Shown here one piece after another: positions 1-64,000 of a stretch of DNA of 64,000 nucleotides. Position 1 is the stretch's first letter, and every line of letters begins with the position of its first letter. The notes under the pieces were generated by a model that ran no database searches, was not told where the DNA came from, and saw only the letters and a list, made by a program, of their open reading frames with translations. This DNA is from Halorubrum hochsteinianum (GTDB lineage: Archaea > Halobacteriota > Halobacteria > Halobacteriales > Haloferacaceae): assembly GCF_023702125.1 (NCBI RefSeq), contig NZ_CP098415.1:930001-994000 (forward strand). The letters are read 5' to 3'. The translations under genes and the position numbers were made by a program.

Positions 1-132
1 GAGGTCGGCGGCAGCGGTGTTGACGGCGAGCGCGTCGAGGACCGCGCCGTAGCCGGCGTCGGCGTCGAACTCGGCGAGGGCGGTCGTAAGTTTGCCACCC
101 GCCTGTCCGACGCCGAGGAGGACTGCTTTCAT
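1..132 (-). CDS. tubulin/FtsZ-superfamily (CetZ-like) protein, N-terminal part only
   Basis: The minus strand from 132 gives 44 open codons that run off the left edge, starting MKAVLLGVGQAGGK. A glycine-rich GxGQAGGK loop right after the first hydrophobic strand is the nucleotide-binding start typical of haloarchaeal CetZ/tubulin-like proteins; FtsZ has a longer run of glycines here. Members of this superfamily form GTP-dependent cytoskeletal filaments affecting shape or motility; the role of this one is not known. The ATG lies about 28 nt from a TATA-like element, which suits a leaderless transcript. Only the first 44 residues are visible, so the subfamily is tentative. Confidence 0.6.
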   Translation of the reverse strand, partial: MKAVLLGVGQAGGKLTTALAEFDADAGYGAVLDALAVNTAAADL

Positions 133-154
133 GTCCCAACGTACCGTTCCCCGC

Positions 155-182
155 GATAATACTGTTTCCCCGACGTTTAAGA
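155..182. promoter_or_regulatory. divergent TATA boxes for the tubulin-like gene and the coiled-coil gene
   Basis: GATAATACT at 155-163 read on the minus strand is a TATA element about 27 nt upstream of the ATG at 132. GTTTAAGA at 175-182 sits about 28 nt upstream of the plus-strand ATG at 207. Both spacings fit haloarchaeal leaderless promoters arranged back to back. Confidence 0.55.
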
Positions 183-206
183 ACGAAAGCGCGGCCAACC
201 GGCCGC

Positions 207-761
207 ATGACGGATCACGCAGGGGACGCCGCCTCCCCCACGGCGGGAACGGAATCGGCTTCGGCGGGAGCGAGCGCCCCGGACGATCGGATCGAGTCCC
301 GGCTCCGCGCCGTCGAGCGCGCGGTGACCGGGAACGACGCGCGCCCGGCAGATGTCGCCGACGGCGCGACGGCGACCGCCGAGCGCGAGCGCCTCGAATC
401 GCGGCTCGACGACCTCGAGGAGCGCGTCGCGGAGCTGGAGGCGGCGACGCAGGCGGTCCGCGGGTACGTCGGGTCGGTCAGGGCCGTCAACCGCGAGGTG
501 GAGCGCCGGGCCGACCTCGCGCTGTCGCGGGCGACGGCGGCGGAACGCGGGGACGACGCGGACGGGGCCGTGCCCTCCGAGAGCGCGCTGGACGCCGCGC
601 TCCCGGACGACCGCCCCTCGTCGGGAGACCGGGGCAACGGCGACGACGGAGCCGGCCGCAGCGACGGGCGAGACAGCCGCGGCGGAAGCGGGGGCGACGG
701 CGGCGGGGACGGCGGCGCGTGGGCGGAGGACGCGCTGAGCCGACTCCGGGAGTCGCTGTGA
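207..761 (+). CDS. haloarchaeal coiled-coil protein (DUF7310-like)
   Basis: 184 residues, acidic, no membrane segment or signal peptide. The middle part (about residues 65-105: ERERLESRLDDLEERVAELE and on) has the heptad pattern of a coiled coil. The C-terminal third is a low-complexity Gly/Asp/Arg/Ser linker ending in a short helix (EDALSRLRESL). It leads a plus-strand block that continues into a pilus/secretion-type ATPase, and only 7 nt separate it from the next gene, so co-transcription is likely. I recall the family as DUF7310 in this same haloarchaeal neighbourhood. A cytoplasmic adaptor for the assembly ATPase is a guess from context. Confidence 0.65.
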   Translation: MTDHAGDAASPTAGTESASAGASAPDDRIESRLRAVERAVTGNDARPADVADGATATAERERLESRLDDLEERVAELEAATQAVRGYVGSVRAVNREVERRADLALSRATAAERGDDADGAVPSESALDAALPDDRPSSGDRGNGDDGAGRSDGRDSRGGSGGDGGGDGGAWAEDALSRLRESL

Positions 762-768
762 CCGAGCC

Positions 769-1233
769 GTGATCCGCGTGGTGCTCACCGTCCTCGTTGC
801 GGTCGCGCTGCTAGCCGCGTCGATGCCCGCGGTCGAGACGGCCAGGACCGCGACGACGGCGGAGCGGATCGGTACGGAGGCCGATCGGCTGGAGCGCGCG
901 CTCGGCGACGTGGTCGCCGGGTCGACGCCCGTGAGCGACCCCGCGACCGCGGCGCGGACGACCGTGCTCGTCCGCGCGCCGAGCGGGTTCGCCGCGGCGG
1001 ACCTCGACCGGGTCGCGCTCGTCGAGCCGGCGGACCGACCCGACGGCGTCGCGCTCGCGTATCGGGTCGACGGCGGGCCGGAGCGCGCGTTCCGGATCGG
1101 GACGGGCCCCGTCCCGGCGGCCGTCCACCTCGTCGACGCGCCGATCGAACTCCGGCCGGGCGGAACGAGCCGCGTTCGCCTCCGCTACGTCGACGACGAC
1201 GGGCCGACCGTCCGGGTCGATCGGATCGGTTGA
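769..1233 (+). CDS. small single-span haloarchaeal protein (DUF7311-like)
   Basis: 154 residues from a GTG start that follows the previous stop by 7 nt. An N-terminal hydrophobic segment (about residues 3-19, VVLTVLVAVALLAASMP) followed by a small-residue region suggests a membrane anchor or uncleaved signal. The rest is a short soluble domain rich in beta-type segments (RTTVLVRAPSG, SRVRLRYVDDDG). It would place its domain outside the membrane next to the pilus-like machine encoded downstream. I recall the family as DUF7311; no function is known to me. Confidence 0.65.
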   Translation: MIRVVLTVLVAVALLAASMPAVETARTATTAERIGTEADRLERALGDVVAGSTPVSDPATAARTTVLVRAPSGFAAADLDRVALVEPADRPDGVALAYRVDGGPERAFRIGTGPVPAAVHLVDAPIELRPGGTSRVRLRYVDDDGPTVRVDRIG

Positions 1234-1277
1234 GGCGGCGCGCGGAAGCGGGGGCCGGGCGACGGGGCGAGCGATCG

Positions 1278-1285
1278 TTTATAAG
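1278..1285 (+). promoter_or_regulatory. TATA box for the assembly ATPase gene
   Basis: TTTATAAG lies about 27 nt upstream of ATG 1308. This places the transcription start at the ATG and decides between that start and an upstream ATG at 1230 in the same frame. Confidence 0.6.
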
Positions 1286-1307
1286 TGATGCCGCGGCCAC
1301 GCCCGGC

Positions 1308-3287
1308 ATGAACTTCGGCCTCACCGCGCGGGTCGCCGACGCTGCCGGAGAGACGCCGCTGCGGGCGCTTCCGTGGGTCGACGAGGACGCCGACGAGTGT
1401 CGCTGCGAGCCGACGTTTCGCGAACCGGTCGGGACGGGCGTGAAGGACCGGGTGGTCCTCGACGTCGATGCGGACGACTGTCCCGGGCGAGGCGACCTGG
1501 CCGCGAGTCCGGCCTGTCTCGCGGCCGTCGTCGAGGCGCTGACCGACCGCGACGCCGACGTGATACGGACCCGTTTTCGGGGACGAGAACGGTCCTACGC
1601 GGACGCTGCGGCGGATCTCTTGGTCGCGGCGGGACGGTTCCGGGAGCGGATCGGGTTCCACGAGGAGCGGCTCGCCGACCGCGTGGCCCGGGACCCGCTC
1701 GGCGCGGCGAGGGAGGCGGCGGGGCGCGCGGGGGCCGCGAAGCGGATCGCGGCCGAGACGGGGCTGTCGGCGGCGGCCGAGGCGCTCGCGGGAGATGCCG
1801 TCGAGTCCGGCGAGGGTCCCCGCCTAGAGAACGTCCTCCGCGCGCACGTCGGACCGACGGCCGCGACCGCGCGCGTCGCGGCCGCGCCGCCGCCGGGCGC
1901 GACGCTGGTCGACAGGTGGACCGTCCCGACCGGGGCGACGATCCGACGCTACGAGGGCGACGACGCGCTCGACACCTATCACCTCACGCCCCCGACCGTC
2001 GACCTGGACGCCGACGACGTTGCCACGCTGGCCGCCGCGCGGGACCGGCTGCTCGACGACCCCGCCGGCGGGGACAGGGCACCAGGGCGGGCGGTGCGGG
2101 GGGCCGCGGACGGCGACGCCCCGGTCGCGGACCTCACGGAGATACTGCGGCGACACACGCACGGCTACGGCGCGTTCGAACACGTCTTCGCCGACGAGCG
2201 GGTGAGCGACGCGACGGTGACCGCGCCGGTCGCCGAGAATCCGCTCCGGGTGGTCCTCGACGGCGACCGGTGCCGGACGAACGTGCGACTCCCGCCGGAG
2301 GGGGCCGCCACGCTGGCGTCGCGGCTCCGGCGGGCGAGCGGCCGCGCCTTCTCGCGGGCGACGCCGACCCTCGACGCGACGATCGAGTCGGAGACCGGGC
2401 GGGTCAGGGTCGCCGCGGCCACGGACCCGGCCAGCGACGGACTGTCCTTCACCTTTCGGCGCGGCGACCCGGAGGCGTGGACGCTCGCCCGGCTCGTGTC
2501 TGCCGACACGCTCACGCCCGCGGCGGCCGGGCTGTTGTCGGTCGCCGTCGAGCGCGGCGTGACAGGCCTGATCGCCGGCGGACGGGCGGCCGGGAAGACG
2601 ACCGCGCTCGGGTCGCTGCTGTGGGAGCTCCCCGCGGAGACGCGGGCGATCGCGATCGAGGACACGCCGGAACTCCCCGTCGGGGCGCTCGCCGACGGGG
2701 GGCGGGACGTCCAGCGCCTCCGCGTCGGGGACGGCGCGGAGCTCGCTCCGGCGGACGCGGTTCGGACGGCGCTCCGCATGGGCGGCGGCGCGATCGCCGT
2801 CGGCGAGGTCCGCGGCGAGGAGGCGCGGGCGCTGTACGAGGCGATGCGCGTGGGTGCCGCCGGGGAGACGGTGCTCGGAACGATCCACGGCGAGGACCCG
2901 GAAGCGGTCGAGGAGCGCGTCGTCACCGACCTCGGCGTCGCCCGCTCGTCGTTCGCCGCGACCGACCTGATCGCCGTCCTCGACTCCCACCGCGTCGAGT
3001 CGATCGTCGAGGTCGGCGACCGCGACGGCGGCGTGAGCTTCGACCCGCTGTTCGAGCGGACCGATCGAGGACTCGTCGGGACCGGGCGGATCGACCGCGG
3101 CGAAAGCCGGCTGATAGACGGGCTGGCCGGATCGGACGAGTCGTACGCGTCGGTTCTGGAGGCCGTCGACCGCCGGACGGACCGGATTCGCGAGGCGGTT
3201 CGAGCGGGGCGAACCGCGCCGAGGCGATACGCCCGTGACGACGCGGTCGACGGCGCGACCGGGAGGCCCTACGGAGGGGACGAATGA
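1308..3287 (+). CDS. type II/IV secretion system (type IV pilus-like) assembly ATPase
   Basis: 659 residues. The C-terminal half is a secretion ATPase of the PilB/GspE/TadA superfamily: Walker A GGRAAGKTT at 424-432 (Lys430), a Walker B-like AIAVGEVRG around 495-503 with Glu500, and a downstream TIHGED stretch. The N-terminal half has Cys-containing segments (DECRCEP, DDCPGRGD) and a helical region before the N2-type domain. Such ATPases work as cytoplasmic hexamers that power pilin assembly at the membrane through the platform protein, encoded next with a 4-nt ATGA overlap. An in-frame ATG at 1230 exists, but the TATA box at 1278 favours 1308. No pilin with a recognisable SPIII signal was seen nearby, so the substrate is unknown. 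Confidence 0.88.
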   Translation: MNFGLTARVADAAGETPLRALPWVDEDADECRCEPTFREPVGTGVKDRVVLDVDADDCPGRGDLAASPACLAAVVEALTDRDADVIRTRFRGRERSYADAAADLLVAAGRFRERIGFHEERLADRVARDPLGAAREAAGRAGAAKRIAAETGLSAAAEALAGDAVESGEGPRLENVLRAHVGPTAATARVAAAPPPGATLVDRWTVPTGATIRRYEGDDALDTYHLTPPTVDLDADDVATLAAARDRLLDDPAGGDRAPGRAVRGAADGDAPVADLTEILRRHTHGYGAFEHVFADERVSDATVTAPVAENPLRVVLDGDRCRTNVRLPPEGAATLASRLRRASGRAFSRATPTLDATIESETGRVRVAAATDPASDGLSFTFRRGDPEAWTLARLVSADTLTPAAAGLLSVAVERGVTGLIAGGRAAGKTTALGSLLWELPAETRAIAIEDTPELPVGALADGGRDVQRLRVGDGAELAPADAVRTALRMGGGAIAVGEVRGEEARALYEAMRVGAAGETVLGTIHGEDPEAVEERVVTDLGVARSSFAATDLIAVLDSHRVESIVEVGDRDGGVSFDPLFERTDRGLVGTGRIDRGESRLIDGLAGSDESYASVLEAVDRRTDRIREAVRAGRTAPRRYARDDAVDGATGRPYGGDE

Positions 3288-5077
3288 CCGAGAGTGGGTC
3301 GGGGGCCGCGGACGACTCGGCCGCGTCGGCGGAGCTCCGGCGGGCGATCGCGTTCCTCGGGTGGGACGTCACCGCGGCGCGCGTCGTCGACCTCGGGTAC
3401 CGGGTCGGGGTCGCCGTCGGCCTCGTCGTCACGGTCGTCGGGGGGGTCGTCGCCGGCGCGGTCGCGGCCGGACCGGCGGGGCTGGCCGCCGCCGTCGGCG
3501 GGATTCACGCGGTCCACCGAGCGCCGGTATGGCTCGCGTCGCTCCGGCGGACGCGCGCGCTCGGCGCTGCGCCGGGCCTCGTCGGACGGCTGGTGTTGCG
3601 AATGCGGCTCGACCCCTCGACGGAGCGCGCGGTGGAGTTCGCCGCCCGGACCGGCGACGGGCCGCTGGCCGCGGCGCTGTCTCGGCACGAGCGCGGGAGC
3701 GCCGACGGACCGACGAGCGGCCTTCAGGCGTTCGCCCGGGAGTGGCGGCCCTGGTTCCCGGCGATCGACCGTGCCGCGGCGCTCGTCCGAACCGCGGCGA
3801 CCGCGCCGCCGGAGCGCCGCGGGCGGTGTCTTGACCGCGCGCTCGACGCGACGCTCTCGGGGACGACGGACCGGCTCGCGGAGTTCGTCGGGGCGGTTCG
3901 GGGGCCCGTCTCCGCGCTGTACGCCTTCGGGGTGCTGCTGCCGCTGGCGCTTATCGCGCTGCTGCCGGCCGGCGCTGCCGCCGGCGTCGCCGTCGGACCC
4001 GGGATCGTCGCCGGTCTGTACCTCGTCGCGCTCCCCGGCGGGCTGATGGCCGCCTCGGCGTGGCTGCTCTCGCGTCGACCCGTCGCGTTCCCGCCGCCGC
4101 GGATCGGCCGCGACCACCCCGACGTTCCGAACCGGCGGGGCCGCGCGGTTCTCGTCGGCTGCGCCCTCGGCGCTGTGGCGGCCGTCGTCGCCGCGCGCGC
4201 GGTCGCGCCGTGGGCGTGGCCGGTCGCCGGGGTCGGCGTCGGGGTCGGGTCCGCGCTCTTCGCCCTCGCACAGCCCCGCCGGGCGGTGCTGTCGGACGTC
4301 CGCGAGATCGAACGCGGTCTCCCGGACGCGATGACCGTGATCGGCGGCGACGTGGCCGAGGGCGTCGCCGTCGAGACCGCGGTCGCGAACGCCGGGGAGC
4401 GGCTCGACGGCGCGACCGGCGGCGTGTTCGAGCGCGCCGGACGACGCAGCGACACCCTGCGGGTCGGCGTCCGGGAGGCGTTTCTCGGACGAGGCGGGCC
4501 GGCGGCGACGATCCCGTCGCCGAGGCTCCGCGGTGCGATTGCGTTGCTCGCCGTCGCCGCGCGGGAGGGCCGCCCCGCCGGCGACGTTCTGTTGGAACTC
4601 GCGGACCAGCTGGAGTCGCTCCGGGACCTCGAACGCGACGCCCGCCGTCAGCTGGCGACCGTGACCGGGACGCTCTCGAACACGGCAGCGGTGTTCGCGC
4701 CGCTCGTCGGCGGAGCGACCGTCGCGCTCGCGACCGGGATCGACGCCGCCGCCGTGGGCAGTCTCGGTGCCGGCGCGGCGGCCGGCGCGGACGCCCTCGG
4801 CGGCGGTCTGAGCGCGTCCGGCGGAGCGGCGGCGACGGGAGCCGGGACGGCGGCGAGCGGAGGCGGCGCGACGGGCGGAGGGACGCTGTCGGTCCCGGTC
4901 CTCGGCCGGATCGTGGGAACGTACGTGCTGCTGCTCGCCGCGCTGCTCACCGGGCTGGCGACCGGGTTGGAGCGCGGGTTCGACCGGACGCTCGTGGCCT
5001 ACCGGGTCGGGATCGCGCTGCCGACCGCCACCGCGACGTTCCTCGTCGCGTTCGCCGGTGCCGGACTCCTGTTTTGA
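3284..5077 (+). CDS. type II secretion system F family (PilC/TadC-like) membrane platform protein
   Basis: 597 residues with several long hydrophobic spans (about 43-75, 205-260, 285-330, 530-560 and 575-597). Two T2SSF-type cytoplasmic helical domains are separated by membrane segments: LRMRLDPSTERAVEF in the first, REIERGLPDAMTVIGGDVAEG in the second. This is the polytopic partner that couples the assembly ATPase to pilin subunits. The ATG overlaps the ATPase stop (ATGA), showing translational coupling. A Gly/Ala/Ser-rich stretch (about residues 490-535) separates the second domain from the last spans and is longer than usual. Archaeal platform proteins often carry this duplicated layout. 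Confidence 0.85.
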   Translation: MTESGSGAADDSAASAELRRAIAFLGWDVTAARVVDLGYRVGVAVGLVVTVVGGVVAGAVAAGPAGLAAAVGGIHAVHRAPVWLASLRRTRALGAAPGLVGRLVLRMRLDPSTERAVEFAARTGDGPLAAALSRHERGSADGPTSGLQAFAREWRPWFPAIDRAAALVRTAATAPPERRGRCLDRALDATLSGTTDRLAEFVGAVRGPVSALYAFGVLLPLALIALLPAGAAAGVAVGPGIVAGLYLVALPGGLMAASAWLLSRRPVAFPPPRIGRDHPDVPNRRGRAVLVGCALGAVAAVVAARAVAPWAWPVAGVGVGVGSALFALAQPRRAVLSDVREIERGLPDAMTVIGGDVAEGVAVETAVANAGERLDGATGGVFERAGRRSDTLRVGVREAFLGRGGPAATIPSPRLRGAIALLAVAAREGRPAGDVLLELADQLESLRDLERDARRQLATVTGTLSNTAAVFAPLVGGATVALATGIDAAAVGSLGAGAAAGADALGGGLSASGGAAATGAGTAASGGGATGGGTLSVPVLGRIVGTYVLLLAALLTGLATGLERGFDRTLVAYRVGIALPTATATFLVAFAGAGLLF

Positions 5078-5130
5078 GCGGGAGACGCCGAGGCCGGGAC
5101 GACGGCGGAACGCACGCGTGTCCGGCGATC

Positions 5131-5138
5131 ATTTATAT
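5131..5138 (+). promoter_or_regulatory. TATA box for the DUF7283-like gene
   Basis: ATTTATAT at 5131-5138 is about 28 nt upstream of ATG 5162. This shows an internal promoter inside the pilus-like block. Confidence 0.6.
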
Positions 5139-5161
5139 GCGAAGCCGCGGCCAGCCGCCCC

Positions 5162-5656
5162 ATGTTCGAGACGCACCTCGACGCCACGTACGCGTGGCTC
5201 GGCCTGGCCGTCGTGAGCGTCGCGACCGCCGGTGTGGCCGCGGCGTTCCCCGCCTCGCCGCCGCCCGACGCCGGCGGCGTCGCGCGCACGGTCGACTCGG
5301 TGGCCGACGGAGAGTACCCCGCGACGGCCGAGCACGGGATCGCGGCAGACCGGCTCCGGCTCACGGACGACTCCGTCTCGCTCGGCGACGACCGAGGAAC
5401 GGCGCGGGCGACGCTCGACGCCCCGCGGATCACGCCGGTGGTACGGCCGGGAGCGACCGCGAACGCGACGACGGACGCGCGACTCCGTCGCGTGCTCGAC
5501 GGCGTTCCCCCCGACGCCGCGTTCGACGATCCGGCGGCGTTCGCGGCGGCGGCCGAACGCGCGCGAGCGACCGACCCGGGATGGGTCCCGGCTCCGGACC
5601 GGATCACGGTCCGACGGGTCCACTACGGTGAGGTCCGCGTCACGCTCGTCGGGTGA
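5162..5656 (+). CDS. single-span haloarchaeal protein (DUF7283-like)
   Basis: 164 residues. One N-terminal transmembrane segment (about residues 12-30, WLGLAVVSVATAGVAAAF), then a compact domain presumably outside the cell. The Met/small-residue N-terminus plus a hydrophobic helix is reminiscent of minor pilin-like subunits, but I see no clear type III signal peptide processing motif. It is followed after 6 nt by the next gene of the same style. I recall it as DUF7283, found in the same order in other haloarchaea. Function unknown; association with the ATPase/platform pair is by context. Confidence 0.65.
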   Translation: MFETHLDATYAWLGLAVVSVATAGVAAAFPASPPPDAGGVARTVDSVADGEYPATAEHGIAADRLRLTDDSVSLGDDRGTARATLDAPRITPVVRPGATANATTDARLRRVLDGVPPDAAFDDPAAFAAAAERARATDPGWVPAPDRITVRRVHYGEVRVTLVG

Positions 5657-5662
5657 TCCCGC

Positions 5663-6124
5663 GTGTTCCGAGACCGTCTCCCGAGCGCGTCGGAGGGCAC
5701 CGACAGACCGACCGCCCCGTTCTCCGCCGCCGACCGAGCGGCCGTCGAACCGGTCGCCGCGCTCGTCGCGGTGGTCGTCGTCGGGCTCGCCCTGGGGCTG
5801 TACGCCGGGGCGCTCGACGACGCCGCGCCCGATCGGTCCCGGCAGTCCGCGGACGCGGCGCTCGACCGCGTCGAGCGCGCGGCGACCGTCGGCGGCGTCG
5901 TCGACCCCGACCGGTTGCGACGGGTCGAGGCCCCGGGGACGGCGACCGCGGTCGAACTGGAGGCGGACGGCGAGCGCTGGCTGGCCGCGTCGGGCCCCGA
6001 CGCACCGGGACCGCCGGGAGTCCGGTCTCCCGGAGCGGTCGCGGTCGCGGAGCGGCGGGTGACCGTCCGAGTGGGGCCCGGGAGGAACGTCCGCGGAACG
6101 CTCCGGGCGGTGGTGTGGCGGTGA
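5663..6124 (+). CDS. single-span haloarchaeal protein (DUF7285-like)
   Basis: 153 residues from GTG. About 30 charged residues precede one transmembrane segment (about 30-50, VEPVAALVAVVVVGLALGLY), followed by a short soluble domain (about 60-153). The segment begins with a phrase (AAVEPVAAL) like those in archaeal pilin-like and TadE-like proteins, where residues just before the helix take part in assembly. That resemblance is weak. The stop overlaps the next start (GTGA). Family recalled as DUF7285. Confidence 0.62.
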   Translation: MFRDRLPSASEGTDRPTAPFSAADRAAVEPVAALVAVVVVGLALGLYAGALDDAAPDRSRQSADAALDRVERAATVGGVVDPDRLRRVEAPGTATAVELEADGERWLAASGPDAPGPPGVRSPGAVAVAERRVTVRVGPGRNVRGTLRAVVWR

Positions 6125-6756
6125 CCAGCACCGTTCTCGACGTGACCGTGCTGCTGCTCTGCGTCTCCGCGAGCGTCGTCGCGCTCGGGGCGAGCGACGC
6201 CGGCGGCCCCGGCGGCCCGGGCGCGAGCGACGCGGCGGACCGGCTGGTCACCGAGACCGCGAGCGTGACGTACGCCGATTCCGACGCGCCGAACGGAACG
6301 CGACGCGTCCACGCGACCCGCGCGGAACTACTCGCGTTGGTCGCCGAGCGGGACGCGGAGGACGCGTTCGACCGGCGAGTCACCGAGACCGTTCGCGCGG
6401 GGCTCGGTCCGCGGGCGCGGGTAGACGTGACGGTGGAGAGGGGCAGCGAGCGGGACGCGGGCGGCCCTCCCGCGCTCTCACCGGGCGACGCGTTCCGTCC
6501 CGCGTGGGTCGAGCGGCGGTCGTTCCCGCGTCCGATTGCCGACACCGCGGTGCCGGGATGGGCGATCGACGGACGGGCCTCGGAGGGGAGGTCGAACGAG
6601 CGCTCGGACGCGGTCGCCGTCGGCCCCGAGCCGCCGCGGAACGCGGACGTCACTCTCGCCGTCGTCAGACAGCCGATCCCGACCGATGTCGGCCGGGATC
6701 GGAACGGAGTCCGGTCGTCAGAAGGCGTCGTTCGGATCGTCGTTCGGAGGTGGTGA
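6121..6756 (+). CDS. haloarchaeal membrane-anchored protein (DUF7284-like)
   Basis: 211 residues. The GTG at 6121 overlaps the previous stop by 4 nt (GTGA), which fixes the start inside a longer open frame. The N-terminus (VTSTVLDVTVLLLCVSASVVAL) is a hydrophobic helix with a TadE/pilin-like beginning, followed by an extracytoplasmic-type domain. It ends in a GTGA overlap with the next gene, so DUF7285-, 7284- and 7286-like genes form a translationally coupled trio. Function unknown. Confidence 0.65.
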   Translation: MTSTVLDVTVLLLCVSASVVALGASDAGGPGGPGASDAADRLVTETASVTYADSDAPNGTRRVHATRAELLALVAERDAEDAFDRRVTETVRAGLGPRARVDVTVERGSERDAGGPPALSPGDAFRPAWVERRSFPRPIADTAVPGWAIDGRASEGRSNERSDAVAVGPEPPRNADVTLAVVRQPIPTDVGRDRNGVRSSEGVVRIVVRRW

Positions 6757-9700
6757 GCGTGGGGAGCCACCGCGCCGATCGGTCGCGCTGGCGACGCCCG
6801 CGGACGTTCGTCGTCGACGAGCGGGCACGGGTGCCCTTCGCACTGGTCGGCGTGCTGCTGCTCGTGACGAGTTCGGCGTACGCCGCCGGACTCGCCGATC
6901 AGGGGCTGGTCGGCGAGGACCGCCGCGTCGAGCGCGCCGTCGAGCGGGTCGACGCCGACGCCACCGCCGCGCTCAGAAGCGCGGCCCGGGAGGCCGCCCA
7001 CGACGCGGCGGCGGAGCCCGTGACGCGCGCGCCGGACGGATCGGGACCGGCGTCTCTGGCGGTTCGGGAGCGCTCGGCCTTCGAGGACGCGTTCCGGATC
7101 CGACTCGCGATCGCCGGAATGGAGGCGCTGGACGCGGTCGAGAGCGATGTCGGCGGGGTCGAGGCGGACGCCTCGCTGCCGGCGGTCGAGTCGGCCGACG
7201 ACCTCGTCGCCGCTCGGGAGCGCGTCCGAGTCGAACCGGTCGCGAACGGGACCGCGACGCGGGTGATCTTCGGGGGCGTCGAGACGACCGCGACCCGGGA
7301 CGGCCGGACCGTCGTGAACCGGACGCGGCCGCGGACCGTCACGGTCGCCGTGCCGACGTTGGCCGCTCACGAGCGGACGGAGCGGTTCGAGACGCGCCTC
7401 GACCGCGGCCCCGTCGAGGGGGCGGGGCTCGGTCGACAGCTCACGGCGAGCCTCTACGCGATGGCGTGGGCGCGCGGATACGGGCAGTACGCCGGCGCGC
7501 CCGTCGAGAACGTCGTCGCGAACCGCCACGTCGAGCTGGCGACGAACGCCGGGATCGTCCGCGTCCAGCGCGACGTGTTCGGTGCCAGCGACCCCGACGC
7601 GCGCGGCGGCGTCGCCCGCGCGACCGCCCGGACCGGCGTGACGGACCTGCTGTCGCCGACCGGCGTCCACGAGGCCTCCTGGACGGACGCCGTCCTCGGA
7701 ACCCCGACGCCGACGAGGGGAAGCGACGGGGCGGATGCGGCGGCGGACGGGGCGGATGCGGCGGCAGACGGGGATCGGAACCCGAGCGAGGACGCAGCGT
7801 TCGAGCGGTCGGCGGAGCCGGCGGACCGGAGCGCGTCGGTCGAAGTCGGCCACGCGGCCGACCGCGCCGCGACCCGGATCCACGACGACCTCGACGGGAT
7901 CGTGCGGCGGAGCCACCGCGTCGAGGCGAGCGCGGAGACGGAGGCGACGCGGATCCGCGACGGGGGACCGGTGACGCCGGCGCGCCCGGGCTCGCTTCGC
8001 GACGAACCCTGGCGGCGGGTCGATACGACCGAGACGGAGCGGGTCCGCGTCGGGGACGGCAGCGGTCTCGAACCGGAGGCCGACCGCGAGACGGTGTCGG
8101 CCGGCGAGTCGGTGTCGTTCGGGGAGGCGACCCGGGAGGTCGTCGTCGAGCGGACGGCGACGGCGACGTGGGAGCGCCGGGTCGTCGAGCGCGGACCGAA
8201 CGGGACGGTCCGGAACGTGAGCGTCGACCGGACCGTGACCCGCGACGAGGCGACGGACCGGTACCGCGTCCGGGTCTCGCTGACCGGGACGTACGCGCCG
8301 CGGGACGGCGCGCCCGACAGGCCGACGGCGACGTTCGGCGGCGGCCGCGACGTCGACGGGCCGGACCTCGCAGACACCCCGGCGGCCGCGGCCGCGGAGT
8401 TGAACGTCGAGACGGCCGGCGGCGTCGATCGGTTCGCGCGCGACGCCGTCGAGGACGGGGACGAGAGGCGAGCGGCGGTCGTGTACGGCGACCGGTCCGA
8501 CGCGGACCTCGACCGGATCGCGACCGACGTCTCGTCGCTGTCGGAGCGCGTCCGCGACCTGGAGGCCGAGGCGTCGATGACCGACGCCGCGGTCGGCGAG
8601 TCGACCCCGTATCGGGACCTCGCCGCGACCGTGCGCGAGCGGCGCGACGCGCTCCGGGACGCGCCGTCGCGGTACGACGGGGCGGTCGACCGGGGTCGGG
8701 TCGCCGCCCGCGCCGCGTACCTCGACGCCGTGATCGAGGAGTTGGAGGCGGCCGCCGAGGACAGAGAGGAGGCGGCTGACGGCGTGCTAGACCGGGTGAA
8801 CGACGCGTTCGGCGGCCCGCCGGTGGGCGAGGTGATCGCCAGCCGCGAGGCCGCCCGCGACCCTGGGACCTACGCTGTCGGCGACGGGGGGCCGGGCGGC
8901 GAGGTCACGTTCGCGCCGGAGGGATCGCCCGGATACCTCCCGCGGACGGCGGTCGACGGCGAACGCGTCGAGGGCGTCGATGGCACGACGACGCGGCCGC
9001 TCGCGACGCGGAACGTGAACTACGTCACGCTCCCGTACAGCGACGTCTCCGGCGGGATCGCCGACCGGATCCTCGGCACCGACGACACGGTCCGCCCCGA
9101 CGTCGCCGGACGGTCGCTCCTCGCCGCGGACGAGGCGCTCGCCGCGGCCGACGACGACGACCTGCGCGCGGACCGGCGCGCGCTCGCCGGGCGGATCGAC
9201 GACTCGCTTCGGCGCGTCGACGAGACGCTGGCGGCCCGGCTCGCCGAGCGGACAGGCCTCTCGCGCGAACAGCGGCGGACCGTGCTGGAGCGCGCCGCCT
9301 CGGAGTACGACTCGGTCGGGGAGCGTGCGGTCGCGGTCGGCGAGGGCGAGTACCCGGACCGGGTCGCGAGGGAGGCGGCCAGGGTCGGATCGCTGTCGAA
9401 GGCGGAGCGGATCGGACTCGCGGCGCACCTCCGCGTGGAGACGCGAAGTGCGGCGGGACGCGACGCGGTCCGGATCCCCGTCCGCTTCGTCGACGCGACC
9501 ACGGCCGCGTCCCGGGAGATCCGACGGGGCGAGGTCGAATCGGCGATCGAGGCCCGCGCGAAGGAGGGAGTGGGGTCGGTGCCGGACGAGCGGGTTCCGA
9601 AGCCCGTTCGGACCGTCGGGGCGGGGCTGCCGGTCACGCCGGTCCCCGGGTACTGGGTGGCGACGGTCAACGCGTGGAACGTTCAGGTACGAGGCGAGTA

Positions 9701-9986
9701 CCCGCGGTTCGCGCTCCGGGCGGACGTCGGCACGCCCGGGCGTCCGTTCGAGTACGTCAGAGAGGCGGGCGTGGTCCGGGTCGACGTGGGCGGCGAGTCC
9801 GTCGCGCTCGGCACCACGGAACCCGTCGCGTTCGAGACGCGCACGGTCGTCGCCGTGGCCGTCCCCGCGGGCCCGCCGGGCGTCGGCGACGTCGACGGCA
9901 CGCGCGAGGAGGCGTCCGGCGGCTGGCCGTGTCCGGGGCCGCTGACCGCGTCGACGTCGGAAGCTGACGAGTGCACGGAGGGGTGA
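6753..9986 (+). CDS. very large membrane-anchored haloarchaeal protein (DUF7286-like)
   Basis: 1077 residues from the GTG that overlaps the previous stop (a second GTG at 6759 is the alternative). A single N-terminal membrane helix (about residues 25-45, VPFALVGVLLLVTSSAYA) is followed by about 1000 residues that are mostly helical and charged, with a low-complexity insert of repeated DGADAA units (about 323-345) and a Pro/Gly-rich C-terminal part. The Asn-X-Ser/Thr sequons present could be glycosylated outside the cell. It is by far the largest product of the block and could be a surface fibre or adhesin-like component assembled or anchored by the ATPase/platform pair. Family recalled as DUF7286; no characterised member known to me. 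Confidence 0.65.
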   Translation: MSVGSHRADRSRWRRPRTFVVDERARVPFALVGVLLLVTSSAYAAGLADQGLVGEDRRVERAVERVDADATAALRSAAREAAHDAAAEPVTRAPDGSGPASLAVRERSAFEDAFRIRLAIAGMEALDAVESDVGGVEADASLPAVESADDLVAARERVRVEPVANGTATRVIFGGVETTATRDGRTVVNRTRPRTVTVAVPTLAAHERTERFETRLDRGPVEGAGLGRQLTASLYAMAWARGYGQYAGAPVENVVANRHVELATNAGIVRVQRDVFGASDPDARGGVARATARTGVTDLLSPTGVHEASWTDAVLGTPTPTRGSDGADAAADGADAAADGDRNPSEDAAFERSAEPADRSASVEVGHAADRAATRIHDDLDGIVRRSHRVEASAETEATRIRDGGPVTPARPGSLRDEPWRRVDTTETERVRVGDGSGLEPEADRETVSAGESVSFGEATREVVVERTATATWERRVVERGPNGTVRNVSVDRTVTRDEATDRYRVRVSLTGTYAPRDGAPDRPTATFGGGRDVDGPDLADTPAAAAAELNVETAGGVDRFARDAVEDGDERRAAVVYGDRSDADLDRIATDVSSLSERVRDLEAEASMTDAAVGESTPYRDLAATVRERRDALRDAPSRYDGAVDRGRVAARAAYLDAVIEELEAAAEDREEAADGVLDRVNDAFGGPPVGEVIASREAARDPGTYAVGDGGPGGEVTFAPEGSPGYLPRTAVDGERVEGVDGTTTRPLATRNVNYVTLPYSDVSGGIADRILGTDDTVRPDVAGRSLLAADEALAAADDDDLRADRRALAGRIDDSLRRVDETLAARLAERTGLSREQRRTVLERAASEYDSVGERAVAVGEGEYPDRVAREAARVGSLSKAERIGLAAHLRVETRSAAGRDAVRIPVRFVDATTAASREIRRGEVESAIEARAKEGVGSVPDERVPKPVRTVGAGLPVTPVPGYWVATVNAWNVQVRGEYPRFALRADVGTPGRPFEYVREAGVVRVDVGGESVALGTTEPVAFETRTVVAVAVPAGPPGVGDVDGTREEASGGWPCPGPLTASTSEADECTEG

Positions 9987-10046
9987 GCGGCGGAGTGTGA
10001 CCGGAAAGTCGGGACGCGGAACGGCCGGAACGCGTCCGACCGCAGG

Positions 10047-10054
10047 CGTTTTGA
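10047..10054 (+). promoter_or_regulatory. TATA-like element for the DUF5791-like gene
   Basis: CGTTTTGA at about 10047-10054 lies about 28 nt upstream of ATG 10077. It is weaker than others in the window but at the leaderless spacing. Confidence 0.4.
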
Positions 10055-10076
10055 GACGCCGCGCCGGAGTGGGACC

Positions 10077-10529
10077 ATGTTCTACGAGGTCGTCGAGGAC
10101 GGGTCCGGGTTCGATGCCGTCGACGCCGACGAGCCGGCGGCGGCGGACCTGCTCGACGCGTTCGAGGCGATGGTGACGGAGGCGGCGGCGAACGTGGAGG
10201 TCGACCGGCTCGTCGGCGAGGCCGGGCTGAGCGAGGCGGACGCGACCGCCGCCCGCGACGGAGAGGTCGACGGGATGTCGGTCGCTGACGCCGCGGCCGT
10301 CCTCGCGGCGGCCGACTCGGACCGCGACGCCGACGCGACGGTCGCGGAGGTCCGCGACCACCTGCTGATGGGGATGGCGACCGCCGTCCTCGACGTCGAC
10401 GCGATCGCCGCGAAGATCGACGCCGACCTCACTGGACAGGAGGTCCAGCAGGCGCTGGAGGGGCGGACCGCGATGACGCTCGGACAGCTCGCGGAGATCC
10501 TCGCGGTCATCGAGCGCCGGAAGCCATGA
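10077..10529 (+). CDS. DUF5791-like conserved haloarchaeal protein
   Basis: 150 residues, acidic, soluble, all-helical in appearance. A central motif DAAAVLAAADSDRDADATVAE is followed by VRDHLLMGMATAVLDVDAIA, and the C-terminus (EGRTAMTLGQLAEILAVIERRK) looks like a small helix-turn-helix fold. The pattern matches the family I know as DUF5791 in halophilic archaea. It is coupled by a 4-nt ATGA overlap to the SDR gene downstream. No enzymatic residues are evident and the function is unknown. Confidence 0.7.
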   Translation: MFYEVVEDGSGFDAVDADEPAAADLLDAFEAMVTEAAANVEVDRLVGEAGLSEADATAARDGEVDGMSVADAAAVLAAADSDRDADATVAEVRDHLLMGMATAVLDVDAIAAKIDADLTGQEVQQALEGRTAMTLGQLAEILAVIERRKP

Positions 10530-11428
10530 GGGTCGTCGTCGTCGGCTGCGGCTACGTCGGGCTGGCGCTGGCGGGGCAGCTCGACGCCCGCGGCCACGCG
10601 GTGACCGGCGTCCGGCGGTCCGACGGCGGGCTCGACGCGGTCTCTGCCGTCAGCCCCGACGTCGAGGCCGTCCGCGCGGACGCGACCGAGCCGGAGTCGC
10701 TGGCCGCCCTGCCGGACGCGGACGCGGTCGTCTTCGCGGCCAGTTCCGGCGGTCGCGGCGCGGACGCGGCGCGGGACGTGTACGTCGACGGGCTGGCGAA
10801 CGTCGTCGACGAGTACGGCTCGCGGGCGTCCCCGCCGGACAGGCTGGTGTACACCTCCTCGACCGGCGTGTACGGCGACCACGACGGCGGGTGGGTCGAC
10901 GAGGAGACGCCGGTCGAGCCCACCACGGAGAAGACCCGCGTCCTCGCCGAGGCCGAGCGGATCGCGACGGAGCGCGCCGGAGACGCGGGGATCGACGGGA
11001 CCGTGGTTCGGTTCGCGGGGCTGTACGGCCCGGACCGGTACAGGCTGGAACGGTACGTGGAGGGGCCGGTGACCGCCGGCTACCTGAACATGGTCCACCG
11101 CGACGACGCGGCGGGGTCGATCCGGCACCTGTTGGAGACGGACCGCGCGCGCGACCGGGCCGTCCTCGTCGTCGACGACGAACCGGTGGACAAACACGCG
11201 TTCGCCGACTGGCTCGCGGACGCCTGCGGCGTGGCGCGCCCGGAGAAGCTGTCGAAGGACGAGCGGATCGCGGCCGGGGACCTCTCCGCGGCCGCGGAGC
11301 GCCGGATTCGGACGAGCAAGCGGTGTTCGAACGGGCTGCTCCGCGACCTCGGTTACGAGTTCGTCCACCCGACGTTCCGGTCAGGGTACCGGGAGGCCGT
11401 GCGCGCGTACCGGGCGGCAACCGAGTAG
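10526..11428 (+). CDS. SDR-family NAD(P)-dependent epimerase/dehydratase-like oxidoreductase
   Basis: 300 residues. The N-terminal MRVVVVGCGYVGLALAGQL is a Rossmann dinucleotide loop of the GxGxxG type. YTSSTGVYGDHDG carries the Ser/Thr and Tyr of an extended-SDR active site, although the usual Lys four residues after Tyr is not at its standard place. NMVHRDDAAGSI is the C-terminal substrate-side motif common to atypical extended SDRs such as YeeZ-type proteins. The substrate is likely a nucleotide-linked or other small molecule and cannot be told. Starts within the stop of the DUF5791-like gene. Confidence 0.78.
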   Translation: MRVVVVGCGYVGLALAGQLDARGHAVTGVRRSDGGLDAVSAVSPDVEAVRADATEPESLAALPDADAVVFAASSGGRGADAARDVYVDGLANVVDEYGSRASPPDRLVYTSSTGVYGDHDGGWVDEETPVEPTTEKTRVLAEAERIATERAGDAGIDGTVVRFAGLYGPDRYRLERYVEGPVTAGYLNMVHRDDAAGSIRHLLETDRARDRAVLVVDDEPVDKHAFADWLADACGVARPEKLSKDERIAAGDLSAAAERRIRTSKRCSNGLLRDLGYEFVHPTFRSGYREAVRAYRAATE

Positions 11429-11551
11429 CGCGACTCCGCGGGTCGGGAACCGCGCGGTCCCTGAGTCCCGCGATCGCGTTCGGTTCCGTCGCTTCCAGTC
11501 CGTCGGAACGGCAACGAAGGTTCATGTGTGGGGGGCGAGTGGCTACAACCC

Positions 11552-12727
11552 ATGCGAGCGATGAGCGCGGCCGGTGACGGGTTCTCGCGGGCGGAAGCCG
11601 TGCTCCGGGAGAACCCGGAGATCGCCGTCGGGCTGGCGATCGTCGCCCTGGTCGCCGTCGCGGTCGCCGTCGTCGTGTTCCGCGCCCGTCGGACGCCCGG
11701 GGTCAGGTTCCGACGGCTGTTGGCCGACGAGGAGGAGATCACGGTGCTGATGCACCCGAACCCGGACCCCGACGCGATGTCGGCCGCCGTCGGGGTGGCG
11801 TCCCTCGCCGACCAGGTCGACGTCGACGCGACCGTCCAGTACCCCGGACAGATCCGTCATCAGGAGAACCGCGCGTTCCGGACCGTCCTCGACCTCGAAC
11901 TGGAGCCGATCGAACACGTGAGCGACCTCGCGGCAGAGTCGGTCGTCTTAGTCGATCACAACGAGCCGCGGGGGTTCGCCGGGGCCGACGGCGTGTTGCC
12001 GATCGCGGTCGTCGACCACCACCCGGGCGACGGCGCGGGCGAGTCGTTCACCGACGTGCGGACCGACTACGGCGCGAGCGCGTCGGTCGTCGCCGAGTAC
12101 TTTCAGGACAACGACGCGGTCCCCGTGCCGCCCGACAAACACGCGAGCGAGACGGCGAGCGACCTGACGCTGTCGACCGACACCGCGACGGGACTACTGT
12201 ACGGGATACTGTCCGACACGAAACACCTCACCGTCGGGGCCAGCGAGCCGGACTTCGCGGCGGCCGCGTACCTCTACCCCGGCGTCGACCAGGACCGGCT
12301 CGACCGCATCGCGAACCCCGCGGTCGACGCGGAGGTGCTGGAGGTGAAGGCCCGCGCCATCGCGGGGCGGCGCGTCGAGGGGTCGTTCGGGGTCGCCGAC
12401 GTCGGCGGCGTGAACAACGTCGACGCGATCCCGCAGGCCGCGGACGAGCTGATCCAGCTGGAGGGGGTCAGCGCGGTCGTGGTGATCGGCGAGCGGGACG
12501 GGACCGTCCACCTCTCGGGGCGGTCGCGCGACGACAGGGTCCACATGGGCAACGCGATAGCGGCGGTGTTGGACGACGTCGACAACGGGAACGGGGGCGG
12601 ACACTCCCGGATGGGCGGCGGAACGATCGAACCGGAGATTGATCCCACGGGAGAGGGCGAGTCGACGACCGTCGACCGCGACGCGCTCGCCGACGGCCTG
12701 TTCCGGGCGATGGCGGGCGACGTGTGA
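11552..12727 (+). CDS. membrane-anchored DHH/DHHA1-family phosphoesterase
   Basis: 391 residues from ATG 11552 (ATG 11561 and an upstream GTG at 11528 are alternatives). One N-terminal transmembrane helix (about residues 27-45, IAVGLAIVALVAVAVAVVV) precedes a RecJ/NrnA-type domain: MHPNPDPDAMS supplies metal-binding Asp residues, VLVDHNE and VVDHHPG are the DHH motif, and DTATGLLYGILSDT is the third Asp region. GGGHSRMGGG near the C-terminus is the DHHA1 nucleotide-binding motif. Family members cleave short oligonucleotides, pAp or cyclic dinucleotides with Mn2+. The anchor suggests cyclic-nucleotide or nanoRNA turnover at the membrane, but no regulatory PAS/GGDEF domain is present. The exact substrate is open. 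Confidence 0.82.
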   Translation: MRAMSAAGDGFSRAEAVLRENPEIAVGLAIVALVAVAVAVVVFRARRTPGVRFRRLLADEEEITVLMHPNPDPDAMSAAVGVASLADQVDVDATVQYPGQIRHQENRAFRTVLDLELEPIEHVSDLAAESVVLVDHNEPRGFAGADGVLPIAVVDHHPGDGAGESFTDVRTDYGASASVVAEYFQDNDAVPVPPDKHASETASDLTLSTDTATGLLYGILSDTKHLTVGASEPDFAAAAYLYPGVDQDRLDRIANPAVDAEVLEVKARAIAGRRVEGSFGVADVGGVNNVDAIPQAADELIQLEGVSAVVVIGERDGTVHLSGRSRDDRVHMGNAIAAVLDDVDNGNGGGHSRMGGGTIEPEIDPTGEGESTTVDRDALADGLFRAMAGDV

Positions 12728-12733
12728 GCGCGG

Positions 12734-12742
12734 ATTATAAGT
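12734..12742 (+). promoter_or_regulatory. TATA box for the 43-residue membrane peptide gene
   Basis: ATTATAAGT at 12734-12742, about 28 nt upstream of ATG 12765. Well-formed haloarchaeal TATA that supports this very short gene being real. Confidence 0.55.
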
Positions 12743-12764
12743 CCCGGGCCGCGGAGAATGCGGT

Positions 12765-12896
12765 ATGAGCATCCCTGACGCGGTCGACGACGGCTGGCTG
12801 GCGCTCGTCGGCGTGGGGGCCGGCTACGCGCTCGCGGTCGGGCTGGTGTTCCTCCTGTTCTTCGTCGCGCCGTACCTGGCGGTCGCGGCGCTGTAG
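12765..12896 (+). CDS. 43-residue single-span membrane protein
   Basis: ATG 12765 to TAG 12896, too short for usual gene calling. The peptide begins MSIPDAVDDGWLALVG and holds one long hydrophobic stretch (about residues 12-43) ending in AVAAL. A good TATA box at the leaderless distance and clean haloarchaeal codon use support expression. It lies between the DHH phosphoesterase and the convergent pan gene. No family recognised; small haloarchaeal membrane peptides of this sort are common and mostly uncharacterised. Confidence 0.55.
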   Translation: MSIPDAVDDGWLALVGVGAGYALAVGLVFLLFFVAPYLAVAAL

Positions 12897-12962
12897 CGGA
12901 AGCTCTCGGGACGAAACGGCGTGAGAAAGGGAGACGGTGTCGAGAGCGCCCGGCCGGCCCGA

Positions 12963-14180
12963 TCAGGCGAACGCCAGCGAGTCGTCGGCGTTCGAATCTT
13001 CGTCCTGCTGGAGCTTCTCGTGAGCTTCGAGGAAGTCGTCGAGCGTGACCTCCGTGCGGTCGTCGCGGATGGCGAACATCCCGGCCTCCGTACAGATCGC
13101 CTTGATGTCGGCCCCGGAGGCGTCGGGGGTCAGCTCGGCGAGTTCCGCGAAGTCGACCCCGTCGGCGAGGTTCATGTTGCGCGTGTGGATCTGGAAGATG
13201 ATCTCGCGGCCCGCGGTCTCCGGCTTGGGCACCTCGATGAGGCGGTCGAAGCGGCCCGGCCGGAGGATGGCGGGGTCGAGCATGTCGAAGCGGTTGGTCG
13301 CGGCGATGATTCGGACCTCGCCGCGCTCGTCGAAGCCGTCCATCTCCGAGAGCAGCTGCATCATCGTCCGCTGGACCTCGGCGTCGCCCGAGGTCTTCGA
13401 GTCCGTCCGCTTCGAGGCGATCGCGTCGATCTCGTCGATGAAGAGGACCGCGGGCTGGTTCTCGCGCGCGACCTCGAACAGGTCGCGGACGAGCTTCGCG
13501 CCCTCCCCGATGAACTTGTGGACCAGCTCCGAGCCGGCCATCTTGATGAACGTCGCGTCCGTCTCGTTGGCGACCGCCTTCGCGAGCATCGTCTTGCCCG
13601 TCCCGGGCGGGCCGTACAGCAGCACGCCGCTCGGGGGCTGGATGCCGACGTCCTCGAACATGTCGGGGTGTTCGAGGGGCATCTCGACGGTCTCGCGGAC
13701 CTCCTGCATCTGGTCTTCGAGGCCGCCGATGTCGGCGTAGGTGACGTCCGGGGAGTGCTCGACCTGCATCACGCGGGCGCGGACGTCGGTCTCCTTCTCT
13801 AACTTCTTGACCACCGACAGCGAGTTGTTGACCGCGACGCGGTCGTCGGGGTCGAGCTTCTCGCGCAGCTCGTCGGTGATCTCGGTGAGCGCCTCCTGGT
13901 TGTTCCCGTGCTGTTTGATCACCGCGCCGTCGGGCGTTATCTCCTGGACCGTCGCCACGAACAGCGGGGACTGTTTCAGCTTCTTGTTCTCGTGGGTGAG
14001 CCGTTCGAGCTTCTGCTGGTACTTGTTGTTCTCCGCGTTGGCGTCGAGAAGCTTGTCGCGCATCTCCTCGTTTTGCGACTCTAAGACGTCGAGCCGCTCC
14101 TGTAAGGAGTCGATCTTCTCCTGTTTCGACGCCGAGCCCTCGTCGTAGGGCATGTCGACGTCATCGACCGTGTCGCTCAT
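12963..14180 (-). CDS. pan: proteasome-activating nucleotidase PAN (AAA+ ATPase)
   Basis: 405 residues from ATG 14180; the frame stays open further upstream, but homology and the TATA box fix this start. Order: N-terminal coiled coil (about 20-75), an OB domain (SPLFVATVQEITPDGAVIKQ), then the AAA module with Walker A GPPGTGKT, Walker B VLFIDEIDAIA, SRH region ATNRFDMLDPAILRPGRFDR and the C-domain. PAN forms a hexamer that unfolds substrates and docks on the 20S proteasome. Docking normally uses a C-terminal hydrophobic-Tyr-X motif; here the chain ends LAFA, with Phe in the Tyr place. It is convergent to the small membrane gene and divergent from a winged-helix gene. Confidence 0.97.
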   Translation of the reverse strand: MSDTVDDVDMPYDEGSASKQEKIDSLQERLDVLESQNEEMRDKLLDANAENNKYQQKLERLTHENKKLKQSPLFVATVQEITPDGAVIKQHGNNQEALTEITDELREKLDPDDRVAVNNSLSVVKKLEKETDVRARVMQVEHSPDVTYADIGGLEDQMQEVRETVEMPLEHPDMFEDVGIQPPSGVLLYGPPGTGKTMLAKAVANETDATFIKMAGSELVHKFIGEGAKLVRDLFEVARENQPAVLFIDEIDAIASKRTDSKTSGDAEVQRTMMQLLSEMDGFDERGEVRIIAATNRFDMLDPAILRPGRFDRLIEVPKPETAGREIIFQIHTRNMNLADGVDFAELAELTPDASGADIKAICTEAGMFAIRDDRTEVTLDDFLEAHEKLQQDEDSNADDSLAFA

Positions 14181-14200
14181 TGTGTTTATGAAGGCGTCTC

Positions 14201-14212
14201 GCGGATAAGAGG
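14201..14212 (-). promoter_or_regulatory. TATA box for pan
   Basis: Minus-strand CTCTTATCC lies about 26 nt upstream of ATG 14180. This supports a leaderless pan transcript and rules out the upstream in-frame Met at 14306. Confidence 0.5.
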
Positions 14213-14337
14213 CTTCGGGTGGGGGAACGACACGGTCCGCCTCGCCGGCGTCGACGGCGGACTGCGGCGGAGCACACCGCCGATGCCTCCGTCCTCCCAA
14301 CCGCATTTAATGCTTCATAGTAATTAAAATGGATAGT

Positions 14338-14347
14338 AAATATTATC
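14338..14347 (+). promoter_or_regulatory. AT-rich promoter of the winged-helix regulator
   Basis: AAATATTATC lies about 29 nt upstream of ATG 14376, within an unusually AT-rich patch at 14303-14350. Haloarchaeal transcription-regulator promoters often look like this. Confidence 0.55.
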
Positions 14348-14375
14348 ATACAGCATCCCAACGATCGAACCACGT

Positions 14376-14639
14376 ATGAGCACGACCGATGCCGTCACCG
14401 CCGACGACGGAGCCGCGGACCGCTGGGCCGCCGTTCGCGACCTGCCGCCGAGCGCGAAGTTAGTCGCGAAGGTGCTGGACTACAACGACACGCTCACCCA
14501 GAGCGAACTGGCGGAGGAGACGCTGCTCCCGCCGCGGACCGTCCGGTACGCGCTGTCGCGGCTCGAAGACGAGGGCGTCGTCGACTCTCGATTCTCGTTC
14601 ACCGACGCGCGCAAGCGGCTGTACTCGCTCTCCGTCTGA
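14376..14639 (+). CDS. small winged-helix DNA-binding protein (MarR/TrmB-like)
   Basis: 87 residues. After a 15-residue acidic tail comes a compact winged helix: SAKLVAKVLDYNDTLTQSELAEETLLPPRTVRYALSRLEDEGVV and a wing DSRFSFTDARKRLYSL. This matches the one-domain archaeal helix-turn-helix proteins annotated as MarR or TrmB-like. No ligand-binding domain follows, so it probably acts as a simple dimeric regulator or nucleoid factor. It lies between pan and mre11-rad50; the target is unknown. Confidence 0.8.
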   Translation: MSTTDAVTADDGAADRWAAVRDLPPSAKLVAKVLDYNDTLTQSELAEETLLPPRTVRYALSRLEDEGVVDSRFSFTDARKRLYSLSV

Positions 14640-14730
14640 TCCGACGGGCCGCGCTGGCCGGCGGATCCGACGGGCCGTGAGGGGACCGATCGGCCGAGCC
14701 TCGCCCGCCGGCCGACGGGAGGAGTGACGG

Positions 14731-14738
14731 TTTATGAC
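14731..14738 (+). promoter_or_regulatory. TATA box for the mre11-rad50 operon
   Basis: TTTATGAC at 14731-14738 is about 28 nt upstream of GTG 14760. It supports that GTG over the earlier in-frame ATG, which overlaps this region. Confidence 0.45.
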
Positions 14739-14759
14739 CGATACCGCGCCAGTCGCCCC

Positions 14760-15131
14760 GTGGTCTCGACTACCGCCGTCAAGCGCGCGTTGGCCGCGCT
14801 CGCGACCCGCACAGACACCGCGAGGCGACCGTACATCGCCGTGATCGAGGAGGCCGACGCCGCGCGAACCGACCTGCGGCGCGCGGCGGGGTTCGTCGAC
14901 GCCGGCGGTCTCGACCGGCTCGCGGACGCGGTCGACGCCGCCGAGCGCGCGGGCGACGCCGACGCCGCCGAACGGGGGCGAGCGGCGCTCGACGCATACC
15001 GGGAGTTCCGGCGGGCCGCCGCGGGAGCGGAGGGAACCGGCGACGGAGGGGTCGCGGTCGACGCCGACGACCACTTCCGCCCCGGCCCCGGAATCCCTAA
15101 GCCGGACACCGGCCAAGACGCGGACAGATGA
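14760..15131 (+). CDS. conserved hypothetical protein in the mre11-rad50 operon
   Basis: 123 residues from GTG 14760, chosen from the TATA box at 14731; an in-frame ATG at 14724 would overlap that box. Small soluble helical protein: TAVKRALAALATRTD, then RPYIAVIEEADAARTDLRRAAGFVDAGGLDRLADAVDAAE, and an acidic tail ending PDTGQDADR. Its stop overlaps the mre11 start (ATGA), so it is translationally coupled to the repair nuclease. I recognise it only as a haloarchaeal protein preceding mre11. It may be an accessory subunit or regulator of the complex, which is inference from position. Confidence 0.65.
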   Translation: MVSTTAVKRALAALATRTDTARRPYIAVIEEADAARTDLRRAAGFVDAGGLDRLADAVDAAERAGDADAAERGRAALDAYREFRRAAAGAEGTGDGGVAVDADDHFRPGPGIPKPDTGQDADR

Positions 15132-16480
15132 CACGGGTGATCCACACCGGCGACACCCACATCGGGTACTCGCAGTACCACTCGCCGGTCAGACGGCAGG
15201 ACTTCCTCGACGCGTTCGAGGCCGTGGTCGACGACGCGGTCGACGACGGCGTCGACGCCGTCGTCCACGCGGGCGACCTCTTCCACGACCGCCGACCGGA
15301 GCTCCGCGACCTGATGGGGACCATCTCCGTCCTCCGCCGGCTCGACGACGCCGGGGTCCCCTTCCTCGCGGTCGTCGGCAACCACGAGTCGACCAGAGGC
15401 GGCCAGTGGCTCGACCTCTTCGAGCGCCTCGGCCTCGCGACCCGGCTGGGCGACGAGCCGGTCGTCGTGGGCGACACCGCCTTCTACGGACTCGACCACG
15501 TCCCCGTCTCGCGGCGCGACGACCTCGACTACGCGTTCGGCGACCACGACGCCGAGTACGCCGCCCTCGTCGCGCACGGCCTCTTCGAGCCGTTCGGCTA
15601 CGCCGACTGGGACACCGAGACCGTGCTGACCGAGAGCGACGTGGACTTCGACGCCATGCTGCTCGGCGACAACCACACGCCGGACACCGCCGAGGTCGCC
15701 GACACGTGGGTCACGTACCCGGGATCGACCGAGCGCGCGAGCGCTGACGAGCGCGAGGGGCGCGGCTACAACCTCGTCGTCTTCGACCCGGACGCGGCCG
15801 GCGGCGACGACATCGTCGAGATCCGGCGTCGCGCGCTCGACACGCGGCCGTTCGTCTTCGTCTCCGTCGAACTCCGCGAGGGGGAAGGCGAGTCTCGGGT
15901 CCGCGAGCGCGTTCGCGAGTACGACCTCGCGGACGCGGTCGTCCACGTCGAGATCACCGGCGAGGGCGACCCGGTCACGCCGGCGGCCGTCGAGGAGTTC
16001 GCGACCGAGGAGGGCGCGCTGATCGCCCGCGTCGCGGACCGACGCGACGTCGAGGCCGACGGCGAGGTCGACGTGAGCTTCGCGGACCCCGAAGACGCCG
16101 TCCGCGACCGGTTGGACGAACTGTCGCTCTCGACCGCCGCGCGCGACGTGGAGTCGGCGGTCCGCTCGGACACCGTCAGCGACGCCAACGTCCGCGAAAC
16201 GGTGAAACGACGGGTCGAGGAGCGGCTCGACGAGGATGACGGCCTCGGCGCGTTCGACCCAGTCGATCCGGACGCCGAGACCGACGAGGTCGGTGGAGGG
16301 GAGCAGGAAGCCGACGGCGACGAAGCCGAGCGGGAAGCCGACGGCGACGAAGCCGAGCGGGAAGCCGACGGCGACGACGGACCCGACGAGAGCGACGCCT
16401 CGGACGAACCGGACGCCGACGAGTCGGCCCCTGACCCGGCGTCGACCGACGGACAGGTCTCAATGGAGGACTACCTGTGA
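15128..16480 (+). CDS. mre11: DNA double-strand break repair nuclease Mre11
   Basis: 450 residues. Calcineurin-like phosphoesterase motifs for the two Mn2+ ions: GDTHIGY (Asp9, His11), HAGDLFHD (Asp50, His53), GNHE (Asn85, His86) and LLGDNHTP. The nuclease domain (1 to about 270) is followed by the capping domain and a long acidic linker with a 27-bp tandem repeat. With Rad50 it processes DNA ends at double-strand breaks. The gene overlaps the preceding small gene (ATGA) and rad50 (GTGA). The C-terminus ends QVSMEDYL (443-450), which resembles a PCNA-interacting peptide. Confidence 0.96.
16307..16376 (+). repeat. 27-bp tandem repeat within mre11
   Basis: Two full copies (16307-16333, 16334-16360) and one partial copy of a unit encoding EADGDEAER. 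It lies in the acidic linker, stays in frame, and probably expands or contracts without harming the nuclease. Confidence 0.85.
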
Positions 16481-19170
16481 AGTTCGACCGCGTCCGTCTC
16501 GTCAACTTCAAGCCGTACGGCGACGCCGACCTGCGACTGACCGAGGGCGTCACCGTCATCCACGGGCTCAACGGCAGCGGGAAATCCTCGCTGTTGGAGG
16601 GCTGCTTCTTCGCGCTGTACGGCTCGAAGGCGCTCGACGGCACCCTCGAAGACGTCATCACGAACGGCGAGGAGGAGACCGAAGTCGAACTGTGGTTCAC
16701 CCACGACGGCGTCTCCTACCGCGTCGAGCGACGTCTCAAGGCCTACGACGGCCGGATCGATCACAAGTGTACGCTCGAATCGACCGACGGGAGCGACGTG
16801 ACCCGCGACGGCGCGCGAGCGGTCCGCGAGTTCGTCACGGAGCTGCTGCGGATGGACGCCGAGGCGTTCGTCAACTGCGCGTACGTCCGGCAGGGGGAGG
16901 TGAACAAGCTGATCAACGCCACGCCGCGCGAGCGGCAAGACACGATCGACGACCTGCTCCAACTGGGGAAGCTAGAGGAGTACCGCGAGCGCGCCGGGGA
17001 CGCTCGGCTCGGCGTCGAGGACGTGCTGGAGAACCGGCGCGGGCGGCTCGACCAGCTCGACGAGCAGATCGCCGCGAAGGAGGACCGGGATCTCCACGGG
17101 CGGCTCAACGAACTCGAGGGGGAACTCGGCGAGGTCACGGCGGAGATCGAGCGCTACGAGACCCAGCGGGAGCAGGCGAGGGAGACGCGCGAGGCCGCCG
17201 CGGAGACGCTGTCGACGTACGCCGAGAAACGCGAGAAACTGGAGGCGGTCGAGGCCGAGATCGACGAGATCGAGGCGTCGATCCGGAGCGCCGAGCGCGA
17301 GCGCGACGACCACCGGGACGCGATCCGCGAGACCCGCGAGCGGATCGAGGAGATCGAGACCGCGATCGACGGGCAACTCGACGACGCCGGACTCGACGCG
17401 GCGAGCGAGGCGGCGATCGGGGAGCGGCGCGCCGAACTCGACGATCGGGAGGCCGAGATCCGCGACGACCTCGACGAGGAGCGGGTGAACGCCGAGGCGC
17501 TCCGGAATCAGGCGACGAACCTCGCGGGGAAGGCCGACGACCGCGTCGAGCGGGCCGACGAGGTCGAGTCGGAGGCCGACGGCCTCGCGGACGAGGCCGA
17601 GGCGGCCGACGAGGCGGCCGACGAGCGGGAGTCGTCGATCGAGGAACTCACCCAGGAGGCGGAGGCGTTGCGCGAGCGGTTCGCGGCCGCCGACGCCGAC
17701 GTCGATCGCGACGGCGTCGAGGAGGAGCGGGAGTCGCTGCGCGACGAGCGCGGGGAGGTCCGCGAGCGGGTCGCCGAACTGTCGACGGAGCTGAAGAACG
17801 CCCGCGAGCGCGTCGAGGAGGCCGAGGAGCTGCTCGCCGCGGGGAAGTGCCCCGAGTGCGGGCAGCCGGTCGAGGACTCGCCGCACGCGAGCGGGATCGA
17901 CGAGGACCGCGAGCGCGTCGCGGGGCTGGAGTCGGAACTGGAAGACGCCCGCGAGCGCGAGGCGTCCCTCGACGAGCGGATCGCGGAGCTCGACGAACTG
18001 GCGAGCGCCGCGGACCGGCTCGACGAGATCGACGAGGCGGTCGAGACCCTCGGCGACCGGGCGGCGGAGAAGCGCGAGGAGGCGGAGCGGAAACGCGAGG
18101 CGGCGGCGGAGAAGCGCGAGCGCGCCGTCGGTCTCCGCGAGGAGGCCGAGGAGACCCGCGAGGTCGCCGCGGAGAAGCGCGAGGAGGCCGAGGCGGCCGC
18201 GGAGCGGGTCGAGGAGCTGGAGGCGTCGCTGTCGGCGGTCGACGACGCCCGCGAGGCGGTGACCACGACCGAGGAGCGGCTCGGAGCGATCGCCGACGCG
18301 GAAGACGAGATCGAACGCCGACGCGAGAAGCGCGAGAACCTGAAGGAGGTGAACGACGAGCGGCGCGACCGGCTCGCGGACAAGCGCGAGCGCCGCGACG
18401 AGCTCGCGGACGCGGTCGACGAGTCCGCGGTGGAGACGGCGAGAGAGCGGAAGCAGGACGCCGAACGGTACCTCGAAGAGGTCGGCGAAGAACTCGACCG
18501 CCTCGGCGAGCGACGGACCGAACTCCAGAACGCGATCGGCGGCGTGAAGGGCGAGCTCCGAGAGCTGTCGGAGCTCCGCGAGGAGCGCGAGGCGTTCGCC
18601 GACCGCGTCGCGGCGCTCGAAGCCCTCCACGACGAGACGAGCGAACTGGAGTCGATGTACGGCGACCTGCGCGCGGAGCTCCGCCAGCGCAACGTCACCG
18701 AACTGGAGCGCACCCTGAACGAGACGTTCGAACTGGTGTACGGCAACGACGCCTACTCGCACATCGAGCTCGACGGCGAGTACGTCCTCACCGTCTACCA
18801 GAAAGACGGCGAGCCGCTTGACCCGGAACAGCTCTCCGGCGGCGAGCGCGCCCTGTTCAACCTCTCGCTGCGCTGTGCGATCTACCGGCTGCTCTCGGAG
18901 GGCATCGAGGGCGCGGCACCGACCCCACCCCTCATCCTCGACGAGCCGACCGTCTTCCTCGACTCCGGCCACGTCTCGCGGCTCGTCCGGCTCGTCGAGG
19001 AGATGCGCGGCTTCGGCGTGGCGCAGATCGTCATCGTGAGCCACGACGACGAGCTGGTTGGCGCGGCCGACGAGCTGGTCACCGTCGAGAAGGACCCGCG
19101 CTCGAACCGCTCGACGGTCCGCCGGGAGGACGCGGCGGAGCTCGGCGTTGCGGAACTCGCCGACGACTGA
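16477..19170 (+). CDS. rad50: DNA double-strand break repair ATPase Rad50
   Basis: 897 residues. SMC-like layout: N-terminal Walker [10 protein letters not shown] (30-38), long coiled coil (about 170-450), zinc hook CPEC at 458-461, returning coiled coil (about 480-720), then signature [14 protein letters not shown] (786 on) and Walker B LILDEP (819-824) followed by a D-loop and the HDDEL switch. It dimerises through the hook and tethers DNA ends while controlling Mre11. GTGA overlap with mre11 gives coupled translation. Length is typical for archaeal Rad50. Confidence 0.97.
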
Positions 19171-19248
19171 GCGGGCGTCGCGGCGGACGGGACGATCCCG
19201 GGTCGGACCGGCCGGGTACGGGCGGGGTCGGTCCGTTGGCGTCGGCGG

Positions 19249-19527
19249 CTACGCCTGCGTTGGGCTGAACGCGTAGACGAACGCGCCGAGAGCGCCGCCG
19301 ACGGCCAGCCCGCCGTACAAGGGGAGATACCGCCACGAAGTGGTCGAGGAGTACCGGAACGCGCCCACGGCGGCGACCCCCGCGAGGCCGACGGACGCGT
19401 ACAGCACGGGCGGTCCCGCCAGTCCGAGTCGATGGGCCAGGACCCGTTCCGAGACGAGCGGAGAGAGGAGTCCGCAGCAGACCGCGAGGAGTCCGGCGGT
19501 GACGCGGCGATCCGGCCGAAGCGTCAT
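19249..19527 (-). CDS. small polytopic membrane protein
   Basis: 92 residues with three hydrophobic segments (about 10-28, 38-56 and 68-88) joined by short loops containing Arg, and the tail SPTQA. Convergent with rad50. A TATA-like ACTTAC about 25 nt upstream on the minus strand fits the ATG at 19527. No family recognised; the pattern is that of short haloarchaeal integral membrane proteins of unknown role. Confidence 0.6.
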   Translation of the reverse strand: MTLRPDRRVTAGLLAVCCGLLSPLVSERVLAHRLGLAGPPVLYASVGLAGVAAVGAFRYSSTTSWRYLPLYGGLAVGGALGAFVYAFSPTQA

Positions 19528-19593
19528 GAACGGAGATAGCCGGAAGGACCGTAAGTGCTTTTTGTCGGCGTCGAGTGCGCAGGTCGGCCGGAT

Positions 19594-20069
19594 TCAGTCG
19601 TCGTCGCGCTCGCCGCCGCGGTCGCCCCGGAGCGACGCCATCGCCTCGACCGCGACCGGGGTCGCCTCGTAGCCCCGCCGGCCCGCGACCTCGGCCTCCC
19701 CGACCAGTCCGGCGGCGCGGAACTCGGAGAGCGCACCGTGGAGGTCCGACTCGCCCAGTCGGACGCGTCGAGGAGGTCGATCGCGGCGATCGGCCCCTCG
19801 TCGACGACCACCGCGAGCAGGCCGAGCGACCGGTCGTCGCGGACCGCACCGAGCGTCCGCCGGACCGGCTCGGGGACGCCCGACGCGGCGGTCGCGAGCG
19901 GCGACTCGCCGTCGACGACGCGGAGGTCGTCGTTGTCGACGTACCGCTCCTCGCCGGTTTCGGGGTCGCGCACCCGGCTCGACTCGGCGGAGCGTTTCAC
20001 GAGGAGGTACGTCTCGCCGTCGTCGTCGCGGACCGTCTGCATGGTCGAACAGGCGCGCGTGTCGGACAT
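19594..20069 (-). pseudogene. frameshifted haloarchaeal HTH-like protein (DUF7346-like)
   Basis: The minus-strand frame from ATG 20069 reads MSDTRACSTMQTVRDDDGE through GPIAAIDLLDASD, then loses sense. The conserved continuation LGESDLHGALSEFRAAGLVGEAEVAGRRGYEATPVAVEAM lies in the next frame and ends at 19594. One missing base near 19760-19765 (a C in GACTGGGC on the minus strand) would restore a single protein of about 158 residues with an N-terminal beta domain and a C-terminal winged helix. The start overlaps the upstream gene's stop (TAATG). This is either a genuine recent frameshift or a sequencing error; both halves keep normal codon use, so any inactivation is recent. Confidence 0.7.
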
Positions 20070-20512
20070 TACGCTTCCGGGGTCGAGTCGGGGACCGGGT
20101 CGTTCTCGTCCGCTTCCGCGTCCGCAGTCGACGCGCCGCTCTCGCCGTCCTTCGAGTCCGACTCGTCGGCGTCGTCCCGGGACCGCTCCCACGCCCGGTA
20201 CGTCTGGTAGGTCCGCACGCTCGCGAGGAGGCCGCCGACGAACAGGCCGGCACCGATCCGGGACCAGCCCTCGAAGAACCACACCATCGGGCCGAGCGCG
20301 ACGAGGAGGACGGCGGCGTTGGCGTAGATCACCGCGACGACGAACGCGCGGAGCGTGCCGGAGTCGACGTCGCTCGCGCCCTCGAAGTCTCCGCCGTCGT
20401 CGAACGTCTTCACCGAGGGGGCCTCAGGGATGTCGGGCGTCATCTCGCGCTCGGCGTCGGAGCTCTCGCCGACGGAGATCTCGCCCTCGTCGTCCTCGTC
20501 GAGGCTGAACAC
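20069..20512 (-). CDS. membrane protein with two spans (DUF7322-like)
   Basis: 147 residues from a GTG at 20512; the frame is open further upstream but codes low-quality sequence there. An acidic N-terminal tail (about 1-55) is followed by two adjacent transmembrane helices (about 56-105: TLRAFVVAVIYANAAVLLVALGPMVWFF, then RIGAGLFVGGLLASV), a short basic stretch and an acidic C-terminal tail. I recall DUF7322 in this neighbourhood next to polB in haloarchaea. The stop overlaps the next gene's ATG (TAATG). Function unknown. Confidence 0.65.
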   Translation of the reverse strand: MFSLDEDDEGEISVGESSDAEREMTPDIPEAPSVKTFDDGGDFEGASDVDSGTLRAFVVAVIYANAAVLLVALGPMVWFFEGWSRIGAGLFVGGLLASVRTYQTYRAWERSRDDADESDSKDGESGASTADAEADENDPVPDSTPEA

Positions 20513-20649
20513 GCCCGAGCCTACGCCGCGCCGGGGCAAAGGGGTTCCGTCCGAACGCGGCGCTGACGGGAACGGGCGGGGCCGCAGGGACATCGGGCGG
20601 GCGAGCGGGACCGCGGAGGCGTCGAGGGGTCGACGCGCGGCGCTCGCGG

Positions 20650-20823
20650 TCAGACCGCGTCGGCGAGCCGCACCGTTCGGCTCGCTTCGACCCACGCGAG
20701 GGGGTTCGTGGCGTCGAAGATCACCACGTTCCCGTCGTCCTCGTACACCTCCACCTCGTCGTCGACCGTGTCGGAATCGGCCGGGCGAGCCGCCTGAGAG
20801 TCGGAACGTGGGTCCGAAGACAT
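20650..20823 (-). CDS. short acidic haloarchaeal protein (DUF7331-like)
   Basis: 57 residues from ATG 20823. A disordered acidic N-terminus is followed by a conserved-looking core EVEVYEDDGNVVIFDATNPLAWVEAS. A TATA box at 20845-20853 stands at the leaderless distance, which excludes the earlier in-frame Met. Divergent from polB. I recall the family as DUF7331; no function known. Confidence 0.68.
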   Translation of the reverse strand: MSSDPRSDSQAARPADSDTVDDEVEVYEDDGNVVIFDATNPLAWVEASRTVRLADAV

Positions 20824-20844
20824 ACCGCGTGGTAAGCCGTCACA

Positions 20845-20901
20845 CATTAAATGCCTTTCCGTGGCGGGGGACCTCGCCGGACCCGAAAGCCGAGTTTTTT
20901 A
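20845..20901. promoter_or_regulatory. divergent promoters for the DUF7331-like gene and polB
   Basis: CATTTAATG read on the minus strand at 20845-20853 serves the small gene (ATG 20823). TTTTTTA at 20895-20901 is about 28 nt upstream of the polB ATG at 20926. Confidence 0.55.
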
Positions 20902-20925
20902 GCCGGGTGACGCCGAAGCACGGGT

Positions 20926-23742
20926 ATGACTCAGTCGGGGCTGTCGGACTTCTCGTCGACCGGAGACGCGGGCGACGGGGCCGACGGCGACACGGACACC
21001 GAACGGGAGGAGCTGGCCGCACAGGAGGCGGCCGTCGTCGCCGGCGGCGGGCGCGGGCGCGTCAGCGACGTGGTCGACGTCGACGAGGCGAAGTTCCCGG
21101 AGTCGACGGGAACCGTCGAGCTGATGATCACCCAGGTCGACTACGCCGTCGAGGGGTACGGCAGCGACGAGTACCCGGTCGTCCACGTGTTCGGCCGGCG
21201 GCCCGCGGCGAACGTCGACGACGCCGAACACGACGCCGTCGAGCACGTCCGGGTGCTCGGGGTGGAGCCGTACTTCTACGTCCCGACCGCCGACCTCGAC
21301 AGCGACCCCGTCGAGGAGTACGACGTGGTGATCGGGACCCGCGAGGAGGGGCCGGACGGCGAGCCGTACGAGAGCATCCGCGGCGAGCCGCTCACCCGGA
21401 TCGTCACGCGGACGCCCCGCGACGTGGGGAACATCCGCGACGACTTCCGGACAACGTTCGAGGCGGACATCCTCTTCCCGAACCGATTCCTGATCGACAA
21501 CGGGATCAACGGCGGGATCCGCGTCGAGGAGCGGCGGCTCGACGACGAGGACGGGACGATCCAAGTCCATCAGGGCCACCTCGAACCCGCCGACGTCGAC
21601 GCCGACCTCCGCGTGAACACCTTCGACATCGAGGTCGACGACCGCCGCGGCTTCCCAGAGGACGGCGAAGAGCCGATCATCTGTCTCACCAGCCACGACT
21701 CCTACGACGACGAGTACGTCGTCTGGCTGTACGACGCCCCCGAGGCGGAGGTGCCGTCCCCGGAGGACCTCCCCGACTACGAGGGGATCGTCGGGGAGGA
21801 GGACGGGAACGGCGAGGACGCGGCGCTCGACTTCGAGGTCCGGACCTTCGAGGAGGAGGCCGCGATGCTCGACGCGTTCGTCGCGTACATCGACGAGACG
21901 GACCCGGACGTGCTGACCGGGTGGAACTTCGAGGACTTCGACGCCCCGTACGTCCTCGATCGGCTGGAGGTGCTCGACGACGGGAGCCAGTACGACCTCT
22001 CCGTCGACCGGCTCTCCCGGATCGGCGAGGTGTGGCGCTCCGGCTGGGGCGGCCCGGACATCAAGGGCCGGGTCGTCTTCGACCTGCTGTACGCCTACAA
22101 GCGCACGATGTTCACGGAGCTGGAGTCGTACCGGCTCGACGCGGTCGGGGAGCGCGAACTCGGCGTCGGCAAGGAGCGGTACACGGGCGACATCGGCGAT
22201 CTGTGGGAGCAGGACCCCGAACGCTTACTGGAGTACAGCATCCGCGACGTGGAGCTGTGCGTCGAGATCGACCGGACGCAGGACGTGATCGCCTTCTGGG
22301 ACGACGCCCGGAAGATCGTCGGCTGTAAGCTGGAGGACGCCACGACCCCCGGCGACGCGGTCGACATGTACGTGCTCCACATGGCCTACGGGAACTTCGC
22401 GCTCCCGTCGAAGGGGCAACAGGAGGCCGAGGAGTTCGAGGGCGGCGCGGTGTTCGAGCCGATCTCCGGCGTCCGGGAGATGGTGAGCGTGCTCGACCTG
22501 AAGAGCCTCTACCCCATGTCGATGGTGACGATCAACGCCTCGCCGGAGACGAAGGTCGATCCGGAGGAGTACGACGGCGAGACGTACCGCACCCCGACTG
22601 GCGTCCACTTCCGGAAGGAGCCTGACGGCATCATCCGGGAGATGGTGAACGAGCTGCTCGACGAGCGCGAGGAGAAGAAGGCGCTCCGCAACGAGCACGA
22701 CCCGGGGACCGAGGCGTACGAGCAGTACGACCGACAGCAGGGGGCGGTCAAGGTGCTGATGAACTCGCTGTACGGCGTGTTCGGCTGGGACCGGTTCCGG
22801 CTGTACGACCGGGAGATGAGCGCGGGCGTCACCTCCACCAACCGCGAGGTGATCGCCTTCACCGCCGACGTGACCGACGAACTTGATAGGAAAGTTACAT
22901 ACGGGGACACCGACAGCGTCATGCTTTCACTTGGTGACCTATCGAAAGAAGATGCGATCGAGACCTCCTTCGAGATCGCGGACCACATCAACAGCCGGTA
23001 CGACGACTTCGCGCGCGAGGAGCTGAACGCCGACTCGCACCGCTTCGAGATCGAGTTCGAGAAGCTCTACCGGCGCTTCTTCCAGGCGGGCAAGAAGAAG
23101 CGGTACGCGGGCCACATCGTCTGGAAGGAGGGGAAAGACGTCGACGACATCGACATCACCGGCTTCGAGTACAAGCGCTCGGACATCGCGGGAATCACCA
23201 AGGAGGTCCAGCAGAACGTCATCGAGACGATCGTGACGGGCGATAACATCGACGAGGACATGCAGGAGGTGAAGTCGTACCTCGTGGACGTGATCGCCGA
23301 GGTGCTCGACGGCGAGATAAGCGTCGAGGAGATCGGGATCCCGGGCGGGATCGGGAAGAAGCTCGACGCCTACGAGACGCCGACCGCGCAGGTCCGGGGG
23401 GCGAAGTACGCCAACATGATGCTCGGGACCAACTTCGGGAGCGGGTCGAAGCCGAAGCGGCTGTACATCGAGAAGGTCCATCCCGACTTCTGGGCGCGGA
23501 TGGAGGACGAGGAGGACCTCGACCCGCAGCGCGACCGCCTCTACGGGGAGTTCAAGCGCGATCCGGACGTGATCTGCTTCGAGTACGCGGACCAGGTGCC
23601 CGAGGAGTTCGAGGTCGACTGGGAGAAGATGCTCGACAAGACGCTGAAAGGGCCGATAGAGCGCGTGATCGAGGCGCTCGGGATGTCGTGGGAGGAGGTC
23701 AAGACGGGGCAAGAACAGACCGGACTCGGCTCGTTCATGTGA
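20926..23742 (+). CDS. polB: DNA polymerase family B (replicative, 3'-5' proofreading)
   Basis: 938 residues. N-terminal domain, exonuclease I motif FDIE (Asp234, Glu236), polymerase motif A DLKSLYPMS (from Asp524), motif B KVLMNSLYG (609-617) and motif C YGDTDS (659-664) with the catalytic aspartates. The C-terminus QTGLGSFM (931-938) is a PCNA-interacting (PIP) box. No intein is present at the common A, B or C insertion sites, yet codons around motif C (22882-22953) are unlike the rest of the gene. A long acidic insert (about 268-310) is typical of halophile versions. Monocistronic, with its own TATA box. Confidence 0.97.
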   Translation: MTQSGLSDFSSTGDAGDGADGDTDTEREELAAQEAAVVAGGGRGRVSDVVDVDEAKFPESTGTVELMITQVDYAVEGYGSDEYPVVHVFGRRPAANVDDAEHDAVEHVRVLGVEPYFYVPTADLDSDPVEEYDVVIGTREEGPDGEPYESIRGEPLTRIVTRTPRDVGNIRDDFRTTFEADILFPNRFLIDNGINGGIRVEERRLDDEDGTIQVHQGHLEPADVDADLRVNTFDIEVDDRRGFPEDGEEPIICLTSHDSYDDEYVVWLYDAPEAEVPSPEDLPDYEGIVGEEDGNGEDAALDFEVRTFEEEAAMLDAFVAYIDETDPDVLTGWNFEDFDAPYVLDRLEVLDDGSQYDLSVDRLSRIGEVWRSGWGGPDIKGRVVFDLLYAYKRTMFTELESYRLDAVGERELGVGKERYTGDIGDLWEQDPERLLEYSIRDVELCVEIDRTQDVIAFWDDARKIVGCKLEDATTPGDAVDMYVLHMAYGNFALPSKGQQEAEEFEGGAVFEPISGVREMVSVLDLKSLYPMSMVTINASPETKVDPEEYDGETYRTPTGVHFRKEPDGIIREMVNELLDEREEKKALRNEHDPGTEAYEQYDRQQGAVKVLMNSLYGVFGWDRFRLYDREMSAGVTSTNREVIAFTADVTDELDRKVTYGDTDSVMLSLGDLSKEDAIETSFEIADHINSRYDDFAREELNADSHRFEIEFEKLYRRFFQAGKKKRYAGHIVWKEGKDVDDIDITGFEYKRSDIAGITKEVQQNVIETIVTGDNIDEDMQEVKSYLVDVIAEVLDGEISVEEIGIPGGIGKKLDAYETPTAQVRGAKYANMMLGTNFGSGSKPKRLYIEKVHPDFWARMEDEEDLDPQRDRLYGEFKRDPDVICFEYADQVPEEFEVDWEKMLDKTLKGPIERVIEALGMSWEEVKTGQEQTGLGSFM

Positions 23743-23768
23743 CCGTTGGCGAGCGAGAACGCCGTCTA

Positions 23769-23787
23769 TCGAAAGCAGTTTTCGATC
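23769..23787. other. short inverted repeat between polB and sufC
   Basis: ATCGAAA-GCAGT-TTTCGAT, 7-bp perfect arms. It sits 27 nt past the polB stop and about 100 nt before sufC. It could be a polB terminator hairpin or an operator; nothing in the sequence decides. Confidence 0.3.
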
Positions 23788-23837
23788 GGTAGAAAATTTC
23801 TTGGTCGATCTGCGAGTTTTGACGGGGAGATGCGTAA

Positions 23838-23866
23838 CCATTAACCCCCTCAACTCCTACTGTTAG
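23838..23866 (+). promoter_or_regulatory. possible suf operon promoter
   Basis: ACCATTAACC (about 23838-23847) and ACTGTTAG (about 23859-23866) are the only TATA-like elements before ATG 23889. The first would give a leader of about 20 nt, the second a leaderless start. No TTTAGG-type iron box is present here. Confidence 0.3.
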
Positions 23867-23888
23867 TGTACGAGGCACGAGAATACAT

Positions 23889-24803
23889 ATGGCTACTCTC
23901 GAAATCAACAATCTCCACGCACGAGTGGCGGAAGAGGGCGGCGAACGCATCCTTCTCGGGGTCGACCTGACCGTCGAGTCCGGCGACATCCACGCGCTGA
24001 TGGGACCGAACGGGTCCGGGAAATCGACGCTCGCGAAGGTCATCGCCGGCCATCCCGCCTACGAGGTGACCGACGGCGAGATCCTCCTCCACCTCAGCGA
24101 GGAGGACGTCGCCGACGTCGACGTCGACCTCGACGACGAGGACTACCACTGGGAACTCCTCGATCTGGAGCCGAACGAGCGCGCCGCGCTCGGCATCTTC
24201 CTCGGCTTCCAGTACCCCGCGGAGATCGAGGGCGTCACCATGACGAACTTCCTCCGGCAGGCGCTCAACGCGAAGGCGGACGAGCGCGAGGAGCTGTTCG
24301 GCGAGGAAGACGAAGCGGAGGAGGCGGAGGACGACGAAGGCTACGAGACCTCCCCGATGGAGGGCCCCGCGGACGACGGCGAGATCGGCGTCGCCGAGTT
24401 CCAGGAGATCCTCTCGGAGAAGATGGAGCTCCTCGACATGGACGAGAAGTTCATGCAGCGCTACCTCAACGCCGGCTTCTCCGGCGGCGAGAAGAAGCAG
24501 AACGAGGTCCTCCAGGCCGCGATGTTGGAGCCGAGCGTCGCCGTGCTCGACGAGATCGACTCCGGGCTCGACATCGACCGCCTGAAGGACGTCTCGAAGG
24601 GGATCAACGCGCTCCGCGACGAGCAGGGCACGGGCATCCTCCAGATCACTCACTACCAGCGCATCCTCGACTACGTCGAGCCGGACCACGTCCACGTCAT
24701 GCTCGACGGCGAGGTCGTGAAGAGCGGCGGCGCGGAGCTCGCCGAGAAGCTCGAAGACGAGGGGTACGACTGGGTCCGCGAGGACGCCTTCGAGGCGGCG
24801 TAA
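23889..24803 (+). CDS. sufC: SufC, Fe-S cluster assembly ABC-type ATPase
   Basis: 304 residues. Walker A GPNGSGKS (39-46), then a Q-loop region GFQYPAEIEGVTMTNFLRQAL. The Suf-specific signature SGGEKKQNE is followed by Walker B VAVLDEIDSGLDID and the H-loop ITHYQRIL. It is longer than bacterial SufC (about 250) because of acidic inserts around residues 75-100 and 135-175, a halophile feature. It energises the SufB-SufD scaffold on which Fe-S clusters are built in the cytoplasm. First gene of sufCBD. Confidence 0.97.
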   Translation: MATLEINNLHARVAEEGGERILLGVDLTVESGDIHALMGPNGSGKSTLAKVIAGHPAYEVTDGEILLHLSEEDVADVDVDLDDEDYHWELLDLEPNERAALGIFLGFQYPAEIEGVTMTNFLRQALNAKADEREELFGEEDEAEEAEDDEGYETSPMEGPADDGEIGVAEFQEILSEKMELLDMDEKFMQRYLNAGFSGGEKKQNEVLQAAMLEPSVAVLDEIDSGLDIDRLKDVSKGINALRDEQGTGILQITHYQRILDYVEPDHVHVMLDGEVVKSGGAELAEKLEDEGYDWVREDAFEAA

Positions 24804-24855
24804 CCGAATGTGGTAACGCGACACACGTAAACACGCAAACCCGTAACAAGACACT

Positions 24856-26286
24856 ATGAGTTCACAACAGGACGACCTCAAGGAGACAGACACCGAGGCC
24901 CGCTTCGAATTCAAGAAGGAGGAGAAGTCCGCCTTCAAGAGCGAGAAGGGCCTCACCGAGGAGACGGTCCGCGTCATCTCGGAGGACAAGGACGAACCGG
25001 AGTGGATGCTGGAGCGCCGCCTGCGCGCGCTCGAGCAGTTCCAGGAGATGCCGATGCCGACCGACTGGCCCGGCCAGCCGGACCTCTCGGAGATCGACAT
25101 CGACGAGATCGTACCGTACATCCGTCCGGACATCGACGTCCGCGGCGGCGCGGAGAGCTGGGAGGATCTCCCGGAGGAGATCCAGGACACGTTCGACAAG
25201 CTCGGCATCCCGGAGGCCGAGAAGAACGCGCTCTCGGGCGTCGGCGCGCAGTACGAGTCCGAGATCGTCTACCAGAACATGCAGGAGCGGTGGGAGGAGA
25301 AGGGCGTCATCTTCTGTGACATGGACAAGGCCGTCCGTGACCACGAGGAGATCGTCCGCGAGCACTTCATGACGAAGTGCGTCCCGCCGAGCGACAACAA
25401 GTTCGCCGCGCTTCACGGCGCGATCTGGTCGGGCGGCTCGTTCGTCTACGTCCCGGAGAACACCACCGTGGAGATGCCGATCCAGGCGTACTTCCGGATG
25501 AACTCCGAGGGGATGGGGCAGTTCGAGCACACGCTCATCATCGCCGAGGAGGGCTCGGAGGTCCACTACATCGAGGGCTGTTCCGCCCCGAAGTACTCCG
25601 CGTTCAACCTCCACTCGGGCGGCGTCGAGGTGTTCGTCGGCGAGGACGCCCACGTTCAGTACTCGACCGTCCAGAACTGGTCGAAGAACACGTACAACCT
25701 CAACACCAAGCGCGCCATCGCCGAGAAGGGCGGGCGCATGGAGTGGATCTCCGGCTCGATGGGGTCGAAGGCGACGATGCTGTACCCGTCGACGATCCTG
25801 AAGGGCCGCGGCGCGTCCGACAACCACATCACCATCGCCTTCGCGGGCGAGGGGCAGGACATCGACACCGGCGCGAAGGTGTACCACAACGCGCCGGAGA
25901 CGAAGTCCACCGTCGAGTCGAAGTCGATCGCGAAGGACGGCGGCCGCACGAACTACCGCGGGCTCGTCCACATCGCAGACGGCGCGGAGAACTCCTCGAC
26001 CGCCGTGGAGTGCGACGCGCTGATGTTCGACAACGAGTCGACCTCGGACACGATGCCGTACATGGAGATCAACGAGTCGAAGGTCGACGTCGCCCACGAG
26101 GCGACCGTCGGGAAGATCGGCGACGAGGACATCTTCTACCTCCAGTCGCGCGGTCTCGACGACGACGACGCGAAGCAGATGATCGTCTCGGGCTTCATCG
26201 AGCCGATCACGGAGGAGCTGCCGATCGAGTACGCCGTCGAGCTGAACCGGCTCGTCGAACTCGAGATGGAGGGTTCGCTCGGATAA
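24856..26286 (+). CDS. sufB: SufB, Fe-S cluster scaffold subunit
   Basis: 476 residues, typical length. N-terminal helical part (VRVISEDKDEPEWMLERRLRAL), KCVPPSDNKFAALHGAIWSGGSFVYVP, then the right-handed beta-helix core with EGCSAPKYSAFNLHSGGVEVFVGEDAHVQYSTVQNWSKN. The C-terminal MPYMEINESKVDVAHEATVGKIGDEDIFYLQSRGL carries the conserved region that contacts SufC. SufB receives sulfur and iron and assembles the cluster. 52 nt after sufC and only 1 nt before sufD, so one operon. Confidence 0.97.
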   Translation: MSSQQDDLKETDTEARFEFKKEEKSAFKSEKGLTEETVRVISEDKDEPEWMLERRLRALEQFQEMPMPTDWPGQPDLSEIDIDEIVPYIRPDIDVRGGAESWEDLPEEIQDTFDKLGIPEAEKNALSGVGAQYESEIVYQNMQERWEEKGVIFCDMDKAVRDHEEIVREHFMTKCVPPSDNKFAALHGAIWSGGSFVYVPENTTVEMPIQAYFRMNSEGMGQFEHTLIIAEEGSEVHYIEGCSAPKYSAFNLHSGGVEVFVGEDAHVQYSTVQNWSKNTYNLNTKRAIAEKGGRMEWISGSMGSKATMLYPSTILKGRGASDNHITIAFAGEGQDIDTGAKVYHNAPETKSTVESKSIAKDGGRTNYRGLVHIADGAENSSTAVECDALMFDNESTSDTMPYMEINESKVDVAHEATVGKIGDEDIFYLQSRGLDDDDAKQMIVSGFIEPITEELPIEYAVELNRLVELEMEGSLG

Positions 26287-26287
26287 C

Positions 26288-27502
26288 ATGAGCACGCAAG
26301 CAATCGAGAGCCTCTCGGAGGACACGGTACGACGCATCGCGGACGAACGCGACGAGCCCGAGTGGCTCCGACAGACCCGTCTAGACGCGCTCGCCGCGTT
26401 GGAGACGGCGGAGCTGCCGGACGTCATCCAGACGCCCGGCCGCCGCTGGACCGATCTGGAGGCGCTGGACTTCGAGGCGCTCGTCGACCCGCTGAACCAG
26501 GCGGACGAGACCGAACGGACCGCGGGCGACGACGAGGTCGTCGTCCTCCCGTTCACCGAGGCGCTCGCCGAGTACGGCGACGTGATCGAGGCGAACTTCG
26601 GCTCCGTCCTCGACCCCGAACACAACTACCTCACGGCGCTTTCGGTCGCGCTGTTCACCACCGGCACGTTCGTCTACGTCCCCGAGGGCGTCGACGTCGA
26701 GGATGTGACGGTGCGCGCGGAGATGAACTCCCGCTCGCTTTTCAGCCAGACGCTCGTCGTCGCCGAGGAGTCCTCGTCGGTGACGATCCTCGAGTCGATC
26801 AAGACGGGTGAAAGCGAGGTCGCCGACGACCGGTACTTCTCGAACCTCGTCGAGGTCGTCGCGGGCGAGAACGCGAACGTCCAGTTCGGCTCGCTCCAGA
26901 ACCTCGACACCGACTCGTACACCTACTCGCTGAAGCGCGCCGTGACGGACACGTACGCGACGGTCGACTGGATCGAGAGCAACTTCGGCTCGAAGCTCAC
27001 CCGGTCGGACATCGAGACCGAACTCGACGGCGACGGCTCGGAGAGCCAGATCGTCGGGACGTTCTTCGGCACCGACGACCAGCACTTCGACATCAACGCC
27101 CGCGTCTGGCACCAGGCGGAGCAGACGACCGCCGACCTCGTCACGCGCGGCGTGCTCGACGACGTGGCCCGCTCGGTGTACGAGGGGGTTCAGGACGTCG
27201 GCGAGGACGCGTGGAACACCTCCAGCTACCAGCGCGAGAACACGCTGATGCTGTCGGACGACGCCGAAGCGGACGCGTCGCCGAAGCTGATCATCCACAA
27301 CCACGACACCGAGGCCTCGCACTCGGCGACGGTCGGACAGGTCGACGCCGAGGACCTGTTCTACCTAGAGAGCCGGTCGATCGACTCGCGGACGGCGCGG
27401 AACATGCTCGTCGAGGGCTTCTTCGTGCCCGTCTTAGAGGAGATCGCGGTCGACGAGTTCCGCGACGACGTCGAGGACCTCGTCGTCGAGCGGCTCCAGT
27501 AG
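26288..27502 (+). CDS. sufD: SufD, Fe-S cluster scaffold partner
   Basis: 404 residues, a diverged paralog of SufB: N-terminal helices with DEPEWLRQTRLDAL, beta-helix core (GTFVYVPEGVDVEDVTVRAEMNS) and C-terminal HNHDTEASHSATVGQVDAEDLFYLESRSIDSRTARNMLVEGFF. The His in the latter segment is at the place that takes part in iron acquisition in SufD proteins. Starts 1 nt after sufB; an oligo-T tract follows at 27532. Confidence 0.96.
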   Translation: MSTQAIESLSEDTVRRIADERDEPEWLRQTRLDALAALETAELPDVIQTPGRRWTDLEALDFEALVDPLNQADETERTAGDDEVVVLPFTEALAEYGDVIEANFGSVLDPEHNYLTALSVALFTTGTFVYVPEGVDVEDVTVRAEMNSRSLFSQTLVVAEESSSVTILESIKTGESEVADDRYFSNLVEVVAGENANVQFGSLQNLDTDSYTYSLKRAVTDTYATVDWIESNFGSKLTRSDIETELDGDGSESQIVGTFFGTDDQHFDINARVWHQAEQTTADLVTRGVLDDVARSVYEGVQDVGEDAWNTSSYQRENTLMLSDDAEADASPKLIIHNHDTEASHSATVGQVDAEDLFYLESRSIDSRTARNMLVEGFFVPVLEEIAVDEFRDDVEDLVVERLQ

Positions 27503-27531
27503 GCCGCCGGCATCGCTCGGCTCGGATCCGG

Positions 27532-27537
27532 TTTTTT
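27532..27537 (+). terminator. oligo-T terminator after sufD
   Basis: A run of six T within GGTTTTTTCGG, 30 nt downstream of the sufD stop, is the usual form of an archaeal intrinsic terminator. It separates sufCBD from the ferritin-like gene. Confidence 0.5.
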
Positions 27538-27587
27538 CGGCTGGCGCGGCGTTCCGGGAGTGGAGCGGTCGACCCGCGAGGGGAACC

Positions 27588-27595
27588 GCTTAAGA
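27588..27595 (+). promoter_or_regulatory. TATA box placing a start at the 13-codon upstream ORF
   Basis: GCTTAAGA about 28 nt upstream of ATG 27619, not of the ferritin-like start. It implies the mRNA begins at the small upstream ORF. Confidence 0.45.
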
Positions 27596-27618
27596 CCGCC
27601 CACGCCCGAGACGGAGGT

Positions 27619-27660
27619 ATGCGAACCCGCGTGTCGTACCGTCTCGGGTGGTCGCGGTGA
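27619..27660 (+). CDS. 13-residue leaderless upstream ORF
   Basis: ATG 27619 to TGA 27660 encodes MRTRVSYRLGWSR. The ATG stands at the expected transcription start given the TATA box at 27588, and the TGA overlaps GTG 27657 of the next gene (GTGA). It may exist to deliver terminating ribosomes to the GTG start of the ferritin-like gene rather than to make a functional peptide. Evidence is positional only. Confidence 0.4.
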   Translation: MRTRVSYRLGWSR

Positions 27661-28142
27661 GCGTGAGCCAGCGGGTCGCCTCCGACGACCAACTCGCGCG
27701 GCTGCTCCAGATCGGAATCGTCCTTGAGGAGGTCGTCGAAGCGCGAACGCACCGTCACTACCAGCAGTTGGACGCCGAACTCGACGCGGAGGTGGAGACG
27801 CTGCTCGCGGACGCGGCCGAGGAGTCGGCCGACCACCGCGAGCGGCTCGAGGGCCTCATCGAGGGGCTGGGCGTGGAGAGTGTCCCGTTCGGCGAGATCG
27901 AGTCGCTGGTCGACGCCCGCTACGGCCGGACGCGGCCGGAGGACTTCGACGACGTGTTGTACGACCAGCTGTGTAACGAGGAGACCGCCTACAAGTTCTA
28001 CGACGACCTCATCGAGGCGATCGAGGGGTCGGACGCGGTGTTCTCGATCGACCGCGAGGATCTGCTCACGACCCTGACGACGATCCGCGACGAGGAGGCC
28101 GAGGGAGTGCGCGAGGTCACGGAGGTCATGGAGCGCCGATGA
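27657..28142 (+). CDS. ferritin-like di-metal domain protein
   Basis: 161 residues from GTG 27657 (in-frame GTG 27648 is possible). Four-helix pattern: DDQLARLLQIGIVLEEVVEARTHRHYQQL (first helix with Glu), DAAEESADHRERLEGLIEGL (Glu...His), LYDQLCNEETAYKFYDDLIEAIE (Glu-Glu...Tyr) and TTLTTIRDEEAEGVREVTEVM (Glu-Glu). These are the carboxylate and His positions expected of a ferritin-like superfamily di-iron site. Haloarchaea carry this protein next to a DtxR-family gene, as here. A role in iron handling or oxidative defence is likely; it is too short and divergent to call Dps or ferritin. Confidence 0.8.
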   Translation: MSVSQRVASDDQLARLLQIGIVLEEVVEARTHRHYQQLDAELDAEVETLLADAAEESADHRERLEGLIEGLGVESVPFGEIESLVDARYGRTRPEDFDDVLYDQLCNEETAYKFYDDLIEAIEGSDAVFSIDREDLLTTLTTIRDEEAEGVREVTEVMERR

Positions 28143-28185
28143 ACCGGGCAGATGAGCCGACGACGAGCGCCGACGGAGGACAGCC

Positions 28186-28629
28186 GTGAACACCGCAGAT
28201 CAGTACCTCAAGACGATATACGTCGTACAGGACAGCGAAGACGGCCCCGCGTCGACCGGGTCGATAGCCGACGCGCTCGGCGTCAGCCCGGCCAGCGCCA
28301 ACGAGATGATCGGCAAGCTCGAGGAGCGCGGGCTCGCGGAACACGAGAAGTACAAGGGCGTCACGCTCACCGACGACGGCATCGTGCGGGCGCGAGACGC
28401 CCTCCAGACCTACTGTATCATCGAGCGGTTCCTCGCAAACGTCCTCGCGGTCGAGGACTTCCAAGCCGAGGCCCGCGAGCTTGAGGCGGTCATCGACGAC
28501 ACGGTCGCCGAGCGGCTCGACACGATCATCGACCGGCAGCCGGAGTGTCCGGACTGCTTCGACCCCGAGTCGGACGCCTGCGCGTGTCTGGAGATCGCGC
28601 CGACGCCGGTCGAACCCGAAAAGCAGTAG
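28186..28629 (+). CDS. divergent DtxR/SirR-family regulator with a C-terminal Cys cluster
   Basis: 147 residues from GTG. The winged helix (about 5-63: STGSIADALGVSPASANEMIGKLEERGL, wing YKGVTLTDDG) and the dimerisation helices match DtxR/MntR proteins, which repress iron or manganese uptake genes when metal-bound. By my alignment most ancillary/primary ligands are replaced: the His79, His98, Cys102 and His106 positions of DtxR are Tyr76, Gln93, Arg97 and Ala101, while Glu80 and Glu100 remain. The tail instead has Cys121, Cys124, Cys132 and Cys134 (CPDC...CAC), plus Cys77. It follows sufCBD and the ferritin-like gene. It may be an Fe-S or zinc-bound sensor rather than an Fe2+ sensor. Confidence 0.85.
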   Translation: MNTADQYLKTIYVVQDSEDGPASTGSIADALGVSPASANEMIGKLEERGLAEHEKYKGVTLTDDGIVRARDALQTYCIIERFLANVLAVEDFQAEARELEAVIDDTVAERLDTIIDRQPECPDCFDPESDACACLEIAPTPVEPEKQ

Positions 28630-28657
28630 CGACGGTCTCAGCGGTCCTTTTCGGGAT

Positions 28658-29908
28658 CTAGACGCCCGTCGAGTACCGCAGAATTCCGGCGATGCCGCCG
28701 AACGCGTCGAGCAACTGTTCGCCCTTCTCGAAGTCCGTGGAGATGAACTTCGTGTCCGTGCCGCGCTGTTCGGCGATGGCCATCAGGTGTTCGATGACGT
28801 CCTCGCGCTCGTCGACCTCGGCCGGCTCGCCGCACTCGCTACACTCGTGGTCCGGGGTCGAGTGCCGGGAGTCGATCACCTCGTACTCCTCGTGGCCGTT
28901 GGGGCACTCGTAGACGACGACGTCCGAGCGGAGGTCCTCCGAGATGAGGAGTCGGTCGACCGATCCCATGATCAGGTTCCGGCGGGTCTGTTCGAACCCG
29001 TAGGTCGCCTCCTCGCCGGTGTTGAGGTTCTCGAAGAACGTCTCCATGTCGCGTTTGTCCTCGACGATCTCCTGGTCGGCGAGCACCTCGCTGGCGTTGT
29101 CGACGAGGTCCTTCAGGCCGGACTCGTCGGTGTACGCGACGTCGAACTTGCCGAGGACCTTGTCCTGTAGCTCGTGGTGGAGGTAGTCGCCGTCGAGGAA
29201 CTCGTCTTTCGTCGGGGACGGGCCGCCGACGAGGATGCCGTCGAGCTCGTGGCGCTTGTCGACGAACAGGTCGTCGGCCATCCCCGCGACCTCCTGATAG
29301 AAGTTGTCGATCGCTTCGAGCCGCAGGCGGGCGAACCGCTGCGCGGACTGGCCCCCTTTCCGCTGTTTGCCGGGTACGAGCGAGGAGGCGGACTTGACCG
29401 GCTCGACGCGTTTCCCCTTCAGCCAGCCGACGTTCGCCTCGCGGCGGTCCAAGACGATGAGCCCGAAGAGCCCGGTGTCTTCGAGCATGTGTTCGAGCGG
29501 CTCGGTGAGGAACTCGGAGTCGCAGTGGTAGCGGAACGACGTCACCGGCTGCGGGGGCGACTCCAGCGTCCGGGTGACCATGTCGGTCTGGCCGCCGCCG
29601 GCGTCGATGGCCCCGGAGAAGATCACGATCCCGTTCTCCGGCGGGAAGGTGTCGTAGTAGCGCAGTCGGTCCTTGATCGAGGTGAGCGCGTCCTGAACGG
29701 CGGTCCGGGTCTGCTTGGACTTGATGTTCGACGCCTCGCTGTGCTCTTGGGTGACGTGGGCCACCACGTCGGATATCTGCTTGTCCTCGGGGATGTAGAT
29801 GGTGACGAGCTGGGTGCCGGAGCCCTCGAAGTCTTTGAGTTCCTCGATCACCTTGCGGAACTCGTACTTCCGGCGGTCCTCGTTCGCCTCCTGTGCGTCG
29901 CTACTCAT
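28658..29908 (-). CDS. prf1: peptide chain release factor aRF1
   Basis: 416 residues, typical for aRF1. N-domain stop-codon motif NIKS at 61-64, middle-domain GGQ at 185-187 (KGGQSAQRF) that triggers peptidyl-tRNA hydrolysis, and a C-domain with a zinc-ribbon-like segment CPNGHEEYE...CSECGEP. It recognises all three stop codons and works with aEF1A-type GTPase and ABCE1. Convergent with the DtxR-family gene; its own promoter lies after 29908. Confidence 0.97.
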   Translation of the reverse strand: MSSDAQEANEDRRKYEFRKVIEELKDFEGSGTQLVTIYIPEDKQISDVVAHVTQEHSEASNIKSKQTRTAVQDALTSIKDRLRYYDTFPPENGIVIFSGAIDAGGGQTDMVTRTLESPPQPVTSFRYHCDSEFLTEPLEHMLEDTGLFGLIVLDRREANVGWLKGKRVEPVKSASSLVPGKQRKGGQSAQRFARLRLEAIDNFYQEVAGMADDLFVDKRHELDGILVGGPSPTKDEFLDGDYLHHELQDKVLGKFDVAYTDESGLKDLVDNASEVLADQEIVEDKRDMETFFENLNTGEEATYGFEQTRRNLIMGSVDRLLISEDLRSDVVVYECPNGHEEYEVIDSRHSTPDHECSECGEPAEVDEREDVIEHLMAIAEQRGTDTKFISTDFEKGEQLLDAFGGIAGILRYSTGV

Positions 29909-30019
29909 TGTCGAAACTACGGCGGCGTGCCGGTAAGTAAGCTTTGACCTGCGAGACGCGTCGCCCAGGAAACGGGGCGGAGGGGACGGAAGTTCGGGGG
30001 CGAGGCGGTCCGGAGGGGG

Positions 30020-31828
30020 TTACATCGACTCCGGCGCGTCGACGCCCAGCACGTCAAGCGCGTTCGCCATCGTGTGCTTCGCGGCCGCGACGACCGCGAG
30101 GCGGGCGGCGCGCAGGTCGTCCGTCTCGGCGGTCACGACCGGGCACTCGCGGTAGAACGCGTTGTAGGCGTCGGCGAACTCGCGGGTGAACGTCGCGATC
30201 GTGTGGGGCTCCAAGTCCTCCGCGGCGGCCTCGATCACCGCGGGGAACCGCGCGACCTCGCGGAGGAGGTCGCGGGCCGCGTCGGTCTCGAGGTCGCTCG
30301 CGTCCACGTCGAGCGCGTCGGCGTCGACCGCGCCGTCGGCGTCCGCCGTCACGACCGGCACGTCGATCCCGGCGGCCGCGGCCTCGCTCAGGATGCCGGC
30401 GCAGCGCGCGTGGACGTACTGGACGAACGGGGCGGACTGCGCCTCGAAGTCGAGCGCGTCCTCCCACTCGAAGGTGATCGCCTTCGCGGGCTGTTTGGAG
30501 ACGATGTCGTACCGGACCGCGCCGATCCCGACCTGATGAGCGATGCGCTCGACGTCCGCCTCGGTGAGGTCGTCGTCGCGGATCCGGTCGTCCATCCGGG
30601 ACTCGACGGCGTCGCGGGCGCGGTCGATCGCCTCGTCGAGCAGGTCGTCGAGCATCACGCCGGTCCCCCGGCGGGTGGACATCTTCCCGTCGGGGAGGTT
30701 GACGTACGAGTAGATGACGTTGCCGAGGCGGTCGGTGTCGTTGCCGAGCAGTTCGAGCGTCGCGTCCAGTTGGTCGGCCTGGAGCTTGTGGTCCTCGCCG
30801 AGGACGGTGACCGCGCGGTCGTAGTTCGCGAACTTCCACTCGTGGTGAGCCAGGTCGCGGGTGGTGTAGAGGCTCGTGTCGTCCGAGCGCAGGAAGACGA
30901 GGTTCTTATCGATCCCCCACTCGTCGAGTTCGAGCTGCCAGGCGTCCTCCTCGTAGACGGCCTGATCGGTCTCTTTGAGCCGCTCGGCGACGTCGTCCGT
31001 CGAGCCGTCGCGCATGAACCGCGTCTCCTTGACGAACTCGTCGAACTCGGCGGGCAGGCGGGCGAGACAGTCCTTCATGCCGCCGAGGACGGTGTCGACG
31101 ACCTCGCCGACGCGCTCGTAGGTCTCCTCGTCGCCGGCTTCGAGCCCCTGAAGGATCGACTGGATCTCCGCTTCGGCCGCCTCGACGGCGTCCTCGTCGG
31201 CCTCCTCCAGGTAGGCGTTCCCCTTCCGGTAGTAGCGCACGAGGTCGTACTCGGCGCGGTCGCGGGCGGGCGCTTCGTCGAGGTCGGCCTCGTCGAACCG
31301 CTCGTAGGCCCACGTGAACACCGCCATCTGCCGGCCGGCGTCGTTGACGTAGTAGTGGCGGTCGACGTCGTAGCCGGCGTATTCGAGGAGGTTCGCCACC
31401 GCGTCGCCGACGATGGGGTTCCGGGCGCGGCCGACGTGGACCGGCCCCGTCGGGTTCGCGCTCGTGTGTTCGACCACGACGGAGGTCTCCCTGTCGGGGA
31501 GCGCGCCGTAGCCGGCGTCGGCGGCCGCCGCGTCGAGCGTGTCGGCGAGGTAGCGCGCGTTCGCGTGGAAGTTGACGTACGGGCCGGCGGTGTCGACCGA
31601 CGCGACGTAGTCGGTCCCAGAGACGTTGACGGCCTCGGCGACCGTCGCCGCGACGTTCGGGGGGGCGTCCCCGACCTCGCCGGCGAGTCGGAAGGCGACG
31701 CTGGAGGCGAGCGTCGCGTCCATCTCCTCCGGCGGGCGTTCGATGCCGAGGTCGTCGGTCGGGAGGTCGAGGTCGGCGAGCGCCGCTTCGACCGCGGCCT
31801 CGACCTCCGACCGGAACTGCCTGAACAT
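30020..31828 (-). CDS. argS: arginyl-tRNA synthetase
   Basis: 602 residues. Class I signature HVGR at 131-134 (HIGH equivalent) and KMSTRRGTG (KMSKR equivalent). N-terminal tRNA-binding domain ([17 protein letters not shown]..., GPYVNFHAN) and C-terminal anticodon-binding helical domain ending in DALRVLGV-like sequence ([14 protein letters not shown]). It charges tRNA-Arg. Single gene, followed downstream by aRF1; its upstream region contains a repeat element. Confidence 0.97.
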
Positions 31829-31910
31829 ACCGTCCGTTCGACGGGCGGGTTAAAAGGCCCTTCCGAAGCGGCTCGGCGCGGAATGACGGACACTACGAGA
31901 CCGGCCGACC

Positions 31911-32203
31911 TGCGGTGGCGTCGTCGGCGGCTCCGCCGCCGGCTGCCAGAGGCGCGTCGCGCCTCACTGCGCGCCTGCGAGCGGTCGCCCCCGCCGACCG
32001 CGACGCAGCGCCGCGCGAGGGAGTCGGCCGACCGTAGGGAGGCCGACGAGGTTGGGGAGGCGTGAGGTGCCGTGCGGAGCGGTATGGGGCGGGACTCGAA
32101 GGGCCAGTCGCGAGGCGGGCAGAGGTGACGTAAGGACCACAGCGAGTGAGCGAAGCGAACGAGCGAGGACCGCAACGAGCGTCTGCCCGCCTCGCGACTG
32201 GGG
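31911..32203. repeat. multi-hairpin intergenic element, copy 1
   Basis: GC-rich stretch without a credible gene, sharing ordered blocks with 38382-38670: TGCGGTGGCG, GGCTGCCAGAGG, GCCTGCGAGCGGTCGCC, TTGGGGAGGCGTGAGGTGC (C for the second T in copy 2), GACGTAAG and GAGCGAAGCGA. It holds several inverted repeats: 31925-31931 with 31935-31941; 32023-32029 with 32041-32047; and a perfect 20-bp pair, 32104-32123 with 32182-32201. Stems occur at matching places in copy 2 but with different sequences. Open frames here are GC-driven shadows. A tandem repeat array follows directly. Confidence 0.75.
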
Positions 32204-32480
32204 CTTCGGTGGTCGCAGTCACGGAGGTACTCTCAGCGAAACCACTCACGTACAGCCGAGCGGCTGGGGCTTCGGTGGTCGCAGTCACGGAGGTACTCTC
32301 AGCGAAACCACTCACGTACAGCCGAGCGGCTGGGGCTTCGGTGGTCGCAGTCACGGAGGTACTCTCAGCGAAACCACTCACGTACAGCCGAGCGGCTGGG
32401 GCTTCGGTGGTCGCAGTCACGGAGGTACTCTCAGCGAAACCACTCACGTACAGCCGAGCGGCTGGGGCTTCGGCGGTCTC
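32198..32480. repeat. 66-bp tandem repeat array (about 4.3 copies)
   Basis: Four near-perfect copies at 32198-32263, 32264-32329, 32330-32395 and 32396-32461, then a partial degenerate copy to about 32480. The unit begins CTGGGGCTTCGGTGGTCGC and ends CACGTACAGCCGAGCGG or a close variant. 66 is a multiple of three, which produces spurious repeat ORFs on both strands. The array starts inside the right arm of the large hairpin. Copy 2 of the element has a single related unit of about 51 bp at the same place. Confidence 0.95.
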
Positions 32481-32534
32481 GGTTACAGCGTCGATCTCGA
32501 CGAAAACAGTCCCGTACTGCCGGTCGTCCGCGTC

Positions 32535-33470
32535 TCAGTCGACGATCCCCTCGATCAGCTCGCGCGCGCTCCGCCGGACCGCATCGTCGCTCTCGATCGA
32601 GGGCTCCCAACCCAGATCGACCAGCTTCTCGATCGACAGCCGCATCTTCGGCACGTCGCCCGTCCAGCCGCGGTCGCCGCCCGTGTAGGAGTACTCGGGG
32701 TCGACGCCCAGCTCCTCGCTGACGATGTCGGCAATCTGGGTCACCGAGGTCGTCGTCCGCGTCCCGAGGTTGTAGACGTTGTACTCGTCGTCCGCGTGCT
32801 CGACGACGTGCTGGATGGCGTCGACGCACTCGGTGACGTGCATGTACGACTTCTCCTGTCTGCCGTCGCCGAGGATCTCGAGTTCCGTCGGGTCCTCGTC
32901 GAGTTTCTGGATGAAGTCGGGGATCACGTTCCCGCGCTGGTGCGGGCCGACGATGTTCGCGAAGCGGAACACCCACGACTGAATCCCGTACGAGTGGGCG
33001 TGCGTCGAGATCAGTCCCTCGTCGGCGAGCTTCGAGGAGCCGTAGATCGAGATGGGTTCGGGGGGGGCGTAGTCCTCCGGAGTCGGCCGGGGAGCCTCAC
33101 CGTACACGGTCGACGAGGAGGTGAACGCGAACCGGTCGATCCCGGCCTCGCGCATCCGGTCTAAGACGTTGTACGTCATCTCCGTGTTCTCCTCGAAGAG
33201 GACACGGTCGTCGTCGTAGTTCGTGTCCGTGTACGCCGCGAAGTGGAAGACGGCGTCGAGGTCGTCGGTGACCGCGTGGGCGACGTCGTCGGGGTCGGTC
33301 AGGTCCGCCCCGACGAACGCGGCCCCGTCCGGCACGCGGTCGCGGGTCCCCTTCGAGAGGTCGTCGGCGACGCGGACGGTCGCCCCGCGGTCGAGCAGGC
33401 TCGCGGCGAGGTGGCTTCCGACCAGCCCGGCTCCGCCGGTGACGAGGACGCGCGAATCGGCGAGGTTCAT
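32535..33470 (-). CDS. NAD-dependent nucleotide-sugar epimerase/dehydratase (GalE-like)
   Basis: 311 residues from ATG 33470; the much longer open frame upstream is a shadow of the permease gene. Extended SDR: Rossmann loop VTGGAGLVGSHLA, Ser/Thr triad SSSTVYGEA, catalytic YGSSK (Tyr-x-x-x-Lys) and the substrate-side FRFANIVGPHQRGNVIPDFIQKL. It likely acts on a UDP- or dTDP-sugar (4-epimerase or 4,6-dehydratase class). It faces away from the iron-box cluster but is surrounded by glycosyltransferases, so it may supply an activated sugar to them. The exact sugar cannot be read from sequence. Confidence 0.88.
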   Translation of the reverse strand: MNLADSRVLVTGGAGLVGSHLAASLLDRGATVRVADDLSKGTRDRVPDGAAFVGADLTDPDDVAHAVTDDLDAVFHFAAYTDTNYDDDRVLFEENTEMTYNVLDRMREAGIDRFAFTSSSTVYGEAPRPTPEDYAPPEPISIYGSSKLADEGLISTHAHSYGIQSWVFRFANIVGPHQRGNVIPDFIQKLDEDPTELEILGDGRQEKSYMHVTECVDAIQHVVEHADDEYNVYNLGTRTTTSVTQIADIVSEELGVDPEYSYTGGDRGWTGDVPKMRLSIEKLVDLGWEPSIESDDAVRRSARELIEGIVD

Positions 33471-33574
33471 ACCGGTCCGTCGGCGGTGGCGGGTAAGTAC
33501 GTGTGGGATCGCGAGCGCGGTCGGTGGCGCTCGCTTCGGAGCGCGGTCGTTCGTCCGGGCGGAAGACCGGCGTG

Positions 33575-35185
33575 TTACAGCCCCTCTTGCCCGCCCTCCT
33601 GCGAGAGGAGGACGACCATCGAGAGCCCGGAGATGACGAGCAGGATCAGCGTCGGCACCACCGCGTACTGGTACAGCGCTGACGCCTGTGCGCGCCAGAT
33701 CTGGGTGACGATCGTCTCGAACCCGGAGGGGCGGAGGATCAGCGTGACGGGGAGTTCCTTCATCGCGGTGAGGAACACGAGGGCAGCGCCGGCGACGATT
33801 CCCGACCGGGTGAGCGGGAGCGTGACCCGCTTGAACGCCCCCATCGAGGACTCGCCGAGCGTCCGGCCCGCCTCCACGAGCCGGGGGTCGACCTGGAGGA
33901 TCGACGTGCGGCTCGACCCGACCGCCTGCGGGAGGAAGCGCACGACGTACGCGAACACGAGGAGCGGCAGCGTCTGGTAGATCCACGGCAGGTAGCCGGA
34001 GCCGAAGTAGACGAGCGCCAGCGCGAGGACGATACCGGGCACCGCGAAGCCGACGTACGTCGCGCGCTCGAAGAGGACGGCGAGCCGCGAGTCGTGGTTC
34101 GCGGCGAAGTACGCGATGGGGATCGCCGCCAGCGCGGCGACGACCGCCGCCGCGAGCGACACCGACAGCGAGTTGAGGACGTAGACCGGCTCGAACGCCA
34201 TCGACGGGCGGCGGCCCGCCTCCGACCGGAGCAGCCACAGGCCGAGGATCCACAGCGGGACGAGGAGCGCGAGCCCGGACACCCCCGCGGGCAGGAGCGT
34301 CGCCGGCCACCGGAGCCGGCCGAGCGACACCCGGTCGTCGGTGCGGCCCGCGTCGTCGCCGTGCGAGGACGCGTCGGAGCGCACGAGCCACTCCAGCGCG
34401 AGCACGAACAGGACGACGACGAGCAGCTGTAAGGAGAGCAGCGCGGCGTAGTCGCTCCCGAAGGAGTTGTACTCGACGTATATCTGCCGGGTGAACACCG
34501 ACAGCCGCATGATCGACGGCGTCCCGAAGTCGGAGACCGCGTACAGCGCCGCGAGCAGCGACCCGGCGGCGATCGCCGGGCGGATCGCGGGCAGCGTCAC
34601 CCGGCGGAACGACGCGAGGCGACCGTGGTTCAGCGTCCGCGCCGCCTCCAACAGCGTGGTGTCGAACGACAGCAGCGCGGCCCGCGTCGTCAGGTAGACG
34701 TAGGGGTACGTGTACAGCGTGATGACGAGTATCGACCCGGGGAGGCCGTATATCTCCGGAACCCGCTCGATCCCGAGCGGCGAGAGAATCTCGTGGAACT
34801 CCCCGCGGGGGCCGAACGCGGAGACGAACGAGAACGCGCCGACGTAGCTGGGCACGACGAGCGGGAGCGCGGCCGCCACCGCCCAGAACCGCCGGAACGG
34901 GAGGTCGGTCCGGGCGGTGAGGTACGCGAGCGGGACGCCGATCGCGATCGACAGCGTCGTGACGCCGACCATCAGGAGGAGGCTGTTGACGACGGTCTCG
35001 GCGGTGCGGATGCTGAGGGTGAGTTCGACGGCGCGCGCGGGATCGACGGTGACCGCCTCGATCACGAGCCACGCCAGCGGGAAGACGAGGACGGCCGCGA
35101 TCGCCGCACACAGCAGCGTCAGCCCCAGCGGTACTCGGTCCTCCCCGTCGGTCAGCCGGTCGCGGATCCGGGTTATCGGGCTCAT
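33575..35185 (-). CDS. Fe(III)-type ABC transporter permease (fused two-domain, FbpB/SfuB-like)
   Basis: 536 residues from ATG 35185. About 12 membrane segments in two homologous halves, each with an EAA loop that contacts the ATPase: EAARTLNHGRLASFRRVTLP and EAGRTLGESSMGAFKRVTLP. The fused arrangement is typical of ferric-iron uptake permeases. The matching Tat-exported binding protein is at 41038-42162. No ABC ATPase gene is in the window, so that subunit must be encoded elsewhere. The iron-box palindrome at 35264-35279 lies about 80 nt upstream, between this gene and the divergent GMC pair. Confidence 0.92.
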   Translation of the reverse strand: MSPITRIRDRLTDGEDRVPLGLTLLCAAIAAVLVFPLAWLVIEAVTVDPARAVELTLSIRTAETVVNSLLLMVGVTTLSIAIGVPLAYLTARTDLPFRRFWAVAAALPLVVPSYVGAFSFVSAFGPRGEFHEILSPLGIERVPEIYGLPGSILVITLYTYPYVYLTTRAALLSFDTTLLEAARTLNHGRLASFRRVTLPAIRPAIAAGSLLAALYAVSDFGTPSIMRLSVFTRQIYVEYNSFGSDYAALLSLQLLVVVLFVLALEWLVRSDASSHGDDAGRTDDRVSLGRLRWPATLLPAGVSGLALLVPLWILGLWLLRSEAGRRPSMAFEPVYVLNSLSVSLAAAVVAALAAIPIAYFAANHDSRLAVLFERATYVGFAVPGIVLALALVYFGSGYLPWIYQTLPLLVFAYVVRFLPQAVGSSRTSILQVDPRLVEAGRTLGESSMGAFKRVTLPLTRSGIVAGAALVFLTAMKELPVTLILRPSGFETIVTQIWRAQASALYQYAVVPTLILLVISGLSMVVLLSQEGGQEGL

Positions 35186-35255
35186 GGTCGGGGACGCCTG
35201 TCGGTCGAAGGATGGACGCAACCGCCGTTAGGGGTTCCGATCGCGCTCCGACGGA

Positions 35256-35279
35256 TATATTAATTTAGGGCTGCCTAAA
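35256..35279. promoter_or_regulatory. TATA box plus iron-box operator 1 (TTTAGGGCTGCCTAAA)
   Basis: ATATATTA at 35256-35263 is directly followed by TTTAGGGCTGCCTAAA at 35264-35279, ending 6 nt before ATG 35286. Arms TTTAGG/CCTAAA are perfect. A bound repressor would cover the transcription start of the GMC operon; the divergent permease may share it. Confidence 0.75.
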
Positions 35280-35285
35280 ACCTCT

Positions 35286-35858
35286 ATGGAACTGACGCGG
35301 CGCGACGCGGCGGCGGCGCTGGCCGCCCTCGGCGCGAGCGGCGGGGTCGCGCTCGGCGCGCGGGTCGCCGCGGACCGCGGCCGCGACGCCGACGCCGCCG
35401 GCGGTCCGGAAGGCGACGGGACCGGGGACGGCGCGCCGGCCGACGACGAGACGGTCCGCGAGACGCTGACCGCCGTCGCGGCGGTCGTCTACCCCGACGA
35501 CGCGTCCGGCGTCGACGAGTTCGTCGAGGGGTTCCTCGACGGTCGGCTCGACGGCTCCGCGCACGCGGCGGGCGTCCGCGAGGCGGTCGCGGAGCTGAAC
35601 CGGCTCGCCCGCTCGTGGCACGGCGGCGCGGTCGCCGACCTCGACCCCGCGGACCGCGACCGACACCTCAGGGAGATCGGCGCTGACGTCGCCGAGGAGG
35701 ACCCGGACGGGACGACCGCCGAGCGGGTCCGCTACTACGTCGTCAACGAGCTGCTGCTCGCGTTCTACGCCTCGCCGACCGGGGGCGAGCTCGTCGGGAT
35801 CGAGAACCCGCAGGGACACCCGGGCGGCGCGGAGAGCTACCGACGGGGGCCGCGATGA
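35286..35858 (+). CDS. Tat-exported small subunit, gluconate 2-dehydrogenase subunit 3-like
   Basis: 190 residues. The N-terminus MELTRRDAAAALAALGASGG carries a twin-Arg motif and a hydrophobic h-region, typical of the subunit 3 family that escorts a GMC flavoprotein across the membrane via Tat. The C-terminal part has the family pattern TLTAVAAVVYPDDASGVDEFV and ELLLAFYASPTGGELVGIENPQGHPGG. The next gene, overlapping by 4 nt (ATGA), encodes the flavoprotein. Transcription probably starts between the TATA and ATG under operator 1. It likely acts outside the membrane. Confidence 0.85.
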   Translation: MELTRRDAAAALAALGASGGVALGARVAADRGRDADAAGGPEGDGTGDGAPADDETVRETLTAVAAVVYPDDASGVDEFVEGFLDGRLDGSAHAAGVREAVAELNRLARSWHGGAVADLDPADRDRHLREIGADVAEEDPDGTTAERVRYYVVNELLLAFYASPTGGELVGIENPQGHPGGAESYRRGPR

Positions 35859-37504
35859 GCGCGGGGGACGGGCCGGCGGGAAGCGCCGGGAACGCGGCCG
35901 CCGTCGACCGGACGCCCGTCCCCGACGCGGACGTCTGCGTCGTCGGGGCGGGCCCCGCCGGGGCGCTCGTCGCCGACCGGCTCGCGGCCGACCGCGAGGT
36001 GGTGATACTCGACGCCGGACCGCGGTTCGACGCCGGCGACCGGCTCGCGCGACAGGAGCGGGCGATCCGACCGTCCTACGGCCGACCCGACGTGTGGGAC
36101 GTGGGCGGTGCGCGCGACGCCTACGAGAACGCCGGGTCGACGGAGTGGCGCTACCCGCTGAACCACGCCCGGGTGAAGGGGGTCGGCGGATCGACGCTCC
36201 ACTGGCAGGGGATGGTGATGCGGCTCCACGAGGACGACTTCAACTCCGGAGCCGAGCGCGGCGCGGGCCCCGGCTGGCCGATCGACTACGCGGACCTGCG
36301 GCCCTACTACGCCGAGGCGGAGCGCGAACTCGGCGTCGCGGGCGCGTCCGACAACCCCTACGCGCCGCCCCGGGAGGAGCCGCACCCGATGCCGGCGTTC
36401 GAGCCGTCCTACAGCGACTCGCTGTTCGCCGAGGCCTGCGAGTCGGTCGGGATCGACATGCACTCGGTGCCGAACGCGCGCAACTCCGAGGCGTACGACG
36501 GCCGGTCGGCCTGCGTCGGCTACGGCACCTGCCAGCCGGTGTGCCCCTCGGGCGCGAAGTACGACGCGACGGTCCACGTCGAGCGCGCCGAGGACGCCGG
36601 CGCGACCGTGATCGACCGCGCGCCGGTCGAGCGGCTCGACCACGACGGCGACGACCGGGTGACGGCCGCCGTCTACGCGACGCCCGACGGCGAGCGACAC
36701 CGGCAGGAGGCGGACGCGTTCGTCGTCGCCGCCGGCGGAGTGGAGACGCCGCGGCTCCTCCTGCTCTCCGCGTCCGACCGCCATCCCGACGGGCTGGCGA
36801 ACTCCAGCGGGGCGGTCGGGCGGTTCTTCATGGACCACCTGTTCGCGGGGGCGGGCGGGACGCTCGACGAGCCGACGCGACAGAACCACGTCGGCTTCTA
36901 CACCAGCGCCTGCGACCAGTTCTACGACGAGGCGGACGAGACGCAGGCCCCGTTCAAGCTGGAGTTCTTCAACTACGCCGGCCCCTCGCCCGTGGAGTCG
37001 GCGCTGGCCGGCGACGACTGGGGCGACCCCCTCTTAGAGCGGCTGCGCGGCGAGTACGGGAACCACGTCGCGATGGGCGCGCTCGTCGAGCAGCTCCCCG
37101 ACGCCGACAGCCGGATCACGCTCGCCGACGACCGCGTCGACGACCGCGGCAACCCCGTCCCCGAGATCGACTGGACCGTCGGCGACCGCGCGCTCGACAC
37201 GATCGAACGGGCCAACGAGATTCAGGTGGAGGTCTTAGAGGAGCTCGGGGCCGACGTCGAGTGGGTCGCCGGCCCCGACGCCACCGGACCCGCGTACCAC
37301 CACATGGGCACGACGCGGATGAGCGACGACCCCGATCGGGGCGTCGTCGACGCCCGCTGCCGGACCCACGACCTGGAGAACTGCTGGATCGCCTCCAGCT
37401 CCGTCTTCCCGACGAGCGGCGCGATGAACCCCACGCTCACCATCGCCGCGCTCGCGCTCCGCGTCGGCGACGACGTGGCCGGCTGGCTCGCGGGCGAGAC
37501 CTGA
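35855..37504 (+). CDS. GMC-family flavoprotein oxidoreductase (gluconate/sugar dehydrogenase large subunit-like)
   Basis: 549 residues. FAD-binding GAGPAG (31-36), GMC substrate domain, active-site His482/His483 region AYHHMGTTRMSDDP and C-terminal SGAMNPTLTI with Asn525. A CX5CX3C group (Cys220, Cys226, Cys230; CVGYGTCQPVCPSGAKYDA) matches sugar dehydrogenases of the gluconate/fructose type, where such cysteines bind a [3Fe-4S] cluster. No signal peptide of its own, so it would be exported with the Tat subunit encoded just before. It probably oxidises a sugar or sugar acid and passes electrons to the membrane. The substrate is unknown. Confidence 0.9.
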   Translation: MSAGDGPAGSAGNAAAVDRTPVPDADVCVVGAGPAGALVADRLAADREVVILDAGPRFDAGDRLARQERAIRPSYGRPDVWDVGGARDAYENAGSTEWRYPLNHARVKGVGGSTLHWQGMVMRLHEDDFNSGAERGAGPGWPIDYADLRPYYAEAERELGVAGASDNPYAPPREEPHPMPAFEPSYSDSLFAEACESVGIDMHSVPNARNSEAYDGRSACVGYGTCQPVCPSGAKYDATVHVERAEDAGATVIDRAPVERLDHDGDDRVTAAVYATPDGERHRQEADAFVVAAGGVETPRLLLLSASDRHPDGLANSSGAVGRFFMDHLFAGAGGTLDEPTRQNHVGFYTSACDQFYDEADETQAPFKLEFFNYAGPSPVESALAGDDWGDPLLERLRGEYGNHVAMGALVEQLPDADSRITLADDRVDDRGNPVPEIDWTVGDRALDTIERANEIQVEVLEELGADVEWVAGPDATGPAYHHMGTTRMSDDPDRGVVDARCRTHDLENCWIASSSVFPTSGAMNPTLTIAALALRVGDDVAGWLAGET

Positions 37505-37521
37505 CGGCGCTGCGTCACTAA

Positions 37522-37537
37522 TTTAGGCAAACCTAAA
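37522..37537. promoter_or_regulatory. iron-box operator 2 (TTTAGGCAAACCTAAA)
   Basis: Perfect 6-bp arms TTTAGG/CCTAAA, 18 nt after the GMC stop. A TATA-like CTAATTTAG overlaps its left edge. It lies 11 nt before GTG 37549 and 32 nt before ATG 37570 of the glycosyltransferase gene. Confidence 0.75.
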
Positions 37538-37569
37538 AACTCAAGTGCGTGCGGGCGGAGTTCCGGGTA

Positions 37570-38355
37570 ATGAGCGACTCAGCGCACGCGACGAACGGGT
37601 CCGCGGCCGCCGTCGACGGCGACGCGGACACGGTGAGCCACGCGGACGAGGCGACCGGCGAGGCCGCCGAACCGTACACCTTCGCGGACCTCAGCGTCGT
37701 GATGGGGACGTACAACGAGGAGGAGGCGATCGGGACGGTGCTGGAGGACATCGACGAGGTCACCGACGGGGAGGCGGAGGTCGTCTGCGTCGACGGCTCC
37801 TCGGACCGGACGCCGGAGATCGCCCGCGAACACGGCGCGACGGTGATCGAACAGGAGCCGCAGGGGTACGGCGTCGCCGTTCGGGAGGCGGTCTTGACGC
37901 CCGACCGCCCCGTGGTCGTCACGACCGACTGCGACGACACCTACCCGATGGAGGCGCTGCCGGAGTTTCTCGCGGCGATCAACGACGGCGCGGACGTGGT
38001 GAGCGGCGACCGGCTCTACCACGGCGCGGAGGCGATGCCCGCGTTCAACAGGCTCGGCAACCACGCGTTCGCGGCGATCGCCTCGCTCCTGATGGGCGAG
38101 CGCGTCCACGACACCACCACCGGAATGCGCGCGTACCGCCGCGAGGTCGTCGAGGAGATCGGCTGGACCGAGAACACCGGCCTCTCCGCCGAACTCCTGA
38201 TCCGGCCGCTGATGCGCGGCCACGACGTGCGCGAGCGCCCGATTCACTACGCCGAGCGCCTCGGCGAGACGAAGCTCGACCCGATCGGCGGCGGGGCCGC
38301 CATCGCGAAGTCGATCGTCACCGTCTGTCTCGAAGAGCAGCTGCGGCGCTTCTGA
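37570..38355 (+). CDS. GT2 glycosyltransferase, dolichyl-phosphate mannose/glucose synthase-like
   Basis: 261 residues from ATG 37570. An in-frame GTG at 37549 is 11 nt from the operator and would fit a leaderless start as seen at the other iron boxes, so the start is uncertain. GT-A fold: VVMGTYNEEEAIGTVLEDI, VCVDGSSDRTPEIAREHGA, metal-binding TTDCDDTYPME (DxD-like) and GERVHDTTTGMRAYRREVVEEI. No C-terminal membrane domain. Family members move a hexose from a nucleotide sugar to a polyprenyl phosphate on the cytoplasmic face. Its promoter carries operator 2, tying it to the iron-box set. Confidence 0.88.
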   Translation: MSDSAHATNGSAAAVDGDADTVSHADEATGEAAEPYTFADLSVVMGTYNEEEAIGTVLEDIDEVTDGEAEVVCVDGSSDRTPEIAREHGATVIEQEPQGYGVAVREAVLTPDRPVVVTTDCDDTYPMEALPEFLAAINDGADVVSGDRLYHGAEAMPAFNRLGNHAFAAIASLLMGERVHDTTTGMRAYRREVVEEIGWTENTGLSAELLIRPLMRGHDVRERPIHYAERLGETKLDPIGGGAAIAKSIVTVCLEEQLRRF

Positions 38356-38368
38356 GCGGCGACAGCTC

Positions 38369-38373
38369 TTTTT
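38369..38373 (+). terminator. oligo-T terminator after the GT2 gene
   Basis: A T5 run (GCTCTTTTTCAATC), 14 nt past the stop at 38355, immediately before copy 2 of the hairpin element. Confidence 0.4.
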
Positions 38374-38381
38374 CAATCATC

Positions 38382-38670
38382 TGCGGTGGCGCGTGCCTGC
38401 GAGCGGTCGCCCTCGGCGACCGCGAGACGGCACGCGCGAGGTTGCCGGCGCTGCGCGCCGGCTGCCAGAGGGGCCGAAGGTCCCTCGCTGGACGCGGCGA
38501 GCGCTCGGAGAGCGTGAGCCGCGAGGCTGGGGAGGCGTGAGGTGCTGTGCGGTCGCGGTGGGCGGGGCTCGAAGGGGCAGCCCGGAGGTGGACAGAGGCG
38601 ACGTAAGCACCGCAGGAACGAGCGAAGCGAGTGAAGAGGAGCGCAGCGAGCGTCTGTCCACCTCCGGGCC
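38382..38670. repeat. multi-hairpin intergenic element, copy 2
   Basis: Homologous to 31911-32203 by shared blocks, with two internal blocks in swapped order. Inverted repeats: 38389-38397 with 38429-38437, nested around 38403-38411 with 38415-38423; 38444-38451 with 38455-38462; 38493-38498 with 38518-38523; and a 16-bp perfect pair, 38581-38596 with 38653-38668. The stem sequences differ from copy 1 while pairing is kept. A degenerate tail repeat (CTTCGGCGGCC / CTTCGACGGCC, 51 bp apart) runs to about 38755. There is no gene in 38356-38780. Confidence 0.75.
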
Positions 38671-38780
38671 AGGGCTTCGGCGGCCATGTCGCCAGAATGG
38701 ATCGCGTCGTGGTGAGCGGCTGAGACTTCGACGGCCACACCACTCGATCCGGTACCGCGAGCGCGACCGACCTCCCGATC

Positions 38781-41024
38781 TCACTCGGTTTCGGCGGCCG
38801 TCTCGAAGACCACCCACTCCGAGTGCTCGTTGGGCTGGTCGGGGAGGTACGTCCCCTCGCTCCCGCACTCCGTGACGAGCCGACAGACAGACCGCTCGGG
38901 CGGCCAGACGACCTCGACGCGACCGGAATCGACCCCGCGGACCGTCGCCTCCTGTCGGTAGGTGAACGTCGAGCCGTCGGGCGCGACCAGCGTCACGGTG
39001 AGGACCGCGACGTCGCCCGCCGGGTCGATCGACGCCGAGCCGTTCGGCGCGCCCGCCAGCCGGACCCCGTCGGGACCGACGGACCACTCGACCGCGAGCG
39101 GGTCGCCGGCGTCGGGGTCGCTCACCGCGTACGTCGTCCGCCCCTCGCCGCGGCGCGTCTCGATCCGGACCCGAGCGGTGTCGACGCGCTCGGGGACCCC
39201 CACCGTCGTCTCGGCGTCCACGCGCGAGCCGGACCGCACCGCGATCGGCTCCAGTTTCGGCGTGACGCGGTCGTCCGGGTCCGCGGTCCACGCCCCGCGG
39301 TAGCCGTAACGGTAGTGAGTGCGGTTCGGGTAGGCGTCGAGGACCGCGAAGTCCTCGACCGGGTCGCGGTCGAGCGCGTACACCGCGTCCCCGTCGAGTC
39401 CCGGCTCGTTCCGAAGCCCCTGGAACGGGTGGTTGAGCCACTCGCCGTACGGCGTGGGGACGAACACCAGCGCGTCCTCGAACTCGGTCTCCTCGAACGG
39501 GGCGTAGGCGGCCTCGTGTTTGGCGTCGATGGCCGCGTTGCGCTCGACCGGCTCCGAGGCGGTCGCGACCGCGGCCCCGCCGGCGGCGAGCAGCGCGACC
39601 GCGACGACGAGCGCGACCGCGGCGCGCGCGCTCCCGTCGGACCCGGTCCGGGCCGCGATCCGCGCGCGGAGCCGCGGCAGCGACCGCGCTCCGGCGGCGA
39701 CGGCGACCCCGCCGAACACCGAGAACGGGACGAGCAGGTCGAAGTGGTAGAACGGCCCGAACAGCGACGCCAGCCCGTCGGCCGGGTCCGACAGCGTCGC
39801 GAGCGCGTTGTGCGTCCCCCAGAAGAACAGGTTGCCGACGACGACGGCGGGAACGACGCCGGCGACGAGCAGGGCCGCCGTCCGCCGGAACGCCGGCGAC
39901 CCGGGTGAGTCGGGGGAGTGGGGAGAGTCGAGTGAGTCGGAGGAGTCGTCCCCGGGGGCGGCGGCCGGGAAGAGGTCGAGACCGGCGCGCCACCGCCGGA
40001 CCGCGACCGCGCCGCCGGCGAGCGCGAGCAGCGTCCCGACCGGTCCCGCCGCGACCCACCGGGTCGCGAGCACCCACAGCGCGTACCCGTTCGATTCGAG
40101 CGCCAGCGCGGGCGTGTACTCGACCGAGTGGCCAAGGATGCGGCGCTCGCCGAACCCGGGACCGTCCATCGGCGCGAACGCCTGATACGGGAAGGTGAGC
40201 GCGGAGCCGGTCACCCGCAGGTTGTACGCGAGCGTGACGCCGACGAACAGCGTCCCGAACAGCGCCGTCAGGCCGTGCCTGCGGACCGGGGCGGGGAGCG
40301 TCGGGAGGTTCAGGCCCTCGGCCGCGACCGCCGACCCAACCCGCCACAGCGCGTGTGCGATGAACGGGGCCGCGAACAGCACCGCGGTGAACGGGCGCGC
40401 GAAGAAGGCGATCCCGATCGCGACGCCGGCGACGCCGGCGGCCGCGGTCGACCCGTCGCGGACGCTCCGGAGGTACGCGACCGCGAACAGGAGGTTGAAG
40501 AACGTCGTCGGCGCGTAGGGGAGAAATGTCGCACCGGTGAGGACCGCCATCGGCGACGCCGCGAACAGGACGGCCGCCGCGAGTCCGGCCCGCCGACCGG
40601 CGGTCATGGCCCCGAGCAGGTAGACGAGCGCGGCGTTGCCCGCGGCGACCGCCGCGAGCGTCACCCGCGGCTCGTCGAACAGGGCCATCGAAACCGCGTA
40701 CGTCGCCGCCGGAACGGGGCTGTACTTCGGGTAGAGCCGCCCGCCGTCCTCGACGAAGAACCACGGGTGGACGGCGTCGGCGAGGGGACCGGCGTGGAAC
40801 TCCAGTTGCCCGCCGAGCAGGAGCGCGGCCTGCGTGAGGTAGACGCCCTCGTCGTGGTTCGCGGAGTGGTGCGAGAACAGGGTGGCGGCGACCGCGAACG
40901 TGAGGAGCCCCGCGGCGAGCGAGACGCAGACCGCGGCGGCCGTCGTCCGGTCCGCGCGAGCGACGCGCTGGCGGAACCAAGACGCGGACCACGCGAGAGG
41001 GGACGGGGCGGGGCGGGACGACAC
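38781..41024 (-). CDS. polytopic GT39/ArnT-like membrane glycosyltransferase
   Basis: 747 residues from GTG 41024. The first membrane helix is followed by the acidic NHDEGVYLTQ motif in the first loop, characteristic of polyprenyl-phosphate-sugar-dependent (GT39/GT83, GT-C) transferases. About 10-12 further spans run to about residue 480, then a soluble C-terminal domain of about 260 residues rich in beta segments, with sequons. A Ser/Pro/Asp repeat (DSSDSLDSPHSPDSPGSP, about 363-381) sits in a loop. Such enzymes transfer a sugar from a lipid carrier outside the membrane, which suits the lipid-linked-sugar synthase and flippase-like genes nearby. It follows the iron-binding lipoprotein by 13 nt, so it shares that iron-box promoter. 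Confidence 0.78.
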   Translation of the reverse strand: MSSRPAPSPLAWSASWFRQRVARADRTTAAAVCVSLAAGLLTFAVAATLFSHHSANHDEGVYLTQAALLLGGQLEFHAGPLADAVHPWFFVEDGGRLYPKYSPVPAATYAVSMALFDEPRVTLAAVAAGNAALVYLLGAMTAGRRAGLAAAVLFAASPMAVLTGATFLPYAPTTFFNLLFAVAYLRSVRDGSTAAAGVAGVAIGIAFFARPFTAVLFAAPFIAHALWRVGSAVAAEGLNLPTLPAPVRRHGLTALFGTLFVGVTLAYNLRVTGSALTFPYQAFAPMDGPGFGERRILGHSVEYTPALALESNGYALWVLATRWVAAGPVGTLLALAGGAVAVRRWRAGLDLFPAAAPGDDSSDSLDSPHSPDSPGSPAFRRTAALLVAGVVPAVVVGNLFFWGTHNALATLSDPADGLASLFGPFYHFDLLVPFSVFGGVAVAAGARSLPRLRARIAARTGSDGSARAAVALVVAVALLAAGGAAVATASEPVERNAAIDAKHEAAYAPFEETEFEDALVFVPTPYGEWLNHPFQGLRNEPGLDGDAVYALDRDPVEDFAVLDAYPNRTHYRYGYRGAWTADPDDRVTPKLEPIAVRSGSRVDAETTVGVPERVDTARVRIETRRGEGRTTYAVSDPDAGDPLAVEWSVGPDGVRLAGAPNGSASIDPAGDVAVLTVTLVAPDGSTFTYRQEATVRGVDSGRVEVVWPPERSVCRLVTECGSEGTYLPDQPNEHSEWVVFETAAETE

Positions 41025-41037
41025 GGGGCGGGACGCG

Positions 41038-42162
41038 TCAGATGTCGACGCCGGCCTCGCGCATGAGGTCGACGGTCGCCTCCAGGTCGGACAGCTCCGT
41101 CAGGTCGATGTCCGGCACGTCGAGTTCATCGATCGTCGGGAGGTCGCCGATCGGCTCCACGTCGGGGATGAGCGGGTACTCGAACGTCGAGCGCGCGAAG
41201 TAGTCCTGCGCCTCCGCGGACAGCAGGTGCCGGACGAAGTTCCCGGCGAGGTCGACGTCCGAGGCGCTGTCGACGATCGCAGCGCCCGCGACGTTGAACA
41301 CCGCGCCGGCGTCGCCCTCGGTGAAGGCGGTGTCTATCGTCGCGTCCGGGCTGCCGTCGAGGACGCGCTGGATGTAGTAGTGGTTCGTGAACCCGGCGTC
41401 GACGGTCCCGTTCGCGATCTCCTCGCAGACGCGGAACTCGTCGTCGTAGGCCGTCGCACCCGACTCGACGACGGCTTCGAGCCACTCGCGGGTGGTCTCG
41501 TCGCCTTCGAGGATCCGCATCGCGGTGACGAACGCCTGACAGGACCCGTACGAGGGGGCCCACGCGAGGTCGCCGTCGAACGCCTCGGGGAACTCCATGA
41601 TGTCGCTCGGCACGTCGTCGGCGTCGTACTCGCCGCTGTCGTACGGGACGGTCCGGGCGCGCCCGGAGGTGCCGATCCACTGGTCGGTCCGGAACTCCTC
41701 GCGGACCAGTTCGGCCACGTCGCTCGGGATCGCCTGCGTGCGCCCCTCGTCGGCGAGCGCGCCGAGCGACCCGGCGTTGACGGAGTAGAACACGTCCGCC
41801 GGCGACCCCTCGCCCTCGTTGAGGATCGCGTTGACGTGGTCGGTGGAGTCGGCGTACCGGACGGTCAGGTCGAGGTCCGGGTACTGCTCGTTGATGTACT
41901 CGACGAGCGGGCCGACGAGGAACTCGTTGCGGCCGGAGTACACCGTCAGTTCGCCCGAGAGGTCGGGCATCTCGGAGATCGGCGTGCCGCCCGGGAGCTC
42001 GCGCCCCTCGCGGCCGGAGCCGATCTGTCCGATGTTCGACTGCGCGTCGCCGCCGGAGTCATCCGTCGTCCCGTTACAGCCAGCGAGGCCGACCGCGCCG
42101 ACCGCGGCGGCGCTCGCGAGGAACCGCCTGCGGTTCGCGTTCGTGAGGTCGTGGTTCGTCAT
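41038..42162 (-). CDS. Tat-exported Fe(III)-binding lipoprotein of an ABC transporter
   Basis: 374 residues. Twin-Arg RRRFLAS (11-17) then a lipobox with Cys29 (LAGCNG), so a Tat lipoprotein anchored outside. Bacterial FbpA/FutA-like fold: ELTVYSGRNEFLVGPLVEYI, PADVFYSVNAGSLGALADEG and the tandem Tyr262-Tyr263 (NHYYIQR) that coordinates ferric iron in this family. It delivers iron to the fused permease at 33575-35185. The ATG lies 5 nt from a perfect iron-box palindrome. It is co-transcribed with the GT39-like gene 13 nt downstream. Confidence 0.94.
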   Translation of the reverse strand: MTNHDLTNANRRRFLASAAAVGAVGLAGCNGTTDDSGGDAQSNIGQIGSGREGRELPGGTPISEMPDLSGELTVYSGRNEFLVGPLVEYINEQYPDLDLTVRYADSTDHVNAILNEGEGSPADVFYSVNAGSLGALADEGRTQAIPSDVAELVREEFRTDQWIGTSGRARTVPYDSGEYDADDVPSDIMEFPEAFDGDLAWAPSYGSCQAFVTAMRILEGDETTREWLEAVVESGATAYDDEFRVCEEIANGTVDAGFTNHYYIQRVLDGSPDATIDTAFTEGDAGAVFNVAGAAIVDSASDVDLAGNFVRHLLSAEAQDYFARSTFEYPLIPDVEPIGDLPTIDELDVPDIDLTELSDLEATVDLMREAGVDI

Positions 42163-42166
42163 GTGT

Positions 42167-42191
42167 TTTAGGCTTGCCTAAATGGTTTTAG
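42167..42191. promoter_or_regulatory. iron-box operator 3 (TTTAGGCTTGCCTAAA) and TATA
   Basis: TTTAGGCTTGCCTAAA at 42167-42182, 7-bp arms with a 2-nt centre, 5 nt from ATG 42162. Minus-strand TATA ACTAAAACC at about 42183-42191 stands directly behind it. Confidence 0.8.
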
Positions 42192-42201
42192 TCGTGTCGG
42201 T

Positions 42202-43383
42202 TCAGTCGTCCGCGACCGCCGACGTCCGGCTGACGGCGTCGAGGCAGTCGAGCCAGTCGCGCATGTACTCCCCGCAGTGGTTGAGGAACGCGCCGTTGTT
42301 CCACTCGTCGAACTCGCCCTCCGCGAGCGCGTCGGCCATCGCGGCGAACGCGGCCGCGTACGAGTCCGCGTCCTCTCCCACGCTGTCGATCACCTCCCAG
42401 ACGTGTTCGTTCAGCTCCAGTCCGGCCACCTCGTTCGCGAGGTCGTCGAACGTCGAGCGCGGGGCCTTGTTGTGCTCGCAGAGCGGGTCGCCGTTGTAGA
42501 TCCGCTTTCCGAGCACGTCGCAGGCGCGTTTTAAGAACAGCCCCGACCAGATGTCGTCGAACCGGCCCACGTCCCACTCGTTGTCGTCCATCGGCAGCTG
42601 GTAGAACGCGGGGATCACCTCGCGGCGGAACGCGAGGTTCATCGAGCAGACGGTGAGGTAGTTGCCGCGCGCGGCGACGAAGTCACGCTCGAAGTCGGCG
42701 GCGCTCGTGCGGGTCTGCGCCTGCCCTTCGAGGTCGCCGTCCATCAGGATCCGAACGGCGTCGAGGTCGGGGACGTTGGTCCACAGCCCCTGCGAGGCGA
42801 CGACCTCGCCGGACTCGACCGCGACCGAGCCCGTCTCGACCGTCTCGTCCATCGCGGCGTACGGGTATCCGCGGGGGTACAGCCCGTGTTCGTCGGCGTT
42901 CTGGTAGAGGACGTTGACCCAGTCCTCGTCGGAGGCGACGCGCTCGATCTCGCCGCCGAACGCGAGGTTCCACATGTGACGGCCGAAGTAGTCCACGTCG
43001 TCGTGCGGGAGCGTGTCGTCGTCGATGAACACGCCGTAGTCGAACGACTCGTCGGCCCACATGTAGAGGAGGCCGAAGCTCGTCTCGGCGTGGCTCGCGG
43101 CCGGGACGACGTGACCGTACGCCGCCGCGTCGTTCGCCTCGTACCACTCCTCGCGGCGAGTCCCGTCGAACACCTCGCCGGAGACGCCGAGGTCGTCGAG
43201 CATCGCGCGCATCTCGTCGGTCTCACAGAAGTCCTCGGTGACCAGGACGAAGTGGAGCCGCGAGACGTCGAACCCGTGTTCGCGCGCGTTCTCGACGTAC
43301 GCGCGAACGCATTCGTACTCCCGGATCGTCGGGACGATCACGCAGATATCCGGACCGTTGCGGTCCGAGACGGTCGCGTCCAT
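42202..43383 (-). CDS. reversibly glycosylated polypeptide-like (GT75 / alpha-1,4-glucan-protein synthase) glycosyltransferase
   Basis: 393 residues, soluble. GT-A-type beginning DICVIVPTIREYECVRAYVENA and acidic metal site FIDDDTLP (Asp121-Asp123), then DEDWVNVLYQ, a GNYLTVCSMNLAFRREVIPAFYQLPM segment and FDDIWSGLFLKRACD. The pattern matches proteins annotated in haloarchaea as alpha-1,4-glucan-protein synthase, related to plant UDP-arabinopyranose mutases that autoglycosylate. The actual reaction in archaea is not established. It has its own iron-box promoter, 12 nt from the ATG. Confidence 0.75.
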   Translation of the reverse strand: MDATVSDRNGPDICVIVPTIREYECVRAYVENAREHGFDVSRLHFVLVTEDFCETDEMRAMLDDLGVSGEVFDGTRREEWYEANDAAAYGHVVPAASHAETSFGLLYMWADESFDYGVFIDDDTLPHDDVDYFGRHMWNLAFGGEIERVASDEDWVNVLYQNADEHGLYPRGYPYAAMDETVETGSVAVESGEVVASQGLWTNVPDLDAVRILMDGDLEGQAQTRTSAADFERDFVAARGNYLTVCSMNLAFRREVIPAFYQLPMDDNEWDVGRFDDIWSGLFLKRACDVLGKRIYNGDPLCEHNKAPRSTFDDLANEVAGLELNEHVWEVIDSVGEDADSYAAAFAAMADALAEGEFDEWNNGAFLNHCGEYMRDWLDCLDAVSRTSAVADD

Positions 43384-43394
43384 ACGAGCTTGTT

Positions 43395-43418
43395 TTTAGG
43401 CTTGCCTAAAAGTTTAGC
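43395..43418. promoter_or_regulatory. iron-box operator 4 (TTTAGGCTTGCCTAAA)
   Basis: Identical to operator 3 over 16 bp (43395-43410), 12 nt from ATG 43383. A TATA-like GCTAAAC on the minus strand at about 43411-43418 lies behind it and overlaps the end of the next gene upstream. Confidence 0.8.
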
Positions 43419-44559
43419 GGTCCGACGCCGACCGCGTCGCGGCCGCGTCCGGTTCTGGCTCCGGATCGTCCGGGGAGCGGGTCACCGAGAGGTCGAACGC
43501 GGCCGCGACGACGCCCCCGCCGGCGATCGTGACGGCGTTTTTCAGCGCGTGGTCGAGCGCCGCCGCGGCGAGCGCGGTCTCGGCCGGGACGGGCGTGACC
43601 GCGACGACGATGCCGGTGAACGCCGCCTCGTAGAGGCCGATCCCGCCCTGCGAGAGCGGCAGCACCTTCGCGAGGTTCCCGGCCGAGACCGCGAGCGTGC
43701 CGACGACGAGGAGCGTCGCGGGGTCGACCCCGCCCCCGAAGCCGCCCACGAGCGCGGCGAGCACGAGCACCGCGGTCAGGGCGTCCGCCGCCCACACGAC
43801 GCCGCTCGCGAGCGCCACCCGAGCGACCGCCCCGGCGTCGGCGGCGACCACCCGGACGGCGGCACCGAACCGGACGGCGGCGTCGACGGCCCCGGAGAGC
43901 CGGGAGCCGGCCGCGCGCTCGCGGAGGGTCGGACCGAACCGTCGGTCGCCGCGAGCGACCGCGACGCCGACGGCGGAGAGCGCCGCGGCCGCGAGCGCGG
44001 TCCCGGCGGCGGCCGCGACCGCCCGCCCCGACCCGTCCGGGGGCACGGACCGGCCCCCGGCGAGGAGGGCCGCGAGCGCGGCCCCGCCGGCCCCGCCGAG
44101 CGCGCCGAGCGCGACCAGGTCGAAGGCGCGCTCGACCGCCAACGACGCGACGCCAGTCGGGTACGGTACCTCGCGCCGGCGCTTCAGGAGGTACGCGCGG
44201 ACCCCGTCGCCGGCCCGCGCGGGGACGACCAAGTTCGCGGTCTGGCTGGCGAACACGGCCGCCGTGAGGAAGCCGGTCCGACAGCGGTGCCCCATCGGCG
44301 CGAGGATGTCGCCGTACCGCCGGCCCCGGACCGGCCACGACAGCAGGTAGACGACGAGCGCCGCGAGGAGGAGCCGCGGGTCCGCGGCGGCCGCGGCCGC
44401 GACGACGGCCTCGGCGTCCAGCGTCCGCGCCAGCACCGCGCCGCCGACGGCGAGGACGAGGACCGTCCCCGCGACCGCGATAGAGCCCCGCGGGAGCCGC
44501 TCGCGGATTCCGGAGAGCCGCTCGCGGAGCCGAGCGGCGACGACGCGCGGATTCATCAT
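43414..44559 (-). CDS. UPF0104/lysylphosphatidylglycerol synthase-type flippase-like membrane protein
   Basis: 381 residues from ATG 44559 (MMNPR; the second ATG at 44556 is equivalent). About eight membrane helices with family landmarks: WPVRGRRYGDILAPMG, FASQTANLVVPARAGDGVRAYLLKRR, VERAFDLVALGALG and LPLSQGGIGLYEAAFTGIV. This superfamily (AglD C-terminal-like, MprF N-terminal-like) moves or recognises lipid-linked molecules in the membrane. With the lipid-linked sugar synthase and GT39-like enzyme encoded nearby, flipping of a glycosylated lipid is plausible. The operator lies 4 nt upstream. Confidence 0.85.
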   Translation of the reverse strand: MMNPRVVAARLRERLSGIRERLPRGSIAVAGTVLVLAVGGAVLARTLDAEAVVAAAAAADPRLLLAALVVYLLSWPVRGRRYGDILAPMGHRCRTGFLTAAVFASQTANLVVPARAGDGVRAYLLKRRREVPYPTGVASLAVERAFDLVALGALGGAGGAALAALLAGGRSVPPDGSGRAVAAAAGTALAAAALSAVGVAVARGDRRFGPTLRERAAGSRLSGAVDAAVRFGAAVRVVAADAGAVARVALASGVVWAADALTAVLVLAALVGGFGGGVDPATLLVVGTLAVSAGNLAKVLPLSQGGIGLYEAAFTGIVVAVTPVPAETALAAAALDHALKNAVTIAGGGVVAAAFDLSVTRSPDDPEPEPDAAATRSASDR

Positions 44560-44562
44560 TTG

Positions 44563-44588
44563 TTTAGGTCGCCCTAAAGAACATAACG
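44563..44588. promoter_or_regulatory. iron-box operator 5 (TTTAGGTCGCCCTAAA)
   Basis: TTTAGG/CCTAAA arms at 44563-44578, 4 nt from ATG 44559. Minus-strand TATA-like GTTATGTTC at about 44579-44588. The weakest centre match, but the same architecture as operators 3 and 4. Confidence 0.72.
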
Positions 44589-44674
44589 CTGGCGGTTCGG
44601 AGAGGCGAATCTCGGGCCAAGACCGACGGCGTCCCGGCGTAACGCGTTTGCTCGTTGGTGTCGAACGACGCGTC

Positions 44675-44968
44675 ATGAACGCGAGCGAAGCGACCGATGG
44701 CGACGGGGTTCGAATGTGGCTCGTCGAGCGAACGTACTCGGACGACGAGCAGAACATGGTGATCCTCACGTACGCGACGCCGGACGGCGAGCGCTACTTC
44801 CGTAAGGAGCAGGCGCTCACCTCCTTCGCGGACGTGCGCGACACCACGGCCGCCGTCGACGCGCCGCCGTCGAACGTCGGGACCGTCGACGACCCCGACG
44901 ACCGCGAGCGGTACGCCGCGGAGGCGACGCGGATGGCGGACGCGCACGACCCCGACGACGTGATCTGA
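44675..44968 (+). CDS. small conserved hypothetical haloarchaeal protein
   Basis: 97 residues from ATG 44675 (an upstream in-frame start at 44648 gives an unconvincing extension). Core VRMWLVERTYSDDEQNMVILTYATPDGERYFRKEQALTSF looks like a small antiparallel beta sheet with a helix; the acidic C-terminal part is helical (DRERYAAEATRMADAHDPDDVI). Divergent from the flippase-like gene but lacking its own iron box. No family recognised. Confidence 0.65.
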   Translation: MNASEATDGDGVRMWLVERTYSDDEQNMVILTYATPDGERYFRKEQALTSFADVRDTTAAVDAPPSNVGTVDDPDDRERYAAEATRMADAHDPDDVI

Positions 44969-45006
44969 CCGACGGCCGACGCGGATCCGCGAGCGACCCC
45001 GCACAC

Positions 45007-45014
45007 CCTTTTGA
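45007..45014 (+). promoter_or_regulatory. TATA-like element for the rhomboid gene
   Basis: CCCTTTTGA-type element at about 45007-45014, about 28 nt upstream of ATG 45039. Confidence 0.4.
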
Positions 45015-45038
45015 CCGTTCGGGCCCAACGGCCGTTCG

Positions 45039-45599
45039 ATGCGTGCGACCCTCGAAACGCTCGGAATCGCCCTCCTCGTCGGCGCTGTTCAGGCCGCGCT
45101 CGGCGTCGTCGGTCTCGCGGGGCTGTTCGCGCTGTCGACCCCGCTGTCCGTCGCCCCGTGGACGCTCGTCACCAGCGTGTACGCGCACGGCTCCGTGAGT
45201 CACCTGCTGGCGAACGCCCTCTCGCTGCTGCTCGTCGGTCCCCTCGTCGAGCGGCGGACGACCCGCGGCCGCTTCCACGCGTTCGTCGTGACCGCCGGCG
45301 CGCTCGCGGGCGTCGCGCAGGTGACCGTCGGCGGCCTGCTCGGTCCCCGGGCCGCCGTCCTCGGACTCAGCGGCGCGGTGTTCGCGCTCGGCGGCTACCT
45401 GCTCGCGGGCAACGTTGTGAGCGCGACGCTGTTCGACCGCCTGCGGCTCTCGCCGCGCGTCCAGTTCCTGCTGTTCGGTCTCGTCGCCGTCGCCCTCACC
45501 GCGACGACGGCCGCGCCGGGCGTCGCGCTGATCGCGCACGCGACCGGCGCGTTCTGCGGGCTCGCGGCCGGTCGGGTCGGGCTCCTCGACGCGCGGTGA
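45039..45599 (+). CDS. rhomboid-family intramembrane serine protease
   Basis: 186 residues, six transmembrane helices. Rhomboid marks: HGSVSHLLANALSLLLVG with the oxyanion-side His/Asn, catalytic serine in GLSGAVFAL (GxSG), and catalytic His in IAHATGAFCG. The Ser-His dyad is therefore intact. It cleaves transmembrane substrates within the bilayer; substrates in haloarchaea are largely unknown. Single gene. Confidence 0.88.
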   Translation: MRATLETLGIALLVGAVQAALGVVGLAGLFALSTPLSVAPWTLVTSVYAHGSVSHLLANALSLLLVGPLVERRTTRGRFHAFVVTAGALAGVAQVTVGGLLGPRAAVLGLSGAVFALGGYLLAGNVVSATLFDRLRLSPRVQFLLFGLVAVALTATTAAPGVALIAHATGAFCGLAAGRVGLLDAR

Positions 45600-45682
45600 G
45601 GCGGAGTCCCGCTCCGGCGGCGTCGCCGGCGCAGTCGCTCGGCGGGTGAAAACAAAGAGAGGGTAGAGAAACGCCCTAGCGC

Positions 45683-45991
45683 TCAGTCTTCCAGAACGAT
45701 CTCGATGCTGACGTCGTTCGGCACTTGGACGCGCATGAGCTGGCGGAGCGCGCGTTCGTCGGCGTCGATGTCGATCAGACGCTTGTGGACGCGCATCTCC
45801 CAGTGCTCCCACGTCGCCGTCCCCTCACCGTCCGGGGACTTTCGCGACGGGATCTCGAGCGTCTTCGTCGGCAGCGGGATCGGGCCCGACAGGGCGACTC
45901 CCGTCGAGTCCGCGATCTCGCGGACGTCGTCGCAGATGTCGTCGAGGTCCTCGGGGCTCGTGCCGGCGAGGCGGACGCGTGCCTGCTGCAT
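45683..45991 (-). CDS. rpsJ: 30S ribosomal protein S10
   Basis: 102 residues, full length. [75 protein letters not shown] is a canonical archaeal S10 (uS10), with the long loop that reaches the head of the small subunit. It follows tuf by 3 nt, the classic archaeal tuf-rpsJ pair. Confidence 0.98.
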
Positions 45992-45994
45992 CGA

Positions 45995-47260
45995 TTATCG
46001 CTCGTTGACTTCCAGCACCTTGCCGGCCGCGATGGTCTGACCCATGTCGCGGATGGCGAAGCTGCCGAGTTCCGGAATCTCGCCGGACGGCTCGATGCTG
46101 AGCGGCTTCTGCGGGCGCACGGTGACGACCGCGGCGTCGCCGGACTTGATGAAGTCCGGGTTCTCCTCGGCGACCTCACCGGACGAGGGGTCGATCTTCT
46201 GATCGATGGACTCGATCGTACAGGCGACCTGCGCCGTGTGGGCGTGGAAGACCGGCGTGTAGCCGGCCGTGATCACCGACGGGTGCTGCATGACGACGAC
46301 CTGCGCCTTGAACGTCTCGGCGACGCTCGGCGGGTCGTCGGCCGGGCCACAGACGTCGCCGCGGCGGATGTCGTCCTTGCCGATGCCGCGGACGTTGAAC
46401 CCGACGTTGTCACCGGGCTCGGCCTTGGGCACCTCTTCGTGGTGCATCTCGACCGTCTTCACCTCGCCGCCCACGTCGGACGGCTGGAAGGAGACGTTGT
46501 CGCCGGTGTTGAGGATCCCGGTCTCGACGCGTCCCACGGGGACGGTCCCGATACCGGAGATGGTGTAGACGTCCTGGATCGGCAGGCGGAGCGGCGCGTC
46601 CGTCGGCGGCTCGGCCTCCGGCAGGTCGTTGAGCGACTCCAGCAGGGTCGGACCGTCGTACCAGTCGGTGTTCTCGGACGCCTCGGCGACGTTGTCGCCC
46701 TCGAACGCCGAGATCGGCACGAACGTGGTGTCGTCGGTCGCGAAGCGGACCTGGTTGAGCAGGTCCTCGACCTCGCCGATGACCTCCTTGTAGGAGGACT
46801 CCTGGTAGTCGACCAGGTCCATCTTGTTGACGCCGATGATGAGCTCGTTGATGCCCAGCGTGCGGGCCAGGAACACGTGCTCGCGGGTCTGGGGCGCGAC
46901 GCCGTCGTCGGCCGCGACGACGAGCACCGCGTTGTCGGCCTGCGAGGCACCCGTGATCATGTTTTTCACGAAGTCACGGTGGCCCGGGCAGTCGACGATG
47001 GTGAAGTAGTACTCGTCGGTGTCGAACTCCTGGTGGGCGATGTCGATCGTGACGCCGCGCTCGCGCTCCTCGGCGAGGTTGTCCATCACGTAGGCGAACT
47101 CGAAGCCGCCCTTGCCCTTCTCTTCGGCTTCCTCGCGGTGCTGCTCGATTACGTGCTCGGGGACGCTCCCCGTCTCGAAGAGGAGGCGACCCACGAGCGT
47201 ACTCTTGCCGTGGTCGACGTGGCCGATGATGGCCAGATTCTGGTGCGGTTTGTCACTCAT
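45995..47260 (-). CDS. tuf: translation elongation factor EF-1alpha
   Basis: 421 residues from ATG 47260 (earlier in-frame codons are upstream of the mapped homologous start). G motifs: GHVDHGKST (13-21), DCPGH, NKMDL and SAFEGD, then the two beta-barrel domains. It delivers aminoacyl-tRNA to the ribosome as the GTP form. TATA-like AACTTACTC on the minus strand (47287-47297) is about 30 nt upstream. Co-transcribed with rpsJ. Confidence 0.98.
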
Positions 47261-47286
47261 GGGGTAATCACGCGCTAAGGCGCTCT

Positions 47287-47297
47287 GTGAGTAAGTT
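47287..47297 (-). promoter_or_regulatory. promoter of tuf-rpsJ
   Basis: Minus-strand CGAAACTTACTC gives a purine-rich BRE followed by a TATA-like element about 30 nt from ATG 47260. The surrounding 47261-47400 holds no gene. Confidence 0.45.
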
Positions 47298-47438
47298 TCG
47301 GTTGATTCCACTAAAACGGTTTCGATACGTACCACAGAGTATCGGGCCGCAGTCCGGCGATTCTCGACAACGCGGGGCACGCCACGCCGCCGCACGCGAC
47401 GGCCGGTCGACCGATAGGAGGGTCGATCGCCGGCGTGA

Positions 47439-48437
47439 TCACTCCAGCCGCCCCACGTCGCCGAGGACCGCGCTCGCGGTCTCGGGACCGCCCGCGCCGC
47501 GCCCGGAGATGTTGAGCCGGCCGGCGTGAGAGGTCTCGATCTGGACGATGTTCTGGGTCCCGGAGACCGCGAGCGTCCCGTTCTCGGGGACGAGCCGCGG
47601 CGCGACGCGGACCGTGTCGCCGGTCGCCTCGCCGATCAGCCGCACCGTCCGCCCGTCCTCGGCCGCGAGCCGGAGCGCCGAGCCGGGCACGTCGCGGATC
47701 CCCTCCACGTCGGCGTCGGCGAGCGTGAACTCCCGGGCGTCAGCCGGGTCGTCGGCCGCGCCGAACGAGAGGACGTTCGCGAGGATGACGCACTTCAGCG
47801 CCGCGTCGGTCCCGTCCACGTCGAAGGAGGGGTCCGCCTCGGCGACGCCGAGGTCCTGCGCCTCCGCGAGCACGTGGTCGTAGTCGAGCCCCTCCGCGGC
47901 CATCCGCGTGAGGATGAAGTTCGCCGTCCCGTTGAGCACGCCGCGGACCGCGGTGACGTGGCCCGGCTCGATGTCCTCGACGGTCGAGACCGCCGGGATC
48001 GCGCCGCCGACCGTCGCCTCGAACCTGATCTCGCCGTCGCTGTCCGCGACGGCCGCACGCAGGTCGCCGAACCGCTCCGCGACCGGCCCCTTGTTCGCGA
48101 GGACGGCGTGGCGGTCGCGCTCCAGCGCGCGGGTCACGTGCGAGAAGCCGGGCTCTGCGTCGTCCAGCGTCGTCGGCGTCGCCTCGACGAGGACGTCGTA
48201 GTCGGCCGCGAGCGCGTCGTCCGGGTCGTCGTCGCCGACGATCCCGCGTTCCGCCTTCCGCGCGACGACGGCGTCCGGGTCGACGCCGACGGCCCCGTCA
48301 GCGCCTGCGCCGGCCGTTCCGTCCGCGACGACCGCGCTCGACGAGTCCGCGACGGCGACGACCTCGTGGCCGTACTCGCCCGCGAGTTCGACGACGGAGC
48401 GCCCGACCGCGCCCGCGCCGATAACGGCGAGTCTCAC
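47439..48437 (-). CDS. hom: homoserine dehydrogenase
   Basis: 332 residues from GTG 48437, which overlaps the stop of the ACT gene (GTGA); the open frame beyond it is a shadow. NAD(P)-binding [43 protein letters not shown] and the family signature [16 protein letters not shown], with [27 protein letters not shown]. It reduces aspartate semialdehyde to homoserine for threonine and methionine synthesis. It lacks its own ACT domain; the partner ACT protein is encoded immediately upstream. Confidence 0.95.
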
Positions 48438-49042
48438 GCGTCCACCCCCGTGAGCGGCTCGACGACGCGGAGCTCCTTGTCGGCCGCGAGGTCCCGGACG
48501 GCCGCGATCGCCGCGTCCGTCTCGCCCGCGCGGGCTTCGAGCCGGAGCCGCGCGCTCGACACCTCCTCGGTCCCCTGCGGGGCCGCCAGCGACACGTCGG
48601 CGACCGAGGCCGACTCGCAGGCCTCGATCCGCGAGAGCGTGTCCGAGAGGTCCGTGTCGATGAGGTGGCCGAACAGGAGGATCGTCACCTCCTCTGCGTA
48701 CCGCTCCGTCCCCGCCTGCATCACGTTCACGCCCTCGCTGCGGAGGGCGTCGACGATCCCCTCGAACCGCTCCGCGGTCGCCTCGAAGTCGACCTCGACG
48801 GGGATCCGGCCGCGGGGGGTCTTGTTCCCGCGCTCGTGGTAGATCGACAGGAGGTTCCCGCCGTTGTCCGCGATCGGCTGGAGCGCGGCGAGCAGCTGGC
48901 CGGGCTCGTCGACGAGCTCCAGCCGGACCGTGTGCGTCGAGGGCGTCGCGGCCGCGTGACCCCCGTCCGGAGACGCGCCCGGAGCCGACGACTCCGACTC
49001 GTCGGACGCGGTCTCGGGGACCCCGTCGCGACCGTCGCTCAC
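48434..49042 (-). CDS. ACT-domain amino-acid-binding regulatory protein
   Basis: 202 residues from GTG 49042. The upstream leader ORF ends in a GTGA overlap with this codon, which favours it over the longer in-frame start at 49102. Two ACT-type halves: HTVRLELVDEPGQLLAALQPIADNGGNLLSIYHER, and RLRLEARAGETDAAIAAVRDLAADKELRVV after a FGHLIDTDLSDTLSRIE strand-helix. ACT domains bind amino acids; encoded directly before homoserine dehydrogenase, it is the likely threonine sensor for that enzyme. The N-terminal 50 residues are low complexity. Confidence 0.82.
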   Translation of the reverse strand: MSDGRDGVPETASDESESSAPGASPDGGHAAATPSTHTVRLELVDEPGQLLAALQPIADNGGNLLSIYHERGNKTPRGRIPVEVDFEATAERFEGIVDALRSEGVNVMQAGTERYAEEVTILLFGHLIDTDLSDTLSRIEACESASVADVSLAAPQGTEEVSSARLRLEARAGETDAAIAAVRDLAADKELRVVEPLTGVDA

Positions 49043-49179
49043 GCCGCCACCTCCGCGACCCCACCGCGGACGGTTCGGTCGCGGGTCGGCGTCCGCGGAC
49101 ACGCTCCTGTCCCCAACGTGGAGCGGTCGCTCGGTGGCTCCGTCGCGGTGCGCCAGAGGGGAGTCGTGCCCGTCTGCAT
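49039..49179 (-). CDS. 46-residue threonine-rich leader ORF
   Basis: ATG 49179 to TGA 49039, starting MQTGTTPLWRTATEPPSDRS. Ten of 46 codons are Thr. A TATA box at 49203-49210 stands about 27 nt upstream, so the mRNA begins at this ATG without a leader. The TGA overlaps the GTG start of the ACT gene. A leader peptide whose translation senses threonine supply for the homoserine operon is possible. It could also only couple translation to a GTG start. Not supported by known homologs. Confidence 0.4.
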   Translation of the reverse strand: MQTGTTPLWRTATEPPSDRSTLGTGACPRTPTRDRTVRGGVAEVAA

Positions 49180-49202
49180 ACCCGAACGGAGTCGGACGAT
49201 CC

Positions 49203-49210
49203 GGTATAAG
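49203..49210 (-). promoter_or_regulatory. TATA box of the ACT-hom operon
   Basis: Minus-strand CTTATACC, a strong haloarchaeal TATA. It is about 27 nt from the leader ORF ATG (49179) and about 165 nt from the ACT gene start, so the operon carries a 5' leader. Confidence 0.6.
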
Positions 49211-49441
49211 CCTTCGGCGGGGGCAGGCGTTGCCTCGCCGCCGCGGTTGTCAACGTACCCCACGGAATCGGGTGAGCCCGCCTCGAACGGACGCCGCCAC
49301 CCATACAGTTATCCGAGACCCGGACCGACGGCGGGGCGTGCGCTACCCTCCACGAGTCCCGTCGAGCGCCGGGACGCGATTCGCCGCACAGAGTTACCGC
49401 CAGTCGGGTCGCCGTCCGCCGAATCGGGGTCGTCGATCCAC

Positions 49442-49936
49442 ATGAGCGACGGCGGCCTCTCGGTCAACGGCCCGAAGACGCTCAAGGGCGCAGTCGCCGT
49501 GCTGCTCATCGGGCTCGCGGTGACCGGGTACGGCGCGTACGACTACACCCAGCAGTCGGACGCCGTGGACGACGCCGTCGAGGTCGACGCGACGATCACC
49601 GAACTCGACGTGGAGTCGACGTCGAGCGGTAGCAGCCGGGACGTTGACTATCGACCGACGGTCCGGTTCACCTACGAGTACGAGGGGACCGAGTACGCGG
49701 GGACGAACCTGTTCCCGTCGACGATCACGTCCGACTACGACACCGAGTCGGAGGCCCGCGAGGTCCTCGACGGCTACGCCGTCGGCGAGCCCGCCACCGC
49801 CTACGTCGACCCGTCGGACCCCGACGGAGCGTTCCTGCGGACCGAGACGTCGAACGCCCCGCTCGTCGCGGTGGCGGTCGGACTGCTGTTCGCGTTCGTC
49901 GGCGCGCGGGTGGCGCTCCGGCGCGTCCGCGGCTGA
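49442..49936 (+). CDS. DUF3592-like membrane protein
   Basis: 164 residues from ATG 49442. Two transmembrane helices, near the N-terminus (about 14-33, LKGAVAVLLIGLAVTGYGAY) and the C-terminus (about 140-158, PLVAVAVGLLFAFVGARVAL). Between them is a beta domain with DVDYRPTVRFTYEYEGTEYAGTNLFP and VGEPATAYVDPSDPDGAFL, the DUF3592 pattern. The domain would lie outside the cell. The family has no firm function. Confidence 0.8.
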   Translation: MSDGGLSVNGPKTLKGAVAVLLIGLAVTGYGAYDYTQQSDAVDDAVEVDATITELDVESTSSGSSRDVDYRPTVRFTYEYEGTEYAGTNLFPSTITSDYDTESEAREVLDGYAVGEPATAYVDPSDPDGAFLRTETSNAPLVAVAVGLLFAFVGARVALRRVRG

Positions 49937-50047
49937 CGAGCCAGCGTCGAACGGACCTGTCGCTGACGGCGGGAGCGCTTCGGACGGAGGCGTCGAGAAA
50001 GAAGTTCGCAGAAGGAAACCGCAGAGCCCGCGGACCGCGTCGCCGAC

Positions 50048-52237
50048 TTAGAAGTAGTCGATCGACTGCGGCAGTTCGAGCTTCATGCCCTTGCGCTCGC
50101 GGATCTCCATGATCTTCTCGCGCTGAAGGTTGTCCACGAGCACGCGGAAACCCGCGTTCTCGGTGTTCCACGAGGCGCGGCCCTCGGTGGCCGAGCGGAT
50201 GTCGGAGGAGAACCCGATCATCTCCTCGACGGGCGCGATGCCCTCGACGACCATGAGGTCGCCCTCCTGGTACATGTCGTCGACGCGGCCGCGGCGACCT
50301 TGGATCTCACCGGACGCCGCGCCCATGTGCTCGGAGGGCACGTCGATCCGGACGTCCTGGATCGGCTCGAGCAGGCGGACCTCGCCGTCGATCAGCGCGC
50401 GGTGGACCGCGTCGCGGACCGCGGGGATGACCTGCGCCGGACCGCGGTGGATGGTGTCCTCGTGGAGCTTCGCGTCGTGGAGGCGGAACAGCGACCCCTG
50501 GACCGGCTCGGCGGCCAGCGGGCCGTCGTCGAGCGCCTCCTGAAGCCCCTCAAGCACGAGCTCCATCGTCTCGTTGAGGTGCTGGATACCCTTCGTGTCG
50601 TCGATGAGGATGTTCGTCCGGTGGATGTCCTCGACGTTCTGGGAGGTGTCCTTGTCCATGCCGGCCTCCTGCAGCGCCTCGCGGCGCTCCAGTTCGGGCA
50701 TGTCCATCGAGACCTCGCCGAGCTGGATGGCGTCGACGATCTCCTGGTCGAGCGGCTCGACGGTGATGTAGAACTTGTTGTGGCGGTTCGGCGACTGCCC
50801 CTCGACCTCGCGGGAGGACTCCTGGGGCTGCTCGCGGAACACGACGATCGGCTCGCCGGTGATGACCGGGATGCCCTGGTTGTCGCGGATCCGCTGGGTG
50901 ATCACTTCGAGGTGAAGCTCCCCCTGCCCGCTGATGAGGTGCTCGCCGGTGTCCTCGTTGATCTCGATCTGGATCGTCGGGTCCTCCTTGGCGACCTGCT
51001 GGAGCGTCTCGATGAGCTTCGGCAGGTCGTCCATGTTCTGGGCCTCGACGGACTTCGTGATGACCGGCTCGGAGATGTGCTCGATCGACTCGAACGGCGT
51101 CATCTCGACGGACGAGACGGTGGAGCCGGCGATGGCGTCGCGCAGTCCGGTGACCGAGGCGATGTTCCCGGCCGGGACGCGGTCCACCTCCTCGCGCTCG
51201 GACCCCATGAAGAGGCCGACGCTCTGGATGCGGTTCTTGCCCGCCGTCCCCGAGACGTACAGCTCCTGACCCTTCTCCAGCGTGCCGGAGAAGACGCGGC
51301 CCGTCGCGATCTCGCCCGCGTGCGGGTCCATCGAGATGTCCGTGACCATGAAGACGACATCGCCGTCCTCGTCGACGAGCTGCATCCCCTCGGCCAGCTC
51401 GGTGTCCGGGTCGCCGCGCCAGATGCGCGGGACGCGGCGGGGCTGCGCGTCGACCGGGTTCGGGAAGTGCTCGCAGACCATGTCGAGCACGACGTCCGAC
51501 AGCGGCGTGCGCTCGTGGAGCTCCTGCCGCTTGTCGTTCTGCTCCAGCTCCATGATGTCGCCGAAGTCCATCCCGGTCCGCTGCATCGAGGGCATCGAGA
51601 CGCCCCACTTGTACAGCGCGGAGCCGAACCCGACCGTGCCGTCCTCGACGGAGACGGTCCAGTCCTCGGGGATGTCGTCCATGTTCTCGGCCATCCCGCG
51701 GATGAGCTCGTTGACGTCGGCGATGACCGACATCAGCCGCTCCTGCATCTCCTGGGGCCCCTCCTGGAGCTCCGAGATGAGGCGGTCGACCTTGTTGATG
51801 AACAGCGTCGGCTTCACGCCCTCGCGGAGCGCCTGCCGGAGCACCGTCTCCGTCTGCGGCATCGCGCCCTCGACGGCGTCGACGACCACCAGCGCGCCGT
51901 CGACCGCGCGCATCGCGCGGGTGACGTCGCCCCCGAAGTCCACGTGGCCCGGGGTGTCGATGAGGTTGATGAGGTGGTTGGTGTCCTCGTACTCGTGGGT
52001 CATCGAGACGTTCGCCGCGTCGATGGTGATGCCGCGCTCCTGTTCGTCCTCCTTCGTGTCCATCGCGAGCTGCTCTCCCGCGGTGTCCTCGGAGATCATG
52101 CCCGCGCCCGCCAGCAGGTTGTCGGAGAGCGTCGTCTTCCCGTGGTCGACGTGGGCGGCGATGGCGATGTTCCGGATGTGCTCCGGGTTGTCCATCAGCC
52201 GCTCACATTCCTGAACGATCTTCTTGCGTCGGCCCAT
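50048..52237 (-). CDS. fusA: translation elongation factor EF-2
   Basis: 729 residues from ATG 52237. AHVDHGKTT (28-36), switch and effector region [21 protein letters not shown] and NKVDRL, and domain IV with DTIHRGPAQ, whose His (about residue 597) is modified to diphthamide in archaea. It drives ribosomal translocation. Length and C-terminus (LPQSIDYF) are normal. Upstream 52238-52456 contains only promoters. Confidence 0.98.
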
Positions 52238-52425
52238 TATACCGAGTGTTATCGAAAGCAGGGTCAAAAGGGTAGTGTTTCGTCGCGGCCGTTTCGGCGG
52301 GGATCGACCCCAATCGCCGCCGATTTCGTGTCGATCGCTGTCACGGAACGGTCGGCGGGCCGGACCGTTCCGCGGCCGCCGACGTGACCGGTAGCCGGGG
52401 GAGCCGCCCGGAGGCATCGGGGCGG

Positions 52426-52433
52426 TTTTAAGT
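52426..52433 (+). promoter_or_regulatory. TATA box for the KDPG-type aldolase gene
   Basis: TTTTAAGT at 52426-52433, 27 nt from ATG 52457, for a leaderless transcript. Confidence 0.6.
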
Positions 52434-52456
52434 CCCGACTCGGGAAACGGGGACGC

Positions 52457-53101
52457 ATGAACGAGACGCTCTCGCACCTCGTCGACAGCGGCGTCGTCGC
52501 GGTGTTACGCGGGGTCCCGGCCGACCAGCTCATCGAGATCACCGAGGCGCTGCGCGAGGGCGGCGTCACCGCCGTCGAGATCACCGCCGACACGCCGGAC
52601 GTGGCGGAGAAGCTCGGCGAGGTCGCCGGCTCGTTCGACGACGAGGTCGTCGTCGGGACCGGGACGGTCCTCGACAGCGAGACCGCCCGGACCACGCTGA
52701 TGGCGGGCGCGGAGTTCGTCGTCTCGCCGAGCCTCCACGAGGACGTGATCGAGACGTGCAACCGGTACGGTGCCGTCACCGCGCCGGGCGTGATGACGCC
52801 GACCGAGGCGATCCGCGGTTACGAGGCCGGGGCCGACTTCGTGAAGGTGTTCCCCGCCAAGACCGTCGGTCCGGACCACCTCGGCGCGATGAAGGGGCCG
52901 CTCGGACAGATCCCGATGATGCCGACCGGGGGCGTGAGCCCGGACAACGCCGGCGAGTACATCGACGCGGGCGCGTTCGCGGTCGGCGCGGGCGGCGCGC
53001 TCGTCGACTACGACGCCGCCGAGCGCGGCGACTACGAGGTCATCACCGAGACCGCCCGGGAGTTCACGCGGGTCGTCGAGGAGGCCCGCGGAGACGACTG
53101 A
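52457..53101 (+). CDS. KDPG/KHG-type class I aldolase
   Basis: 214 residues, the length of bacterial-type Eda. [31 protein letters not shown] with the catalytic Glu, [41 protein letters not shown] with the Schiff-base Lys in VKVFPAK, and [29 protein letters not shown]. It cleaves 2-keto-3-deoxy-6-phosphogluconate to pyruvate and glyceraldehyde 3-phosphate in the semi-phosphorylative Entner-Doudoroff route of haloarchaea. Confidence 0.92.
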
Positions 53102-53203
53102 GACGCCTCGACTCCGAACGCGGCCGCCCCGCGGATCTCCCGACGTGTGCCGCGGCCGGACGACTGCCGTCCCCTTTTCCGAGCGAGCGGCGTAGCGCTG
53201 GTG

Positions 53204-53509
53204 ATGCTCGTCGTACACGCGGCATTCCCGATCGACCCGGATCGGATCGACGAAGCGCTCGACCACGCCGAGACCCTCGTCGCGGAGTCGAACCGCGAGG
53301 AGGGCGTGATCGACTACAGGGCGGCGAGAGACGTGGAGAACGGGGCGACGCTCCGCTTCTTCGAGCGGTACGAGGACGCGGAGGCGTTCGAGGCGCACTC
53401 GGGGACGGACCACTTCGAGGCGTTCGAGGCGGCCCTCCCCGACCTGCTCGCGGGAGAGCCGGAGGTGTGGCGGTTCGAGGTGGAGTCGGCCGCGCAGTTG
53501 GATCTCTGA
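53204..53509 (+). CDS. antibiotic biosynthesis monooxygenase (ABM)-like quinol/small-molecule protein
   Basis: 101 residues from ATG 53204. Ferredoxin-like ABM pattern: MLVVHAAFPIDPDRIDEALDHAETLVAESNREEGVIDYRAARDVENGATLRFFERYEDAEAFEAHSGTDHFEAF. These dimeric beta-barrel proteins include quinol monooxygenases (YgiN) and heme-degrading enzymes; no cofactor-specific residues stand out. A T-rich element (CCCTTTTCC) about 28 nt upstream may be its promoter. Confidence 0.8.
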   Translation: MLVVHAAFPIDPDRIDEALDHAETLVAESNREEGVIDYRAARDVENGATLRFFERYEDAEAFEAHSGTDHFEAFEAALPDLLAGEPEVWRFEVESAAQLDL

Positions 53510-53571
53510 GGCGGGGACGCTCCCGGACCCGGGGCGAGTCGCGGGCGGGCGGCGCGGGACCCGACCGCTCT

Positions 53572-56500
53572 TCACATGAAGTCCGCGATGCCGGACTGCT
53601 TGTTCGTGTCGTCCTCGAAGATCGACTCCAGCGACTGGTCTAACACCTTTAGCCGCTGTTTCGTGTAGGGGCGACAGCCGAACCGCTCCGCCACCTCAAT
53701 GGCGGTGTCGACGTACTTGCTCACCGACCCCTCGTGGACGGTGAGGTTCACCCGCCCGCCGCACTCGCGGCACTCGCCCGTCAGGGGCATCCGGCGGTAC
53801 TTCTCGCCGCAGTCGAGACAGCGCGTCTCCTGCCGCGAGAACGCCCGGAGGTTCCCGATGATGTCCGGCAGGAAGTGGTACTCGATCACCCGCTCGGCAA
53901 CGTCCGTCTCGTCGACCGCGCGGAGCTTCCGGGCCAGCTCCAGCTGCGCGTCCATCTTCTCCATCATGTCGCCGAGCGTCTTGTACGCCGACAGGTCCGG
54001 TCCCATCGCGATGTCCGTCGTGTCGTGGGTGTGGTCGAACCCGTGGTACTCGTCGTCGGTCCCTAGTGTGTCCTCGCCGATCTGGATCAGCTCCTCGACC
54101 TCCTCGGGGTCGGCCAGCTCCCGCGAGGCCTCGTACAGCTCCACCGGATACTCCCGGACGATGTCGACGTTGTGCGCCTCGTCGTCGATCTCGGAGGGGT
54201 CGATCCGCGAGGACATCACGAGCGGCGCGTCCATCCGCCCGCCGCGCTGGTCGGGGAGAAATTCTTTCGAGAAGTTGAGAAGTCCGTCCATGAGCAGCAT
54301 CACGCAGTCCTCGTCGCCGTCGCACTGCTGGACCCACAATCCGTTCGCAGCGAGCGTGTGCGTTCCAGAAACCGTGAGATTGTAGGTGTACTCGACGTCA
54401 CTCTCGACGATCTCCGTTTCGACAATCTCGTCGGTATCGACTCCTCCATCAGCGCTAGCCGCCGGAGCGTCAGTCGCTCGCTCAGGGTTCCTCGGGTTCG
54501 CCTCGGGAACGCGATCGCCGGCGGCCAACTCACGGGCGGGCGTCTGGTAGATTTCTCCATCGGCGACTCGAAGCATTGTGTGGTCCGGAGTGACCCGAAT
54601 CGTCCGCCCGGAACGCGTCCGAATCCGTACGAGGTGGTCCTGAGTCGGGTGTTTGGAAACCGCCGTCACCGACCGAGTCGTCGTGTTTCCGTGTTCATCG
54701 ATCGAAGGGACGCGAACGTCGCCGTCGAGTTCCTGAACGAGCGTCCCGAAGTCGTCGGTTCGGGGGTCTTCGAGTCGGGATTCGACGAACTTCTCGATTG
54801 AGATCTCCCGGCGCTCTCCGTCTTCCAGATACGCGATCTCCGTCTCCGGATGGAAGCAGTTCCGACGCTTCGCGGCGTGGAAGTACGGATGCGCGTATCC
54901 GACGGCGGCCGAGGTGAAACCGACCACTCTCCCGACGGTCGCCGCGCTGGTGTGGGGAGCCATCCCGAAGACGAGTTCGCCGACGAGGTCGTCGCGCTCG
55001 TTCACCTCGTAGAAGCGGTCGAGCCCGTAGAACTGTTCGAGGAGGTCGTCGACGAAGTCCGCGGTCTTCAGCATGTGCTCGGCTGCGCCATCCGAGAGGA
55101 CGATGTCCTGGACGCGCAGTTCGACGACCTGGTCGTCGTGACGCAGCGGCTCGCCGTCGATGTCGGTCTCGTAGCCGAGCTCGCGGAAGTGGTCCGCGGT
55201 GACGTCGAGTTCCTCTGGCTTGACCGCGGTCACCGGGAGGTCGGTCATGTCGTACCGGACCGTCCCGTCCTTGAACGAGGTGACGCCGTTCTTCGCGCGG
55301 AGGACCCCCTTCTCGATCGGCTCGGGCGTCTTGTTCCGCGAGGTCAGCCCCTGGACGCCTTTCAGGATCTCGAAGGCGGACTCGCGCTCGCCGACGGTCT
55401 CCAGCGCGGAGCGGTACGCGTCGTTGACGTCGACCTCCTGGTAGGTCGCGGCGGTCACCTCCCACTCGCAGTTCGGGCACTCGACGCGGCCGGCCTCGTC
55501 CGGCTCGCAGACGGTGCCGCAGTCGCCGCACTCGTAGTGCGGCTCCGTGTGCGTCTCGCAGTCGGGACACAGGGCGGCGTAGGTGTGCTCGCCGCAGTCG
55601 GGGCAGACCCGGTCGGAGACCTCCAGGTCGTGCCGCCCGCGGTGGCCGGTGTCGTCCATCACGTTCGCCGCCTCGGCCACGTCGCGCTGGGGACCGCCCG
55701 CCTCGTTGATCGGGAACAGGGTGTGGACCGCGGGCGAGAGGTCGCGGCTCTCCGACTTCTCCGGGCGGCCCATCCGGTTGCCGATCCGGGTCGGGGCTCG
55801 CTCGCGCACCTCGAAGGGGGCGACCTCGTTGACGGCGCGGATCGCGTTCTCGCCGTCGGCGTACTCGCGGGCAGCGTCCGAGAGGTCCGCCTCGTCCCAT
55901 TCCTTCCGCAGTCCGTCGTCGACCCCGAGCGAGCGCGCGAGCGGCCGCCACGTCGGGATCCGGAGCGCGTCCGGGGTCGCCGCGTGTTCGACCAGCAGCG
56001 ACTCTAACGCGTCCTGAACCGGGTCGGTACGTTCGACGGCGAGGACGCCCTCGACGACGTCGCCGGCGGCGACCGCCTCGGCCAGCGCCTCGAACGCGTC
56101 GACCGACACGTCGTGCCAGAGGTAAGTGTACTCGGGGTGGAGCGGGCAGTCGTACTCCGTCGCCCACGCGAGCGCCTCGTCGACGCCGGGGTGTTCGAGG
56201 TCGACGTGGGGGTCGTCGCGCAGCGCCGCGACGTCCGCGCCGGCCGCCTCGAACTCCTGGACCCACCACTCGGGCGCGTACGACGCGGGCGCGAGCGGGT
56301 GGTTGTTCTCGATGAACTCCCCGTAGTTGACGAGGTACTCGCCTAAGTCGAGCACCTTCTCGATCCCGTTGCGGACCTCCTTGGCCTCCTCGGGGTCGTC
56401 GATCCGGCGGACCTCGCCGTTCGCGAGCCGGACCGTCGGGCCCTCGATGGAGTCGACCGGGACGACGCCGTGGGCCTTCCCGGGGCGCTCGGTCTTGATC

Positions 56501-57675
56501 TGCGTCCCGGCCGCGAGGAAGTCGTCGACGATGTGCATCGTCGCGGGGTGGACGCCGCCGGTCGCGAACCCGTGGTTACGCGCGCGACCGTACCGGAGCC
56601 GGAACCCGCCCGCCTCGCTCGGATGGGTGAAGACGGGCCGGCCCGCGATGAGGTCGCGGAGGAACTTCTGTGAGGGGTCGGCCCGGACCGGGCCGGCCGG
56701 CTCTTCCGCGTTCGAGCCGTCTCCCTCGCCGTCACTTCCGGCGTCGTCCGCGCCGGCGTCGCCCTCGCTGCCTTCGTCCGCGTCGGCGTCTCCGTTCCCG
56801 TTCGCCGCCTCGTCGCCGTCGCCGGCCCCGTCCTTCCCGATGGTGCCGTCGATCAGGTCCTGGAGCCACGGCCAGTCGACCTCGTCGAGGTTCCGGGTGT
56901 ACCGCTGGATCTTCGGGGCCTTCAGCGCGATCCCCTCGGCGGCGACGAGACACATCCCGCCGCGCGCGGAGTTGGTGTCGATGCGTTCGAGGTCGCGGAA
57001 CCCGGAGACCTCCTCGTCGCTCGTCGCCTCCCCGTCGAGCATCACCGGGATGTGCTTGGCGATGAACTTCGACTCCTTGTCCTTCGGCGTGTACTGGAGC
57101 CCGGTCTCCTTGTCGTAGAGCGCGATCTCCTCGGCGTAGCGCTCGACCTCCACGTCGCGGGGCTTGTACTCGTCGACGCCGAGCAGCGACCGGGCGTAGT
57201 CGGCGACGAGCACGGAGAGCGCCTGCGCGGTCCCGCCCGCCGAGCGGATCGGGCCGGCGTAGTAGACGTTGACGAACTCGGTGCCGTCGTCGTTCTCCAA
57301 CAGCTCCACGCGGTCGATCCCCTCGATCGGGGCGGCGACGACCCCCTCGGTCAGGAGGGCGACCGCGGTCCGGACGGCCCCCTCGATCTTCCCCTCGCGG
57401 GAGTCGTAGTCGCCGACGTTGCCGTCGACGAAGTCGGTGACCAGCTCCAGGGCCGCCTCCTCGCGGGACATCTCGCCCTCGAGGTCGCGGACGCGCTCGG
57501 CGACCCCGTCGATCCCGAGGATGTTCTCGACGCGGTCGGCCATGTCGCGGGCGACCGGGATCTCGATCTCCGGCTCCGGGTCCCGGCCCTGCTCTTTGGC
57601 CGTCTCCGCCACGTCCCACGCCTCGTCGAGGCGCTCCTCGATCTGCGCGAAGTAGCGCTCGTCGTCCGGTCTCAT
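53572..57675 (-). CDS. polC: DNA polymerase D large subunit DP2 with mini-intein
   Basis: 1367 residues including a 178-residue intein (940-1117); the spliced polymerase would be 1189. The N-terminal half has an acidic low-complexity linker (about 281-325). A cysteine-rich zinc region spans about residues 688-740 (CPDCGEHTY, CPDCETH, CGDCGTVC, CPNCEW). The catalytic centre (double-psi barrel) RRN / CDGDEDC is split by the intein, with Asp1119 and Asp1121 in precursor numbering. A C-terminal zinc finger CLDCGEK...CRECGG follows. The terminus QSGIADFM (1360-1367) is a PIP box for PCNA. PolD is a replicative polymerase; its small subunit is not in this window. Confidence 0.97.
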   Translation of the reverse strand: MRPDDERYFAQIEERLDEAWDVAETAKEQGRDPEPEIEIPVARDMADRVENILGIDGVAERVRDLEGEMSREEAALELVTDFVDGNVGDYDSREGKIEGAVRTAVALLTEGVVAAPIEGIDRVELLENDDGTEFVNVYYAGPIRSAGGTAQALSVLVADYARSLLGVDEYKPRDVEVERYAEEIALYDKETGLQYTPKDKESKFIAKHIPVMLDGEATSDEEVSGFRDLERIDTNSARGGMCLVAAEGIALKAPKIQRYTRNLDEVDWPWLQDLIDGTIGKDGAGDGDEAANGNGDADADEGSEGDAGADDAGSDGEGDGSNAEEPAGPVRADPSQKFLRDLIAGRPVFTHPSEAGGFRLRYGRARNHGFATGGVHPATMHIVDDFLAAGTQIKTERPGKAHGVVPVDSIEGPTVRLANGEVRRIDDPEEAKEVRNGIEKVLDLGEYLVNYGEFIENNHPLAPASYAPEWWVQEFEAAGADVAALRDDPHVDLEHPGVDEALAWATEYDCPLHPEYTYLWHDVSVDAFEALAEAVAAGDVVEGVLAVERTDPVQDALESLLVEHAATPDALRIPTWRPLARSLGVDDGLRKEWDEADLSDAAREYADGENAIRAVNEVAPFEVRERAPTRIGNRMGRPEKSESRDLSPAVHTLFPINEAGGPQRDVAEAANVMDDTGHRGRHDLEVSDRVCPDCGEHTYAALCPDCETHTEPHYECGDCGTVCEPDEAGRVECPNCEWEVTAATYQEVDVNDAYRSALETVGERESAFEILKGVQGLTSRNKTPEPIEKGVLRAKNGVTSFKDGTVRYDMTDLPVTAVKPEELDVTADHFRELGYETDIDGEPLRHDDQVVELRVQDIVLSDGAAEHMLKTADFVDDLLEQFYGLDRFYEVNERDDLVGELVFGMAPHTSAATVGRVVGFTSAAVGYAHPYFHAAKRRNCFHPETEIAYLEDGERREISIEKFVESRLEDPRTDDFGTLVQELDGDVRVPSIDEHGNTTTRSVTAVSKHPTQDHLVRIRTRSGRTIRVTPDHTMLRVADGEIYQTPARELAAGDRVPEANPRNPERATDAPAASADGGVDTDEIVETEIVESDVEYTYNLTVSGTHTLAANGLWVQQCDGDEDCVMLLMDGLLNFSKEFLPDQRGGRMDAPLVMSSRIDPSEIDDEAHNVDIVREYPVELYEASRELADPEEVEELIQIGEDTLGTDDEYHGFDHTHDTTDIAMGPDLSAYKTLGDMMEKMDAQLELARKLRAVDETDVAERVIEYHFLPDIIGNLRAFSRQETRCLDCGEKYRRMPLTGECRECGGRVNLTVHEGSVSKYVDTAIEVAERFGCRPYTKQRLKVLDQSLESIFEDDTNKQSGIADFM
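54325..54858 (-). mobile_element. PolD mini-intein (178 residues, no endonuclease domain)
   Basis: Lies between extein RRN and CDGDEDC of DP2. Block A CFHPETEI with Cys1; block B RTIRVTPDHTML with Thr90 and His93; C-terminal block YTYNLTVSGTHTLAANGLWVQQ. The last residues are Gln177-Gln178 rather than His-Asn, followed by Cys+1. Only about 55 residues separate blocks B and F, so there is no room for a LAGLIDADG endonuclease. Its GC content and codons are lower and mixed compared with the flanking gene, a sign of horizontal origin. Confidence 0.93.
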
Positions 57676-57715
57676 CGGGCGTCGAGCGCGGGGGGCGCGG
57701 GGTGCGCGCTCCGGG

Positions 57716-58135
57716 TCACAGCCACAGGTCCAGGTCCGTGGCCTCGTCGTGCGAGCGCTCCAGCGGCTCGGCGAACGCGCGCAGGTGGCACTCGCCGGCC
57801 CAGACGGTCGCGGAGTCGAGGTGCCCCGCGAGCGCCTGCCCGCTCGGGCGCGAGAGCACGGCGTGGGTGTGCGCGAACACGTCGCCCTCCAGCAGCGAGA
57901 CGTTGCCGACGCAGGCCGCCACCTCCAGCGGCTCGTCGAAAGTGACCGACCGGTACTCGGTGTCGTCCTGGTCGTAGAACCAGACGTCCGCGTCCTGAAC
58001 CGCGCCGAGCGCCGTGAACCAGCCGGCCTCGACGTCCTCCTCGCGGGCCAGCGACTCGATCTCCTCGCGCCAGTCGGCCCCCGTCTCGAACCGCGCGACG
58101 TACTCCGCCGTGGGTTCGACCTCGCGATGGTACAT
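57716..58135 (-). CDS. PPC/DUF296 domain protein
   Basis: 139 residues from ATG 58135. PPC-domain pattern: YVARFETGADWREEIESLAREEDVEAGWFTALGAVQDADVWFYDQ, then VGNVSLLEGDVFAHTHAVLSRPSGQALAGHLDSATVWAGECHLRAF. The HTHAVL and GHL histidines form the conserved surface site of trimeric PPC proteins. Plant members bind AT-rich DNA through an added AT-hook, missing here, so DNA binding is not assured. Adjacent to and co-directional with the PolD large subunit gene. Confidence 0.85.
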   Translation of the reverse strand: MYHREVEPTAEYVARFETGADWREEIESLAREEDVEAGWFTALGAVQDADVWFYDQDDTEYRSVTFDEPLEVAACVGNVSLLEGDVFAHTHAVLSRPSGQALAGHLDSATVWAGECHLRAFAEPLERSHDEATDLDLWL

Positions 58136-58348
58136 AGAGCGCTCCAACGGGTGCCGGGGGCAAAAAGGCTTCAGTCGCCCCCGTTTCGGGCAGAGCCCTA
58201 ATTCGATATAGTGAAATATGGTTTATACTGTCGTCGGGCGGCTACACACGGGATCCGATCATAACAACAGAAAAACGGCAGCGGACGGACTAAGCGCCGG
58301 ATATTCGGCGATATCAGTGCGACTCAACGGCCGAAAGAAACGGAGAAG

Positions 58349-58366
58349 GGTCGACCGCGGTCGACC
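58349..58366. terminator. inverted repeat after the NifU-type gene
   Basis: GGTCGACC-GC-GGTCGACC, perfect 8-bp arms, 4 nt beyond the NifU-type stop. In the direction of that gene it is followed by a pyrimidine-rich stretch (CTTCTCCGTTTCTTTC), as in a terminator. The rest of 58136-58340 is AT-rich promoter-like sequence with no gene. Confidence 0.35.
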
Positions 58367-58369
58367 GGC

Positions 58370-58756
58370 TCAGAACGGGGCCTGCGGGCCTTCGTCGTCG
58401 CCGCCGTCGTCGGTCGTCTCCCCGGGGAAGGAGGGGGACATCCCGCCGCTGCTCGTTCCGCCGAGGTCGCCGTCGGCACCAGCGGCCGCGCCGGTGTCGG
58501 CGTGGACCGTCTCGATCTCGGGGATCTCCTTGACCATCCGGGACTTGATCGCCTGGATCGTCATCGGGGAGATGCCGCAGCCGGAACAGGCTCCGCCGAG
58601 CTGGACCGTGACCTCGCCCTTCTCGCGGTCGAGGTGGGCGATGGCGGCGCTGCCGCCGTGCATCTGGATCTGCGGGAAGTTGCGCCGCAGGAAGTTCGTG
58701 ATCCGCTCGCGGAGTTCGTTGTCCGCGTCAGCTCCGTCGGTCGTGTCCGTGCTCAT
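58370..58756 (-). CDS. NifU C-terminal-type Fe-S scaffold/carrier protein
   Basis: 128 residues from ATG 58756. Nfu domain (about 13-83): RITNFLRRNFPQIQMHGGSAAIAHLDREKGEVTVQLGGACSGCGISPMTIQAIKSRMVKEIPEI, with the CxxC (CSGC) that binds an Fe-S cluster. An acidic Gly/Ser tail follows. It probably carries clusters from the Suf scaffold to client proteins. Single gene. Confidence 0.93.
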   Translation of the reverse strand: MSTDTTDGADADNELRERITNFLRRNFPQIQMHGGSAAIAHLDREKGEVTVQLGGACSGCGISPMTIQAIKSRMVKEIPEIETVHADTGAAAGADGDLGGTSSGGMSPSFPGETTDDGGDDEGPQAPF

Positions 58757-58825
58757 GTCCGCGAGTTGGCGGGCGGCGGGCTTATGCCTTTGGTTCGGCC
58801 GGATCCGGACGGAGACCGCCGGCGC

Positions 58826-59155
58826 TCACTCGGGGCGGTCGACGCCGAGCGTCCGGTACAGTTCGGACTCGATCCGCTCGACGTACTCCTCCAGCGTCTC
58901 CTCGAACGTCTCGTCGTCCACCGCGACGGCTCCGCGGATCCGCTCGCGCGGGTTCTCGGGGAGTTCGACGCGGAACTCGCCGTCCTCGTAGAACGGTTCC
59001 GACTCGTTGAGCACGGTCTGGTCGATACCGTGGATCAGCTCCGAGTCGTACCGGTCGTTCATCTGGTTGAAGGCGTTCTTGTACGCCCGCTGGAGCTCGT
59101 TGAAGTAGTGCGCGTACTTGTCCTCGAACTTCTCCGGGTCGAACTCGTCGGCCAT
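58826..59155 (-). CDS. DUF5783-like conserved haloarchaeal protein
   Basis: 109 residues from ATG 59155. Highly charged helical protein starting MADEFDPEKFEDKYAHYFNELQRAYKNAFNQMND, then a beta-like segment EPFYEDGEFRVELPENPRERI and a helix ETFEETLEEYVERIESELYRTLGV. Matches the family I know as DUF5783. A T-rich element about 28 nt upstream fits a leaderless start. Function unknown. The 59156-59451 gap beyond it shows no gene or repeat. Confidence 0.8.
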   Translation of the reverse strand: MADEFDPEKFEDKYAHYFNELQRAYKNAFNQMNDRYDSELIHGIDQTVLNESEPFYEDGEFRVELPENPRERIRGAVAVDDETFEETLEEYVERIESELYRTLGVDRPE

Positions 59156-59451
59156 GTCGCGAGCGACGGTCCGGCGGGAAAAAAGCGGGTCGATCGCCGC
59201 CGAGACGCCGAAAGGGACGGGTGACGTGGGGCGTGCCGAAGGAGGAGTGATCGGCACCGGGGGGACAGTAGTAAACCGTATGTCGCGATATGGAATACTT
59301 GGATCGCCGTGCCGGGCGACGCGCCGGAGTCGGACTACGGGGCTCGGAGACGGGGGGACTCGGCGAGAGACCCGCGAGCGACGAACGACGGAGCGGTGTC
59401 TCCGACAGACGCGGAGAATAGAGAGAAAGAAGCCGAACCGGGGTGACCGCG

Positions 59452-61623
<2,172 letters not shown>

Positions 61624-61869
61624 CTACTTCGGCGAGGGAAACATCGTTATAATAGAGGAATTGTATCGAAATAATGAAGTTCTATTTGTGGATTCGCGAA
61701 ATCCTCGCCGAGAGGGCTCGGCGTCGCCCTCGGGCGGGTGCGCGCGTCTCGGAGACGCCGGTCGAGAGACGGACCGCTCCGATGACAGACGTTTCGAGCG
61801 GAGAACGGTCCCGTATCGGGGCGAGGAATCGCGATCGCAACGCCGCGGACGGCGGTCCGACGCCGCCTC

Positions 61870-63297
61870 TCAGCGATTCAGCGTGTGGATCGCCTGTCCG
61901 CGCGCGTTCTCGGCCGCCTCCATCACGGCCTCCGCGAGGGTCGGGTGAGTGTGGACGGTGGCGGCCACGTCTTCGAGGGTCGCTCCCATCTCGACCGCGA
62001 GCGCGACCTCGGCGATCAGCTCCGAGGCCTCCCCCCCGACGATCTGTCCGCCCAGCACGAAGCCGGTCTCGTCGTCGGCGACGATCCGGACGAACCCCTC
62101 CGTGTGGCCGGTCGTCATCGCCCGGCCGGAGGCGTTGAAGGGCATCTCGCCGACGACCGGGTCGAAGCCGGCGTCGTCCGCTTCCGCCTCGGTCATCCCC
62201 ACCGTGCCGATTTCGGGGTCGGTGAAGACGGCCGCCGGGACCGCCTGCCGGTCGAGCGCAGCGGGCTCGCCCGCGATCACCTCGGCGGCGACGATACCCT
62301 CGTTGGAGGCCGCGTGCGCGAGCATCGGGTCGCCGGCGACGTCGCCGACGGCGTGGATTCCCTCGACCGCGGTGCGAGTGCGATCGTCCGTCTCGACGAA
62401 GCCGCGGTCGTCCGTCTCGATCCCGGCGTTCCCGACGCCGAGCCCGTCGGTGACGGGCTGGCGACCCACCGCGACGAGGATTTTATCGACGCCGTACGAC
62501 GACTCCTCGCCCTCCTCCGTCTCCGTGTGGAGGAGGTAGCCCCCGTCGGGTGCCTCCGACCACTCGCTCGCCCCCTCGCCGAAGTGGAACTCGACGCCCA
62601 GCTCCTCGGCGCGCTTGCGGACGATCCGCTTCACGTCGTCCTCGTAGGGGTCGAGAATGTCGTCGAGCATCTCGATCACGGTCACGTCGGCACCGAGCTT
62701 GGCGTACGTCGTCGCCAGCTCCATGCCGATGTAGCCGCCGCCGACGACGCCGAGCCGGTCCGGGACGGTGTCGGCGTCGAGCGCGTCCGCGGAGCTCCAG
62801 ACGTGGTCTTCCGCGAACTCGAAACCGGGGATCTGGATCGGCCGCGAGCCGGTGGCGATCACCGCGTGCTCGAACGAGAGCGTCTCGGAGCCCTGTCCCT
62901 CTCCGCCGTGCGCGACCCGGACGGTGTCCTCGTCGACGAACGACGCCTCCCCCTCGATCAGGTTCACGCCGTTCGCCTTACAGAGCTTCTCGACGCCGCT
63001 CGTCAGGCGGTCGACGACGCCGTCCTTCCACTCGATCATCTTCCCCATGTCGACGGCGGGGTCCGCGTGGACGCCCATGAACTCCGCGTTGCCCGCCTCG
63101 TGGGCGAGGCCGCTGCCCGTGATGAGCGCCTTCGAGGGGATACAGCCGCGGTTGAGACACGCGCCCCCGTAGGCGTCCTTCTCGACCAGCGTCGTGTCCA
63201 GCCCCTCCTGTGCGGCTCGGATGGCGGCGACGTAGCCGCCCGGCCCCGCGCCGATGACCAGTACCTCCGTTCCCGTGGTGACGTCTCCGACGACCAT
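61870..63297 (-). CDS. lpdA: dihydrolipoyl dehydrogenase (E3)
   Basis: 475 residues. FAD site VLVIGAGPGGYVAAIRAAQ, redox disulfide GGACLNRGCIPSKAL (CxxxxC), NAD site RLGVVGGGYIGMELATTYAKLG, second FAD motif GIHAVGDVAGDPMLAHAASNEG and the C-terminal HTHPTLAEAV with the active-site His. It reoxidises dihydrolipoamide of 2-oxoacid dehydrogenase complexes. Overlaps the E2 stop by one base (TAATG), so it is the last gene of an E1-E2-E3-type operon. Confidence 0.97.
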   Translation of the reverse strand: MVVGDVTTGTEVLVIGAGPGGYVAAIRAAQEGLDTTLVEKDAYGGACLNRGCIPSKALITGSGLAHEAGNAEFMGVHADPAVDMGKMIEWKDGVVDRLTSGVEKLCKANGVNLIEGEASFVDEDTVRVAHGGEGQGSETLSFEHAVIATGSRPIQIPGFEFAEDHVWSSADALDADTVPDRLGVVGGGYIGMELATTYAKLGADVTVIEMLDDILDPYEDDVKRIVRKRAEELGVEFHFGEGASEWSEAPDGGYLLHTETEEGEESSYGVDKILVAVGRQPVTDGLGVGNAGIETDDRGFVETDDRTRTAVEGIHAVGDVAGDPMLAHAASNEGIVAAEVIAGEPAALDRQAVPAAVFTDPEIGTVGMTEAEADDAGFDPVVGEMPFNASGRAMTTGHTEGFVRIVADDETGFVLGGQIVGGEASELIAEVALAVEMGATLEDVAATVHTHPTLAEAVMEAAENARGQAIHTLNR

Positions 63298-64000
63298 TAT
63301 TCGTTGAGTAGCAGCAGCGGGTTTTCTAAGTGTTCCATGACGGTGTTGGCGAACTCGGCCGCGATCGCGCCGTCGACGACCCGGTGGTCGATCGACAGCG
63401 ACAGCGGGAGCGTCGGCGCGGGGACGGCCTCGCCGTCCCGGACGACGGGGCGCTCCTCGATGGCACCCAGGCCGAGGATCGCGGTCTCGGGGTAGTTGAT
63501 GATCGGGGTGGCGTACTCGCCGCCGATGGCTCCGAAGTTGGTGATGGTGAACGTGCCGCCCTTCATCTCGGCCGGCTTGAGCTTCCGCTCGCGGGCGCGG
63601 GCGGCGAGGTCGTTCACCTCCTCGGCGAGTTCGAAGAGCCCCTTCTCGTCGACGCTCTCGACGACCGGGACCATCAGTCCCGCGTCGGTCGCGACCGCGA
63701 TGCCGAGGTTGTACTCGCCTTTCAACACGATCTCCTCGTCGTCCTCGCGGAGCTCGCTGTTGAGGTACGGGTGGCGCTTCAGGCCGGCGACGATGGCCTT
63801 CATCACGAACGGCATGTACGTGAGCTTCACGTCTTCGGCCTCGGCCGTCGGCTTCAGCTCCTCGCGCGCCTCGACGAGGGAGTCGACCTCGGCGGTGTCG
63901 TGGTGGGTGACGTGCGGCGCGGTGAACTTCGACCGCTCCATCTGCTTCCCGATCGTCCGCCGGACGCCCCGGTAGGGGACGGTCTCGTCGCCCGACGCGG
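63297..64000 (-). CDS. 2-oxoacid dehydrogenase dihydrolipoyl acyltransferase (E2), C-terminal part
   Basis: 234 codons visible; the gene continues past the right edge. ETVPYRGVRRTIGKQM opens the catalytic domain, and SLSIDHRVVDGAIAAEF contains the DHRxxDG active-site motif with the catalytic His. PTFTITNFG-type GGTFTITNFGAIGGEYATPIIN is also canonical. The lipoyl domain and E3-binding domain must lie beyond 64000. Forms the core of a pyruvate or branched-chain dehydrogenase-like complex, whose physiological substrate in haloarchaea is often unclear. Confidence 0.95.
   Translation of the reverse strand, partial: ASGDETVPYRGVRRTIGKQMERSKFTAPHVTHHDTAEVDSLVEAREELKPTAEAEDVKLTYMPFVMKAIVAGLKRHPYLNSELREDDEEIVLKGEYNLGIAVATDAGLMVPVVESVDEKGLFELAEEVNDLAARARERKLKPAEMKGGTFTITNFGAIGGEYATPIINYPETAILGLGAIEERPVVRDGEAVPAPTLPLSLSIDHRVVDGAIAAEFANTVMEHLENPLLLLNE

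Follow-up and report, generated by a model that had tools for sequence, protein, structure and literature searches.

Two copies of an intergenic repeat in the window, a 64,000-nucleotide stretch of the Halorubrum hochsteinianum genome, raise the question of how hairpin arms can differ wholly between copies and still pair. The original prediction held that the copies share conserved blocks, that their arms carry different sequences with complementarity kept, and that such a pattern is what one would expect from selection on structure or from a process that rewrites hairpins. On direct reading of the sequence the shared blocks are present in both copies and all six named arm pairs are found. The two copies belong to a family of dispersed, non-coding, multi-hairpin elements of ~240 nt, whose order from 5' to 3' is a 5' block, the P1/P2 hairpin, GCGAGGGA, P3, the core GAGGCTGGGGAGGCGTGAGG, a GCGGT-rich linker, and the long P4 hairpin.

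Copy 1, on the + strand, begins with the conserved 5' block TGCGGTGGCG (31911..31920), followed by an optional double-hairpin insert (31921..31969; arms 31925-31931/31935-31941, linker CTGCCAGAG), which here lies 5' of the P1/P2 hairpin domain; that domain and the conserved GCGCGAGGGA occupy 31970..32022. The P3 stem (32023..32047; arms 32023-32029/32041-32047, apex GACCGTAGGGA) has an exact twin in another copy, L015. Downstream are the conserved core GAGGTTGGGGAGGCGTGAGG (32048..32067), a GCGGT-like G-rich linker extending up to GGGCGGGACT (32068..32096), and P4 (32097..32208), with an outer pair CGAAG/CTTCG, perfect 20-bp arms (32104-32123/32182-32201) and an interior at 32124-32181. A tail of tandem 66-nt units with GGCTGGGGCTTCGG in each (repeat family D1) occupies 32189..32518; the start first proposed for this copy, 31911, stands, but the proposed end at 32203 does not, as the tandem tail continues to about 32518.

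Copy 2, also on the + strand, has the same 5' block at 38382..38391, a P1/P2 hairpin domain that runs to CGCGAGG (38392..38441; P2 at 38404-38411/38415-38422), and a double-hairpin insert (38442..38491; arms 38444-38451/38455-38462), here located between P1/P2 and P3. These features are followed by P3 (38492..38523; arms 38493-38498/38518-38523), the conserved core GAGGCTGGGGAGGCGTGAGG (38523..38542), the GCGGT-like G-rich linker (38543..38569), and P4 (38570..38679), in which the outer pair is CGAAG (38570-38574) with CTTCG (38675-38679) and the arms (38581-38596/38653-38668) form a perfect 16-bp stem. Folding is better than in 100 of 100 dinucleotide shuffles for both copy 1 (z -5.7) and copy 2 (z -4.7).

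The optional insert has the layout TCG-hairpin-CTGCCAGAG-hairpin-CTCGCTG, sits almost only inside the larger strand-specific element, and shows loop flips; its linker type recurs elsewhere in the family, where its position differs and either orientation occurs. Two blocks described earlier as swapped do differ in order between the window's copies, but they belong to this movable insert; likewise, the hairpins 31925/31935 and 38444/38455, earlier matched to each other, both lie in inserts at different positions and are not positional equivalents. Thirteen of about 185 copies carry their P4 interior in reverse orientation, which is odd for a constrained RNA and counts against the explanation favoured below; in one pair of copies (L460 and L461) P1-P3 and the P4 arms are the same and the P4 interior is inverted in place.

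The collection of further copies, as originally proposed, yielded at least 125 (66 on the + strand, 59 on the − strand; control count 0) in the 3.06-Mb genome to which the window belongs. All sampled genomes of the same genus carry the element, its occurrence outside the genus is patchy (Halorussus and others), and its short unpaired core blocks are common to other haloarchaeal genera. A clustering of copies by replichore or strand, suggested by the 40 best copies, was gone with all 125 (68 runs, 63.3 expected). Rfam gave no match in the window at the gathering score, and relaxed thresholds gave just weak miRNA-model hits, none of them credible; a literature search on such an element and its core sequence found no paper. 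A viral origin is unsupported, with no element in the viral contigs or phages searched, and plasmid records hold five partial matches. The surveys point to a structured element that is high-copy, genus-wide in haloarchaea, and undescribed.

Copies are intergenic, enriched in convergent and depleted in divergent intergenic regions. With respect to tandem neighbour genes the copies show no preferred orientation (40:51), an observation that was counted against the favoured explanation. Counts of copies falling within long ORFs, which depend on crude gene calling, were left aside. TATA-like motifs flank the element on either side at constant spacing, and in about a fifth of copies one lies 11-17 nt upstream of the 5' block; at about 12-15 nt it is too close to fit an archaeal transcription start at the element's first base. 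The element has no terminal inverted repeats, its 5' end GCGGTGGCG and 3' end GGGGCTTCGGCGGT not being complementary. Empty sites exist; no clean target duplication is seen there, the flanks being too diverged to place one. A search for Y1 transposase (PF01797) gave no match in the same genome, despite its 125 copies, and a RAYT/Y1 link was rejected for this genome on that ground.

Pairing holds over many different stems. Among 107 distinct P3 stems 97% of cells are paired, compared with 18-55% when partners are slid by 1-3 nt, and among 177 distinct P4 stems the value is 97.5%, compared with 32-47%. In 18 aligned copies compensatory double changes occur in 29 of 52 pairs, and the covariation score of 0.337 (0.135 shuffled) is reached by none of 500 shuffles; the 52 pairs leave out two long-range RNAalifold helices (columns 11-15/151-155 and 56-60/115-119), in which variation is too low for support. 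The outer P4 pair is GAAG/C in 88 cases, AAAG/T in 87, and mismatched in four. An isolated 3-bp helix is 85% paired (31% shuffled), and isolated 3-bp and 2-bp helices covary. The claim that stems differ yet still pair is thus borne out far above chance: covariation is present over many copies, and chance arms in GC-rich DNA do not account for it.

One strand differs from the other in the mismatches it tolerates. With stem boundaries fixed without regard to pairing, the + strand has 16 G·T and 1 A·C in P3 and 48 and 11 in P4 (36 and 11 in distinct P4 arm pairs), and because G·T exceeds A·C, selection favours folding of a single strand, probably as RNA. The P3 loops have the same orientation in 135 cases and are flipped in two.

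The stems also turn over in place. Across 42 orthologous site pairs with flanks 93.5% identical, P3 similarity is 0.65, compared with 0.62 in random pairs. Because G233 is a draft assembly with N runs and adapter-like sequence inside elements, the ortholog test was repeated against the single-contig relative G232 with the same result, and an assembly artefact was rejected as the source of the turnover: in 34 orthologous pairs with flanks 91% identical the elements are retained and core similarity is 0.96, but the stems resemble each other about as much as those of random copies (P1P2 0.64 versus 0.65; P3 0.67 versus 0.64; P4 arms 0.70 versus 0.73). The element and about 120 nt of its tail diverge together. 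Within the window's own genome the stem modules are unlinked (Mantel r about 0), and 37 of 81 copies (46%) have an exact P3 twin in another copy; the 54% without an exact twin among the sampled copies call for donors from other sources or for subsequent changes. Nine of 19 complete ortholog pairs are mosaic, combining a retained module with a replaced one, and at one locus in two species (copies L038 and L351, one of them from a draft assembly) P3 is wholly different and the flanks, P1/P2, core and P4 are almost identical. The complete replacement of stems at orthologous sites, the lack of linkage between modules, the exact twins at other loci and this single-module replacement show an exchange of whole stems; covariation and strand asymmetry show selection for folding of one strand. 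Both processes named in the original prediction appear to act.

The explanation that we consider somewhat probable is that dispersed copies of the structured element evolve by trading entire hairpins as cassettes, under selection for pairing. In its working form the element would be one folded strand, read in the window's + orientation and most likely RNA; its conserved unpaired blocks would be the functional, protein-contacting parts, and stem sequence would be free provided that it pairs. As the same short blocks recur in over 100 copies, they may serve as homology anchors through which whole hairpins move by ectopic gene conversion or template switching, and pairing would survive because both arms travel together. 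Inversion would flip P4 interiors as well, and double-hairpin inserts would be gained and lost. The recombination machinery is postulated, as are transcription of the element and its function.

Three other accounts compete with cassette exchange. Palindrome mutation processes (template switching, quasi-palindrome correction or cruciform repair) might keep stems complementary with no selection for folding, the conserved blocks reflecting recent copying. Stems can arise and be corrected through template switching (PMC8794818), and the P4 inversions and the loop flips of the inserts would suit such an origin; any such process on duplex DNA, however, is expected to yield equal numbers of G·T and A·C, whereas a strong excess of G·T is observed, P3 loops are not flipped, isolated short helices covary, and other genera have the same core blocks. 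This account, already disfavoured, is very improbable. Also improbable, though slightly less so, is turnover of an ordinary MITE- or REP-like repeat in which loss is followed time and again by a new insertion at one and the same intergenic hot spot, so that orthologous sites end up with different copies. High copy number, intergenic location, depletion between divergent genes and the joint divergence of element and tail are in keeping with reinsertion, and the TATA-like motif on both sides could be its target; the mosaic orthologs and the P3-only swap, however, require that parts be exchanged within an element that stays where it is, the modules are unlinked, and the genome lacks a Y1 transposase.

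The third account is a mobile element with + strand hairpins that a recombinase or replication protein recognises as ssDNA, as in integron attC sites and ssDNA transposons; shape alone would be read, leaving stems to vary. Triloops of the cGAAg type are extra-stable in DNA hairpins too, so folding as ssDNA is possible, and the element's loops are often of this type or of the cGCAg and cGGAg types. The G·T/A·C asymmetry fits any single strand, convergent regions are enriched and divergent ones depleted with unbiased orientation, and inserts and inversions occur at the DNA level. Such an origin is nevertheless rather unlikely: sites remain occupied across species instead of moving, the genome with its many copies lacks a Y1 transposase, no clean target duplication could be placed at empty sites with their diverged flanks, and no associated recombinase was identified.

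A bolder form of cassette exchange, itself doubtful, is that a single strand-specific RNA (or ssDNA) family draws on hairpin cassettes that the whole genome shares and that can stand in for one another; more than 100 loci would trade stems far faster than background, through a process that is either dedicated or mediated by RNA or ssDNA, with each locus losing its stems within the time that a species lasts and yet retaining its fold.

Compensatory stem evolution is usually viewed as slow and as proceeding pair by pair. Whole-stem replacement here occurs at sites with flanks >90% identical, in hundreds of copies and dozens of genomes and with visible module boundaries, so how stems are rewritten yet stay paired becomes directly measurable in this family. 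Strong covariation can result when paralogues pass finished stems to one another, a point of relevance for covariation tests, and the family is a natural setting in which to test how nucleic-acid structures are maintained and yet rewritten.

Among known systems, integron attC sites keep their shape with variable stem sequence and one folding strand, as this element does; the element, in contrast, is not cassette-associated and has no linked integrase. Like covarying structured RNAs of the Rfam type, it has conserved unpaired blocks, compensatory changes and G·T tolerated on one strand; unlike them, it matches no Rfam model, exceeds 100 copies per genome, and exchanges entire stems at a pace that outruns divergence of the flanks. 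Palindromic and double-hairpin elements of organelles, as described for Volvox (PMC2670323) and placozoans (PMC7813641), resemble the nested inserts in having two hairpins, a constant linker and variable arms, but the inserts here lie on an archaeal chromosome and almost only within one larger element. MITEs and other small non-autonomous repeats (PMC2229807; for Haloquadratum, PMC3119063) are likewise dispersed, non-coding and without a gene of their own; the present element differs in lacking terminal inverted repeats, in sites kept over the genus, and in hairpin modules that assort independently. REP/BIME elements with RAYT transposases, as outlined in PMC2817692 and PMC3733652, also reach >100 intergenic palindromic copies per genome; a REP, however, is a short single palindrome of 20-40 nt, whereas this element combines several hairpins with conserved unpaired blocks over ~240 nt, lives in a genome without a Y1 transposase, and has stems that differ wholly between copies.

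The element is a dispersed, non-coding multi-hairpin repeat that is present twice in the window, as copy 1 (31911-32208) and copy 2 (38382-38679). Both copies have the same order of blocks: a 5' block (GCGGTGGCG), the P1/P2 hairpin domain, GCGAGGGA, the P3 stem, the core block (GAGGCTGGGGAGGCGTGAGG), a GCGGT-rich linker, GGGCGGGACTCRAAGGGG, the P4 hairpin, and GGGGCTTYGG. The predicted folding of each copy beats 100 of 100 dinucleotide shuffles. Copy 1 has two minus-strand neighbours, identified by translation rather than family search: it is upstream of an arginyl-tRNA synthetase gene (30020-31828) and downstream of an ORF resembling an NAD-dependent epimerase, whose end is at 32535. Copy 2 is bracketed by convergent genes (37549-38355 and 38781-41024). 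Positions 32189-32518 hold about five tandem 66-nt units, each of which starts with the element's 3' end (GGCTGGGGCTTCGG); at other loci such tail units contain a TTTATAA motif, and tails of this kind trail many copies.

The original prediction, that arms differ between copies with complementarity kept, holds across the family. With stem boundaries fixed by the flanking conserved blocks, independently of pairing, and G·T counted as paired, 107 distinct P3 sequences are 97% paired and 177 distinct P4 sequences 97.5% paired. Sliding the partners by one to three bases lowers pairing to at most 55% (P3) and 47% (P4), and exchanging partners at random between copies leaves 66% and 70%, respectively. 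Outside the GGG/GGG loop, the outer pair of P4 is GAAG/C in 88 copies, AAAG/T in 87, and mismatched in four; the distinct 3-bp helix that lies between P1 and P2 is paired in 85% of 129 distinct heads (31% when shuffled). Covariation is likewise above both controls: when 18 copies are aligned, compensatory double changes occur at 29 of the 52 pairs, and the score is 0.337, compared with 0.135 for shuffled and at most 0.061 for slid partners.

A transition in a G-C pair of duplex DNA is equally likely to leave G·T or A·C, and only single-strand folding separates the two. On the plus strand, G·T is the commoner of the two, with ratios to A·C of 16:1 in P3 (p=0.0003) and 48:11 in P4 (p=1e-6; 36:11 across distinct arm pairs), and P3 apices (GCGAAGC, ACCGAAGGGA) occur in a single orientation (135 vs 2). 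This excess and the fixed apex orientation support selection on a folded plus strand, as RNA or ssDNA.

Modules vary independently of one another. Among 40 complete copies in the genome that holds the window, P1/P2, P3, P4-arm, and P4-interior similarities show no correlation (Mantel r -0.06 to 0.07); for 37 of 81 P3 stems, another copy in that genome carries exactly the same stem, typically with differing P1/P2 and P4. At 42 sites orthologous in two relatives, where flanks are 93.5% identical, P3 has an identity of 0.65 (unrelated copies: 0.62) and the core one of 0.96. One of these relatives is a draft genome, so the comparison was made again with the single-contig genome G232; at 34 sites (flanks 91%), identities to the ortholog and to unrelated copies are 0.64 and 0.65 for P1/P2, 0.67 and 0.64 for P3, and 0.70 and 0.73 for P4 arms. 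Stems at orthologous sites are thus as unlike as those of unrelated copies, which agrees with the proposed whole-stem replacement with retained pairing. In 9 of 19 fully parsed ortholog pairs at least one module is retained and another lost. The cleanest case is L038 and its counterpart L351 in the draft genome G233, which match at nearly all bases in the upstream flank, P1/P2, core, linker, P4, and downstream tail; only P3 is swapped, the 44-nt GTCGCGAGCGATCGGGCGACCGCAGGGAGCCCAAAGCGAGCGAC of L038 having its place taken in L351 by a ~30-nt stem, GCGGTGAGGGCTCATAGAGCGCGAACCGC, and both stem types are present in further copies. One locus compared between two other genomes (G104 and G211) is identical from P1 to P3 and has the same P4 arms with the P4 interior inverted; the sample holds 13 inverted P4s. 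The sequence replaced together with the element extends ~20-40 nt upstream and >100 nt downstream. Taken with the pairing and strand results, these comparisons show that modules are exchanged whole, sites are conserved, and one-strand structure is selected.

Draft G233 has N runs within elements, and assemblies break at the repeat; one of its copies (L372, G233:C50:40000-44000) contains CTGTCTCTTATACACATCT, which looks like a library adapter.

Double hairpins (e.g. TCG-hairpin-CTGCCAGAG-hairpin-CTCGCTG) with variable arms interrupt the element at several points and in either orientation; a strict pattern finds 15 of them in the window's own genome, mostly ~70 nt ahead of a core. Such movable inserts explain the apparent swap of two internal blocks: the order does differ between copies, the cause being insertion at varying points. 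Several constant-arm inserts (L362, L296, L219, and others) have loops both ways (GAA/TTC, GGA/TCC), as if the hairpin tips flip. In several copies (L223, L257, L461) the GCGGT linker holds yet another insert, one with GGAAGTCGCAGCCCGCG and CCGTCTTCCGG/CGTCTTCCGG ends.

The core matches the 3.06-Mb genome 66 times forward and 59 times in reverse, and its backward-sequence control has no match there; the second contig (C2, ~101 kb) has no copies, with ~4 expected if uniform. In an order-wide sample, all genomes of the window's own genus carry 14-178 copies, a single genus from a different family ranges from zero in some species to ~103 in others, and the majority of haloarchaea have none. Named matches are chiefly to Halorubrum, plus Haloparvum, Halorussus, and Halobellus, so Halorubrum is the likely genus of the window. 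Other genera retain the order GCGAGGGA-P3-core-(GCGGTN)n with different stems and often another 3' part. Related elements in other haloarchaeal families (L063-L077) lack P4; their GCGGT tract is followed by GGCAGTAGCTAGCTTC, which gives the impression of one shared 5' domain fused to a different 3' domain. Plasmid matches are weak and partial, and no element was found in viral contigs and phages.

By a crude gene caller, copies are enriched between convergent genes (59/172 vs 55/317 in the background), depleted between divergent genes (22/172 vs 84/317), and unbiased in orientation to tandem genes (40:51). In the same and related genomes, TATA-like (TTTATAA-like) motifs cluster 11-17 nt ahead of the 5' block in about a fifth of copies (e.g. 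L007, L021, L249) and recur 31-40 nt past the 3' end; they may be promoters, targets, or remnants.

The exchange of hairpin modules probably runs through ectopic recombination or template switching, with the short constant blocks as anchors. Frequent recombination is a known trait of Halorubrum (PMC3990103), and the ability of template switching to create and mend stems is also established (PMC8794818). As the folded form, RNA is tentatively favoured over ssDNA because the conserved unpaired blocks and orientation-fixed loops resemble RNA contact sites, and because a search of the window's own genome found no Y1 transposase. We infer that the element most likely acts as a multi-copy RNA, bound by protein via the core block; it is possibly also selfish.

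Dispersed repeats, covarying stems, and double-hairpin inserts are each of a known kind. The element has no match in Rfam, and the searchable literature held nothing that combines them as here, in a genus-wide element of >100 copies whose hairpins act like interchangeable cassettes, with full turnover and a fold kept per site.
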